NCBI GenBank assembly: GCA_021812985.1
Contig: JAKAMG010000025.1
Location: forward strand, 1 to 44,057
Length of the DNA: 44,057 nucleotides
Direction of reading: 5' to 3'
From: Bacteroidota bacterium
Lineage (GTDB): Bacteria > Bacteroidota > Ignavibacteria > Kryptoniales > JAKASW01
Part shown: in pieces, positions 1 through 44,057 of the stretch
Layout of the letters: each line of letters begins with the position of its first letter
How positions within the stretch are numbered: the stretch's first letter is position 1
Position numbers and translations under genes: made by a program
The notes under the pieces: model-generated
The model's database searches: none
Told to the model about the DNA's origin: nothing
The model's input: the letters and a program-made list of their open reading frames with translations, nothing else

Positions 1-722
1 GCGTCGAGGTCAGCCGGATCCACGTCGTCGCTCAGTTCATCCGGCGGATTCATCGGCTTCTCGCTTCGCACGACGATATCTTTGAACCCCGAGTTTCGGA
101 TCGCCGCAATATAATCCTCTTTGGTAAGCGCCCCGCTGACACATCCTGCATAAAGTGCGGCGACCTCCCTTAACCTTTCGGGAATGTTACCAATAGTGAC
201 TATGTCGGAGATGCTGAAGTGTCCGCCGGGCCGCAGTACCCTCATTATCTCGCCAAACGCGCGTTGCTTGTCCGGCACGAGGTTCAGGACGCAGTTGCTC
301 AGGACAACGTCAATGCTCCCCGACTCAACAGGGAGGTGTTCGATTTCGCCTAGCCTGAATTCAACATTCGAATAGCCAACCTTTGCGTTGTTGGCCCTCG
401 CTTTTTCTACCATGGATGGAGTCATGTCGACACCGATGACTCTCCCACTTTCGCCGACAATTCTCCTTGCGACGAAGACGTCGTTGCCGGCGCCACTCCC
501 GAGATCGAGCACCGTCTCACCTGGCTTGATCCCGGCGCCATCGGTCGGGATTCCGCAACCGAGTCCAAAGTCAGCTTCCGGGTTGTAGCCGTCGAGGCCG
601 GAGTAATCGATTTCAAAAACGACCTCAGCCTTTCCCCCACAGCCGCACGAGGTGCGAGGCTTCTTGACGATCGAGGCGTACTTGTCCTTCACTTCGGATT
701 TGAGCTCATCTTCTGATTTCAT
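1..722 (-). CDS. arsM: Arsenite S-adenosylmethyltransferase, C-terminus cut by window edge
   Basis: Methylates trivalent arsenic with S-adenosylmethionine in the cytosol. About 240 codons are visible; the C-terminus lies beyond base 1. The SAM-binding motif I reads DLGSGAGND (about residues 73-81), followed by GVDMTPSMVEKAR. The three cysteines that bind As(III) in this family are all placed as expected: C56 in GLGCG, C144 in SNCVLNL and C194 in YAGCVSGAL. An N-terminal CGCGG cysteine cluster lies at residues 26-30, as in many ArsM proteins. The ATG at 722-720 follows a GGGAGA ribosome site. It is the third gene of arsR-arsN2-arsM, 27 bases after arsN2. A related SAM methyltransferase is the only alternative, and the three cysteines make that unlikely. 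Confidence 0.93.
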   Translation of the reverse strand, partial: MKSEDELKSEVKDKYASIVKKPRTSCGCGGKAEVVFEIDYSGLDGYNPEADFGLGCGIPTDGAGIKPGETVLDLGSGAGNDVFVARRIVGESGRVIGVDMTPSMVEKARANNAKVGYSNVEFRLGEIEHLPVESGSIDVVLSNCVLNLVPDKQRAFGEIMRVLRPGGHFSISDIVTIGNIPERLREVAALYAGCVSGALTKEDYIAAIRNSGFKDIVVRSEKPMNPPDELSDDVDPADLD

Positions 723-749
723 GTCATTCTCCCACTGCAGATTTGATTT

Positions 750-1199
750 TTACATGACGGATTTATCTAAGATTAATTGCATGCAGACGGCCGACTGAGG
801 GCATGCATGCGTGAATTCAGGGGACGCCAGCAATGCCGGATTGGTAATCTCCGATCGGGCGATGACTGCAAAACCTTTCTTTAGGAAGAAATCTCTTGCG
901 GTTTCGGTAAGGAGGACTACTCTTCCCACGTTCCTCCGCTTTGCTTCCTCGAGCATGAAATCGACGATTCGCGACCCGAGTCCTTTGTGCTGCAATTCGA
1001 CGTTTACCGCAACAGACCTGAGGAGGGCGTCATGGCCGTAGAACTCAAATCCCGCTGTCCCTACCGGGCGGCCGCCGCTCTCTGCGATATAGAGTCGAGC
1101 GCCACTCTCATGCAGGACATCCAGCGGAAGGCCATTTTGCTTCAGCAATGACTCAACGAATTTTATGTCTCCGCTGTCTGATTCCCTGAAGTTCGGCAT
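750..1199 (-). CDS. arsN2: GNAT N-acetyltransferase of the arsenic-resistance type (ArsN2-like)
   Basis: A 149-residue single-domain GNAT acetyltransferase. The acetyl-CoA pyrophosphate loop is seen as QHKGLGS (about residues 70-76), followed by the helix DFMLEEAKRR and a C-terminal FFLKKGF beta-strand region typical of the fold. Family members beside arsR and arsM are called ArsN2 and are thought to acetylate an organoarsenical or an amino-group substrate; the exact substrate cannot be read from sequence. The start codon abuts the arsR stop codon with no gap, and its ribosome site (AAAGGAAG) lies inside the arsR coding end, so the two are translationally coupled. The name rests on length, motif and operon position. 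Confidence 0.85.
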   Translation of the reverse strand: MPNFRESDSGDIKFVESLLKQNGLPLDVLHESGARLYIAESGGRPVGTAGFEFYGHDALLRSVAVNVELQHKGLGSRIVDFMLEEAKRRNVGRVVLLTETARDFFLKKGFAVIARSEITNPALLASPEFTHACPQSAVCMQLILDKSVM

Positions 1200-1553
1200 T
1201 TACTTCCTTTGTTTTGTTGAGCAGGTGTTTGAAGTGCATCCATCCGCGAGCTCCTCGAACAGTCCGTTGAGCTCAGCTGCGAGTTCCGAGACGGCAGCCT
1301 TATTGAGGCAATAACACGAGGAGGGACCTTCGATTGTACCCTTGACGAGACCGGCATTCTTAAGCTCTTTCAGGTGCTGTGAAACGGTGGCCTGTGCTAT
1401 CGGAAGGGCATCGACGATTTCGCCACAAACGCAGGCATTGCGCTTCGCAAGCGTCCTCAGTATGGCTACCCGAGCAGGGTGAGCAAGAGCTTTCGCCCAT
1501 CTCGATAGCCTTACGTCTTTGGTTCCGAACTCTTCTGTTTTTGTTACTGGCAT
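1200..1553 (-). CDS. arsR: ArsR-family metalloregulatory repressor
   Basis: A 117-residue winged-helix repressor of the ars operon. The helix-turn-helix is IAQATVSQHLKELKNAGLV. A CVC pair just before it (NACVCGEIV) is the classic arsenic-binding position of ArsR, and further cysteines occur at SSCYC and in the C-terminal CTSNTC, so As(III) could be bound at one or two sites. An in-frame ATG at 1628 would lengthen the protein by 25 residues, but it lies upstream of the promoter -35 box, so it cannot be on the transcript. I therefore start at 1553. It heads arsR-arsN2-arsM and presumably represses its own transcription through the palindrome at 1567-1588. Confidence 0.93.
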   Translation of the reverse strand: MPVTKTEEFGTKDVRLSRWAKALAHPARVAILRTLAKRNACVCGEIVDALPIAQATVSQHLKELKNAGLVKGTIEGPSSCYCLNKAAVSELAAELNGLFEELADGCTSNTCSTKQRK

Positions 1554-1566
1554 AACCCGTTCTTTC

Positions 1567-1588
1567 TTTATCGTATCTTTACGATAAA
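1567..1588 (-). promoter_or_regulatory. Probable ArsR operator (perfect palindrome)
   Basis: Perfect inverted repeat with 9-bp arms TTTATCGTA and TACGATAAA around a 4-base centre. It overlaps the last bases of the -10 box and covers the expected transcription start, so a bound dimer would block RNA polymerase. Position, symmetry and the arsR gene directly downstream make autoregulation by ArsR the natural reading. Confidence 0.85.
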
Positions 1589-1615
1589 TATAGCGCCGAG
1601 TTACGGGCATGTCAA
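1587..1615 (-). promoter_or_regulatory. Sigma70-type promoter of the ars operon
   Basis: On the minus strand TTGACA (1615-1610), exactly 17 bp, then TATATT (1592-1587). The predicted start near 1580 gives a leader of about 27 bases before the arsR ATG at 1553. Confidence 0.85.
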
Positions 1616-1852
1616 GAGAGAAGTCCACGTGGGGTGTCTTACCGCCACGCTACGGGAAGGTTGGGGTGGTGTTGCAAGGGGGGATCGTAAGTGCAGGGAG
1701 GATGGCGATTCAGTATCTGGTGCGGGAACCGCATGTACATGTAAGCTCTCTTTATCCTTAAGGAGTCTGCTACGACTGCGTCATTGGAGGGAGGGGTGGG
1801 GGGGCAGCTATGAAGCAAAGAATTCGAGGCTCCGAGGCGGATTCATGAATCC

Positions 1853-1881
1853 TTGACTTTCTTTCTCCTTACGGCTATATT
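1853..1881 (+). promoter_or_regulatory. Sigma70-type promoter of the tRNA genes
   Basis: TTGACT (1853-1858), 17-bp spacer, TATATT (1876-1881). The expected start is a few bases before the first base of tRNA-Gly at 1893. The -10 hexamer and spacing are the same as at the ars promoter. Confidence 0.8.
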
Positions 1882-1892
1882 TTCAAACCAAT

Positions 1893-1965
<73 letters not shown>

Positions 1966-2062
1966 CAGAATATAGCTCATAGCTGATGGTTTATGGCTCA
2001 TAAGAGTTTCACGCGATTGTTGTGAGTACTTACTGTCGACTATGAGCTTTTGGTTATATAAT

Positions 2063-2134
2063 GGCGACGTACCCAAGTGGTAAGGGAGAGGTCTGCAAAA
2101 CCTTTATGCGGCGGTTCGAATCCGCCCGTCGCCT
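2063..2134 (+). tRNA. tRNA-Cys (anticodon GCA)
   Basis: Acceptor GGCGACG pairs with CGTCGCC, D-stem CCC/GGG, anticodon stem GAGGT/ACCTT with loop CTGCAAA, T-arm GGCGG-TTCGAAT-CCGCC, discriminator T as expected for Cys. CCA is not encoded. It lies 97 bases after tRNA-Gly, probably on the same transcript. Confidence 0.95.
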
Positions 2135-2137
2135 CAA

Positions 2138-2182
2138 GCGGACCCGAACAAGCAGTGGGATCGTTTTGCTTGCCGCGTTTTT
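2138..2182 (+). terminator. Probable intrinsic terminator after the tRNA pair
   Basis: Stem built from GCGG/CCGC and CAAGCA/TGCTTG, with a 7-base bulge on the 5' side, followed by five T residues. It begins 4 bases after tRNA-Cys and ends before the phoB ribosome site. Confidence 0.55.
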
Positions 2183-2217
2183 CCCTCCCTCTTGCCCCCC
2201 GAGTAAAGGAGTCCTGA

Positions 2218-2901
2218 ATGAAAAGTGTCTTGGTCGTTGACGACGAGAAGGATATAGTCCAGCTTATCCGCTACAACCTTGAACGGGAAGGTTTCAAGGT
2301 CGAATCGGCTTTGGATGGAAATGAGGCGCTGAAGAAGGCGGCCGAAGCGAAGCCTGACCTTATACTCCTCGACATCATGTTGCCCGGAAAGGATGGCTAC
2401 GAAGTTATTAAGTCTCTCAACCAGAGTGAGAAGACTGCCAACATTCCGGTCATATTTCTTACGGCAAAGAGCGCGGAGTTCGACGAGGTCCTCGGGCTGG
2501 AACTGGGCGCGGATGATTATATCGTGAAGCCGATCAGCCCAAGAAAACTCATCTCCAGAATACGCGCAGTCCTCAGGAGGTATGAAGGGGTCAAGTCCGA
2601 GGAGGCGAAGAACTTGGACTTCGGCACCATATCCATAGACAGGGACAGTTACCTCGTGAGCGTTTCGGGGGAGCAGATATTCTTTCCTCGTAAAGAGTTT
2701 GAGATACTCTATTACCTCGCGTCACATGAGGGAAAGGTCGTTACTAGAGAGACCCTTCTGAGCAGGGTTTGGGGGGCGGATGTATACGTTGGTGACAGGA
2801 CGGTGGACGTGCACATCCGGAAGATAAGGGAAAAGCTCGGCAAGCACGCGGCGATGATAGAGACGATCAAAGGCGTTGGGTACAAGTTCAAAGTAGAATG
2901 A
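2218..2901 (+). CDS. phoB: Response regulator, OmpR/PhoB family
   Basis: A 227-residue transcription factor: receiver domain at 1-120 and OmpR-type winged-helix DNA-binding domain at about 130-227. Receiver residues are complete: acidic pair D8/D9, phospho-acceptor D52 (LLDIMLPGKDG), T82 and K104 (DDYIVKP). The C-terminal domain ends VDVHIRKIREKLG and TIKGVGYKF as in PhoB. The ribosome site AAAGGAG precedes the ATG. The gene overlaps the downstream histidine kinase by 4 bases (ATGA) and phoU follows, which supports a phosphate-starvation PhoB rather than another OmpR-type regulator. No Pst transporter gene is in the window. Confidence 0.92.
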   Translation: MKSVLVVDDEKDIVQLIRYNLEREGFKVESALDGNEALKKAAEAKPDLILLDIMLPGKDGYEVIKSLNQSEKTANIPVIFLTAKSAEFDEVLGLELGADDYIVKPISPRKLISRIRAVLRRYEGVKSEEAKNLDFGTISIDRDSYLVSVSGEQIFFPRKEFEILYYLASHEGKVVTRETLLSRVWGADVYVGDRTVDVHIRKIREKLGKHAAMIETIKGVGYKFKVE

Positions 2902-3950
2902 ACCACTTTCTCGATTCATACAAGATCCGGATCACAGTTGCCGCCGCTGCCGGCGTTGTCATATACCTTGTTCTGCTTCTCGTCGGAAGTATCTTCCCGT
3001 TGACGGGTCCAGGGCTCACCCTCCATCTTTTACTAACTGCCTTTGTCGGTACGATGCTGGCTTTTGGTTTCCTTGAAGTACTCGTCGCTTTCAGAAAACG
3101 GCAGACTAAGATTCTAAACATGATAGTTGACGCTCTTCGCAGGATAAGCGCCGGCGATCTGTCGGTCCAGCTCCCTGAGACCGGAGCTATCGAGCTGAGG
3201 CAGGTCAGCAAACTGACGAACCAAATTGTGGGTAATCTGAAGCAGGACATCTCGAAGCTGGAAAAGCTTGAGCGGGTGAGAAGTGAGTTCCTGGCCAACG
3301 TTTCGCACGAGCTGAGGACTCCGATATTCAGCATACAGGGATTCATAGAAACACTGATCGACGGGGCCATCGACGACCCTAAGGTCAATCGGGAATTCCT
3401 TCAGAAAGCTTACGAGCATTCCGTACGCCTGAACACTCTCCTTAACGACCTGATAGAAATTTCCAGGATAGAGAGCGGCGAGATGAGAATGAGCTTCAGG
3501 TATTTCAATCTTCCGGAATTCATGCGGAGTATTGTAGAAGAGCTCGAGCATAAAGCGGAAAAGAAGTCCATTCAAATCGTCTGCCAGCTCCCCGAGCGGG
3601 AGATACTCGTCCTTGGTGACCGCGAAAGGCTTAGGCAGGTCCTTTCAAACCTGATAGACAACTCCATCAAGTACACCGATGACGGAGGAAAGGTAGAAGT
3701 CGGATTCACTGACCTCCAGGGAACCGTCAGGGTGTATGTCAGAGACAACGGAAGCGGTATAGGTGAGGAGCATCTCGGACGTATATTCGAGAGGTTTTAC
3801 AGGGTTGACAAGGACAGGAGCAGAAGTGTGGGAGGAACCGGACTGGGACTTGCCATTGTTAAACACATAATCGAAGCACATAACAGCAGAATCGAGGTAA
3901 GGAGCGAGCTCGGTAAGGGTTCCGAGTTCAGCTTCCTTTTGAAGAAATAA
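2898..3950 (+). CDS. phoR: Sensor histidine kinase, PhoR-like
   Basis: A 350-residue membrane kinase. Two transmembrane helices span about residues 12-32 and 42-64, with almost no periplasmic loop between them. A HAMP-like segment follows (about 65-118), then the dimerisation domain with phospho-acceptor H137 in FLANVSHELRTP, then the ATPase domain with N box NLIDNSIKY, G1 DNGSGIG, F box RFYRVD and G2 GGTGLGLAI. Lacking a sensory loop, it probably reads phosphate through the Pst/PhoU complex, as E. coli PhoR does. No PAS domain is evident, which makes it shorter than E. coli PhoR (431 residues). The ATG overlaps the phoB stop codon, so it is translationally coupled. Confidence 0.9.
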   Translation: MNHFLDSYKIRITVAAAAGVVIYLVLLLVGSIFPLTGPGLTLHLLLTAFVGTMLAFGFLEVLVAFRKRQTKILNMIVDALRRISAGDLSVQLPETGAIELRQVSKLTNQIVGNLKQDISKLEKLERVRSEFLANVSHELRTPIFSIQGFIETLIDGAIDDPKVNREFLQKAYEHSVRLNTLLNDLIEISRIESGEMRMSFRYFNLPEFMRSIVEELEHKAEKKSIQIVCQLPEREILVLGDRERLRQVLSNLIDNSIKYTDDGGKVEVGFTDLQGTVRVYVRDNGSGIGEEHLGRIFERFYRVDKDRSRSVGGTGLGLAIVKHIIEAHNSRIEVRSELGKGSEFSFLLKK

Positions 3951-3967
3951 GATGTATATTTGACGCA

Positions 3968-3983
3968 GGGAAGAAGGCTTCCC
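3968..3983 (+). other. Small hairpin between phoR and phoU
   Basis: GGGAAG-AAGG-CTTCCC, a perfect 6-bp stem with a 4-base loop, 18 bases after the phoR stop. There is no T-run, so it is not an intrinsic terminator. It could stabilise an mRNA end or modulate the ratio of phoU to phoBR. Confidence 0.35.
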
Positions 3984-4005
3984 TCGCATTAAAGGAGAGA
4001 GATAA

Positions 4006-4671
4006 ATGCACAGACATTTCGAAGATTTACTGGAGGGATTGAGAGTAAACCTGATCAAGATGGGTAGCCTCGTCGACGAACAGCTCGACCTGGCTTTCCG
4101 TGCACTCCACGACAGAGATCTTCAGGCGACGACAAAAGTTTACGAGACCGAAAAGAAAGTCAACGATTTCGACAATTTGCTCGACCAGCAGGTAGACGAG
4201 ATCATGGCACTCGAGCAGCCAGTCGCCGCCGACCTTCGTCTGGTGGTTTCAGCGATAAAGATGAACCATGAGCTGGAGCGGATCGGAGATGTCGCGGTTA
4301 ACATAGCTCAGAGAGTCGAGCCGCTGAGGGATTTTCCCGAGCTTGTGCGCAAAACCGCCATACTTGAGATGGGCGATGTGGCGAGGAGGATGGTTCATGA
4401 CAGCATCGATTCATTCATACATGCTGACGCCGAGCTGGCGAGAAGGATTTGCAAGCAGGATGACGTGGTTGACGAAATGAACAGGCAGAAATTCAGATTT
4501 GTCATAGATGAAATGAAAAAGGACCCGGCGGTCGTTGAGCCGGGTGCGCACTTGATTGTAGCTTTGAAACACATTGAGCGGATAGCAGACCACGCGACAA
4601 ACATCGCGGAGGATGTGGTGTTCCTGGTTGACGCTAAGGTGATCAAGCACCACGCTGCGGATAAAGGCTGA
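4006..4671 (+). CDS. phoU: Phosphate-signalling protein PhoU
   Basis: A 221-residue all-helical cytosolic protein made of two PhoU repeats (about 10-100 and 115-210). Metal-binding signature stretches are present: ETEKKVNDFDNLLDQQVDEI in the first half and ERIADHATNIAEDVVF in the second, with the paired E-x-I-G/A-D motifs ELERIGD and HIERIAD. PhoU links phosphate transport status to the PhoR kinase. It sits 55 bases behind phoR with a strong AAAGGAG ribosome site. The length matches the family. Confidence 0.95.
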   Translation: MHRHFEDLLEGLRVNLIKMGSLVDEQLDLAFRALHDRDLQATTKVYETEKKVNDFDNLLDQQVDEIMALEQPVAADLRLVVSAIKMNHELERIGDVAVNIAQRVEPLRDFPELVRKTAILEMGDVARRMVHDSIDSFIHADAELARRICKQDDVVDEMNRQKFRFVIDEMKKDPAVVEPGAHLIVALKHIERIADHATNIAEDVVFLVDAKVIKHHAADKG

Positions 4672-4799
4672 GGGAAAGGAAAGACCAGGAAGGTCGGTTT
4701 AAGAGGGGGCGAGTCGACGGGTTAAGATCGCCCCGTCCCACGATTATTGCTAATCAGTGGGCGCTTCGATAACTTATTCAAGGATTCTCCGGAGTTAGA

Positions 4800-6854
4800 A
4801 TGCTTTTTAGGAAAAACCAGGGTCCCCGACCCAGCTCGCCCCCACCACAGGACTCCCAACGGAACGAGGTCGCGGCGCATCTTCGCATGGCCGATAAGTA
4901 TATACGCGAAGGAAAACTTGTCGAGGCGAAGGGTGAGTTGGATGCCGTTCACGAGGTTGAACCCAACAACGTTTACGCCCTTGCGCTTGAAGAGCGCAGG
5001 CAAGCCATGGAGACTGCCGCAGCCAGTCCGAAAGAGAAGCCAGAGCCACCACAGCCGAGCAATGAGCCCGAGGCGATTCCCCCCGCGACAGAGGCACTCT
5101 CCCAGCCGAGCTTTGATGAAGCTGAAATCAGGCGGGAAATAGAGACGAGGCTAAAGGAGGAGTTCGACAAAAAATTCACCGACGAGATTAGAAAAGCGGA
5201 GCAGAGGATTGCGGACGCGCTGAAGAAGGAGCGCGAATGGCAGGAGGCGGAGCGGGCCTCGCTCATCGCCAATCTCGAGAAGGAAAGGGAGAAATTCAGG
5301 CGCGACCTCGAAAGAGAATCGAAGGAAAAGTTCGAGATTGAGATTGGGAAGATGGAAGCCTCGTACAGACAGCAGCTCGCTGCTGAACGGAAGAAAGCGG
5401 AAGAGGACACCCGTTCCGAGATGAGCTCCCTCTATGAGAAGTCGATGCTCGAGTTGAAGGAGGCCGCGGTCAGGGAAAAAAGAAGCCTTCTGGAGAAAGA
5501 GCGTCGGGCCATCGATGAAAGCCGCAAGCAGATGGAAGCTGAATTTGAAAAGAGACTCTCATCTGAGCTGAACAAGGTAAAGACGTCAACCAAGGAAGAG
5601 CAGGAAAGAGAGCGCGAAAAACAGGCCGAGGCAACCCGACAAAGGCTCCAGATGGAGTTTGAACAGAACCTCGACGCCGAGAAGAACCGGATTGAAGAGC
5701 AAATCAAATCTCAGCAGGCCGAAATAGAACGGGTCTACGAGGAGAGGTACAAGCGGCTCGAAGCGGAGACTCAGGCTGAGCTTCAGAAAAGGCTCGATGA
5801 AATCAGACGGAACGAACAAATTGAATTCGAACGCAGAAACACGGAGTTGCGGAGCCAGCTTGAGGCAGAGTACGAAAAGAGACTCGTCGCCGAACTCGCT
5901 AAGGAAAGGCAAAAGGTCGAAAGGGAAATCGAGACCGAGCTCACCGAACACCGCACAAGGCTGGAAACTGACCGGAAGAGCATCGTCGATGAAGAACAGC
6001 GAAAGCTCGACGAAGCCAGAAAATCCATGACAGCGGAGATGGAACAGGAGGTCGCGAGGAGGACTTCGGAGGCGAAAAGCTCCGCTGAGGCCAGCTTTGA
6101 GGAAAAGCTGAAATTGCTCGGGCTCAAGCTCCCGGATACCAAGGAAGAGAAACTGAGAATTTACATGAGCCGTCTCCGGGATGCGTGGTCTTCTCCTCCC
6201 CTTACCGCTGATGTCGCAAGGGCACTCATGCAGCTGAGGGACGTCCTTGGCCTTTCTTTCGAAGACCACATAGAGTGCGAAAGCGAGATAAGGCTCCAGG
6301 TCTATGTGACCGAGGTCGAGAAGGAAATTAAAAAGGGCGCGGTTACGCCGAACGACGAGAGTGCTCTGAACATACTGAAACAGAAATACCAGATTACGTC
6401 TGAGGAATCGACCAGGCTTGAGCCTCACATACTTGCCGCATTCAAGCGGGCGGTGATGAAGGCCGTTATCCTGGTTGTCGATGACGAAGAGATCTTCCTC
6501 GATTCCGTGAAGCCAGTGCTCGAAGGGTACGGCTACAGTGTCCTGACCAAGCAAAGTCCTACGGATGCGCTCAAACTCCTCGAATCAACTAACGTTGATA
6601 TGATCATTTCAGATGTCATGTTTTCTGGCACGGAGGGGGACGGTTTTTCCTTCTACGAGAGAGCCCAGAAGATACCCCATCTCAAAAAGGTGCCGTTCAT
6701 ACTGATGAGCGGTATGCATGAAAGCTTTTTTGTTAGAACCGGGATTCAGCTGGGAGTTGATGACTACCTGACAAAGCCCGTGGACCCCGACATGTTGGCC
6801 GCCGTTGTCGAAGGAAAGCTGAAGAAATACCGGTCTTTGAGGGAAGGGGACTGA
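4800..6854 (+). CDS. TPR/long coiled-coil protein with C-terminal receiver domain
   Basis: A 684-residue cytosolic protein of unusual build. Residues 22-70 look like one or two TPR helices (MADKYIREGKLVEAKGEL). Residues 100-435 are an almost unbroken, highly charged Glu/Lys/Arg coiled coil. Residues 440-545 hold two tandem helical modules of about 43 residues with the same pattern (YMSRLRDAW..LT.DVARAL..LRDVLGLS, then YVTEVEKEI..VTPNDESAL..LKQKYQIT). Residues 555-684 are a receiver domain with acidic pair D561/D562, phospho-acceptor D605, S637 and K659, so it is probably phosphorylatable. No output enzyme or DNA-binding domain and no signal peptide. A GGAG site precedes the ATG. It stands alone between pho and the cytochrome cluster. 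A structural or scaffold role regulated by phosphorylation is inference only. Confidence 0.85.
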   Translation: MLFRKNQGPRPSSPPPQDSQRNEVAAHLRMADKYIREGKLVEAKGELDAVHEVEPNNVYALALEERRQAMETAAASPKEKPEPPQPSNEPEAIPPATEALSQPSFDEAEIRREIETRLKEEFDKKFTDEIRKAEQRIADALKKEREWQEAERASLIANLEKEREKFRRDLERESKEKFEIEIGKMEASYRQQLAAERKKAEEDTRSEMSSLYEKSMLELKEAAVREKRSLLEKERRAIDESRKQMEAEFEKRLSSELNKVKTSTKEEQEREREKQAEATRQRLQMEFEQNLDAEKNRIEEQIKSQQAEIERVYEERYKRLEAETQAELQKRLDEIRRNEQIEFERRNTELRSQLEAEYEKRLVAELAKERQKVEREIETELTEHRTRLETDRKSIVDEEQRKLDEARKSMTAEMEQEVARRTSEAKSSAEASFEEKLKLLGLKLPDTKEEKLRIYMSRLRDAWSSPPLTADVARALMQLRDVLGLSFEDHIECESEIRLQVYVTEVEKEIKKGAVTPNDESALNILKQKYQITSEESTRLEPHILAAFKRAVMKAVILVVDDEEIFLDSVKPVLEGYGYSVLTKQSPTDALKLLESTNVDMIISDVMFSGTEGDGFSFYERAQKIPHLKKVPFILMSGMHESFFVRTGIQLGVDDYLTKPVDPDMLAAVVEGKLKKYRSLREGD

Positions 6855-7278
6855 GCCGCTTCCCTCTCGGCGGACATTTAGTCACGCCGGGTACCTTCCT
6901 CCTCTAGCTCTTCTTATTTCACCCCCAGCCCGGTCTCGAGGGCGCACACTGCCCGCTGCGGGGCCCATATCTTCCATATTTCTCCACGCAACACTGTGGA
7001 ACACCCTCCAAAAAATAAACTCCGTCCGGCCCTTGTAAGGAACTAAAAACCCGAATAATTCCTTATGAATACGAATAGGTGTGATACGAAGAATGTTATC
7101 GAAGAGATTCCGCTTCCTGGCTGACAGGCGACACGCACGAAAGTCACGAACGTGGGAGTTGCCAACGAACCAAACCAGGGTCGGCGGCCCTGAAGCCGTA
7201 CGACAGACAAAAGCCAAAACTACGTGTGGTCACGCACGTCCCATCCTATTTCCAAACGACAAAAGGAGTACACTAAAC
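6855..7278. other. Non-coding leader region before the electron-transfer cluster
   Basis: 424 bases without a convincing gene. A long open frame on the plus strand runs from 7081 into the cupredoxin gene, but its first 66 codons look like untranslated leader and the signal peptide begins at 7279. Two hairpins can be drawn: GGCGAC (7127-7132) with GTTGCC (7158-7163), enclosing CACG/CGTG, and CAGGG (7176-7180) with CCCTG (7188-7192). I could not match this to a known riboswitch class. Confidence 0.4.
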
Positions 7279-8016
7279 ATGAATGCAAGTAAATCTTTAG
7301 CTCTGGTCCTTCTCACTCTTGTGGTCGGATCTTCGTTGGCCTTCGGGCAGACCGGTACAGTAAAGGGAACGGTGAAGTTTGCTGGTACACCTCCCACGAT
7401 GACGCCCTACAAGGTGACTTACAACAACAATGTTTGCGGCAACGAGGCGTCTCTCGACAGACTTGTCGTCGGGAAAGACGGTGGCGTTGAGTATGCCGTT
7501 GTTTACATCGAGGGTCTTAAAGGGAAAGCTGAACGCGTCGCCCCCTCCAAATATGTGATAGACCAAAAAGACTGTTCATATAACCCACACGTCCTCATAG
7601 TGAGTCATGGCGAATCTTTCACGGTAGCGAACGCAGACCCGCTGTTCCACAATGTGCACGGTTACTTCGCGTCAAACAACGAGACGGCGTTCAATATAGC
7701 CCAGCCGATCAAAGGAATGAAGTCGGTCCAGCGAGTCAGGAAGCCCGGGATGTACATGATACGATGCGATGTCCACCCGTGGATGAACGCCTACATCTAT
7801 GTCTCAGGTGACGGCTATGCCGCGGCGACCGACAAGGACGGTAATTTTACACTTTCTGATGTTCCCCCTGGAAAGTACAAGTTGGTGATGTGGCACGAAG
7901 GTTGGGACACCAAGGATGTCAGCGGCAAGCCGGAATTTTCAAAGCCGATAGAACAGACACAGGAGATCACTGTGGTTGCAGGACAGACGGCGGACGCGGA
8001 CTTCACGCTGAAGTGA
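7279..8016 (+). CDS. Exported cupredoxin-like protein with carboxypeptidase-regulatory-like fold
   Basis: A 245-residue periplasmic or secreted protein. Signal peptide residues 1-23 (ending SSLAFG-Q). Residues 26-175 look like a cupredoxin: H124 and H127 in PLFHNVHGYF, then C163, H166 and M169 in MIRCDVHPWM, the usual His/Cys/His/Met ligand spacing of a type-1 copper site. Residues 180-245 (ATDKDGNFTLSDVPPGKYKLVMWH) resemble a carboxypeptidase regulatory-like or SpaA beta-sandwich tail. Copper electron carriers of this kind hand electrons between haem proteins, which fits the two cytochrome genes behind it. I start at the ATG at 7279, with AAAGGAG 10 bases upstream and an immediate signal peptide. 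Copper binding is inferred from ligand pattern only. Confidence 0.82.
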   Translation: MNASKSLALVLLTLVVGSSLAFGQTGTVKGTVKFAGTPPTMTPYKVTYNNNVCGNEASLDRLVVGKDGGVEYAVVYIEGLKGKAERVAPSKYVIDQKDCSYNPHVLIVSHGESFTVANADPLFHNVHGYFASNNETAFNIAQPIKGMKSVQRVRKPGMYMIRCDVHPWMNAYIYVSGDGYAAATDKDGNFTLSDVPPGKYKLVMWHEGWDTKDVSGKPEFSKPIEQTQEITVVAGQTADADFTLK

Positions 8017-8088
8017 GCGAGCTCATCTAATCTCTGAAGGACAGTTAGGTCGAAAGTAATACTTAAGCACAAATCTATCGGAGGTAAC

Positions 8089-9300
8089 ATGAAGCTTGAT
8101 TTTTCCAGGAGCCTCTTCCTTGCGGGTCTGACTATTGTTCTCGTCGGTCTGCAGAGCAGCAACTCGATGGCCATCCCGCTCTTTGCCAGAAAGTACCACG
8201 TGAGCTGTTTCAGATGTCACACCGTCCCGCCGGTACTGAATGACTTTGGAAGAAGATTCCAAATAAACGGGTACCAGCTTCCCGGCACTGACGAAGCCCA
8301 GCCGATCTGGGCGCAGGAGCCGCTTTCACTATCTTTTGTGTTCTATCCCTCTTTCGTCTCGGCGCACACGGTCACAACGGTCGGAAATAACAAGACCACT
8401 AGCGACCAATCGACGTTCGAGCCCAGCGGCCTCGACCTGTTCACGGCAGGCACAATAGCAAAGCATTTGAGCTACTTCCTTGCAGCGCCTATAGGTATTA
8501 ACGGGCCAGGTCAGTACTCCCCGTCGATCGAGACCATGAGCATAATGTTCAACAATCTCGCCGGTCCCGACGGGCAGAGCAACTTGAATTTCAGGTTCGG
8601 ACGGTATCGTTTGTGGAATACGTTCCCGAATAACACCTCGCTGGTCGAGTCCGCGGACTATCTCATATACGACTATGACCCGGCACAGGGATCACTTCTT
8701 ATTGCCGAGCCTCAGTGGGCGGCGTCGGTGTACGGATTTCTCCCCCAGCTGATGGATGGTCTAAGGTATGAGGCCGCTATCAGTGATGGGACAGACGGTG
8801 GCGACCCATTGAAGACCAACCAGGCCACATTTCTAATGCTTGAGCAGACGGAATATGTGGATAATGCCCCATTCAGGCTTGGCGTTTACTACTACGGCGG
8901 GAAGGAGTTGACGTCCGGTGGTGCACCTGACAAACTCGCCAGGACGGGGTTCGCCGTGGAGGCAAACGACCCCTGGACGAAGCGTTTCGATCTTTCGTTC
9001 CAGTACATGAGCGCCACGGACGACAACATCGGCGGAGTCAAGCAGACCATGAACGGAGGTTTTGTGGGGCTAAATGTGCTACTCGTCCCGGAGAAGCTAT
9101 TCGTGTACGGACGATATGATTTCACCAAGGTGAAGGAGACATCTGAGAAGCAAAATCAATACACGGGAGGCATCCGGTACCACTTCGCGCCAAACGTCGG
9201 TGCGTATGCCGAGCTGAGTTTCCTCGACGATAACACGCCCGCAGCACTCACAGATACCAAGACCACGCTCTCCACTCTGGGCGTGATGGTAGGATTCTGA
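8089..9300 (+). CDS. Cyc2-like outer-membrane porin-cytochrome fusion (monohaem)
   Basis: A 403-residue protein with signal peptide (1-27), one haem-attachment motif C40-F-R-C43-H44, and then a long aromatic-rich, beta-strand-dense region (about 80-403) ending in phenylalanine like an outer-membrane barrel. The N-terminus IPLFARKYHVSC, then CHTVPPVLNDFGRRF and INGY, strongly recalls the cytochrome plug of Cyc2, the fused cytochrome-porin of iron-oxidising bacteria: FAR before the haem site and FGR..F...GY after it. Ribosome site GGAGG before the ATG. It sits between the cupredoxin and the dihaem cytochrome genes, so the three may form one electron path. The resemblance is by motif; the barrel strand count and true Cyc2 membership cannot be fixed by eye. 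Confidence 0.75.
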   Translation: MKLDFSRSLFLAGLTIVLVGLQSSNSMAIPLFARKYHVSCFRCHTVPPVLNDFGRRFQINGYQLPGTDEAQPIWAQEPLSLSFVFYPSFVSAHTVTTVGNNKTTSDQSTFEPSGLDLFTAGTIAKHLSYFLAAPIGINGPGQYSPSIETMSIMFNNLAGPDGQSNLNFRFGRYRLWNTFPNNTSLVESADYLIYDYDPAQGSLLIAEPQWAASVYGFLPQLMDGLRYEAAISDGTDGGDPLKTNQATFLMLEQTEYVDNAPFRLGVYYYGGKELTSGGAPDKLARTGFAVEANDPWTKRFDLSFQYMSATDDNIGGVKQTMNGGFVGLNVLLVPEKLFVYGRYDFTKVKETSEKQNQYTGGIRYHFAPNVGAYAELSFLDDNTPAALTDTKTTLSTLGVMVGF

Positions 9301-9315
9301 GGAAAGGAGATGATC

Positions 9316-10110
9316 ATGCATTTAAATGTCAAGAAAACAGCACTGTTTTCGATGTTCGTACTCTTGACCGTGGGGCTCTACTCTTGCGCGACAAGTTATA
9401 ATGGTTCCGACGAAGTGAGCGTCGCAAGGGGAGCCGCGGTCTATCATGAGGCGTGCGCGCCGTGCCACGGCGACAACGGTGACGGAAGCGGTCCCGCCTC
9501 AGTATCGCTTGCGACCAAACCCAGGGACTTCAACCTCGGCGTGTTCAAGTTCAGGAGCACGGCCTCTGGAGAGCTACCTACAGATTACGACCTTCTGAGA
9601 ATAATCAATTCGGGCATTTACCACACTGCGATGCCTTCATTCGCCCAGATGAGCATAGCCGATCAGTATTCAGTCGTCCAGTACATCAAGACTCTCTCTC
9701 CGGTGTTCAGCGACTCCACGCAGTATCCGCTTGACACGGTTAAGGTGTCTACTCCGATTCCGTACACTTACGACAGCATCGAGCGGGGTAGGCAGGTCTA
9801 CCTGGAAATGCACTGCTGGAGCTGTCACGGCATAACCGGGGAAGGGAACGGCCCCTCTGCCGCCACTGTCACGGATGATCAGGGCAATCCGATTCAGCCG
9901 ACGAATCTGACACATGCCTGGGACATTAAAGTTGGAAGGACACGCGAGAAGGTGTATCTCATCTTCAGCACGGGGTTGAATGGTACACCTATGCCTTCAT
10001 ACGCCCAAACCCTTTCCGACAACGAAAGATGGGACCTGGCGAATTACGTCTACTCACTATCTCACACTGACAGGTATTATGACGGTAAGCAGTTGAGCAA
10101 CACTCAATAA
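9316..10110 (+). CDS. Dihaem c-type cytochrome lipoprotein
   Basis: A 264-residue lipoprotein: signal sequence with lipobox GLYSC (lipid-modified C24). Two cytochrome-c domains follow: CAPCH (C47, C50, H51) with axial Met in HTAMPSF (M106), and CWSCH (C167, C170, H171) with axial Met in GTPMPSY (M226). It would be membrane-anchored on the periplasmic side (or outer-membrane inner leaflet) and shuttle electrons. An ATG at 9310 touches the AGGAG site directly, whereas the ATG at 9316 has a 6-base gap, so I choose 9316. It lies 15 bases after the Cyc2-like gene, almost certainly co-transcribed. It is followed by a terminator-like hairpin. Confidence 0.9.
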   Translation: MHLNVKKTALFSMFVLLTVGLYSCATSYNGSDEVSVARGAAVYHEACAPCHGDNGDGSGPASVSLATKPRDFNLGVFKFRSTASGELPTDYDLLRIINSGIYHTAMPSFAQMSIADQYSVVQYIKTLSPVFSDSTQYPLDTVKVSTPIPYTYDSIERGRQVYLEMHCWSCHGITGEGNGPSAATVTDDQGNPIQPTNLTHAWDIKVGRTREKVYLIFSTGLNGTPMPSYAQTLSDNERWDLANYVYSLSHTDRYYDGKQLSNTQ

Positions 10111-10136
10111 CAGAAGGCAAAATCAGTCTGAACGCG

Positions 10137-10187
10137 GCCACAGCCGCCTGACCTTGCGATGGGGAAGGGCGCTGTGGCTTTCTTCTT
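10137..10187 (+). terminator. Probable terminator of the cytochrome cluster
   Basis: Arms GCCACAGC (10137-10144) and GCTGTGGC (10171-10178), extended inward by GCC/GGC, then a T-rich tail. The loop is long. It follows the dihaem cytochrome stop by 26 bases. Confidence 0.55.
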
Positions 10188-10326
10188 TTAAGATGGCATT
10201 CAGGCTGACATGGCCAAGCGTGGCTCCGCAGCATGACGGTGGTCTCCGAATTCAATAGTGAAACAACATTTCGGATTTTTCGTTGGTTTGTGAGAAATTA
10301 AAACACACAGTCCAGGAGAAATTGAG

Positions 10327-10524
10327 ATGACGAAATTGTTCAGATCGAAAAATGAGAAGAAGCTTGCCGGCCTATGCGGCGGGCTGGCGGAGATGCTCGA
10401 TGCGGACCCGACGCTTGTGAGGCTCGGCGTGGTGTTCGCCTGTTTTGCTACCGGAGTGTTTCCGGTCCTTGTCACCTACCTTGTGGCCTGGTGGATAGTC
10501 CCACTTAAGTCGCCGCAGGAATAG
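10327..10524 (+). CDS. PspC-domain small membrane protein
   Basis: A 65-residue protein consisting of just a PspC domain: LFRSKNEKKLAGLCGGLAE at the N-terminus and a hydrophobic segment at about residues 30-60 ending YLVAWWIVPL, the usual PspC pattern. PspC proteins sit in the inner membrane and take part in envelope-stress responses; stand-alone short ones are widespread and mostly uncharacterised. Ribosome site AGGAG 8 bases before the ATG. It is monocistronic and converges on the DUF5916 gene. No pspA or sigma factor gene is nearby. Confidence 0.9.
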   Translation: MTKLFRSKNEKKLAGLCGGLAEMLDADPTLVRLGVVFACFATGVFPVLVTYLVAWWIVPLKSPQE

Positions 10525-10557
10525 CAGCATAGGCACCCATTCCGGTTGACGCATGGG

Positions 10558-12822
10558 TTAGTCTCTCCATAGATACTGCAGCTTTATGAAGAATTGTCGG
10601 GCAGTGGGGACTATGCCATACGGCTGGCCGTACTCTTCCAGACTGTGCGTCGAACCGGCGTAGAAAATGGTGAAGGGGTTCAGCTTGTAGCTGAAAAGGG
10701 GATCCACTTCAAACTGGTTCGAGAACTTGTCGTATTGGCCTATCAACCTGAGGAACACCTTGTTGCTGAACTGATAAATTCCTTCCAGACGTGTTATGTA
10801 TCCGTCGAAGAGAAGTTCGCCTCCAACCACATTCGAAAGCCTCGAGCGTGAATAGTCTATCGTCAGAGTGAGCCTATCGGTGGGTTTCAGCACCATCTCC
10901 GCATCCAGATTATGACCTTTGCCGAGTGCCGGCTGGTCGGCTCGATATATGAATCTTCCGAACGCTCCGTTAAGATTGAACGAAAGCATGCTTACCGGAT
11001 TGGACTGAATACTGAAGGTCCATCTGTTGACCCTCACGAAGCTCACTGAGTGAAAGAGTTCATTGTTGACCGCGAGATAACTGACGACCAGCTGAGTCTG
11101 ACTCTTCAGATTGAAGTAGGCCGTGGGGACGAGCCACAGCTCCTTCCGGGTGTTCTGGTAATCGAAATGCACTCCCGACTCAAGGTCAAGCCCCCAATTG
11201 TCAACAAGTGCGGAGTTGGGGTAAAAAGATATTGAATGTTCCATATCGGCGGTGCGCAGGTCGTTCGAGAAGATATACCCATCCTCTGCCTGGAATGTTG
11301 GCGACAAATCCCTGTAGGTGAATCTGAAACTGTATCTTCTCGCGTCCCTCCGGAAATCAGCTTGGAAGCCCGTTCCGTTATATTCCTGTCCGTCGAAGGC
11401 CTTCGTAAACATGGTTGGACCGTAAAACGACGGATCGGAGACGATGTTCGTGTCGTTCAACTCGCGTGTGTTGGACATAAGAAATTGTCCGTCGAACGTG
11501 TAATTCGTATGGAAGAAGATGTTCCAGTCGACACCGCCCACATAATTGTGGGCATTGGTGAAATTCCTGGTCGTTGCAAGTGCGCCGACAAATGACTGCA
11601 GCCCAAAGTTATACCGCGCGCGCAGGATGTTGGAGAATGATTTGTACGACGTGGAGAACGTATTATCGCCGTTGTTGTCCGTGACGCTTCCGTCCTCGCC
11701 GGCGAGTATGAAGGGAGAATTCCGGTCTTCGGCGCCCAGGTAGGCGATGGACCACGGACCCGATTTGTCGACTACCTTGGCTGCCGCGATCGGATTGCTG
11801 ATAGTCCTGGAGTAGTACGCCTGAATTTTTGTCGTGAATATATCGCTCCCGTCCATGAAGAACGGACGCTTCTCGGGGTAGAAGAGGGCGAAGGCGTTGT
11901 TTACGCTTATCTGAGCGGCGTCCGTTTCCACCTGACTGAAGTCAGGATTCACCACGCCTTCCAGCGAGAGACTCGGATTAGGTGCCAGCTTTACTCCCAG
12001 GCCGACCCGACCGGTTACAGGGCCGTTGGAAAATCCTGAGTTGGGATTAGAATTATCGTTTATGTTGCCCGTCTCCACTCCCATAGCGTAAGGGAGGAGT
12101 TCGACGGAACCAGTAGACTGAAGTCCTTTAAGCCCCAGGAGAGTCCCTGTCTGGCACAGCAGGCAGCCGTTGTTGAGATCCAGGTGAACCCACGATATTT
12201 GTATGCGGCTGGACCTCGGAAGATTCCGGAAGAATTCAATTCCCCAGTTCTGGTCATCAGACGCGGGGAACCTCAAGCTTTGAAACGGAATTGCCATCTC
12301 CGCGGTGTAGCCGCTGTCGTTCATTGCGGCTTTTGAGTACCAGACCATGTCGAAACTCATATCCTCATTGTTGCCGTTTCTGAGTCCGTCCATTTGCACT
12401 CCAACAGGGTTGACGAATACCTCATACGCGCGCTGGTGATCATCGTAGGTGTCCAGTATGACTCCGATAAAGTCATCGTCGAATGCATTGTCCCTGTCTG
12501 AGAGGTGGGCTCGTATTTCGGAAGGATGGTTGTCGAAGCAGTGGAAACCGAAGTACAGAAATCTTGAATTGTAAAGGACTCTTACCGTCGTCTTCTGAGG
12601 CGCTGGCGTGTTGTTCCCCGGCTGTATTTCATAGTCCAGTTCTGTAGTGGGCGCTTCCCTCCAACGCGGGTCGGTCAGTTTGCCCGAGAGATCTATATCC
12701 CCCTTAATTCGAATGGGTGTGTAGACAAACTTATTTTGGTTGGAGGTCGTGTCTTTTTCCTGCCCGAGTATGGTGGAGCACGTAGCAGCAAGGAGAACAA
12801 ACGCGATAAATGTACTTCTCAA
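10558..12822 (-). CDS. DUF5916 outer-membrane protein with CBM9-like domain
   Basis: A 754-residue exported protein. Signal peptide about 1-20. Residues 35-230 resemble a family-9 carbohydrate-binding-like domain (IKGDIDLSGKLTDPRWREAP, later FDDDFIGVILDTYDDHQRAYEVFVNP and YTAEMAIPFQSLRFP). The rest is a beta-rich DUF5916 region with YPEKRPFFMDGSDIF and many alternating aromatic strands, probably an outer-membrane barrel. The function of the family is unknown; it is common in Bacteroidota and relatives. The start is TTG at 12822, with AGGA 7 bases upstream. It is the last gene of a long minus-strand run, separated from the M1 peptidase by a large hairpin, so probably its own unit. Confidence 0.85.
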   Translation of the reverse strand: MRSTFIAFVLLAATCSTILGQEKDTTSNQNKFVYTPIRIKGDIDLSGKLTDPRWREAPTTELDYEIQPGNNTPAPQKTTVRVLYNSRFLYFGFHCFDNHPSEIRAHLSDRDNAFDDDFIGVILDTYDDHQRAYEVFVNPVGVQMDGLRNGNNEDMSFDMVWYSKAAMNDSGYTAEMAIPFQSLRFPASDDQNWGIEFFRNLPRSSRIQISWVHLDLNNGCLLCQTGTLLGLKGLQSTGSVELLPYAMGVETGNINDNSNPNSGFSNGPVTGRVGLGVKLAPNPSLSLEGVVNPDFSQVETDAAQISVNNAFALFYPEKRPFFMDGSDIFTTKIQAYYSRTISNPIAAAKVVDKSGPWSIAYLGAEDRNSPFILAGEDGSVTDNNGDNTFSTSYKSFSNILRARYNFGLQSFVGALATTRNFTNAHNYVGGVDWNIFFHTNYTFDGQFLMSNTRELNDTNIVSDPSFYGPTMFTKAFDGQEYNGTGFQADFRRDARRYSFRFTYRDLSPTFQAEDGYIFSNDLRTADMEHSISFYPNSALVDNWGLDLESGVHFDYQNTRKELWLVPTAYFNLKSQTQLVVSYLAVNNELFHSVSFVRVNRWTFSIQSNPVSMLSFNLNGAFGRFIYRADQPALGKGHNLDAEMVLKPTDRLTLTIDYSRSRLSNVVGGELLFDGYITRLEGIYQFSNKVFLRLIGQYDKFSNQFEVDPLFSYKLNPFTIFYAGSTHSLEEYGQPYGIVPTARQFFIKLQYLWRD

Positions 12823-12928
12823 GATTAAGTCCTTTTCCTCCTAAGTACGTGACGAATTTGAATACGTTACAGAGGATCGGGACAGGGTAACAGGTGGGAG
12901 CCCTCTGTTATTCAGCGGCAGTAAGTAA

Positions 12929-12990
12929 GCTGTTCGAAAAGGATGGGGGGCGCGGTCGGTGGCGTGCCCCGGTCACACTTTTCGAACAGC
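12929..12990. repeat. Long inverted repeat between the M1 peptidase and DUF5916 genes
   Basis: Perfect 13-bp arms GCTGTTCGAAAAG (12929-12941) and CTTTTCGAACAGC (12978-12990). A second stem is nested inside (GGGGCGCG from 12947 with CGTGCCCC to 12970, one G-T pair). It lies 17 bases past the M1 peptidase stop codon on the minus strand and probably acts as a terminator or mRNA 3' stabiliser, although no T-run follows. Confidence 0.75.
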
Positions 12991-13007
12991 CGGATTCTAT
13001 TCCCGGA

Positions 13008-15428
13008 TTATTTCTCTCTCATCTCTATTTGACGTATCGCTCTACGGGCCATGGCGACCAACCGTCCGTCTGATTCCTCCCTGGCACGCTCCTCCAGCAG
13101 GGGAATCACCGACTTGTTTCCCAGTTTCCCAAGTCCCATGAGCGACTCGGCCCTGATCCAGATATATGGGTCCGAGGCGTACTTGGAGAGGAGGGAGACG
13201 GTTTGCGCCGTATCGACGCCGAGAGTTATAAGCGTTGACACGCCGGCCGTTCTGAGGTCTTCAGGAGAGCCGTACTTGGAATAGTTCACCGCTATCTCGT
13301 GCGCCATACGCGGTTTGACCTTCATCAAAGCTCTCAGCCCGGTGGTTCGAAGGACTTCATGGTACGAATCGCGGTCGAGGGCTGTGTAAATAACGTGGAG
13401 CGCTTTCACTGAGTCGACACTGGCGAACGCGGTAACCGCCGCAGCCCTTACGAAATAATTGGAACGATCGTAGAATATCTTCGTCAGGAGGTCCTCGATC
13501 CTGCCGTCAGCCTTGAACTCTCCGAGCGAAGTGATCGCCCGTTGCTGGACACGAGGATCCTTGTCATCGGTGGCGGATATCAAAGCGTCCTCGGCCTCCT
13601 TGTTGTCGTATCGCCCGAGAAGCATGGCACATTCCTGCCGGACTCCCCAGAAGGGGTCGTCCTTTAGCCCTTGTGTCAGCTGAGATTCTGCGCTGTCGGC
13701 ATGGTCACGCTCCAGCTCGTCCGCCGCCCATATTCTCCCCACGACGTCCGAATCATTCTTTAGCTGGTACGACAATTCATCAACCGACTTGGGGAAATTG
13801 ACTTCATCCAGCAGCCAGTGCCCCTGGTCAAAGTTCACCATGAGGGGCTTGTCGTCGACGCTGAAGGCGTATGTGTTTGACAAGGAATCTATCCAGACTC
13901 TCCTGGTCTCCGCAGATGACGGCGTTACTATTCTGATGTCCACCGGTGTCCTATAGACTGGGGTGAGGCTGTCTACCTTTTGGGTTTGTCTCACGTGCAA
14001 GACCACGGTTCGCGAGGCAGGCTGGTAAGAATAGTTCACGTCGAAGACCGGATGTCCCCCCTTGTAGAGCCATTCCTTGAAGAACCAGTTGAGGTTGTAT
14101 CCAGTTGCCTCGGTTATTGATTCAGCGAGGTCATGAGTGCTGACGTTGTGGAACTTGTGTTCGCTTACGTATGTCCTGATGGCCTTGTCGAAAAGCGTGT
14201 CGCCGAGGAAAAACCTGAGCATATGTAGCATCGATGCGCCACGTGGGTAGATGTATGTCCCGAAAAGGTCGACTGCATCGTTGTACCTGTTGTAAACCGT
14301 GGGTCGCCTCTCGACGTGGTCGGCCGCGATAACCTGTTCATGGTTCTGGTACATCTCGTATTGGAATTCCCGCTTCCCAAATGCATGTTCGCGGTAAAGC
14401 GCTTCGAAATAGGTGGCGAAGCCCTCGTTCAGCCAGGCGTTTGACCAGGAGCGTGTTGTAAGGAGATCACCGAACCACTGGTGGGCAGTTTCGTGAGCCA
14501 CCAGGCCGACACTTGAAACCTGCGGCTCGGCATTGGCATCGTGAAGCGTGCCGTCGGTAAGTGTGATTGCCGAGACGTTTTCCTCGCCTCCCCAGGTAAA
14601 GTTGGTTATTGTGGTGAGAGCCAACTTGTCCCACGGGAAGGGCTGCCCAGTTATCGTCGAATAGAACTTCACGACATCAGGCATGCATTTGAAGTTTGAC
14701 TTAATCTCACTGCCGTATGATGGATCAGAGTAGTAGTCAATCGCGAGCTTGCCGAGGTGGTCCTTAAACTCGTTGAACTTGCCCGCGATAATGGAAATGA
14801 GGTAGACAACATGCGGCTTCGATTCCACCCAGTCGAACGTCTTTTCCTTGCCTCCCTTGCTTGAAGTAACCCTTCTGAGAATTCCATTCGAGATCACTGT
14901 CCATCCTGCCGGAACGGTAGTAATTGTCTCGCTTGCCGTGAAGTCGTCGCAGTAATCATGGGAAGGGAACCAGTATCTGGCGTCCTCCGGCTCGCTCATG
15001 CTCCATATCTCCGGGTTCCGTTTGGGATAACCCTTGTCCGGGAGTATGAAGAACAGGCCGCGGCTGGGTTTCGTCGAGTAATCGATGACGTAGGTCAGCT
15101 TCTGGTTCAGTCCGTACGGTTTTGGAAAGAAAATCGTGAGAATCTTTCCGTCGTAACGGTAGTTAAGTGGATTCCCCTGCAGAGAGACTCCGTTTATCTT
15201 CATGTCCACCGCATTGAGGTGAATGGAATCGAGACGGGGCCTGAACGGCGTGATCGTCTCGGAGGCCTGCCCAAAGACAGTCCGAGTCTCGAGATTGAAT
15301 TTGAATCTCAGGACGATGTTTGACATGTGGAATTCCTTGTCCGGCGCGTGGTGAACCGGCGGGAGCTCGCCCGCCCGAGCAATCGAAACCACGAACAACA
15401 GAACCAAAGGCAAAAGGTACTTCTTCAT
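13008..15428 (-). CDS. Exported M1-family aminopeptidase with C-terminal HEAT repeats
   Basis: An 806-residue zinc metallopeptidase. Signal peptide 1-19 (MKKYLLPLVLLFVVSIARAG). The zinc site is HETAH (H312, E313, H316) with the third ligand E335 in NEGFATYFE. The substrate-binding GAMEN motif appears as GGEEN (280-284), a variant. Residues 560-800 hold HEAT-like repeats (for example DPRVQQRAITSLGEF and DPYIWIRAESLMGLGKLG) that replace the usual C-terminal domain. It trims N-terminal residues from peptides in the periplasm or outside. An upstream in-frame start at 15482 is possible, but the ATG at 15428 has a perfect AGGAGG and begins the signal peptide. It follows the UbiA gene by 54 bases. 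Confidence 0.93.
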   Translation of the reverse strand: MKKYLLPLVLLFVVSIARAGELPPVHHAPDKEFHMSNIVLRFKFNLETRTVFGQASETITPFRPRLDSIHLNAVDMKINGVSLQGNPLNYRYDGKILTIFFPKPYGLNQKLTYVIDYSTKPSRGLFFILPDKGYPKRNPEIWSMSEPEDARYWFPSHDYCDDFTASETITTVPAGWTVISNGILRRVTSSKGGKEKTFDWVESKPHVVYLISIIAGKFNEFKDHLGKLAIDYYSDPSYGSEIKSNFKCMPDVVKFYSTITGQPFPWDKLALTTITNFTWGGEENVSAITLTDGTLHDANAEPQVSSVGLVAHETAHQWFGDLLTTRSWSNAWLNEGFATYFEALYREHAFGKREFQYEMYQNHEQVIAADHVERRPTVYNRYNDAVDLFGTYIYPRGASMLHMLRFFLGDTLFDKAIRTYVSEHKFHNVSTHDLAESITEATGYNLNWFFKEWLYKGGHPVFDVNYSYQPASRTVVLHVRQTQKVDSLTPVYRTPVDIRIVTPSSAETRRVWIDSLSNTYAFSVDDKPLMVNFDQGHWLLDEVNFPKSVDELSYQLKNDSDVVGRIWAADELERDHADSAESQLTQGLKDDPFWGVRQECAMLLGRYDNKEAEDALISATDDKDPRVQQRAITSLGEFKADGRIEDLLTKIFYDRSNYFVRAAAVTAFASVDSVKALHVIYTALDRDSYHEVLRTTGLRALMKVKPRMAHEIAVNYSKYGSPEDLRTAGVSTLITLGVDTAQTVSLLSKYASDPYIWIRAESLMGLGKLGNKSVIPLLEERAREESDGRLVAMARRAIRQIEMREK

Positions 15429-15482
15429 CGCTCTCCTCCTTTTTTCTATTAACCTGTTAAAAATTCCATTTAGCAGAATCAT

Positions 15483-16304
15483 TCAGACTTTTCCGACGAC
15501 CAGGGCTACCAGCCCGAATATCATAATGAGCTTGTAGCCGAAACTTGCTTCAGAAAAGTCTTGTCTTGTAACGAGCAGATAACTCACGTAAACGCTGATT
15601 GGAAGTATGGTCAATCCGCAGACGGCAAGGAACTGGACGGGAAGGACGCTGAGCCTGTACGCCTCCCAGACTATATAAAGGAGAAGGCCGGTCAGCGCCA
15701 GTGAAAGCCATTCAGCTGTCTTAGTTCCGTAGCGCGTGGCTATGGTCCTTATGCCCGTCTCGCTGTCCCCCTTTACGTCTTCCGCATCCTTTATGATCTC
15801 CCTGATCAAATTCGTGAGGAACGCGAATATGGCCGCAGGATAGACGTCACTAAAGTTGCGGACGGCGGCTCCACCGAATATGAACGCCAGGCCGGTTACA
15901 AGCGCGACGACGAAATTCCCGAAAAAGACAGTCCGTTTCAGTTTGGCGCTATAGAGCAAAACAAGTATCGCGGCACCTACAGCGATGATGAAAGTGAGTT
16001 CGTTGACCGCCGCGCTCGCGGCGAGTCCGCCCAGAGTGACCAAAGAATAAAACACTCTCACGCTCCTCTTCGATAGACTACCGGACGCCAGTGGACGGCC
16101 GGGGCGGTTAATCCTGTCGATGTCAACATCGAAGTAGTCGTTTATGGCGTTTCCTCCCGCGGTTACGAGAGATGCGGCTATGGCCGTGACGAGAATCTGC
16201 CAGCTCCTGACCACATCCACACCGCATAGTATGCCCGCGCATTCGACGCTGATGAAAGCTATGGCCACGTTTCCGATTCTCGCAAGCTTAAGGTATTGTC
16301 TCAT
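15483..16304 (-). CDS. UbiA-family prenyltransferase, (di)geranylgeranylglyceryl-phosphate-synthase-like
   Basis: A 273-residue polytopic membrane enzyme with about 8-9 helices. Both prenyl-diphosphate/Mg sites are intact: N55-D-Y-F-D-V-D-I-D63 followed by RINRPGRPLASG, and REIIKDAEDVKGD (D173, D176, D180), with YSAKLKR in between. The early NAINDYFDVDIDRINRPGRP pattern and short length match the group annotated as geranylgeranylglycerol-phosphate geranylgeranyltransferase, the second ether-bond enzyme of archaeal lipid synthesis, which has homologues across the FCB group. MenA- or UbiA-type quinone prenyltransferases are the main alternative. It lies 18 bases after the BamA-like gene. No G1P dehydrogenase or GGGP synthase is in the window. 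Confidence 0.82.
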   Translation of the reverse strand: MRQYLKLARIGNVAIAFISVECAGILCGVDVVRSWQILVTAIAASLVTAGGNAINDYFDVDIDRINRPGRPLASGSLSKRSVRVFYSLVTLGGLAASAAVNELTFIIAVGAAILVLLYSAKLKRTVFFGNFVVALVTGLAFIFGGAAVRNFSDVYPAAIFAFLTNLIREIIKDAEDVKGDSETGIRTIATRYGTKTAEWLSLALTGLLLYIVWEAYRLSVLPVQFLAVCGLTILPISVYVSYLLVTRQDFSEASFGYKLIMIFGLVALVVGKV

Positions 16305-16322
16305 ACGACCTTGGTCTTCAAT

Positions 16323-18083
16323 TCAAAATTGGTTTACTATGCCGAAATGTATCTTGCCATCTACGAACGAGTCGCCCTTCCCGAGTGCGAAGCTCGCTTT
16401 CAGGATACCGATCCCTGTCTCGACCTGAGCTCCTACGCCGTATCCGTAAAGCGAAAAAGAAGTGGCGGGAGTCTTTGCGACTGGATCGCTCTGTTTGAAC
16501 AGGTACCCCGCGTCGACGAAGCCGAACATGAACGACTCACGTCCAGTTGCAAATCTGTATTCAATATTCGTCCACGCCGCCTTCGTTGCAAGGAATTGGT
16601 TTTCGACATAGCCGCGTATTGTATTTGTTCCGCCGAGCCTGTACATGTCTGTCTGGTCGAGCGTTGTACCCGTTACTTGCTCTCCGTGCAATCCCACAGC
16701 AAGTATCTGCCTTGGTATGAACTGATGGAAAACCGACAGGTCGACGCTGAGATGCTGTACATAGTTCGTAAGACGAAGGTCAGGTGTGATCAGCGGTTGG
16801 GGACCGTATATTTGTTTCTCACCGAACTGTATCTGCGTGTCGTAGAGGAGTCCGTGTGTAGGACTGTAAACATCGTTTCTGCTGTCATACGAGATGCCGG
16901 CCCCCAGGTTAAGAACGCTGCTCTCGTACACGAAGTAGTTGTCGTCTGCGTTCAGGAGGGGGGTTGTCGAAAGGTTGCCTACCGAAAAGTTTGCAGTGAA
17001 ATAGTCACCAAGCATGAAGACGCCGTTCAAAGCAAGATTCCTGGTGACGGACGTTGTGTCCTGCTGACGCTGGGAAAAGTCGATCTCCGCGTTTATGGGA
17101 TAGCCAAAAACGTAAGGCTCCGAATAACCTATCTCAATCTGCTGCGTTAGCTTTGTCTCCTGGTGCCACGAGGCGCGGAATTTTCTCCCCGTCCCGAACA
17201 GATTTTTCATGGATATGTCAATCATGCCGGTGAAGTATCCAGACTGTCCCTGCTGACCAGGGACATATCCAATGACCCCGTCGAAAGTGTTTGTATTTCC
17301 TTCGACGATTTTCAGCAGTATGCCGGTTGTGTCGCCCCGTTCGAAAAGTTCCGGTTCGCTGACGCTCTGAAAAAATCCGAGCTTTTCGACTCGCTGCCTT
17401 GCAAGTGTGAGCTGGTCCTCGTCGTAGTACGCGCCCCTTTGTATGCCCAGCGCGCGAAGGATGACATAGTCCTTCGTCTCCGTATTTCCCTCCAGTCTTA
17501 CCGCATCTATAATCACCCTTTTGCCCTCGGTTATCCCTATCGATATGCCCAGAGAGTCATGGTACGGGTTGCCATAGACATATATGCTGTCAATCGAAAT
17601 TCTTGCGAGGGGATAACCGTTCGTGTTGTATTCCTTAAGGATGATATCGAGATCCTGCTCCAAGACCCCCTGGTCAAATGGTCGCCCGACCCTGGTCTCC
17701 ATTTGTGATAGAATCTTGTCTGACGTGCTAAAGCTGTTGCCGTGGAAGATTATTCTTCCCACGAGCACGCGGGCTCCTTCCGTTATGAAGACCGAAAGGG
17801 TGGCGGTGGATGTGTCGTTGCTCTGAATGACTTTGAAGGAATCTGCGCTGAAGAAGATGTAACCATCGGCGTAGTATTTTTGTGCCAGGTTTGAAATGCC
17901 CTCCCTGATCCTGGCGGTATCGGAGGAAAAAAAGCCGAGCTGGCCGAATACTTCAGTGAGAGACTCCCGGCTAAACACCGAAGCTCCGTGGAAGGTTACG
18001 GAGCCGATTCTTGTCTGGGCCGGCGATTTCGAGGCGATCAAAGCAAGAGCGCATAAGAAAAAGCCTGATTTGGCTAACTTCAT
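16323..18083 (-). CDS. BamA/TamA-type outer-membrane assembly protein
   Basis: A 586-residue Omp85-superfamily protein. Signal peptide about 1-22. Three POTRA-like domains follow at roughly 24-95, 97-185 and 188-265 (patterns GSVTFHGASVFS, GRIIFHGNSFS, IDAVRLEGNTETKDYVILRAL), then a 16-strand-type barrel (about 270-586) ending in phenylalanine. The lid-loop motif RGY is at 490-492 (GGTNTIRGY). With three POTRA domains it is closer to TamA in size than to the five-POTRA BamA, so it probably inserts a subset of outer-membrane proteins. It lies between carB and the ubiA-like gene on the same strand. The ribosome site is weak. Confidence 0.88.
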   Translation of the reverse strand: MKLAKSGFFLCALALIASKSPAQTRIGSVTFHGASVFSRESLTEVFGQLGFFSSDTARIREGISNLAQKYYADGYIFFSADSFKVIQSNDTSTATLSVFITEGARVLVGRIIFHGNSFSTSDKILSQMETRVGRPFDQGVLEQDLDIILKEYNTNGYPLARISIDSIYVYGNPYHDSLGISIGITEGKRVIIDAVRLEGNTETKDYVILRALGIQRGAYYDEDQLTLARQRVEKLGFFQSVSEPELFERGDTTGILLKIVEGNTNTFDGVIGYVPGQQGQSGYFTGMIDISMKNLFGTGRKFRASWHQETKLTQQIEIGYSEPYVFGYPINAEIDFSQRQQDTTSVTRNLALNGVFMLGDYFTANFSVGNLSTTPLLNADDNYFVYESSVLNLGAGISYDSRNDVYSPTHGLLYDTQIQFGEKQIYGPQPLITPDLRLTNYVQHLSVDLSVFHQFIPRQILAVGLHGEQVTGTTLDQTDMYRLGGTNTIRGYVENQFLATKAAWTNIEYRFATGRESFMFGFVDAGYLFKQSDPVAKTPATSFSLYGYGVGAQVETGIGILKASFALGKGDSFVDGKIHFGIVNQF

Positions 18084-18121
18084 CCTATTTTGAAAATAAG
18101 GAAGGCCGGCGTTAAGAAACA

Positions 18122-18140
18122 GGGGAGGCCGAGTCTCCCC
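18122..18140 (-). terminator. Hairpin after the second carB gene
   Basis: GGGGAG (18122-18127) and CTCCCC (18135-18140) form a 6-bp stem 20 bases past the stop codon. On the minus strand it is followed by a short T-rich stretch (GTTTCTT begins 6 bases on). A weak terminator or attenuator before the BamA-like gene. Confidence 0.4.
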
Positions 18141-18160
18141 GCAATCAAACGGAGAGCGAC

Positions 18161-19954
18161 CTATACGCTCTTATGAAAGCCCTGAATGGGCCTTACGCCA
18201 AGGCTTCCGGCCTGAAGCGATTTTATGGCCTTGACGGCAGCGGATGCGGCAGAGAGCGTAGTTGCGAACGAAACCTTGTGCTCGATGGCAGCCCATCCGA
18301 TAGCAAATTCATCGTAGCGTGCCTCTTCTCCAAGCGGGGTGTTGATGATGAATTGTATCTTGCCGTTCTTTATCGAATCGACTATGTTAGGTCTTCCTTC
18401 GCTGACCTTGTATATCTTCTCGTTGGCTATGCCGTTCCGGTCGAAGAACTTTGCGGTGCCTTCAGTGGCGAGTATTCTGAAACCGAGTTCGATGAAGCTG
18501 CGCGCGATATCGACAGTGGCGTCGTTCTTGTCGTTGTCGTTCACGCTGAAAAGTACCGTGCCGGATGTCGGGAGGGGATTGCCGGCCGCAGCCTGAGACT
18601 TCGCGTAAGCGGCGCCGAAGTTTGTGTCGATGCCCATCACCTCGCCTGTCGACCTCATCTCGGGGCCGAGGAACACCTTCACACGCGTGAACCTGTTGAA
18701 CGGAAAGACAGCCTCTTTGATTGCAATGTGCCGGAAATTGCCGTTCACGGGAGTTACATCCATGTCCTTCAGCTTCTTGCCTAGCATTATCTTCGCGGCG
18801 ATTTTCGCGAGAGGAAGCCCGATGCTTTTGCTGACGAACGGAACCGTGCGGCTCGCGCGCGGATTTACTTCTATTACGTAAACGACATCGTCCTTCATCG
18901 CAAACTGGATGTTCATGAGTCCGACGACGTTCAGCGATTTTGCGAGCATGACGGTGTATTCGCGCAGCTCGTTCAGGCATTTCTCGGTTATCATGTAGGG
19001 GGGGATGACTGCGGCACTGTCGCCTGAATGTATGCCTGCCTCCTCGATGTGTTCCATGATAGCGCCGATGACTACGTCTTCACCGTCAGCCACGGCGTCG
19101 ACATCAAACTCGAAGGCGTCCTCGAGGAACCTGTCGATGAGCACCGGCTTGTCCGGGGAGATGTCTGCGGCGGTCTGCATGTAGTTCCTCAGCGACTCCT
19201 CGTTGTAGCAGATCTCCATCGCGCGCCCGCCGAGAACATATGATGGCCTTACCAGCACGGGGTAGCCTATGTACGAGGCGACGTCGACGGCCTCAGCGAC
19301 GGAGTATGCCGTGCCGAATTGAGGGTGAGGGATCTTCAGGTGGCGGAGGAGCTCGCCGAACCTCTTCCTGTCTTCTGCGATATCTATCCCTTCCGAACTC
19401 GTCCCGAGAAGCCTGACGCCCGCTTCCTCAAGGGACTTGGCGAGCCTGAGAGGAGTCTGTCCTCCGAAGCTGACTATCACTCCCTCGGGTTCCTCGGCCT
19501 CGATGACGTTCATTACATCTTCGAAAGTCAGCGGCTCAAAGTAAAGCTTGTCGGCGGTGTCGTAGTCCGTAGACACAGTCTCCGGATTGCAATTGACCAT
19601 GATGGCCTCATAGCCCTCTTCGCGGGCCGCCATAACGCCGTGTACGCAGCAGTAGTCGAACTCGATCCCCTGGCCGATTCTGTTCGGGCCGCTCCCGAGG
19701 ATGATCACCTTCTTCCTGCCGCTCCGTCTCGATTCGTTTTCCTCGGCGTAGGTCGAGAAATGGTATGGGGTCTCGGCCTCAAATTCCGCGGCGCAAGTAT
19801 CGACCGTCTTGAAAACAGGGAGTACGTTTAGTGTCTTTCTCAAGTCCCTGATGGCGGCATCCGTCGTTCCGAGTATCTCGGCGAGCTGCTTGTCTGAATA
19901 GCCGAGTTGTTTTGCTTTTAGTAGTGTTTCTGCGTCTATTGGTCTTTTCTTCAT
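18161..19954 (-). CDS. carB2: Carbamoyl-phosphate synthase large subunit, C-terminal half (split carB)
   Basis: Carries the half that makes carbamoyl phosphate from carbamate and ATP: helical linker (TLLKAKQLGYSDKQLAEILG), conserved VDTCAAEFEAETPYHFSTY, second ATP-grasp domain (VLVRPSYVLGGRAMEICY, then NIQFAMKDDVVYVIEVNPRASRTVPFVSK) and the C-terminal MGS-like allosteric domain (ILATEGTAKFFDRNGI). Normal CarB is one chain of about 1070 residues; here the first half is a separate frame that ends just upstream. The start is uncertain: the ATG at 19954 (597 residues) begins right before the conserved helix, while a TTG at 20008 would overlap the upstream gene by 29 bases. Neither has a strong ribosome site. 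Confidence 0.9.
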   Translation of the reverse strand: MKKRPIDAETLLKAKQLGYSDKQLAEILGTTDAAIRDLRKTLNVLPVFKTVDTCAAEFEAETPYHFSTYAEENESRRSGRKKVIILGSGPNRIGQGIEFDYCCVHGVMAAREEGYEAIMVNCNPETVSTDYDTADKLYFEPLTFEDVMNVIEAEEPEGVIVSFGGQTPLRLAKSLEEAGVRLLGTSSEGIDIAEDRKRFGELLRHLKIPHPQFGTAYSVAEAVDVASYIGYPVLVRPSYVLGGRAMEICYNEESLRNYMQTAADISPDKPVLIDRFLEDAFEFDVDAVADGEDVVIGAIMEHIEEAGIHSGDSAAVIPPYMITEKCLNELREYTVMLAKSLNVVGLMNIQFAMKDDVVYVIEVNPRASRTVPFVSKSIGLPLAKIAAKIMLGKKLKDMDVTPVNGNFRHIAIKEAVFPFNRFTRVKVFLGPEMRSTGEVMGIDTNFGAAYAKSQAAAGNPLPTSGTVLFSVNDNDKNDATVDIARSFIELGFRILATEGTAKFFDRNGIANEKIYKVSEGRPNIVDSIKNGKIQFIINTPLGEEARYDEFAIGWAAIEHKVSFATTLSAASAAVKAIKSLQAGSLGVRPIQGFHKSV

Positions 19955-19979
19955 TCGTTCGGGCTCAAATAAAATTTCA

Positions 19980-21476
19980 TTATCGCTGGTTGGCTTGCGC
20001 TTCAACAAAGAAACTTTCGCGCAGGGAATTTTCGAAGTCGACTATCTCTTTTATGTTTTTCAGGAACCATGGGTCGATCCTGGTCAGGTCGTGAATCTCC
20101 TCGACAGAAAGCCCAGCCTGCAGGGCATAGCGGAGGTAGAACAGATTGTCGGACTTCGGCTGTTTTAGTCTGTTCACGATTGCCTTCCTGGCATCGGCGG
20201 ATTTGGGACCTTTGAGCTTTATGACGTCGTACAGGTCCTTTCCGTCTCCACCAATTCCGAACCTTCCTTGTTCGAGCGATCTGAGTGCCTTCTGCAGCGC
20301 CTCCTTGAAATTGCTGCCGAAAGACATGGCCTCGCCGACAGACTTCATCTGTACGCTCAGCGTATCGTCCGCCCCTTTGAATTTTTCGAAGTCCCATCTC
20401 GGTATTTTCACAACGACGTAGTCTATCGACGGCTCGAAGGATGCCGGTGTCTTTTTTGTGATGTCGTTCGGGATCTCGTCGAGGGTATATCCGACCGCGA
20501 GCATTGCGGCGATCTTGGCGATTGGGAAGCCCGTCGCCTTCGAGGCGAGCGCGCTCGATCTCGACACGCGCGGGTTCATCTCGATCACGACCATCCTCCC
20601 GGTCTTCGGATCGACGGCGAACTGTATGTTTGACCCGCCGGTCTCGACTCCGACGGCGCGGATTATCTTCTTGGCCCAGTCTCGCATCTTCTGGTATTCA
20701 CGATCGGTAAGCGTCTGGGAAGGAGCCACCGTGACGGAATCTCCGGTGTGGACCCCCATGGGATCTACGTTCTCGATTGAACATACGATCACGACGTTGT
20801 CTTTCCTGTCGCGCATTACCTCGAGCTCAAACTCTTTCCATCCGAGGACGGACTCTTCAACGAGAATTTCTGAGATGGGGCTGGCCGTCAGTCCGCGTCG
20901 CGCGACGTCCCGGTACTCTTCGATATTGTAGGCCACGCCTCCGCCCATGCCTCCGAGAGTGTACGAAGGGCGAATTATGGCAGGGAAGCCCACGGAGTCG
21001 ATGATGTCCATCGCCTGTTCCATGGTCCTGACGAACCCGCCTTTAGGCACGTCGAGTCCGATGCCGGTCACCGTCTCCTTGAACAGTTCCCTGTCTTCTG
21101 CCTTTTGAATCGCCTTCAGGTTTGCGCCGATCATCTCCACGCCGTGCTTTGCCAGGACTCCGCCCTCGGCCAGGTTGACAGCGATGTTGAGCGCGGTCTG
21201 TCCCCCCATCGTGGGGAGTACGGCGTCCGGCTTCTCGGCTTCGATTATCTTCTCGACAAATTCGGGCGTGATCGGTTCAATGTACGTCACGTCAGCCAGC
21301 TCAGGGTCTGTCATGATTGTGGCGGGGTTGCTGTTTACGAGTATGACTTTGTACCCCAGTTTCCTGAGCACCTTGCATGCCTGTGTTCCGGAATAATCAA
21401 ACTCGCATGCTTGCCCTATGACGATGGGACCGCTACCGATTATGAGAATTGAATTTATGTCAGTGCGTTTAGGCAA
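19980..21476 (-). CDS. carB1: Carbamoyl-phosphate synthase large subunit, N-terminal half (split carB)
   Basis: A 498-residue protein with the carboxyphosphate-forming ATP-grasp half: [25 protein letters not shown] at the start, [17 protein letters not shown] and [33 protein letters not shown] in the ATP-grasp fold, and the end of the oligomerisation domain [20 protein letters not shown]. It stops at TAATGA about where single-chain CarB enters the linker to the second half. Start: TTG at 21476, aligned with the canonical MPKRTDI start and with AGGA 6 bases upstream. No carA (glutaminase subunit) is adjacent. It supplies arginine and pyrimidine synthesis together with carB2. Confidence 0.92.
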
Positions 21477-21736
21477 TCTCAATCCTGATTTTGTGTGCAG
21501 TTAGCCATGAGATGAATAATTGAAAAGGGGGTGGACCGCTCATGGACTTTCGACGTAAAAGTTAATGATCGCGCGGAGTTGAATCAAGGATTCCGTCCCA
21601 AGAGCTTGCTTAATCGAAACGCCGCCGAGTTGTCAAAACAGGGGCGCTGAGTTAACTTTTCACGAGGCAGCGGTCCGTCGCGCTCTGCGTCAGGAGGCAC
21701 TGTAAGCAACCGCGTTCGAAAATTTAGAGGCCAGAC

Positions 21737-22516
21737 TTGGGCGAATTTAAGAAAGAAGTCAGCTCCATCATGCGTCGTCTCGAAAGATTGGCAAACTCTC
21801 GCAACGTGGATGGCATGGCCCGCTTTGGCATCAACGTCCGGCACGCGCTTGGAGTTCCGATGCCTCACCTCCGAAGTATTGCCGCTGAGGTGGGCAAGGA
21901 TCAGCGGCTCTCGCTTAAGCTTTGGAAGACGAAAATACATGAAGCAAGGATTCTCGCGGCATTAATCGGTGATCCGTCGCTGGTCACCGAAAGACAGATG
22001 GAGACGTGGGGCAGTGATTTCGATTCCTGGGATATCTGCGATCAGGTATGCAGCAATCTTTTCGATAGGACGCCCTTTGCAGTGAAGAAATCGAAGGAGT
22101 GGTCACGTCGCGACGAGGAGTTCGTCAAGAGGGGAGGTTTCGTTTTGATGGCGGCGATGGCTGTCCATGACAAGAAAGCCAGCGATGATGATTTCATTCC
22201 TTTTCTGACAATCATCAAGCGGGAAGCGGTTGACGACAGGAATTTCGTGAAGAAGGCAGTCAACTGGGCACTCAGGCAAATAGGGAAAAGGAGCCCCGGT
22301 CTGAACAGGGCGTCCGTCAGAACAGCCAAAGAGATAAGCGAAATTGGCAGCAGGACAGCTAGGTGGATTGCGTCGGATGCGCTCAGGGAACTGACTGGCG
22401 ACGCGGTGGCGAAAAGGTTTGGGCGAAGTAATTCGGTTGCTCCTTCACCGGCACGCATCCGTCGGCAACCGGGCGGCGGTGACTCTGGCAAGTCATACCG
22501 TCGGTACCCGATGTGA
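21737..22516 (+). CDS. AlkD-like DNA alkylation-repair protein
   Basis: A 259-residue protein of the HEAT-like-repeat DNA glycosylase family (AlkD, COG4912), which removes bulky or cationic alkylated bases such as 3-methyladenine. The family signature is seen at WGSDFDSWDICDQVC (W98, D99, D102), with further helical repeats FVKRGGFVLMAAMAVHD and NFVKKAVNWALRQIGKRS that carry the DNA-contacting and catalytic surface in AlkD. The C-terminal tail after about residue 230 is basic and proline-rich, with no family counterpart. The start is taken as TTG at 21737 with AGAGG 6 bases upstream; an ATG at 21770 is the alternative with a poorer site. It lies 64 bases before galT. Confidence 0.88.
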   Translation: MGEFKKEVSSIMRRLERLANSRNVDGMARFGINVRHALGVPMPHLRSIAAEVGKDQRLSLKLWKTKIHEARILAALIGDPSLVTERQMETWGSDFDSWDICDQVCSNLFDRTPFAVKKSKEWSRRDEEFVKRGGFVLMAAMAVHDKKASDDDFIPFLTIIKREAVDDRNFVKKAVNWALRQIGKRSPGLNRASVRTAKEISEIGSRTARWIASDALRELTGDAVAKRFGRSNSVAPSPARIRRQPGGGDSGKSYRRYPM

Positions 22517-22580
22517 TCGGACATAGATCCGCCGGAGCTGCAGCCCGTACCTTCTGCGTTCAACAAAGGGAGGATGCTTT

Positions 22581-23582
22581 ATGGCTGAACTCAGGCAAAA
22601 TGTGGTGACGAGGGAGTGGGTAATTATAACACCTGAGCGTGCGAAGCGGCCTGACCAATTTGTGAAGCCGAAGGGAATTGAGCCGCCGCTCCCAATGAGC
22701 TCGCCGGATTGCCCGTTCTGCGTAGGGAACGAGCACCTGACACTCAGAGAGACCTTCCGGATCGGGGAGGGGGGGAACTGGAGGGTCAGAGCCATACCCA
22801 ACAGATATCCCGCGCTGACGGATACGGGGGAGCGCGTTCGCAAGGTGGACGGGATCTACCGATCCATGTCCGCCGTTGGATTCCACGAGGTGATAGTGGA
22901 ACATCCGCTTCACAATATGACGCTGGCCCTTATGCCCGAGAAGCACGTGGCGGATGTGCTGAGGGCCTACCGCCAGCGTTACAGGGCAATAAGGAAGGAC
23001 AACCGCATCGAGGCGGTCATCCTGTTTAAGAATCACGGCGAGGGGGCGGGGACATCACTCGTCCATCCTCACTCCCAGCTGGTCGCCACTCCCATAGTTC
23101 CGGCGCAGATAAGGCATCGCGCTGAAGAGGCTATAAGATATTTCGATGACACGGGCGAATGTGTCTGCTGCAGGACCGTTCAGGATGAAGTGCGGGCGAA
23201 GGAAAGGATAATAATTCAGACGAGGCATTTCGCGGCGTTTATTCCTTACGCTGCCCTTTCTCCGTTTCACATCTGGATCTTTCCGCTGAAGCACGTTTCT
23301 TCATTCGAAGAGATTACCGATACCGAGATCAGGGACCTGGCAGGGTGTCTTAAGAATGTACTGGCTAGGCTCTATTACGGACTGAACAACCCCGACTTCA
23401 ACTATTCGATCCGCTCGATACCGACACGCGATCTGCGCGTAGAATACTTCCATTGGTACCTTACGATCGTACCGCGCGTCTCGAAGACGGCAGGGTTCGA
23501 AATCGGAAGCGGGATGTACGTGAATACGGCTTTTCCTGAAGAGAGCGCGGAGTTCCTGAGGAAGGTGGCGACCTGTGATTAA
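22581..23582 (+). CDS. galT: Galactose-1-phosphate uridylyltransferase
   Basis: A 333-residue HIT-superfamily enzyme of the Leloir pathway: exchanges UMP between UDP-glucose and galactose-1-phosphate. The active-site motif HPHSQ is at H162-P-H164, with the nucleophile being the second His; NHGEGAGTSLVHPHSQ is conserved. The zinc cysteines C44/C47 (SPDCPFC) are present, and FPLKHVSSFEE and EYFHWYLTIVPR lie in the second half. Ribosome site GGAGG before the ATG. The last 19 coding bases of EFLRKV recur at 29445-29463 on the same strand and frame, so the native 3' end of this gene may have been altered by insertion of the island that follows. No other Leloir gene is in the window. Confidence 0.93.
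   Translation: MAELRQNVVTREWVIITPERAKRPDQFVKPKGIEPPLPMSSPDCPFCVGNEHLTLRETFRIGEGGNWRVRAIPNRYPALTDTGERVRKVDGIYRSMSAVGFHEVIVEHPLHNMTLALMPEKHVADVLRAYRQRYRAIRKDNRIEAVILFKNHGEGAGTSLVHPHSQLVATPIVPAQIRHRAEEAIRYFDDTGECVCCRTVQDEVRAKERIIIQTRHFAAFIPYAALSPFHIWIFPLKHVSSFEEITDTEIRDLAGCLKNVLARLYYGLNNPDFNYSIRSIPTRDLRVEYFHWYLTIVPRVSKTAGFEIGSGMYVNTAFPEESAEFLRKVATCD
23550..23568 (+). repeat. 19-bp direct repeat, left copy (galT 3' end)
   Basis: The bases encoding EFLRKV near the end of galT (GAGTTCCTGAGGAAGGTGG) are identical to 29445-29463. Together the two copies bracket the T9SS island. An att-like or recombination footprint is possible. Confidence 0.7.
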
Positions 23583-23706
23583 TCGATAACATGTTTCGTG
23601 AGTATCTCAAAAAAAAACAAGCCGCATGACTAGACGGCCTGCCGCATTATAAGTCAACGGACAAAATTGGGATGAGTTACGAATCCCGACTGCCCACTTG
23701 ATTTCC

Positions 23707-26700
23707 TTACTTGATCATCAACATCTTACTCACCATACTTATGCCCGGCGCATTCAGAACGTAAAAGTAGGCCCCGCTGGCGAGGCTCCGGCCGGTGAAG
23801 CATGCGGTATGCATGCCGGACTCCTGGTACTCGCTAACGAGCGTGACAACCTCTCTCCCGATCAAGTCGTAGACTTTGAGGTCAACTTTCCCTGATCCTG
23901 GCAGGAAGTAGCTGATAGCAGTAGTCGGATTGAACGGGTTTGGGTAATTTGTAAGCAGACCGCTGACTGCCAAGGTAGCTGTCATCCCAGGCTGCTGATT
24001 CATTCTAGCACCTTCTGACACAAGATCGTCATCCACTCCGACAAGTAGCATAGCGTGATGTGTCAATAAGTCATTAGGGTACTTTGACGCAAGTGCGGCG
24101 AGGTATTTGTTGAGTTGTTCAAATTTGTTTGAACGATAAGACATGTTGATGAGATCGAATAGCGCAAGTTTGTGCACCGTGCTATCGCCTGAGAAATTGG
24201 AAAGCAATGTCAGAAGGTTCGCATACACTTGGTCCAATCGTCCGTCACCGATGAGAAATCCGTTTTCCAGTTGGAGGGTTGTAGAATAGAGATTGTGGCT
24301 CTTTGAGATATCCTTCCTGACCTTGTTATTCAGGAATTCGGTGAAGCCTCTCCTATCTCCCCGTCTGTAGCACTCGGCAAGATAATTCAAGATGTGCTTT
24401 TGGACATCAGTATTCTTCACAAGCCCAAACTGTTGAGAAGAAAAGGTGATTGCTTCGTCAAATCGCCCATTGTGTAACTGATCATGAATTGCCGCCAACA
24501 GAGAGTCATCGCATATCTTGTCCTTAGATCTGTTCACTGCTTCGCACTCCCCGGAGAGGGCGACGGACTGTATCAATGGAGAGGAAACGACGATGTTCGC
24601 GCTGATCGGGATTTTGTACGCTTTCGGCCCCTCTTGAACGGAAGGAGAAATCATGCAATTATGACCCACTGCGTACGAACTTGTCCAATCAACATTGAAC
24701 CCCTCGGGCCACATCCAACAATTACCCGTTGCCCAAACGTTACTGTGGTTGTAGGCGGTCACGTACATTTCGTCGTAACTGGATTGGTTAAAAGCGTTTG
24801 TTGCTTCTATGCCCGAATAACTTCCGGCTGCAAATGCATTCCAATTGTAAGCAGATTGGTTGTAGAAGGAGGGGTAGATCCATTTGCCGGATTCAGCATG
24901 AATCGCTTCCGCGTTACTCTGGATCGTGTTGTGGTGCAAATTCATGTAGGCATCTCCCTGTGACACGCCGCCATATCCATAGACCCCGATCCCCGAGTTG
25001 TTTGAGATCGTATTGTTGTAAATTCCGGGATTGCTATAGTAACTGTACACTCCATCGCCGCCGTTGCTTGAAATAGTGTTGTCATGAATGCTCTGCGGAG
25101 ACGAGCACATATCGAGAACAATCCCGTGAGCCTGGTTATTCGTGACGGTGTTGTGTGCAATTTCATTTTGGTTGATTCCGCTGTAGTGATAATAGATGCC
25201 GTAATAGTTGTTTGAAAGCGTGCAATACACAATAGTCGGTGAAGGGACTGTAGAGGACGGGATAGCCTCGCCCTCGTAAAGCACTCCGTACGTATTGTTG
25301 GTAATCTGGCAGTTCTGGAGCGTGAGGTTGGGCTGATACCATGACCAGACTCCGTATGTCGCGTTACTGATATTGCAGTAATTCAGCGTGCCGCTGCTGT
25401 GATGAAATCTTATGCCGTCCCAGGTGTCCGAAGTCGAAGTGAAGGTAATCCGTTGCGATGAATTCCCATTTGCATTCAGCGTACCATTAACGATCAGTGA
25501 TGAACCGCTTGCAAACCGCAACGTTGAACCTGGATTTATCGTCAGCGTGACTCCTCTAGCTATCGTGATAGTGTTGTTGATGTACCATGTGCCTGCCGTC
25601 AGTGTGGCATTTTCAGTAATTGTGTAGGCGTCTGTCCCGGTGACAAAATCAGCTTTCGTCTGCCCGTTTTCCCATCTCAGGTTTTTCATTGCAAAGCCTG
25701 GAGTAACGGCCCTTGAGTAGCCTGTCGACGTGATCTCGTTTGTACTTGGGTTTGTATAAAAGGCGAAGTTGGTGTTATGCTCGGGAGCAAAGAAGCACGA
25801 TGCACTTCCGACCTGATATAGGTTTCCTTTATACAGTATGTTTTCATAAGTACCAGTCAGGGAATTGTACCTTTGCCAGATATAGGAATAACGTTCCTGC
25901 AGGCTGTCCAGCCCACTTAGAACATCAGCTTGCCCCGTATTGATCGAATGATGGTCCGGAGCGGTATTCTCATCCCAGACCCATTTGCCATGCGCCGCCT
26001 CTAATGTCACTGGCATTGCTTTCCGATCTCCGTAAGTGCAGTTGGAAAGGATATCGCTGCCGACAGTTCGCCAGACGAGTACACCCGCGTAGTGAATTCC
26101 ATCAGAAAGTTTGGGCACATCCCAATTGGCTTGCCAATGATTGCTTTGATCTTTTGTGTAGTAAGTGAAATAGTACTTTTGGTTCGACAGAGCATTTGAA
26201 TAAGAAGGTAGCGTATAAGAAAACACCTGGCCGGTTGCGTCGAAATCGGAGAATGCTTGAGTGCCGGATGCGGCCGTTGGAGTTGCCCAACCCTTAGCGA
26301 TTCTAAAGGCGGGATTATAGAGCGATGAAACGTTGTTGAAGCCGCCCCATCCGGAGGACATGGCATCAAAGTCCCCGAAGGAACTGTGATTGTAATTTGT
26401 GAAGCCGCAATGGTCAACGTCCGGCCAGCCGAACCATGAATGACCAAGTTCGTGGAACATCATCGATTCGGTCCTCTCGGGGCTGTTATTGACACGTTCG
26501 ATAAACGAGTGATCATTGCCGTACATGAAATTTGTCCCATCGATTCTTACCTGTGTCCCATTTTCATAATCGTTGGTTGTGTAATAGTCGTTGATCGACA
26601 GCCCAACTGTTCCCCTGTTTACGCCTGTAGTGTGGCGATAGACAAGAAATGCCAAATAATCGACTATTCCATCCTGGTCGATATCGTAGTTGACAAAATT

Positions 26701-27111
26701 GTAAATGACGTCTGCCTGCCCGAGCACGTTGGATACATATGAAGCCGGAACCATAACATCGCTCCCAATAAGGCCGGGAAGTACAAATGCATGGGCTGTC
26801 GTTGCATCGCTGCTACTCACAAGAACATCGAGGACATTCACGTTCCAGTTGTTGAACGTAGCCTTACCGAAATAACTGGGGATATTACGCCTTATCGAGC
26901 TTACCACGGTCATTGGAATCTCATCTGACTGCCCCTGTTCGACGCAAAATAAGATGACCATGTTCTTTGTGCCTGTGGTGAGTGCAGTGGCGACCCTCGC
27001 GCCTTGCGTTGTTCCTTGTCCCAGGTACAAACATCCCTGAACGGGATAGTCGTTCTGTGCCATTGCCATAGAGGTGGCAATGAGCATTGCAAAGAGAAAT
27101 CTCATTTTCAT
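23707..27111 (-). CDS. Secreted M6-like metalloprotease with parallel beta-helix and T9SS sorting tail
   Basis: An 1134-residue secreted protein. Signal peptide 1-18. The protease domain (about 45-300) has zinc motif H220-E-L-G-H224 continuing SWFGWPDVDH, and a DIDQDGIVDY calcium-type turn at 143-152, both as in M6 (immune-inhibitor-A-like) peptidases. Residues 510-790 are right-handed parallel beta-helix repeats (NNTYGVLYEGEA, NNYYGIYYHYSGI, NNSGIGVYGYGG) of the NosD/PbH1 type. Residues 850-1040 are helical. The C-terminal 80 residues are a T9SS type-A sorting domain (NYPNPFNPTTAIS ... SKMLMIK). It would be exported by Sec and then T9SS. Ribosome site AAGGAG 7 bases before the ATG. By eye it is AT-richer than neighbouring genes. 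Confidence 0.88.
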   Translation of the reverse strand: MKMRFLFAMLIATSMAMAQNDYPVQGCLYLGQGTTQGARVATALTTGTKNMVILFCVEQGQSDEIPMTVVSSIRRNIPSYFGKATFNNWNVNVLDVLVSSSDATTAHAFVLPGLIGSDVMVPASYVSNVLGQADVIYNFVNYDIDQDGIVDYLAFLVYRHTTGVNRGTVGLSINDYYTTNDYENGTQVRIDGTNFMYGNDHSFIERVNNSPERTESMMFHELGHSWFGWPDVDHCGFTNYNHSSFGDFDAMSSGWGGFNNVSSLYNPAFRIAKGWATPTAASGTQAFSDFDATGQVFSYTLPSYSNALSNQKYYFTYYTKDQSNHWQANWDVPKLSDGIHYAGVLVWRTVGSDILSNCTYGDRKAMPVTLEAAHGKWVWDENTAPDHHSINTGQADVLSGLDSLQERYSYIWQRYNSLTGTYENILYKGNLYQVGSASCFFAPEHNTNFAFYTNPSTNEITSTGYSRAVTPGFAMKNLRWENGQTKADFVTGTDAYTITENATLTAGTWYINNTITIARGVTLTINPGSTLRFASGSSLIVNGTLNANGNSSQRITFTSTSDTWDGIRFHHSSGTLNYCNISNATYGVWSWYQPNLTLQNCQITNNTYGVLYEGEAIPSSTVPSPTIVYCTLSNNYYGIYYHYSGINQNEIAHNTVTNNQAHGIVLDMCSSPQSIHDNTISSNGGDGVYSYYSNPGIYNNTISNNSGIGVYGYGGVSQGDAYMNLHHNTIQSNAEAIHAESGKWIYPSFYNQSAYNWNAFAAGSYSGIEATNAFNQSSYDEMYVTAYNHSNVWATGNCWMWPEGFNVDWTSSYAVGHNCMISPSVQEGPKAYKIPISANIVVSSPLIQSVALSGECEAVNRSKDKICDDSLLAAIHDQLHNGRFDEAITFSSQQFGLVKNTDVQKHILNYLAECYRRGDRRGFTEFLNNKVRKDISKSHNLYSTTLQLENGFLIGDGRLDQVYANLLTLLSNFSGDSTVHKLALFDLINMSYRSNKFEQLNKYLAALASKYPNDLLTHHAMLLVGVDDDLVSEGARMNQQPGMTATLAVSGLLTNYPNPFNPTTAISYFLPGSGKVDLKVYDLIGREVVTLVSEYQESGMHTACFTGRSLASGAYFYVLNAPGISMVSKMLMIK

Positions 27112-27140
27112 CTCAAGTCTCCTTTTTATTTTGCAATCTG

Positions 27141-28400
27141 TTACTTTATCAGCATAATCTTGCTAGTGAAGACCCGTTCGGGTGTTTCAAGAAGCAGGAG
27201 ATATGTTCCGCTTGCGAGCCCTGTGCTATCGAACATTAATCGATACTCTCCCGGCGATTGCATCCCGTCTGCCAGCGTTCTTATTCGTCTCCCGAGAATA
27301 TCATAAACACCGAGCTTGATCTTGCTTCTTGTAGGCACGGAGTATGTAATCGTGGTCTGCGGGTTGAAAGGATTTGGATAAGGAGGAAAGAGACTAAAGG
27401 CGGTCGGTAAGACGGCCGGTTTTTGTTTTACGGCGTTCGTGACTGTATCTCCGTTTTCATCTATCAGGAGATGTGAAACGTAAATTGTTTCTTTCCCTGA
27501 ATAGTCAGCAGCAAAGAAAAGCGTTTTACCGTCGGCGGTAATCGCGGGAAATCCTTCGAACCTGCCAGAGTCAATCCCAGCGAAATACGAGCTGTCGGAC
27601 ATAAAGGAAATGTTCAGGATATACGGCTTTCCGGCATATCCTGTCGGCTGCGTAGTATCACGGTAAAAAACGTGCAAGTCATAATTGTCAGAATATTTGC
27701 CTTCCCGTGTGGTGTCGTTATTGAGCAGCGACGAGTACACCTTCCATCTGTCTCGGGTTACGGCCATACCCCAATCGGTTATAAACCGCAACCCATCCCA
27801 GGTAGAGTCCGAAAACCTATGTGGCCATGAAACCACACTGTCCCATGTTGACGTGGCACTGTGCCATTGCGTGATATAACTTTCGCCAAATCCCCCTTTC
27901 AAAACTATCAGAGTTGTATCATCGAGAAAACAACCTGCGTCCGCGCCAGGACTTAAATCAGGATTTGGAGAATAGTTTATTGCAGGCCCAGGATCCTGAA
28001 CAGGTCCCCAGTCGTTTGTGGTGCTGTCCCAATCAACGTAATAAGCAAACCAAGCCCCTACGAACCAATCAAAGAATAGTCTTTTTCCGTTTGGTGAAAT
28101 AATAGGATGGTCTGCCCCTGCATAGTTAGGATAGGCTATCCGGTCGGGCAACTTTTTCGGCATCGACCAGCCTGTGTCTGTCAAATGCGTCACCAATATG
28201 GAACTAAAGTAAAGTGTCTTGCCGTCGGCAGTAACAGTAGGCTTTTCAGCACGATCAAAACTGTCGAGCACCGCTTTACTAAATATAGGTTCCGGCTTGC
28301 TCCACTTCTCTGGCGCTTCAGGATACGATTTTGGTTTCTGCGCTACTGCTTCGACCGAAATCAGAATTAAAATCACAAATAATAAAAATCCTGGTTTCAC
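27141..28400 (-). CDS. Secreted PD40 beta-propeller protein with T9SS sorting tail
   Basis: A 419-residue secreted protein. Signal peptide 1-20, then PD40/WD40-like propeller blades: VTADGKTLYFSS (about 56-67), ISPNGKRLFFDW (about 101-112) and ITADGKTLFFAA (about 289-300), the usual TolB-like blade ending. The C-terminal 80 residues form a T9SS type-A sorting domain (YPNPFNPQTTITYS ... SKIMLIK). Function unknown; such proteins are surface or extracellular. The start is GTG at 28400 with AGGAGG 5 bases upstream. It is in tandem with the wrecked paralogue just upstream (28416-28850) and precedes the M6-like protease on the same strand by 29 bases. Confidence 0.87.
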   Translation of the reverse strand: MKPGFLLFVILILISVEAVAQKPKSYPEAPEKWSKPEPIFSKAVLDSFDRAEKPTVTADGKTLYFSSILVTHLTDTGWSMPKKLPDRIAYPNYAGADHPIISPNGKRLFFDWFVGAWFAYYVDWDSTTNDWGPVQDPGPAINYSPNPDLSPGADAGCFLDDTTLIVLKGGFGESYITQWHSATSTWDSVVSWPHRFSDSTWDGLRFITDWGMAVTRDRWKVYSSLLNNDTTREGKYSDNYDLHVFYRDTTQPTGYAGKPYILNISFMSDSSYFAGIDSGRFEGFPAITADGKTLFFAADYSGKETIYVSHLLIDENGDTVTNAVKQKPAVLPTAFSLFPPYPNPFNPQTTITYSVPTRSKIKLGVYDILGRRIRTLADGMQSPGEYRLMFDSTGLASGTYLLLLETPERVFTSKIMLIK

Positions 28401-28415
28401 TTCGGCCTCCTTATT

Positions 28416-28556
28416 TCACTTTATTAAAACAATCTTGCTCGTGAGCACGCCTCGAGGCGTCTCAAGAAGCAAGAAGTGTATTCTGCGCGATAGTCCCGCA
28501 GTATTGATCGTCAACCTATGCTCTCCGGGGGATTGAGCCCCATTTCCAAACGTTTA
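28416..28556 (-). pseudogene. 3' remnant of a PD40/T9SS paralogue
   Basis: Still reads GAQSPGEHRLTINTAGLSRR, then IHFLLLETPRGV and LTSKIVLIK followed by TGA, closely matching the tail of the neighbouring PD40 protein (GMQSPGEYRL ... LLLLETPERVFTSKIMLIK). The frame is intact for about 45 codons, then hits TAA where homology stops at the junction with the insertion-sequence remnant. The propeller part is gone. It lies 15 bases upstream of the intact paralogue's start. Confidence 0.85.
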
Positions 28557-28685
28557 CATCCTTCTCTCGCAGCATCGCTACGATAGACTTTACTGGGTGG
28601 TGTTTCTTTCCCATATTATCTTCTTAGGTCCTTTTGTTACTCATTTTACGCAATAACATTGGACCACTTCTTGGGGGGCAGGTCA
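28557..28685 (-). mobile_element. Insertion-sequence remnant (IS3-like left end and orfA start)
   Basis: On the minus strand it begins TGACCTGCCCCCCAAGAAG at 28685, which looks like an IS terminal repeat. After 71 bases an ATG at 28614 opens MGKKHHPVKSIVAMLREKDV, the usual opening of an IS3-type transposase OrfA. The frame breaks off after about 20 codons where the paralogue tail resumes. No second end or catalytic OrfB remains. The IS3 assignment is by resemblance only. Confidence 0.6.
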
Positions 28686-28850
28686 TATGCCTTGAGTAAA
28701 CGATGCTGATACCTGCCATGTTCTTGGTCTCGCAAACGCGGTAACAAGCTTCACCGGTTCGCTACATTTTTCGGGAGCTTTTGGAAAAATCCGTTGTCTG
28801 CGGATAGACAGCGGAACCAACAGGATGATCAGAAAGAATACATTCTTCAT
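28686..28850 (-). pseudogene. 5' remnant of a PD40/T9SS paralogue
   Basis: Begins with a good ribosome site (GGAGG) and ATG, then MKNVFFLIILLVPLSI (signal peptide) and FPKAPEKCSEPVKLV, which parallels YPEAPEKWSKPEPIF of the intact PD40 protein. The reading frame then degenerates and is closed by a TGA formed at the insertion-sequence border. With 28416-28556 it is the other end of one gene whose middle (about 1 kb) has been lost. Confidence 0.75.
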
Positions 28851-29109
28851 GAATACCTCCGTCATCATTTCCAATAACTTAGCCTTAATGGTTTCCTTTC
28901 TCTCTGGAATGTACTGTTCTCAGAACTTCCTTATAAAATGCAGCCGCCACTGATGGAACTATGAACTCCGCATAAGGAATCTAAGAAACTGGATGGGTGC
29001 TTCTCTTTGACATTGGTCGGGGACTAGCACTACGATTGGCGAACAACTTTGAGGCTTCTGGTTTACCTGACAGGTACCCGCGCTCAAAAACAGGTGAGCT
29101 TCACTCGAA

Positions 29110-29138
29110 AATCTAGTACGATGGATTCCGAATGTCAA
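29110..29138 (-). promoter_or_regulatory. Sigma70-like promoter facing the T9SS genes
   Basis: Minus-strand TTGACA (29138-29133), 17 bp, TAGATT (29115-29110). It would drive the wrecked paralogue at 28850 and possibly the T9SS genes beyond, with a leader of about 250 bases that contains no open frame I can support. Confidence 0.6.
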
Positions 29139-29444
29139 GCTCAACAGGCGGGCGGGATTCTTCCGGCATGCATTAATCTCGCAAGAATGGAAGAGGGAAT
29201 CGCATAAGGATAGGGTGCTGACTCATGAAAAGAAAGAGAGGAAGAAGTTTGCGGCTAGTTGTGCAACAACCCGTGTGACGGGACTCCGTTCGCCGTCAAA
29301 GAGCCGAGAGGGTGCGTAGGGGGGAAGAAGAGATTCGTCTGTAGAGCAGGCCCCATTCTGATGGCTTCACTTCAGTTCATCCCCCCACGCGGGCGGCAAT
29401 CGCTTCTTTTCTTCCTATAATCAGGCGCGAATAAAAGGATCCCA

Positions 29445-29483
29445 GAGTTCCTGAGGAAGGTGGACATTCCAGTCCAGCTGTAA
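29445..29483 (+). pseudogene. Orphan 3' tail of a galT-like gene (19-bp direct repeat, right copy)
   Basis: Reads EFLRKVDIPVQL followed by TAA. The first 19 bases are identical to galT 23550-23568 and in the same codon phase; a stop codon seven codons upstream closes the frame, so only the tail survives. It may be the displaced native end of galT or the scar of a second copy. Confidence 0.6.
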
Positions 29484-29497
29484 TTCAGCAGATGAAT

Positions 29498-30745
29498 TTA
29501 TTCAAGCAGCATTGCCGCGGGATCCTCGATGTATTCCTTCACTTTGACGAGGAACTGAACGGACTCGCGACCGTCCACGATCCTGTGGTCGTACGTCAGC
29601 GCGACGTACATCATCGGCCTTATCATGATTTGGCCATTCTCAACCACTGGTCTGTCTGATATTTTGTGCAAACCGAGAATACCGACCTGCGGAGGATTGA
29701 GTATAGGCGTGCTCATCATCGAGCCGAAGACTCCGCCATTTGTGATTGTGAACGTTCCCCCGCGGAGGTCGTCGAGCGTGAGCGTGCCGGCCGCTGACCT
29801 GTCAGCGAAATCCTTTATGGCCATGTCGATGCCCGCGAACGAAAGTCGGTCGGCGTTTCTGAGCACGGGCACCACCAGTCCTTCTTCCGCGCCGATGGCG
29901 ACGCCGATGTCGTAGTAGTGCTTGTAGACTATATCATCTCCGTCTATCTCGGCGTTCAGTCTCGGGAATTCCCTCAGCGCTGATATTACAGCCTTAACAA
30001 AAAAGGAGACTATGCCTAGCGAGATTCCGTACTTCTGCTTGAAATGGTCCTTGTGCTTCTTCCGCAGTTCCATCACGCGGCTCATGTCTACTTCGTTGAA
30101 CGTCGTCAGCATCGCGGCCGATCCCTGAGCCTCGAGCATCCTCCTGGCAATCGTCTTCCGGCGCATGGACATCCTGACCCGCTCTTCGCGGCCGGGGCCT
30201 TCGTCCTCTCTTATGGTCCGAACGCGCCCGTTCCCGCGGTTCGTTTCCTGACTTCTCTGGCCGGCGCTCTTCTGAATGTTAATAAACGACTCTACGTCGT
30301 GTTTGGTTATCCTCCCACCTATACCGGAACCGGTAACCTGTGAAACATTGAGCCCGCTTTCCTCAGCGACGCGCCTGGCCACAGGCGTGACTCTCTCCAC
30401 TTCCTTTTCCTCGGCCGGACTCGTTACACCTGCCTCATTTCTTCCGGTTGCACTCTCCTTCCGGCCGTTATTGTCTGCCGTCGTTTCCCTTGCGGCGGAA
30501 GGCGCAGCGGATGAGTCGATCTCTCCAAGTGTATCTCCGATCCGGACGGTAGAGTCTGCCGGAGCGGAAATCTTCGTAAGGACGCCCGCCGACTGGGCGG
30601 CTACTTCCACATTCACTTTCTCTGTCTCGAGCTCGACAAGCACGTCTCCGACCTCCACCTTCTCCCCCTCTTTCTTGAGCCAGTGCGCGATGCGAGCCTC
30701 AACTACTGATTCGCCCAGTGTGGGCACTACAATCGTATTCTTCAT
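29498..30745 (-). CDS. sucB: 2-oxoglutarate dehydrogenase E2 (dihydrolipoamide succinyltransferase)
   Basis: A 415-residue E2 subunit. Lipoyl domain 1-78 with the lipoylated lysine K43 in ELETEKVNVEV; a low-complexity linker (about 80-118); the E3/E1-binding domain (about 119-157, TPVARRVAEESGLNVSQVTG-SGIGGRITKHDV); a basic linker; and the catalytic domain (about 190-415) with H387 and D391 in DHRIVDGRES. It transfers the succinyl group from lipoate to CoA in the cytosolic complex. The ETEKV lipoyl context and DHRIVDG end favour the succinyl over the acetyl enzyme, as does sucA directly upstream (13-base gap). No lpd (E3) gene is in the window. Confidence 0.95.
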   Translation of the reverse strand: MKNTIVVPTLGESVVEARIAHWLKKEGEKVEVGDVLVELETEKVNVEVAAQSAGVLTKISAPADSTVRIGDTLGEIDSSAAPSAARETTADNNGRKESATGRNEAGVTSPAEEKEVERVTPVARRVAEESGLNVSQVTGSGIGGRITKHDVESFINIQKSAGQRSQETNRGNGRVRTIREDEGPGREERVRMSMRRKTIARRMLEAQGSAAMLTTFNEVDMSRVMELRKKHKDHFKQKYGISLGIVSFFVKAVISALREFPRLNAEIDGDDIVYKHYYDIGVAIGAEEGLVVPVLRNADRLSFAGIDMAIKDFADRSAAGTLTLDDLRGGTFTITNGGVFGSMMSTPILNPPQVGILGLHKISDRPVVENGQIMIRPMMYVALTYDHRIVDGRESVQFLVKVKEYIEDPAAMLLE

Positions 30746-30758
30746 TTTATCTGCTTTC

Positions 30759-33587
30759 TTATGAATTCAAGAGAGTGTTTTCAGCCTTGAGAGGCGCGAT
30801 TTCCCTGTTTGCAGCTCCCGTTTTAAAGGCGTTATCGATGAGTTCGGCGTGATGCACCGCGTGAAGCGCAGTTGAGCCTTCAGCCGGGCTTGCGTTCGGT
30901 GTCCTCCCAACGTAACTCAGGCGGAATTTGCCGCCGAAAAGTTCGGCGAGCCTGGGACGGACGAAGTTCCAAGCTCCCATGTTCTCAGGCTCTTCCTGTA
31001 CCCATACGATTTCCTCGGCCTTCGTATATCTTCCTACCACTCCCGCCAGTTCATCAGCGGGGAAGGGGTACAGCTGCTCAAGCCTTACGATGGCGACTTC
31101 ATCGTTCTTTTCTCGCAGTCTTCTTTCAATGAGGTCGACGAATATCTTTCCGCTGCAGAGGAGAATTCTCTCAGCACTGTTCCTGAGTTGGGATGAATTC
31201 TGTTCGTCAAGAACCGGCTCCCACTTTCCTTCGGAGAGCTCGATGGGGGTCGAAGCGGTCCTCGGGTGCCTTAGCAGTCCCTTCGGGGTCATTACGATGA
31301 GTGGCAGGGGATCAGTCTTGAGCAATAGCGCCTGTCTCCTGAGGAGGTGAAAATACTGAGCAGCAGTGGTGCAGTTCGCGATTCTTATGTTTGTCTCGGC
31401 CGCAAGTTCCAGAAATCTCTCGAGTCTCGCGCTTGAATGGTCCGGCCCCTGTCCCTCGTACGCGTGAGGTAGGAGGAGGACGAGCGACGGGGTCTGTCCC
31501 CACTTGGCTCTTGCTGAAGTGATGAACTCGTCAACCATCAGCTGGGCATTGTTGATGAAATCGCCGTACTGGGCTTCCCAAATTACGAGCCGGCCGGGTT
31601 CCTGAACATTATAGCCGTACTCGAAACCTATCGCGGCGTTTTCGGTCAGCGGGCTATTGTGCGCCTCGAAAGCCGCCTTCGCGGTGTCCAGATCTTCAAG
31701 CGGAGTGAAGGTGCCGCCGTTCATCACGTCATGGTAGGTCAAATGCCTGTGGCTAAATGTACCCCGTTCTGTGTCCTGGCCCGTGAAGCGAATCGGTACG
31801 CCATCCTCGAGGATCGACGCGAAGGCGAGCATCTCTCCAGTTGCCCAATCGACGTTCGGGCTCTCCGGATTATCAAAAGAATGTCTCCTCTTGTCTAACG
31901 CTTTCTGGAGTTTCGGATGAACAGAAAACTGATCAGGGAACGAGACGAGCTTTCTCGTTAGCGCTTTGAGACGATCCATGTTTACCTGCGTCTTCACCCG
32001 TTTCGCCGCTCCTGACGGCGGGACGGGCGCACGCGATTCGATCAGGGCCTTGTCCGCTTCGAGAGAGTTCAGTGCGGACTGAAGGAGATCGAACTGCGCC
32101 TTCACCATGGCTTCCGATTCGTCCGGCTTAACCATGTTTCTATCCGCCAGAGACGCAGCCCATTTCTGTCTCACCGTCGGAAGCTTCTGGATTCTCTCGT
32201 ACATGATCGGCTGTGTGAAGGTCGGCTCATCTGCCTCGTTGTGACCGTGGCGCCTGTAACCGACAAGGTCAATAAGGAAATCCTTATTGAATTTTTCCCT
32301 GTACGCTGTGGCGATCCTGATGGATTCGATGCAGGCGAGCGGGTCGTCGGCATTAACATGTATGATTGGGATCTCGAATCCCTTTGCCAGATCGCTCGCG
32401 TATCTGGTGCTTCTCGATTCCTCCGGGATTGCAGTGTAGCCCAGCTGGTTGTTTGTGATGATATGGACGGTCCCTCCAGTGGAGTAGCCACTCAACCGCG
32501 AAAGGTTGAGCGTCTCAGCTACGATGCCCTGTCCGGGAAATGAGGCGTCACCGTGGATTAGAATAGGGAATGTTACACTGGGATCGAATCTTATCCTACC
32601 TGGTTTGCGCGCGTCAGAGCCGGCAGCTCTTGCCATGCCTTCGATAACCGGGTCTATCGCCTCAAGGTGGCTCGGATTGGGGGCGAGGAAGATGGAAACG
32701 TTTTGCGATGACCTGTTCTTCTGAATCTTTATAGCCCCGCGGTGATATTTCACGTCGCCCGTCCAGTCGAGATCCGCGCGTGAGTGTTTCTGGCGTGCGG
32801 GGTCCTTGAACTCTGCCAGAATTGCCTGGTAGGGGAGGCGGAGTATGTGCGCGAGCACGTTCAGCCGACCGCGATGTGCCATGCCGATAATGACGGCCTT
32901 CATCTTTTCATGTATGACGACTGACACCAGCTCGTTGAGCATCGGGACGAGCATATCCACGCCTTCAACCGAAAACCTGAATTTGCCGGGGAAGGACCTT
33001 TGAAGGAACTGCTCGAAGACTTCGACCTCTGTGAGGTGCTCAAGCAATCTCTTCTCATCCACCGGAGAATTTGGCGGTGCGAAAAGTCTTCCCTCGATCG
33101 CATCTCGGAGCCAGAGCCTTTCATCTGAGACGTGAACGTGCTCAAAGTCGAATCCGATCGTCGAAGTGTAGACGCGCGTCAATGCTTCGATCGCATCGAA
33201 CGCATTTGTAGTCCGCGCCGCGATAGGGCCTCCGATGAGTTCTGATGGGAGGTTTCGCAGTTCCGCGTCGCTGAGTCCGTGGGATGCTGCGGAGAATCCC
33301 TGTTCTCCGTCTGTGATGAGTCCGAGAGGATCTATGTTTGCTGCGAGGTGACCAAACTGTCTTATGTCCTGTGCAAACTTTGCGACCGCGAGCACGGTCT
33401 GCCAGTCCGCGGAGGTAGCACGATCCGTTGTTCCGGCAGTGAGACGTGTGCGTTCTTCGGTGGGATTCCAGTTCCGGAAGGCATCGCGCGCTTGCTGATC
33501 CACCGATGAGGGATCTTTGAGGAATCTATCGTAAAGCTCCATGACGTAACCGGCGTTAGGTCCATGGAACTCTTTCATTATGTCCAT
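30759..33587 (-). CDS. sucA: 2-oxoglutarate dehydrogenase E1
   Basis: A 942-residue thiamine-diphosphate enzyme that decarboxylates 2-oxoglutarate and reductively succinylates E2. The N-terminal helix FHGPNAGYVMELYDRFLKDP matches the E1 start that contacts the complex. AHRGRLNVLAHIL is at 237-249; the thiamine/Mg motif runs from GDASFPGQG (346-354) to NNQLGYT (379-385); RRHGHNEADEP is the conserved active-site His segment. The C-terminal half has the pyrimidine-binding transketolase-like domain. Length matches E. coli SucA (933). ATGs occur at 33587 and 33578 and the true start is uncertain since neither has a strong ribosome site. First gene of sucAB, divergent from sdhCDAB. Confidence 0.96.
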   Translation of the reverse strand: MDIMKEFHGPNAGYVMELYDRFLKDPSSVDQQARDAFRNWNPTEERTRLTAGTTDRATSADWQTVLAVAKFAQDIRQFGHLAANIDPLGLITDGEQGFSAASHGLSDAELRNLPSELIGGPIAARTTNAFDAIEALTRVYTSTIGFDFEHVHVSDERLWLRDAIEGRLFAPPNSPVDEKRLLEHLTEVEVFEQFLQRSFPGKFRFSVEGVDMLVPMLNELVSVVIHEKMKAVIIGMAHRGRLNVLAHILRLPYQAILAEFKDPARQKHSRADLDWTGDVKYHRGAIKIQKNRSSQNVSIFLAPNPSHLEAIDPVIEGMARAAGSDARKPGRIRFDPSVTFPILIHGDASFPGQGIVAETLNLSRLSGYSTGGTVHIITNNQLGYTAIPEESRSTRYASDLAKGFEIPIIHVNADDPLACIESIRIATAYREKFNKDFLIDLVGYRRHGHNEADEPTFTQPIMYERIQKLPTVRQKWAASLADRNMVKPDESEAMVKAQFDLLQSALNSLEADKALIESRAPVPPSGAAKRVKTQVNMDRLKALTRKLVSFPDQFSVHPKLQKALDKRRHSFDNPESPNVDWATGEMLAFASILEDGVPIRFTGQDTERGTFSHRHLTYHDVMNGGTFTPLEDLDTAKAAFEAHNSPLTENAAIGFEYGYNVQEPGRLVIWEAQYGDFINNAQLMVDEFITSARAKWGQTPSLVLLLPHAYEGQGPDHSSARLERFLELAAETNIRIANCTTAAQYFHLLRRQALLLKTDPLPLIVMTPKGLLRHPRTASTPIELSEGKWEPVLDEQNSSQLRNSAERILLCSGKIFVDLIERRLREKNDEVAIVRLEQLYPFPADELAGVVGRYTKAEEIVWVQEEPENMGAWNFVRPRLAELFGGKFRLSYVGRTPNASPAEGSTALHAVHHAELIDNAFKTGAANREIAPLKAENTLLNS

Positions 33588-33602
33588 TTGGCTTCATCTA
33601 TT

Positions 33603-33630
33603 TTTATAATTATTTCGTCCGTCGGTTCAA
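33603..33630 (-). promoter_or_regulatory. Possible promoter of sucAB
   Basis: Minus-strand TTGAAC (33630-33625), 16 bp, TATAAA (33608-33603). The predicted start would leave only about 10-18 bases of leader. Confidence 0.4.
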
Positions 33631-33731
33631 ATCAATAACTGCCTGCTGCATGAAAGAAGATGCAGCAAGGGCCATAGTGGCCATTCGATCACCGCCAAAC
33701 AAAATTATCTTTCGCTTTCGTCCGGGATAAT

Positions 33732-33737
33732 TATAAT
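33732..33737 (+). promoter_or_regulatory. Possible -10 box of the sdhCDAB promoter
   Basis: A perfect TATAAT about 108 bases before sdhC, in the divergent sucA-sdhC gap. No good -35 box is seen at the proper distance, so an activator may be needed or this may be chance. Confidence 0.3.
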
Positions 33738-33844
33738 AAAAGGGAGGGATATTTTCAGCCAACTGGGGCTTTTCATCACGTTCGTTGCAAAAAAAGGGGG
33801 CTTTCGTTAACTTTTTCGAGCTAAAATCTTCGAAGGAGATAACG

Positions 33845-34261
33845 ATGGCATACCAACCAAAACCACCCGATGGATGGCTGAAGACTAATCTTAAGTACAA
33901 CAAGCACAAAGGGAGCTGGGCATGGATTCTTCATCGTATTACCGGCCTCGGCTTGACCGCCTACATCTATGTGCATATCTACGCTCTCACGACATTGACA
34001 CAGGGAGAGCAGGCCTTTGATAACGAGATGAAATTGTTTACGACACCCGTCTTCAAAGTCCTTGAATGGCTTCTTTTTTCGCTCGTTCTCTACCACGCGT
34101 TCAACGGGGTCAGGATTGTCCTGGTCGATTGGGCTGACGGAGCAAAGTATCACAAGAAACTTCTCACAGTGGTATACGGGCTCGGAGTGGTTCTCTTCAT
34201 CGGAATGGGAGTCCTGATGTTCAGAGAACCGATCGCTAACATGTTTGCATCGCTAAGGTGA
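33845..34261 (+). CDS. sdhC: Succinate dehydrogenase cytochrome b subunit
   Basis: A 138-residue membrane anchor with three transmembrane helices (about 31-55, 72-95, 108-130). The family motif HRITGLGLTAYIYVHIYAL contains the quinone-pocket Ser/Arg/His region, and LYHAFNGVRIVLVDW supplies the haem-ligand histidine of helix 2. It anchors the complex in the inner membrane and helps bind haem and quinone. I start at the ATG at 33845 with GAAGGAGA 8 bases before; a longer in-frame extension from 33785 has no homology. First gene of sdhCDAB, 8 bases from sdhD. Confidence 0.92.
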   Translation: MAYQPKPPDGWLKTNLKYNKHKGSWAWILHRITGLGLTAYIYVHIYALTTLTQGEQAFDNEMKLFTTPVFKVLEWLLFSLVLYHAFNGVRIVLVDWADGAKYHKKLLTVVYGLGVVLFIGMGVLMFREPIANMFASLR

Positions 34262-34269
34262 GGTGAGAA

Positions 34270-34620
34270 ATGTATAAACATTCAGGTTCTAGAGGAAGCG
34301 GCGCACCCGGTTGGGTGTTGCAGAGAATCACCGGGATTCTTCTCGTCGTCGTCGTGATAGGTCACTACTTCGTGATGCACTCCGATCCGGCGAGCGGTCA
34401 CACTTATGCCGCGGTTCTTGCGAGAATGCATCATCCTTTCTGGAAGATGTTTGACCTCACTTTCATCACTGTCGGATTATGGCACGGGCTGAACGGCACT
34501 TGGGGGATATTCCGCGATTACAAGATGAAACCAGCGGTAAGCCTCACCATATACGGAATCATAATCCTGTCGGGAATAGCGTTCTGGGTTCTCGGTGTCA
34601 ACACCATTCTTTCGTTCTAA
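34270..34620 (+). CDS. sdhD: Succinate dehydrogenase membrane anchor subunit
   Basis: A 116-residue second anchor with three transmembrane helices (about 17-34, 55-76, 90-112). It shares the SdhC/SdhD layout: VLQRITGILLVVVVIGHYFV in helix 1 and TVGLWHGLNGTWGIFRDYK in helix 2, with the histidine of LWHGLNG as likely haem ligand. Together with SdhC it carries electrons from the iron-sulfur subunit to quinone. Ribosome site AGGTGAG before the ATG; 47 bases to sdhA. Confidence 0.9.
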   Translation: MYKHSGSRGSGAPGWVLQRITGILLVVVVIGHYFVMHSDPASGHTYAAVLARMHHPFWKMFDLTFITVGLWHGLNGTWGIFRDYKMKPAVSLTIYGIIILSGIAFWVLGVNTILSF

Positions 34621-34667
34621 ACCAGTCCTGACATCGGGTCAGGATCGAAATTGAAAAGGAATTTGTG

Positions 34668-36425
34668 ATGATCAATCATCAATATGATGTGATAATAATA
34701 GGTGCCGGTGGGGCCGGCCTCAGAGCTGCGCTTGAAATCCCGGAGGGCTTCAGCTGCGCAGTCCTTTCCAAGGTGTTTCCCACGCGCTCCCATACCGGTG
34801 CCGCCCAGGGGGGAATAGGCGCCGCCCTTGGTAACGAAGAGGAGGACAGCTGGGAATGGCATATGTTCGATACGGTAAAAGGGAGTGACTACCTCGGCGA
34901 CCAAGATGCCATCGAGATAATGGCGAAGGATGCGATCAGAGCCATCATCGAACTTGAGCATATGGGAATGCCCTTCTCCCGTACCCCCGAAGGAAAGATC
35001 GCGCAGAGAAGGTTCGGTGGCCACACCCGTCCGGAAGTCCCTGAGGATCCTGACTCGAAAAGAGTGGCCGTGAAGCGGTCATGCTATTCGGCCGACCGCA
35101 CGGGGCATGTAATGCTTCACACTCTCTACGAGAACTGCTTAAAGCAACAGGTGCATTTTTATTCCGAGTACTTCGTCACGGATCTCGTAATGTCCGGCAA
35201 GTCCTGCGCCGGGGTCGTCGCGATGGACATGGCCACGAGCGAGGTTCACGTGTTCCATGCGAAGGCAGTCATGCTTGCGACAGGCGGTTATGGAAGAGTC
35301 TTCCGCATCACCTCCAACGCGCATGTAGGCACGGGCGACGGATTCTCATTTGTTTACAACAACGGGCTCCCTCTGCAGGACATGGAGTTCGTCCAATTTC
35401 ACCCGACCGGGCTTTGGAAGCTCGGCATTCTGATATCTGAGGCCGCGAGAGGAGAAGGTGGAATACTTCTCAACAATAAAGGTGAACGCTTCATGGAGCG
35501 GTACGCTCCAAGTGTCAAGGACCTCGCTCCCAGAGACATGGTCTCCCGCGCGATAATAACGGAGATAAGAGAGGGAAGGGGATTCAAGGGAAGCGACGGT
35601 ACATCCTATGTCCATCTCGATGTCTCCCATCTTCCGAAAGAAGTCATCGATGAGAAGATACCCGAGATCACCGGTTTTGCGAGGACGTATCTCGGAGTGG
35701 AACCGACGAAGGAGCCCATTCCCATCCAGCCGACAGCTCACTATGCCATGGGTGGAATACCGACGACTGCAGACGCCGAAGTGATCAGGGACAAAAAAGG
35801 GACGAGAGTCCCCGGTCTCTACGCGGCAGGCGAAGCCGCTTGCGTCTCGGTCCACGGTGCCAACCGGCTCGGTACGAACTCACTCCTCGATATCATCGTA
35901 TTCGGGAGGAGGGGAGGCAAGGCAATCGCGGAGTTCATCAAGGAGGCGGAATTTGCGCCGCTTCCCGCGGATGCCGCTGACAGGACGCTGGCAAAGATAG
36001 ACCGCCTCATGAACTCCAAAGGCAAGGAGAAGGCCGGCGCTCTCCGTACGGAGTTGCAGGAAAAGATGATGGAAAAGGTCGGCGTTTTCAGAAATGCGAA
36101 GGACCTCGCCGATATGACCGTAGAAATAAAGACGTTGCGTGATCGATACCAGGAAGTCTCGATCGACGACAAAGGAAAGATTTTCAACACGGACCTCGTC
36201 GAAGCGATTGAGCTTGGCAACCTTATCGATACCGCGGAACCCATTATACACGGTGCGCTGGTCAGGGAGGAATCGAGGGGGGCTCACTCCCGCGAAGACT
36301 TCCCGAAACGGGACGACAAGAAGTGGCTAAAGCACACTCTTATCTTCAAGACTGACGACAAGCCGAAAATTGATTACAGGCCTGTGTCTATCACCCGTTT
36401 CCAGCCGAAAGAAAGAAAGTACTGA
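34668..36425 (+). CDS. sdhA: Succinate dehydrogenase flavoprotein subunit
   Basis: A 585-residue catalytic subunit that oxidises succinate to fumarate. The nucleotide-binding GAGGAGLRAA is at 12-21. The histidine that covalently binds FAD is H42 in RSHTGAAQGG. HPTGLW and RGEGGILLNNKGERFMERY form the substrate pocket, and HGANRLGTNSLLDIIVFGRRGG is the C-terminal FAD motif. Length matches E. coli SdhA (588). A GTG at 34665 just precedes the ATG; AAGGA lies 7 bases before the ATG, so the ATG is preferred. It is 14 bases from sdhB. Confidence 0.97.
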   Translation: MINHQYDVIIIGAGGAGLRAALEIPEGFSCAVLSKVFPTRSHTGAAQGGIGAALGNEEEDSWEWHMFDTVKGSDYLGDQDAIEIMAKDAIRAIIELEHMGMPFSRTPEGKIAQRRFGGHTRPEVPEDPDSKRVAVKRSCYSADRTGHVMLHTLYENCLKQQVHFYSEYFVTDLVMSGKSCAGVVAMDMATSEVHVFHAKAVMLATGGYGRVFRITSNAHVGTGDGFSFVYNNGLPLQDMEFVQFHPTGLWKLGILISEAARGEGGILLNNKGERFMERYAPSVKDLAPRDMVSRAIITEIREGRGFKGSDGTSYVHLDVSHLPKEVIDEKIPEITGFARTYLGVEPTKEPIPIQPTAHYAMGGIPTTADAEVIRDKKGTRVPGLYAAGEAACVSVHGANRLGTNSLLDIIVFGRRGGKAIAEFIKEAEFAPLPADAADRTLAKIDRLMNSKGKEKAGALRTELQEKMMEKVGVFRNAKDLADMTVEIKTLRDRYQEVSIDDKGKIFNTDLVEAIELGNLIDTAEPIIHGALVREESRGAHSREDFPKRDDKKWLKHTLIFKTDDKPKIDYRPVSITRFQPKERKY

Positions 36426-36439
36426 AAGGACCGCGGAAA

Positions 36440-37147
36440 ATGAAAGTCACCTTACGTATACAGAGGTATAATCCGGAAAGAGACTCGGAACCCTACTATC
36501 AGGAGTTCATCGTCGAGGCTGGGGATGACAAGGAGAGGATACTCGATCTCCTCCACCAGGTGAAATGGAAGTACGACGGCACGCTTACATTCCGTCGATC
36601 GTGCGCGCATGGTGTCTGCGGCTCCGATGGACTGAGGATCAACGGTAGGAACAGGCTGGCCTGCTCCACGCTGTTGAGAGACGTCAACTACAAGAAGCCG
36701 ATCGTCATCGAACCCCTTCCTTCGATTCCTATAATCAAGGATCTCGTCGTCGATATGTCGGATTTCTACAAGAAGTACGAGGCAGTTAAGCCGTACCTCG
36801 TTAATAAGTCACCTGCTCCCGAGCACGAGCGTATTCAGAGCAACGAGGACGCGGAGATGCTCTTCGAGTCGGCGAAGTGTATTCTGTGCGGCTGCTGCAC
36901 GACTTCCTGCCCATCGTCATGGTCGGATGAAAACTACATCGGGCCGGCCGCGCTCCTCAAAGCGTACCGGTTCGTGTTCGATACGCGCGATGAAGCGGCG
37001 GACGAACGCCTCGACATCGTCGATACTCCGGACGGTATCTGGAGATGTCACACAATCTTCAACTGCGTCGAAGCGTGCCCGAAGGATATTAACCTGACAT
37101 GGCACATCTCTCAGTTGAAGAAGCGCGTAGCTGAGAGAGAAATGTAA
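36440..37147 (+). CDS. sdhB: Succinate dehydrogenase iron-sulfur subunit
   Basis: A 235-residue electron-transfer subunit with three clusters: the [2Fe-2S] ligands C55, C60 and C75 in RRSCAHGVCGSDGL and RNRLAC (with the aspartate of CGSD as in E. coli); then CILCGCCTTSCPS and CVEACPKDIN for the [4Fe-4S] and [3Fe-4S] clusters. It passes electrons from the FAD of SdhA to the SdhCD membrane part. Length matches E. coli SdhB (238). Last gene of the operon; a strong terminator follows 29 bases on. Confidence 0.97.
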   Translation: MKVTLRIQRYNPERDSEPYYQEFIVEAGDDKERILDLLHQVKWKYDGTLTFRRSCAHGVCGSDGLRINGRNRLACSTLLRDVNYKKPIVIEPLPSIPIIKDLVVDMSDFYKKYEAVKPYLVNKSPAPEHERIQSNEDAEMLFESAKCILCGCCTTSCPSSWSDENYIGPAALLKAYRFVFDTRDEAADERLDIVDTPDGIWRCHTIFNCVEACPKDINLTWHISQLKKRVAEREM

Positions 37148-37175
37148 GTACGTCTCAATACGGCTGAATTACATC

Positions 37176-37202
37176 GGCGGGCGCTTTGCCCGCCTTTTTT
37201 TT
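37176..37202 (+). terminator. Intrinsic terminator of sdhCDAB
   Basis: Perfect 7-bp stem GGCGGGC/GCCCGCC with loop GCTTT, followed by eight T residues. The clearest rho-independent terminator in the window. Confidence 0.92.
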
Positions 37203-37317
37203 GCCCGGACGACTTCTCGCGCTACCCCCATGGTTCAAAATCGCCGCCATGTCAGGGCGCGTGCCCAAACATGCGTTTCGGTCTTTCGTAATCCTCAGTA
37301 AGACTTTATATTAAGCC

Positions 37318-40300
37318 ATGCTGAAAAAATCATTGTTGATGCTTGCCATGGCACTTCTCATGGTCGCCGCATCTTACGCGCAGGAAAACCAAGTCGACGC
37401 CGACCTGAAGTTCGGCAAGGAATTGTACCAGAATAAGATGTACGACCTTGCGGAGGAGCAGTTCAGCAAGTTCTTACGTCAGTATCCCACTTCGCCGTCA
37501 GCGGGTCAGGCGAGGTATTATCTGGCGAAGTCGCAGTTTGAACAAAAAAAGTTTTCCGACGCCGCGAGGAATTTCCAGGCCTTTGCTGTGCAATTCCCAA
37601 GCGATCCACTTGCCCCGAAAGCTTGGACGAGCGCGGGGGAGTCTTACGCCGATGTCAAGGACTATGCCGACGCCGGTCTGTCCTACGAGAGATTGCGAGT
37701 CTTCTATCCAAAGGACGTTAACGCTCCAACCGCGCTTCTCAAGGCGGCTGAATATTTCAAGCTTGCCGGTGACACAGCGCGCGCGGAGGTGTCACTCCTC
37801 ACAATCGTCCAGGATTATTCAACCTCACCTACTTACTATGACGCGACTCTTCAACTTGGCGATCTGTACTTCGGGTCCGGCCAGCTGGCATCAGCAGAGA
37901 ATCAGTACAAGGGGCTCTTGACATCGGATAACGATTCGGTCCGCGTGATGGGCCTCTATGCCCTTGGAAGGCTCAACCGGCTCCGCGGAATGCCGGTGCA
38001 GGCGGCGAAATACCTGAACGACGCCGCTGCGCTCCGCATAAATCCGCGGAGTTCGGACGCAGTCCTTGAGAATATCGAAATTGATTTGGACGCCGGAAAC
38101 TTTGCCGCGGCACGCGAGGACTTGGGCAATGTGGATACGACTGTGCTGACACCGGGCCAGATGAAGCGAGTCACTTTTGAGAAAGCTTACGCGGGGATAG
38201 CCGTATCGGGTTGGACAAGCGCTAGCAGAAACCTGAGTGCCATCGCAGCACTTCCGGCCTCGTACAGGTTGCGACTGGCCGCTCTTCTGAAAACGCGTGG
38301 GAGCTATAAGACTGCCATTTCCATAATCGGCGAACTGCCGAAGGATGAGCAAAACGAGACTAACCTAGCGCTTTATTCTGAAATTGCCTACAGAGCCGGA
38401 CGTGTGAGACTCGCTGATTCGCTCCTGACTGTTGCAGCGTCACTCGCCAAGACTCCGGACGTTCGTCTCGTTATCCAGCTCCTCAATCTGGAGAACGGTC
38501 GCTTAAGGGATGAAGAGCGGGCGAGGGAAACGTTCTACAGATATGAGGGGATACTCAAAGAGAGGCCGGACGCCTACGCTTTCTTCAAGGCGCGCTCGGA
38601 GGAAGGCACCGGCGACTACGCAGCGGCGGTTTCAGATTATTCTGATATCATGGAGCGCTATCCGGAGTCTGACTATGCGGTTGCCGCGGACAGCCTCGCC
38701 AGGTATGATCGCGATTTCAGGGAAATCGATTACAGAGACGCTGTCGTCAGCATGGCGGATATTCTCCTTGAGCAAGGGAGTGCTGACAGGACTCGGGCAC
38801 TGTTTCATCTCGGCAAATTATACGAGAATGACCTGAAGGATTACACGAAGGCTGCCAAGGTGTACAAAGAGCTCTCTGCAATCGCCACCGGCGACACCCA
38901 GAGGGTCGCCAAATTTCTGTACGCCGCCGCGCTTTCCAGGAGTCCCGGTTCATCGGCAGGCGAGAATTCCGATTCGTACTCCATATACTCTCAACTCTCC
39001 GCCGTCCCGGCCGCCGACTCAATCGCGGAGAAGTCTCTCTATAGGGTCGCGAAGATCCAGGCGCAGTCCGGCGATTCTTTGAAAGCGGAGAACTCCGCGC
39101 TGGAATTCACGAAGCGTTTTCCGAATGCGGCTGAAATGCCGGAGATCTACACCATACTAGCGGGCGCTCTTTACTCCAGCGGCGCGTACCACGATGCCGT
39201 TGGCCAGGCCCGGCTTGCCGGAAATGTCCCGGAGGCGAAGCTCATAGAGGCCAGGTCTCTGATTGCCATAGACTCGGTGCAGCAGGCAAAGTCAGCTCTT
39301 GAGTCTCTGATGCGATCGGGCACCTCTAAGAAGTACCGCCTCAAAGGGGAGCTGATGTACGCGGACCTCGTCCAAAAAATCGGCTTGGACGCCGCGCCCG
39401 AATATGCCAAAGTCCTTGATCATGTTGTTCCATCCGAATTCAAAGACAGCGTGACCGTCCTCCTGGCTGATTATCTATACGCGTCACAGCGTTATGACAG
39501 CGCGTACGCGATTTACTCACAGATCGGGGAAGATAAGTTGTGGTACACTACGCCCCCTTCCGTTCTTTACAGGATGGCGACCTGCAAGTTGAACACGGGA
39601 GACCTGAACACGGCAAAAGGCATTCTCAGGGAAATCCTGACGAACCCTGGTGATTCCACGCAGGCCCACGACGCCTACTACCAGCTCGGAAACATATACG
39701 CGACGCTGGGCGACATGAGAATGAGCGCTTCATTCTTCGAACGGGCGGGTGAAGGGAGGCCCGACGCGCTCGTGAAAGCCGCGGACACGTATTTCTCGAT
39801 GGGAGACTACGACGACGCTGGCAGGGTGTATTCCAAAATTGTCCGTTCTTCATATCCGGATTCGGTCAGGATCCGCGCTGCGGCAAGGCTTGTCAGAATC
39901 GAGTACAAGAGTGACAAGCTGAAGATCGCGGACGCGGACGCCGCTAAATTCAAGAAGACATACGGCGGAGATGGCGACGATTACTATGGTTGGTTTCTCG
40001 TCGATAAGGCAGAGTACTTCATCCGGGCGAAGAAGTACGACGAGGCATCAAGACTCCTTAAGGAAGTGAGAAGCGACCACGACAAGTCGCCTGCTTATCC
40101 GCAGGGGTTGCTTGACCAGGCTCAGATATTCGTCGAAAGAGGTGATTTGAAGGACGCAGAGAAGACGCTCAAGGATCTCCTGAAATCTGACCCGTCCGAT
40201 CCAGTGCTCGCGCAGGGTCACCTCGAACTTGGAAATATTTACTACGCTCAGGAAAAGTATCAGGATGCTTCTGACAACTTTCGGGCGGTGTATCTGGACT

Positions 40301-40824
40301 CCCTGGCGCAGGGGCAGGTCGTGCGTGACGCGATGAGCCGTCTCATAAGTTCTTATGAATCGCTTGGAATGTACGACGGAGCTCTGGACGTCACACGCAA
40401 GTTCATCGCAAGATTTCCGGATGACAAGACGATCATGGATAAGAGAATCAAGGTCGGGATCCTTTATGAGGAGCTTCGGTATTTTGACCAGGCGCTGCTG
40501 ACGTTCCAGGGGCTCGTGAAGGAGGCCAATCGTGATTATCAGGCCGAACTTCATTATTATGTTGGTGCGATCTACGACGACAAGGGAGATTATGCCAACG
40601 CCATACTTGAATTCTTGAAAGTCCCGTACCTTGTCACCCCGAGTGCGGCCGTGGACTGGGCCGCCCAGGCCTATTACATGGCGGGGAAGTGTTACGAAAA
40701 GCTTAACAAACCGGATGAGGCGATAGCGATGTATCAGAAAATAGTCGACAAGCCTAATACGGATCCGACTTTCATCGCGGGCGCTGAGAGAGAAATCAAC
40801 AGAGTAAAGGCTTTGCTTAAATAA
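37318..40824 (+). CDS. Large exported tetratricopeptide-repeat protein
   Basis: A 1168-residue exported protein with signal peptide 1-21 (ending AASYAQ). Almost the whole chain is TPR-like helix pairs of about 34-37 residues, for example YQNKMYDLAEEQFSKFLRQYPTS, KFSDAARNFQAFAVQFPSDP, RGDLKDAEKTLKDLLKSDPSDP and KPDEAIAMYQKIVDKPNTDP. The first repeats resemble YbgF/BamD modules that work at the outer membrane. No enzymatic domain is apparent. It would sit in the periplasm as a scaffold, partner unknown. There is no ribosome site in front of the ATG; a TATATT (37307-37312) lies only 5 bases upstream of it. Its stop overlaps the next gene's start (TAATG), so the two are coupled. Confidence 0.85.
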   Translation: MLKKSLLMLAMALLMVAASYAQENQVDADLKFGKELYQNKMYDLAEEQFSKFLRQYPTSPSAGQARYYLAKSQFEQKKFSDAARNFQAFAVQFPSDPLAPKAWTSAGESYADVKDYADAGLSYERLRVFYPKDVNAPTALLKAAEYFKLAGDTARAEVSLLTIVQDYSTSPTYYDATLQLGDLYFGSGQLASAENQYKGLLTSDNDSVRVMGLYALGRLNRLRGMPVQAAKYLNDAAALRINPRSSDAVLENIEIDLDAGNFAAAREDLGNVDTTVLTPGQMKRVTFEKAYAGIAVSGWTSASRNLSAIAALPASYRLRLAALLKTRGSYKTAISIIGELPKDEQNETNLALYSEIAYRAGRVRLADSLLTVAASLAKTPDVRLVIQLLNLENGRLRDEERARETFYRYEGILKERPDAYAFFKARSEEGTGDYAAAVSDYSDIMERYPESDYAVAADSLARYDRDFREIDYRDAVVSMADILLEQGSADRTRALFHLGKLYENDLKDYTKAAKVYKELSAIATGDTQRVAKFLYAAALSRSPGSSAGENSDSYSIYSQLSAVPAADSIAEKSLYRVAKIQAQSGDSLKAENSALEFTKRFPNAAEMPEIYTILAGALYSSGAYHDAVGQARLAGNVPEAKLIEARSLIAIDSVQQAKSALESLMRSGTSKKYRLKGELMYADLVQKIGLDAAPEYAKVLDHVVPSEFKDSVTVLLADYLYASQRYDSAYAIYSQIGEDKLWYTTPPSVLYRMATCKLNTGDLNTAKGILREILTNPGDSTQAHDAYYQLGNIYATLGDMRMSASFFERAGEGRPDALVKAADTYFSMGDYDDAGRVYSKIVRSSYPDSVRIRAAARLVRIEYKSDKLKIADADAAKFKKTYGGDGDDYYGWFLVDKAEYFIRAKKYDEASRLLKEVRSDHDKSPAYPQGLLDQAQIFVERGDLKDAEKTLKDLLKSDPSDPVLAQGHLELGNIYYAQEKYQDASDNFRAVYLDSLAQGQVVRDAMSRLISSYESLGMYDGALDVTRKFIARFPDDKTIMDKRIKVGILYEELRYFDQALLTFQGLVKEANRDYQAELHYYVGAIYDDKGDYANAILEFLKVPYLVTPSAAVDWAAQAYYMAGKCYEKLNKPDEAIAMYQKIVDKPNTDPTFIAGAEREINRVKALLK

Positions 40825-42053
40825 TGTTCGAACAAGAGATTTCCAGTTACGCCTTCAACATCACGAAGCGCTACACCGGCGAACGCGTCAGACTCAGCAT
40901 GCTCCTCGCCGATGTCGAGCTCCCTGAAGACTTCAAGAAGTTCGCGGAGGCGGAGGTCGAGGAGCTGATCGATGCCGAGCGGCTCGGCGAAAGCAGGACG
41001 GGGAAGATCGATTATTCACGGGCGGAGGTCCAGGCCATGTTGAAGGATGTCCGCTCGCTAATAAAGAAATCTCACGAGTTCACGAGGGAGGAATTTCTTG
41101 AACTCGCAGACAAAGCATCGAAATTTATCTTCAACTACGTCATTAGGCCCCGCTGGACACTTGAGAAGTTCCTCTTCAAGGGTGATTCGGAAATCAGCAG
41201 GGAGTCGATTGAGGCGGCTTCCAGGTTCTTTAGTTCTTACTCGTATTATCCAAAAGGAATAATCGAGTATCTCGACTTTCACGGCATGAACATGTTGGAT
41301 TTGGAAACGTGGAAGAAGATACACGCGAAAATAGATGAGCATCTCCTGACGACGCTCCCCGACAAGTTAAACAACCTCACTTGGTCGCTCTTCAATTTGT
41401 TTGACTTTGCCTCGGGCCTGGACAAAATTCCTGCCGATGCCATGATCCTGTTTTTCCGCGACAAATCGGCTTCGGAAATAGTCGATCGGATTGAATTCGC
41501 GCGCGATGTGAGAAGTCTGCGCTCCATAGATTCGCTTTCGCTACTCAGAATCCTGGAAGCACCGTCGAGCGATCTCACACAAAATATCGCGGTACTACCT
41601 GAGACGCCGGAGGCTCCGAAAGAGTTTCACACTTTCGAGAGGCAGCGGGTGACTCATCCTATTCACCCTGAGGTTCCTGCGGAAACGCCGCGGCCGGAAC
41701 CGGCGAGAAGGGAGCCGGAGCGAACGCAGGAACAGGTCGCTCAGCCGGCAGCGCCGCAGTTTCCTGAGCAGAAGGGGGCACCCCCCGAGCGGAAGGAAAA
41801 GCCTCAGATTTCGATCCGGAAGTTCATGACGGCCAAGCTTGAGGAGAAGGTTATAAAGAAAATCTTCCGCGGGAGCAGGTCGGCGTATCAGATCGGTGTC
41901 CACAAACTTGACGAATGCAGCGACTGGCCTTCAGCGTCAAGGGTAGTCGAAGGGATCTTCATCGATAACGAGGTTGATCCGTTCTCGAAGTATGCGGTGG
42001 CTTTCACCGATGCGGTCAGCGCAAAATTTCGAACGGCCGGAAACAGGCACTGA
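40824..42053 (+). CDS. Unrecognised 409-residue protein coupled to the TPR protein
   Basis: I do not recognise the family. Residues 1-250 are helical and acidic (FKKFAEAEVEELIDAERL, LLTTLPDKLNNLTWSLFNLFDFASG). Residues 260-328 form a Pro/Glu/Arg-rich linker. Residues 329-409 form a compact C-terminal domain (ISIRKFMTAKLEEKVIKKIF ... GVHKLDECSDWPSASRVVEGIFI). No signal peptide or transmembrane segment, so it is probably cytosolic, although its coupled partner is exported. The start codon overlaps the TPR stop by one base. The tripartite build suggests an adaptor or regulator, which is inference. Confidence 0.8.
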   Translation: MFEQEISSYAFNITKRYTGERVRLSMLLADVELPEDFKKFAEAEVEELIDAERLGESRTGKIDYSRAEVQAMLKDVRSLIKKSHEFTREEFLELADKASKFIFNYVIRPRWTLEKFLFKGDSEISRESIEAASRFFSSYSYYPKGIIEYLDFHGMNMLDLETWKKIHAKIDEHLLTTLPDKLNNLTWSLFNLFDFASGLDKIPADAMILFFRDKSASEIVDRIEFARDVRSLRSIDSLSLLRILEAPSSDLTQNIAVLPETPEAPKEFHTFERQRVTHPIHPEVPAETPRPEPARREPERTQEQVAQPAAPQFPEQKGAPPERKEKPQISIRKFMTAKLEEKVIKKIFRGSRSAYQIGVHKLDECSDWPSASRVVEGIFIDNEVDPFSKYAVAFTDAVSAKFRTAGNRH

Positions 42054-42239
42054 AGCAGCGCATACCTTAGTCGATTGACGAAGGCAGGCCGGTTCAACCG
42101 GCTGTCCAAAGGATTGCCCGATCACGATACCTTGATAACGTTAACCCCACTAAAAATTGTCCGACAAGATCGCACGCGTGGTAAGCAAATGACTTACCCT
42201 CGGGTGTGTCTAAAAATAAGGATGGCAGGGAGGATGTAG

Positions 42240-43232
<993 letters not shown>

Positions 43233-43245
43233 ACCGTGCTCCGTC

Positions 43246-43271
43246 GTGGACGCAGTATCAAACGCGTCCAC
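43246..43271 (+). terminator. Terminator-like hairpin after obg
   Basis: Perfect 8-bp stem GTGGACGC/GCGTCCAC with a 10-base loop, 13 bases after the obg stop, followed by ATTTCACTT rather than a pure T-run. Confidence 0.55.
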
Positions 43272-43803
43272 ATTTCACTTCCTGAACGAAGCATACCAGC
43301 GGTGCGCTGCATCACCGCTTGAGGGAGTGGGGCTGTGAGTTGCTTGACTATCCTCCGCCTCGGAGATAAATTAATGTCGTAGTAAAACGGCCGCAGGGGC
43401 TGTCCGCTTGTGCTTCGTTAAGCGCCTTAGAGAGTTTCCCGAATTTCGATTCCCCCTCCTGACTCTCCGCAGATTTTCCGTTCCAGGAGCATGACGCGAG
43501 CACGATCCTCAAATAAACAACATGGGCATTCTAATTCTAGTGGCCACAAGAGTGTGCCCGCTATTTGGAAACGTTGGAACAGGCGCAAAGACGACACGCG
43601 CTCCCTTGTTGAGCCTGCTCTTTTTCATTAGGCGTTCGCTACGCGTGCCGTTCTTGGCAGTCTGAATTCTCACGTTTCGCAGAATCAAAAGCCTGGAGTG
43701 GCGTGGTTGTCAGCCGCCTGTTCGACGTCCGCCGACTGCGATTTTTGAAGTGGGCTGTACGCAACACAGGTGCTATTTATGACTGGAAGGGGATGATTCT
43801 ATT
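43272..43803. other. Gene-free stretch between obg and the GAF-domain gene
   Basis: About 530 bases in which I see no open frame, RNA gene or repeat that I can support. It may include a promoter for the downstream gene, but no clear boxes stand out. Confidence 0.5.
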
Positions 43804-44057
43804 ATGTCTCAGGAATATGAAACAATGCAGGATGACGGGCGAAGGAACGACCGCCTGACGCGACTTGCGAAGGCGTCGGCGGAGATTAGCCGGGCGCTGC
43901 TTCGCGTGAATTCGCGTGAAGAGCTGATGGCGAGAGTGTGCGACGTAATGGCGAAAGAGGGGGAATTCCTCCTTGCATGGATAGGTTGGTTGAACCCGCA
44001 AACCAGGATCGTCGTGCCGGCCGGCATCGCCGGTGACGCTGCGGATTATCTCAAATC
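43804..44057 (+). CDS. GAF-domain signalling protein, N-terminus only
   Basis: About 84 codons are visible before the window ends. After a short charged start, the sequence RLAKASAEISRALLRVNSREELMARVCDVMAKEGEFLLAWIGW then PQTRIVVPAGIAGDAADYL matches the first half of a GAF domain of the type found in sensor histidine kinases and diguanylate cyclases (pattern: EL...C.V....G...AWIGW.....R...P.A..G....YL). The output domain lies outside, so the class is open. AGGGG lies 11 bases before the ATG at 43804; a second in-frame ATG follows at 43825. Confidence 0.8.
   Translation, partial: MSQEYETMQDDGRRNDRLTRLAKASAEISRALLRVNSREELMARVCDVMAKEGEFLLAWIGWLNPQTRIVVPAGIAGDAADYLK

Follow-up and report, generated by a model that had tools for sequence, protein, structure and literature searches.

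A gene cassette at positions 7279–10110 of the window (the whole 44,057-nucleotide stretch of DNA analysed here) is read as an electron-uptake module feeding periplasmic respiration, a reading to which we assign a probability of about 0.6. The cassette comprises genes for a cupredoxin, a Cyc2-like haem porin (termed Cyc2L) and a dihaem cytochrome, all on the + strand with spacings of 72 and 9 bases, and is an apparent operon. It probably pulls electrons into the cell, and electron uptake would explain the Cyc2 motif, the porin barrel, the partner proteins, the respiratory neighbours in relatives and the exchange with canonical Cyc2 in one genomic slot. The initial annotation had described three adjacent genes here, and all three ORFs were found where it had placed them.

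7262–7269, + strand: ribosome-binding-site-like AAAGGAGT before ATG 7279 (sequence inspection)
7279–8016, + strand: predicted exported cupredoxin with a C-terminal CarboxypepD_reg domain, 245 aa (Pfam, profile match, AlphaFold2/Foldseek)
8089–9300, + strand: Cyc2L, single-haem porin, 403 aa (Porin_4, E = 1.3e-7; hhalign; tree)
8170–8220, + strand: Cyc2-diagnostic motif AIPLFARKY and haem site CFRCH, residues 28–44 (published motif comparison, alignments)
8317–9297, + strand: predicted outer-membrane β-barrel, about residues 77–403, with C-terminal Phe (AlphaFold2, porin fold matches)
9310–10110, + strand: dihaem c-type cytochrome, 266 aa, lipobox Cys26, CxxCH at 49–53 and 169–173 (Pfam Cytochrom_C, two stretches)

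The mechanical start of the first ORF, GTG 7081, was dropped and the start set at ATG 7279 because the Shine–Dalgarno-like AAAGGAGT lies just upstream of the latter. Promoter and terminator scans gave nothing above chance. The host genome is of the Candidatus Kryptoniota type (3.5 Mb, 64 contigs, 98.95% complete). Upstream of the cassette lie PhoB-, PhoR- and PhoU-like genes (2218–4671, + strand), and in Kryptonium-type genomes a PhoU gene is also found just downstream of the Cyc2L–dihaem pair. A coiled-coil response-regulator gene upstream (4800–6854, + strand) and a DUF5916/CBM9 gene downstream (10558–12822, − strand) flank the cassette in several congeners. Elsewhere in the window the carbamoyl-phosphate synthase large subunit is present as two overlapping ORFs in different frames (18161–21482, − strand; 500 and 615 aa), between which its Pfam domains are divided, either a split carB or a frameshift.

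Cyc2L and the Cyc2 superfamily

Keffer et al. (2021) give the Cyc2 signature as AXPXFAR[Q/K][T/Y] with CXXCH and PXL, the first element being unique to Cyc2, and their screen required a porin and a minimum length of 365 aa (PMC8406198). The N-terminus of Cyc2L reads AIPLFARKY-HVS-CFRCH-TVPPVL-NDFGRRF-QINGY; AXPXFAR[Q/K][T/Y] lies upstream of the single CXXCH and PXL downstream, so that the monohaem protein with a Cyc2-plug-like N-terminus of the initial annotation carries the published signature. At 403 aa, with a C-terminal barrel in the AlphaFold2 model, it also has the length and fused porin of the family, and the motif core is invariant in the alignments. In place of a Cyc2 HMM, a profile–profile comparison (hhalign) was made with 13 other Cyc2-motif proteins, including plasmid-borne ones of Acidithiobacillus ferrooxidans, Caballeronia and Methylocystis. 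The match was significant both over the full length (E = 1.7e-42) and for the barrel alone (E = 7.4e-23), and the suspicion that only the motif underlies the barrel call was dropped; DUF5916, a control family from the window, gave no match in the same comparison. Judged by these alignments, Cyc2L is a member of the Cyc2 superfamily.

A tree of 72 rows groups the window protein with its relatives in a single clade of 24 (support 100/100), here named Cyc2L; the protein of locus L068 also counts as a member. The clade is separate and long-branched, and the proteobacterial plasmid Cyc2s fall in another. A profile of the clade scores its members at 330–650 bits and every other Cyc2-motif protein at 119 or less, and the same gap is seen in a 395-genome sample of the phylum (at least 545 versus at most 80 bits). 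The clade has its own signature, CF[TR]CHTxPPxLN[DE]FGRRFQxNGYQLPGT. Searches of the PDB by phmmer and by profile returned no relative of Cyc2L, none of the NCBIfam models matched it, and the only match in a plasmid search was N-terminal. In the Ignavibacteriales, Cyc2 matches, mostly of cluster 3, have been reported together with iron-cycling genes (PMC8478452); no description of the Cyc2L subfamily was found in the literature on Kapabacteria or Kryptonia with cyc2.

The remainder of the protein had been proposed to be an outer-membrane barrel ending in F, and structure prediction bears this out. The AlphaFold2 model (17 sequences; mean pLDDT 63.6, pTM 0.66) is a porin barrel spanning residues 79–402 and resembling PorB (Z = 20.7), OprO (Z = 19.3) and OprP (Z = 18.9), and the terminal F is invariant in a 16-row alignment. 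OprO and OprP are also the structural homologues given for the Cyc2 of Mariprofundus ferrooxydans (PMC8406198). The fold matches are ordinary porins with no Cyc2 structure among them, which does not exclude one. Because the haem-bearing residues 21–76 are modelled with very low confidence (pLDDT below 50, where the model is unreliable), we infer only by analogy that the haem sits within the barrel pore. No conserved Met that could act as distal haem ligand was found in the Cyc2L alignment; outside CXXCH, His is well conserved only at H126 and H365, and either one as the distal ligand would be a guess.

The partner proteins and conservation of the cassette

Pfam identifies the CarboxypepD_reg domain and weak cupredoxin matches in the product of the first gene. 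Its profile matches amicyanin (E = 1e-4), and its AlphaFold2 model (pLDDT 83) retrieves amicyanin and plastocyanin in Foldseek. The ligands suggested when it was first called a copper-protein candidate, H124/H127, C163, H166 and M169, are all invariant in an 11-row alignment; the predicted protein combines the fold with the His, Cys, His and Met ligands of a type 1 cupredoxin.

In the third protein both CxxCH sites are invariant (15-row alignment), as expected of the two-domain haem lipoprotein initially described, whereas the lipobox Cys26, and with it the lipoprotein form, is confined to the window's genus. With its two CXXCH domains and a full-length profile match to PDB 6h5l chain B (E = 1.7e-71), it is assigned as a dihaem cytochrome c. 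6h5l chain B is a Kuenenia cytochrome, the redox partner of an HAO-like enzyme; the literature describes a redox partner of the Kuenenia HAO-like enzyme, without the PDB code 6h5l.

The order of the three genes is kept in Kryptonia, Kapabacteria and some Ignavibacteria genomes. An arrangement unique to the window's genome is thus rejected and, because the order recurs in many genomes, chance does not account for it. Among the named relatives of the cassette, 'Candidatus Kryptoniota bacterium Ww171' and Bacteroidetes-labelled MAGs come first, then Ca. Kryptonium, Chrysopegis and Thermokryptus, and MAGs of Kapabacteria and Ignavibacteria. The dihaem gene lies directly downstream of Cyc2L in all 24 distinct loci with readable downstream sequence. 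The cupredoxin gene lies upstream in 16 of 25 loci, which are those of the window's genus and most of the Kapabacteria type. The nine Cyc2L genes without it comprise those of the five Kryptonium-type genomes, three from groundwater/permafrost loci, and one paralogue. The constant partner of Cyc2L is therefore the dihaem protein, not the cupredoxin, which refines the original, otherwise supported picture of a porin packaged with both carriers. Around some 50 other Cyc2-type loci no dihaem relative scored above 120 bits, many of these loci having only 0.5–1.5 kb of flank.

Respiratory neighbours and candidate acceptors

In several relatives the cassette adjoins respiratory genes. In G007 it follows genes for an ACIII-like complex (molybdopterin-type and NrfD subunits), SCO, a caa3 oxidase and ctaB. 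In G055 and G028 it is preceded by Rieske and cytochrome b genes and followed by CuNIR, FGE-like and SCO genes, with NosZ also near it in G055; a second Cyc2 is found near the cassette in G028 and in L063. Genes for a cation ATPase and a cbb3 oxidase follow it in L060 and L062. In four of five Kryptonium-type genomes the Cyc2L–dihaem genes are preceded by SCO and a COX2/COX1-family pair which may reduce O2 or NO. For the COX2/COX1-family pair of L038 (2185–4269), whose COX1 has no clear HPEVY motif, an NO reductase-like haem-copper enzyme is possible.

Within the window's genus, the slot flanked by the caa3 operon on one side and a nucleoside phosphorylase/transporter block on the other was compared, and the genes on both sides of it are orthologous among the congeners. 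G002, G006 and G012 carry Rieske–cytochrome b and canonical Cyc2–cytochrome c genes in it, G007 has the Cyc2L cassette there instead, and in G010 it is empty. This sharing of a slot with canonical Cyc2, a single case (G007), is the best functional clue short of experiment.

The same neighbourhoods bear on a role in copper and nitrogen-oxide handling, in which porin and cupredoxin would supply copper to CuNIR, NosZ and CuA enzymes and the haems would act in NO sensing or detoxification. Copper enzymes and SCO proteins do recur beside the cassette, and the Cys, His and Met ligands of the cupredoxin are conserved, but the constant partner is a dihaem cytochrome and no copper chaperone, and canonical Cyc2 occupies the same position beside caa3. 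We regard this role as improbable.

No respiratory gene adjoins the cassette in the window's own genome. No caa3 or cbb3 oxidase and no NosZ was found there, cytochrome bd gave only a distant match, and the one COX1-family protein detected belongs to the NorB type. In all twelve other congeners a COX1 scoring as caa3 was detected, so the assembly may have a gap here; unless the assembly lacks an oxidase, O2 is a doubtful acceptor in this genome. Genes for a CuNIR with a haem domain, an FGE-like protein and SCO lie near the NorB-type gene. With neither caa3/cbb3 oxidase nor NosZ found, copper nitrite reductase is the identified candidate acceptor, and nitrite is, from gene content, the best-supported one. 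A possible second electron-uptake cluster lies on contig 6 (L072, 7722–16803). It has another Cyc2, of the ARQT type, with a monohaem cytochrome; further on come genes for a QrcB-like molybdopterin oxidoreductase, for FeS, NrfD and tetrahaem cytochrome proteins, and for a weak relative of the cupredoxin.

Cytochrome conduits can in principle run both ways, and sequence gives no direction; the cassette might thus discharge electrons onto acceptors outside the cell, for example Fe(III). Against such outward flow, Cyc2L has a single haem at the outer membrane, the cassette lacks an outer-surface multihaem cytochrome, and its links are to terminal oxidases and nitrite and N2O reductases. We hold it to be very improbable.

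Electron donor, proposed function and known systems

For electron uptake, the preferred reading, Cyc2L in the outer membrane would, by analogy with Cyc2, take electrons from an extracellular donor through its single covalent haem and pass them in the periplasm to the cupredoxin and to the dihaem cytochrome, the latter lipid-tethered to a membrane in the window's genus. These carriers would deliver them to a periplasm-facing reductase that differs between hosts; the candidates are oxidases of the caa3 and cbb3 types, haem-copper-family enzymes, and the reductases of nitrite (copper type) and N2O. We infer both the inward direction and Fe(II) as donor, the latter being the likeliest by homology to Cyc2. 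No RuBisCO was found in any of 61 genomes, the window's own included, so the module would provide energy or an electron supply without the Calvin cycle. This counts against the uptake reading, since the best-studied Cyc2 iron oxidisers are autotrophs, as do the nine Cyc2L genes without a cupredoxin, the low-confidence model of the haem region, the lack of respiratory neighbours and of a caa3/cbb3 oxidase in the window's genome, and the dependence of the slot exchange on G007.

The same conduit might instead serve another donor (other cells, reduced organics or minerals), with no role in iron oxidation. The long branch of the separate Cyc2L clade, its hosts without RuBisCO and the second Cyc2-motif protein carried by most Cyc2L-bearing congeners are consistent with this, and function is uncertain in divergent Cyc2 groups (PMC8406198). 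However, the biochemically tested Cyc2-type proteins described in PMC8406198 act on Fe(II) and the cassette is linked to no gene for another donor, and we consider such a donor unlikely.

If Fe(II) is the donor, Cyc2L and its constant dihaem partner could form a plug-in uptake module that occurs in Kryptonia, Kapabacteria and Ignavibacteria and is coupled to a different terminal enzyme from host to host; with it, bacteria lacking the Calvin cycle would use O2, nitrite or N2O to respire extracellular Fe(II). This wider proposal is tentative. Cyc2 serves as a genetic marker of iron oxidation, although iron oxidation by its divergent branches is only putative. The clear partners of Cyc2L and its natural slot exchange with canonical Cyc2 name concrete candidate redox partners, and the clade extends putative Cyc2-type uptake to Kryptonia and Kapabacteria, coupled to reduction of nitrite, N2O and O2.

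Cyc2L shares with the Cyc2 of A. ferrooxidans and M. ferrooxydans (PMC8406198) a signal peptide, the motif, an OprO/OprP-like barrel and a length of about 400 aa, but forms a separate clade with its own signature and constant dihaem partner. The dihaem protein is homologous to 6h5l chain B over its full length; unlike that system, the cassette has no HAO-like gene, and the protein is a lipoprotein in the window's genus. With amicyanin and other type 1 cupredoxins, the window's cupredoxin has in common the fold and a C-x2-H-x2-M ligand loop (C-x3-H in some of its relatives), and differs from amicyanin in an additional N-terminal part, where two Cys are invariant, and in the C-terminal CarboxypepD_reg domain. 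As in the rus operon of Acidithiobacillus (cyc2-cyc1-cup-cox-rus; PMC10654088), a Cyc2-type porin, a c-type cytochrome and a copper protein occur together, and the aa3-type oxidase of that operon is matched in some relatives of the window. The gene order is different, however, and the acceptor modules vary. Cyc1 of the rus operon is of the c4 type (PMC10654088); the dihaem protein here is placed by its PDB match, a Kuenenia cytochrome. In contrast to the rus copper protein (PMC10654088) the cupredoxin here is amicyanin-like with a CarboxypepD_reg domain.
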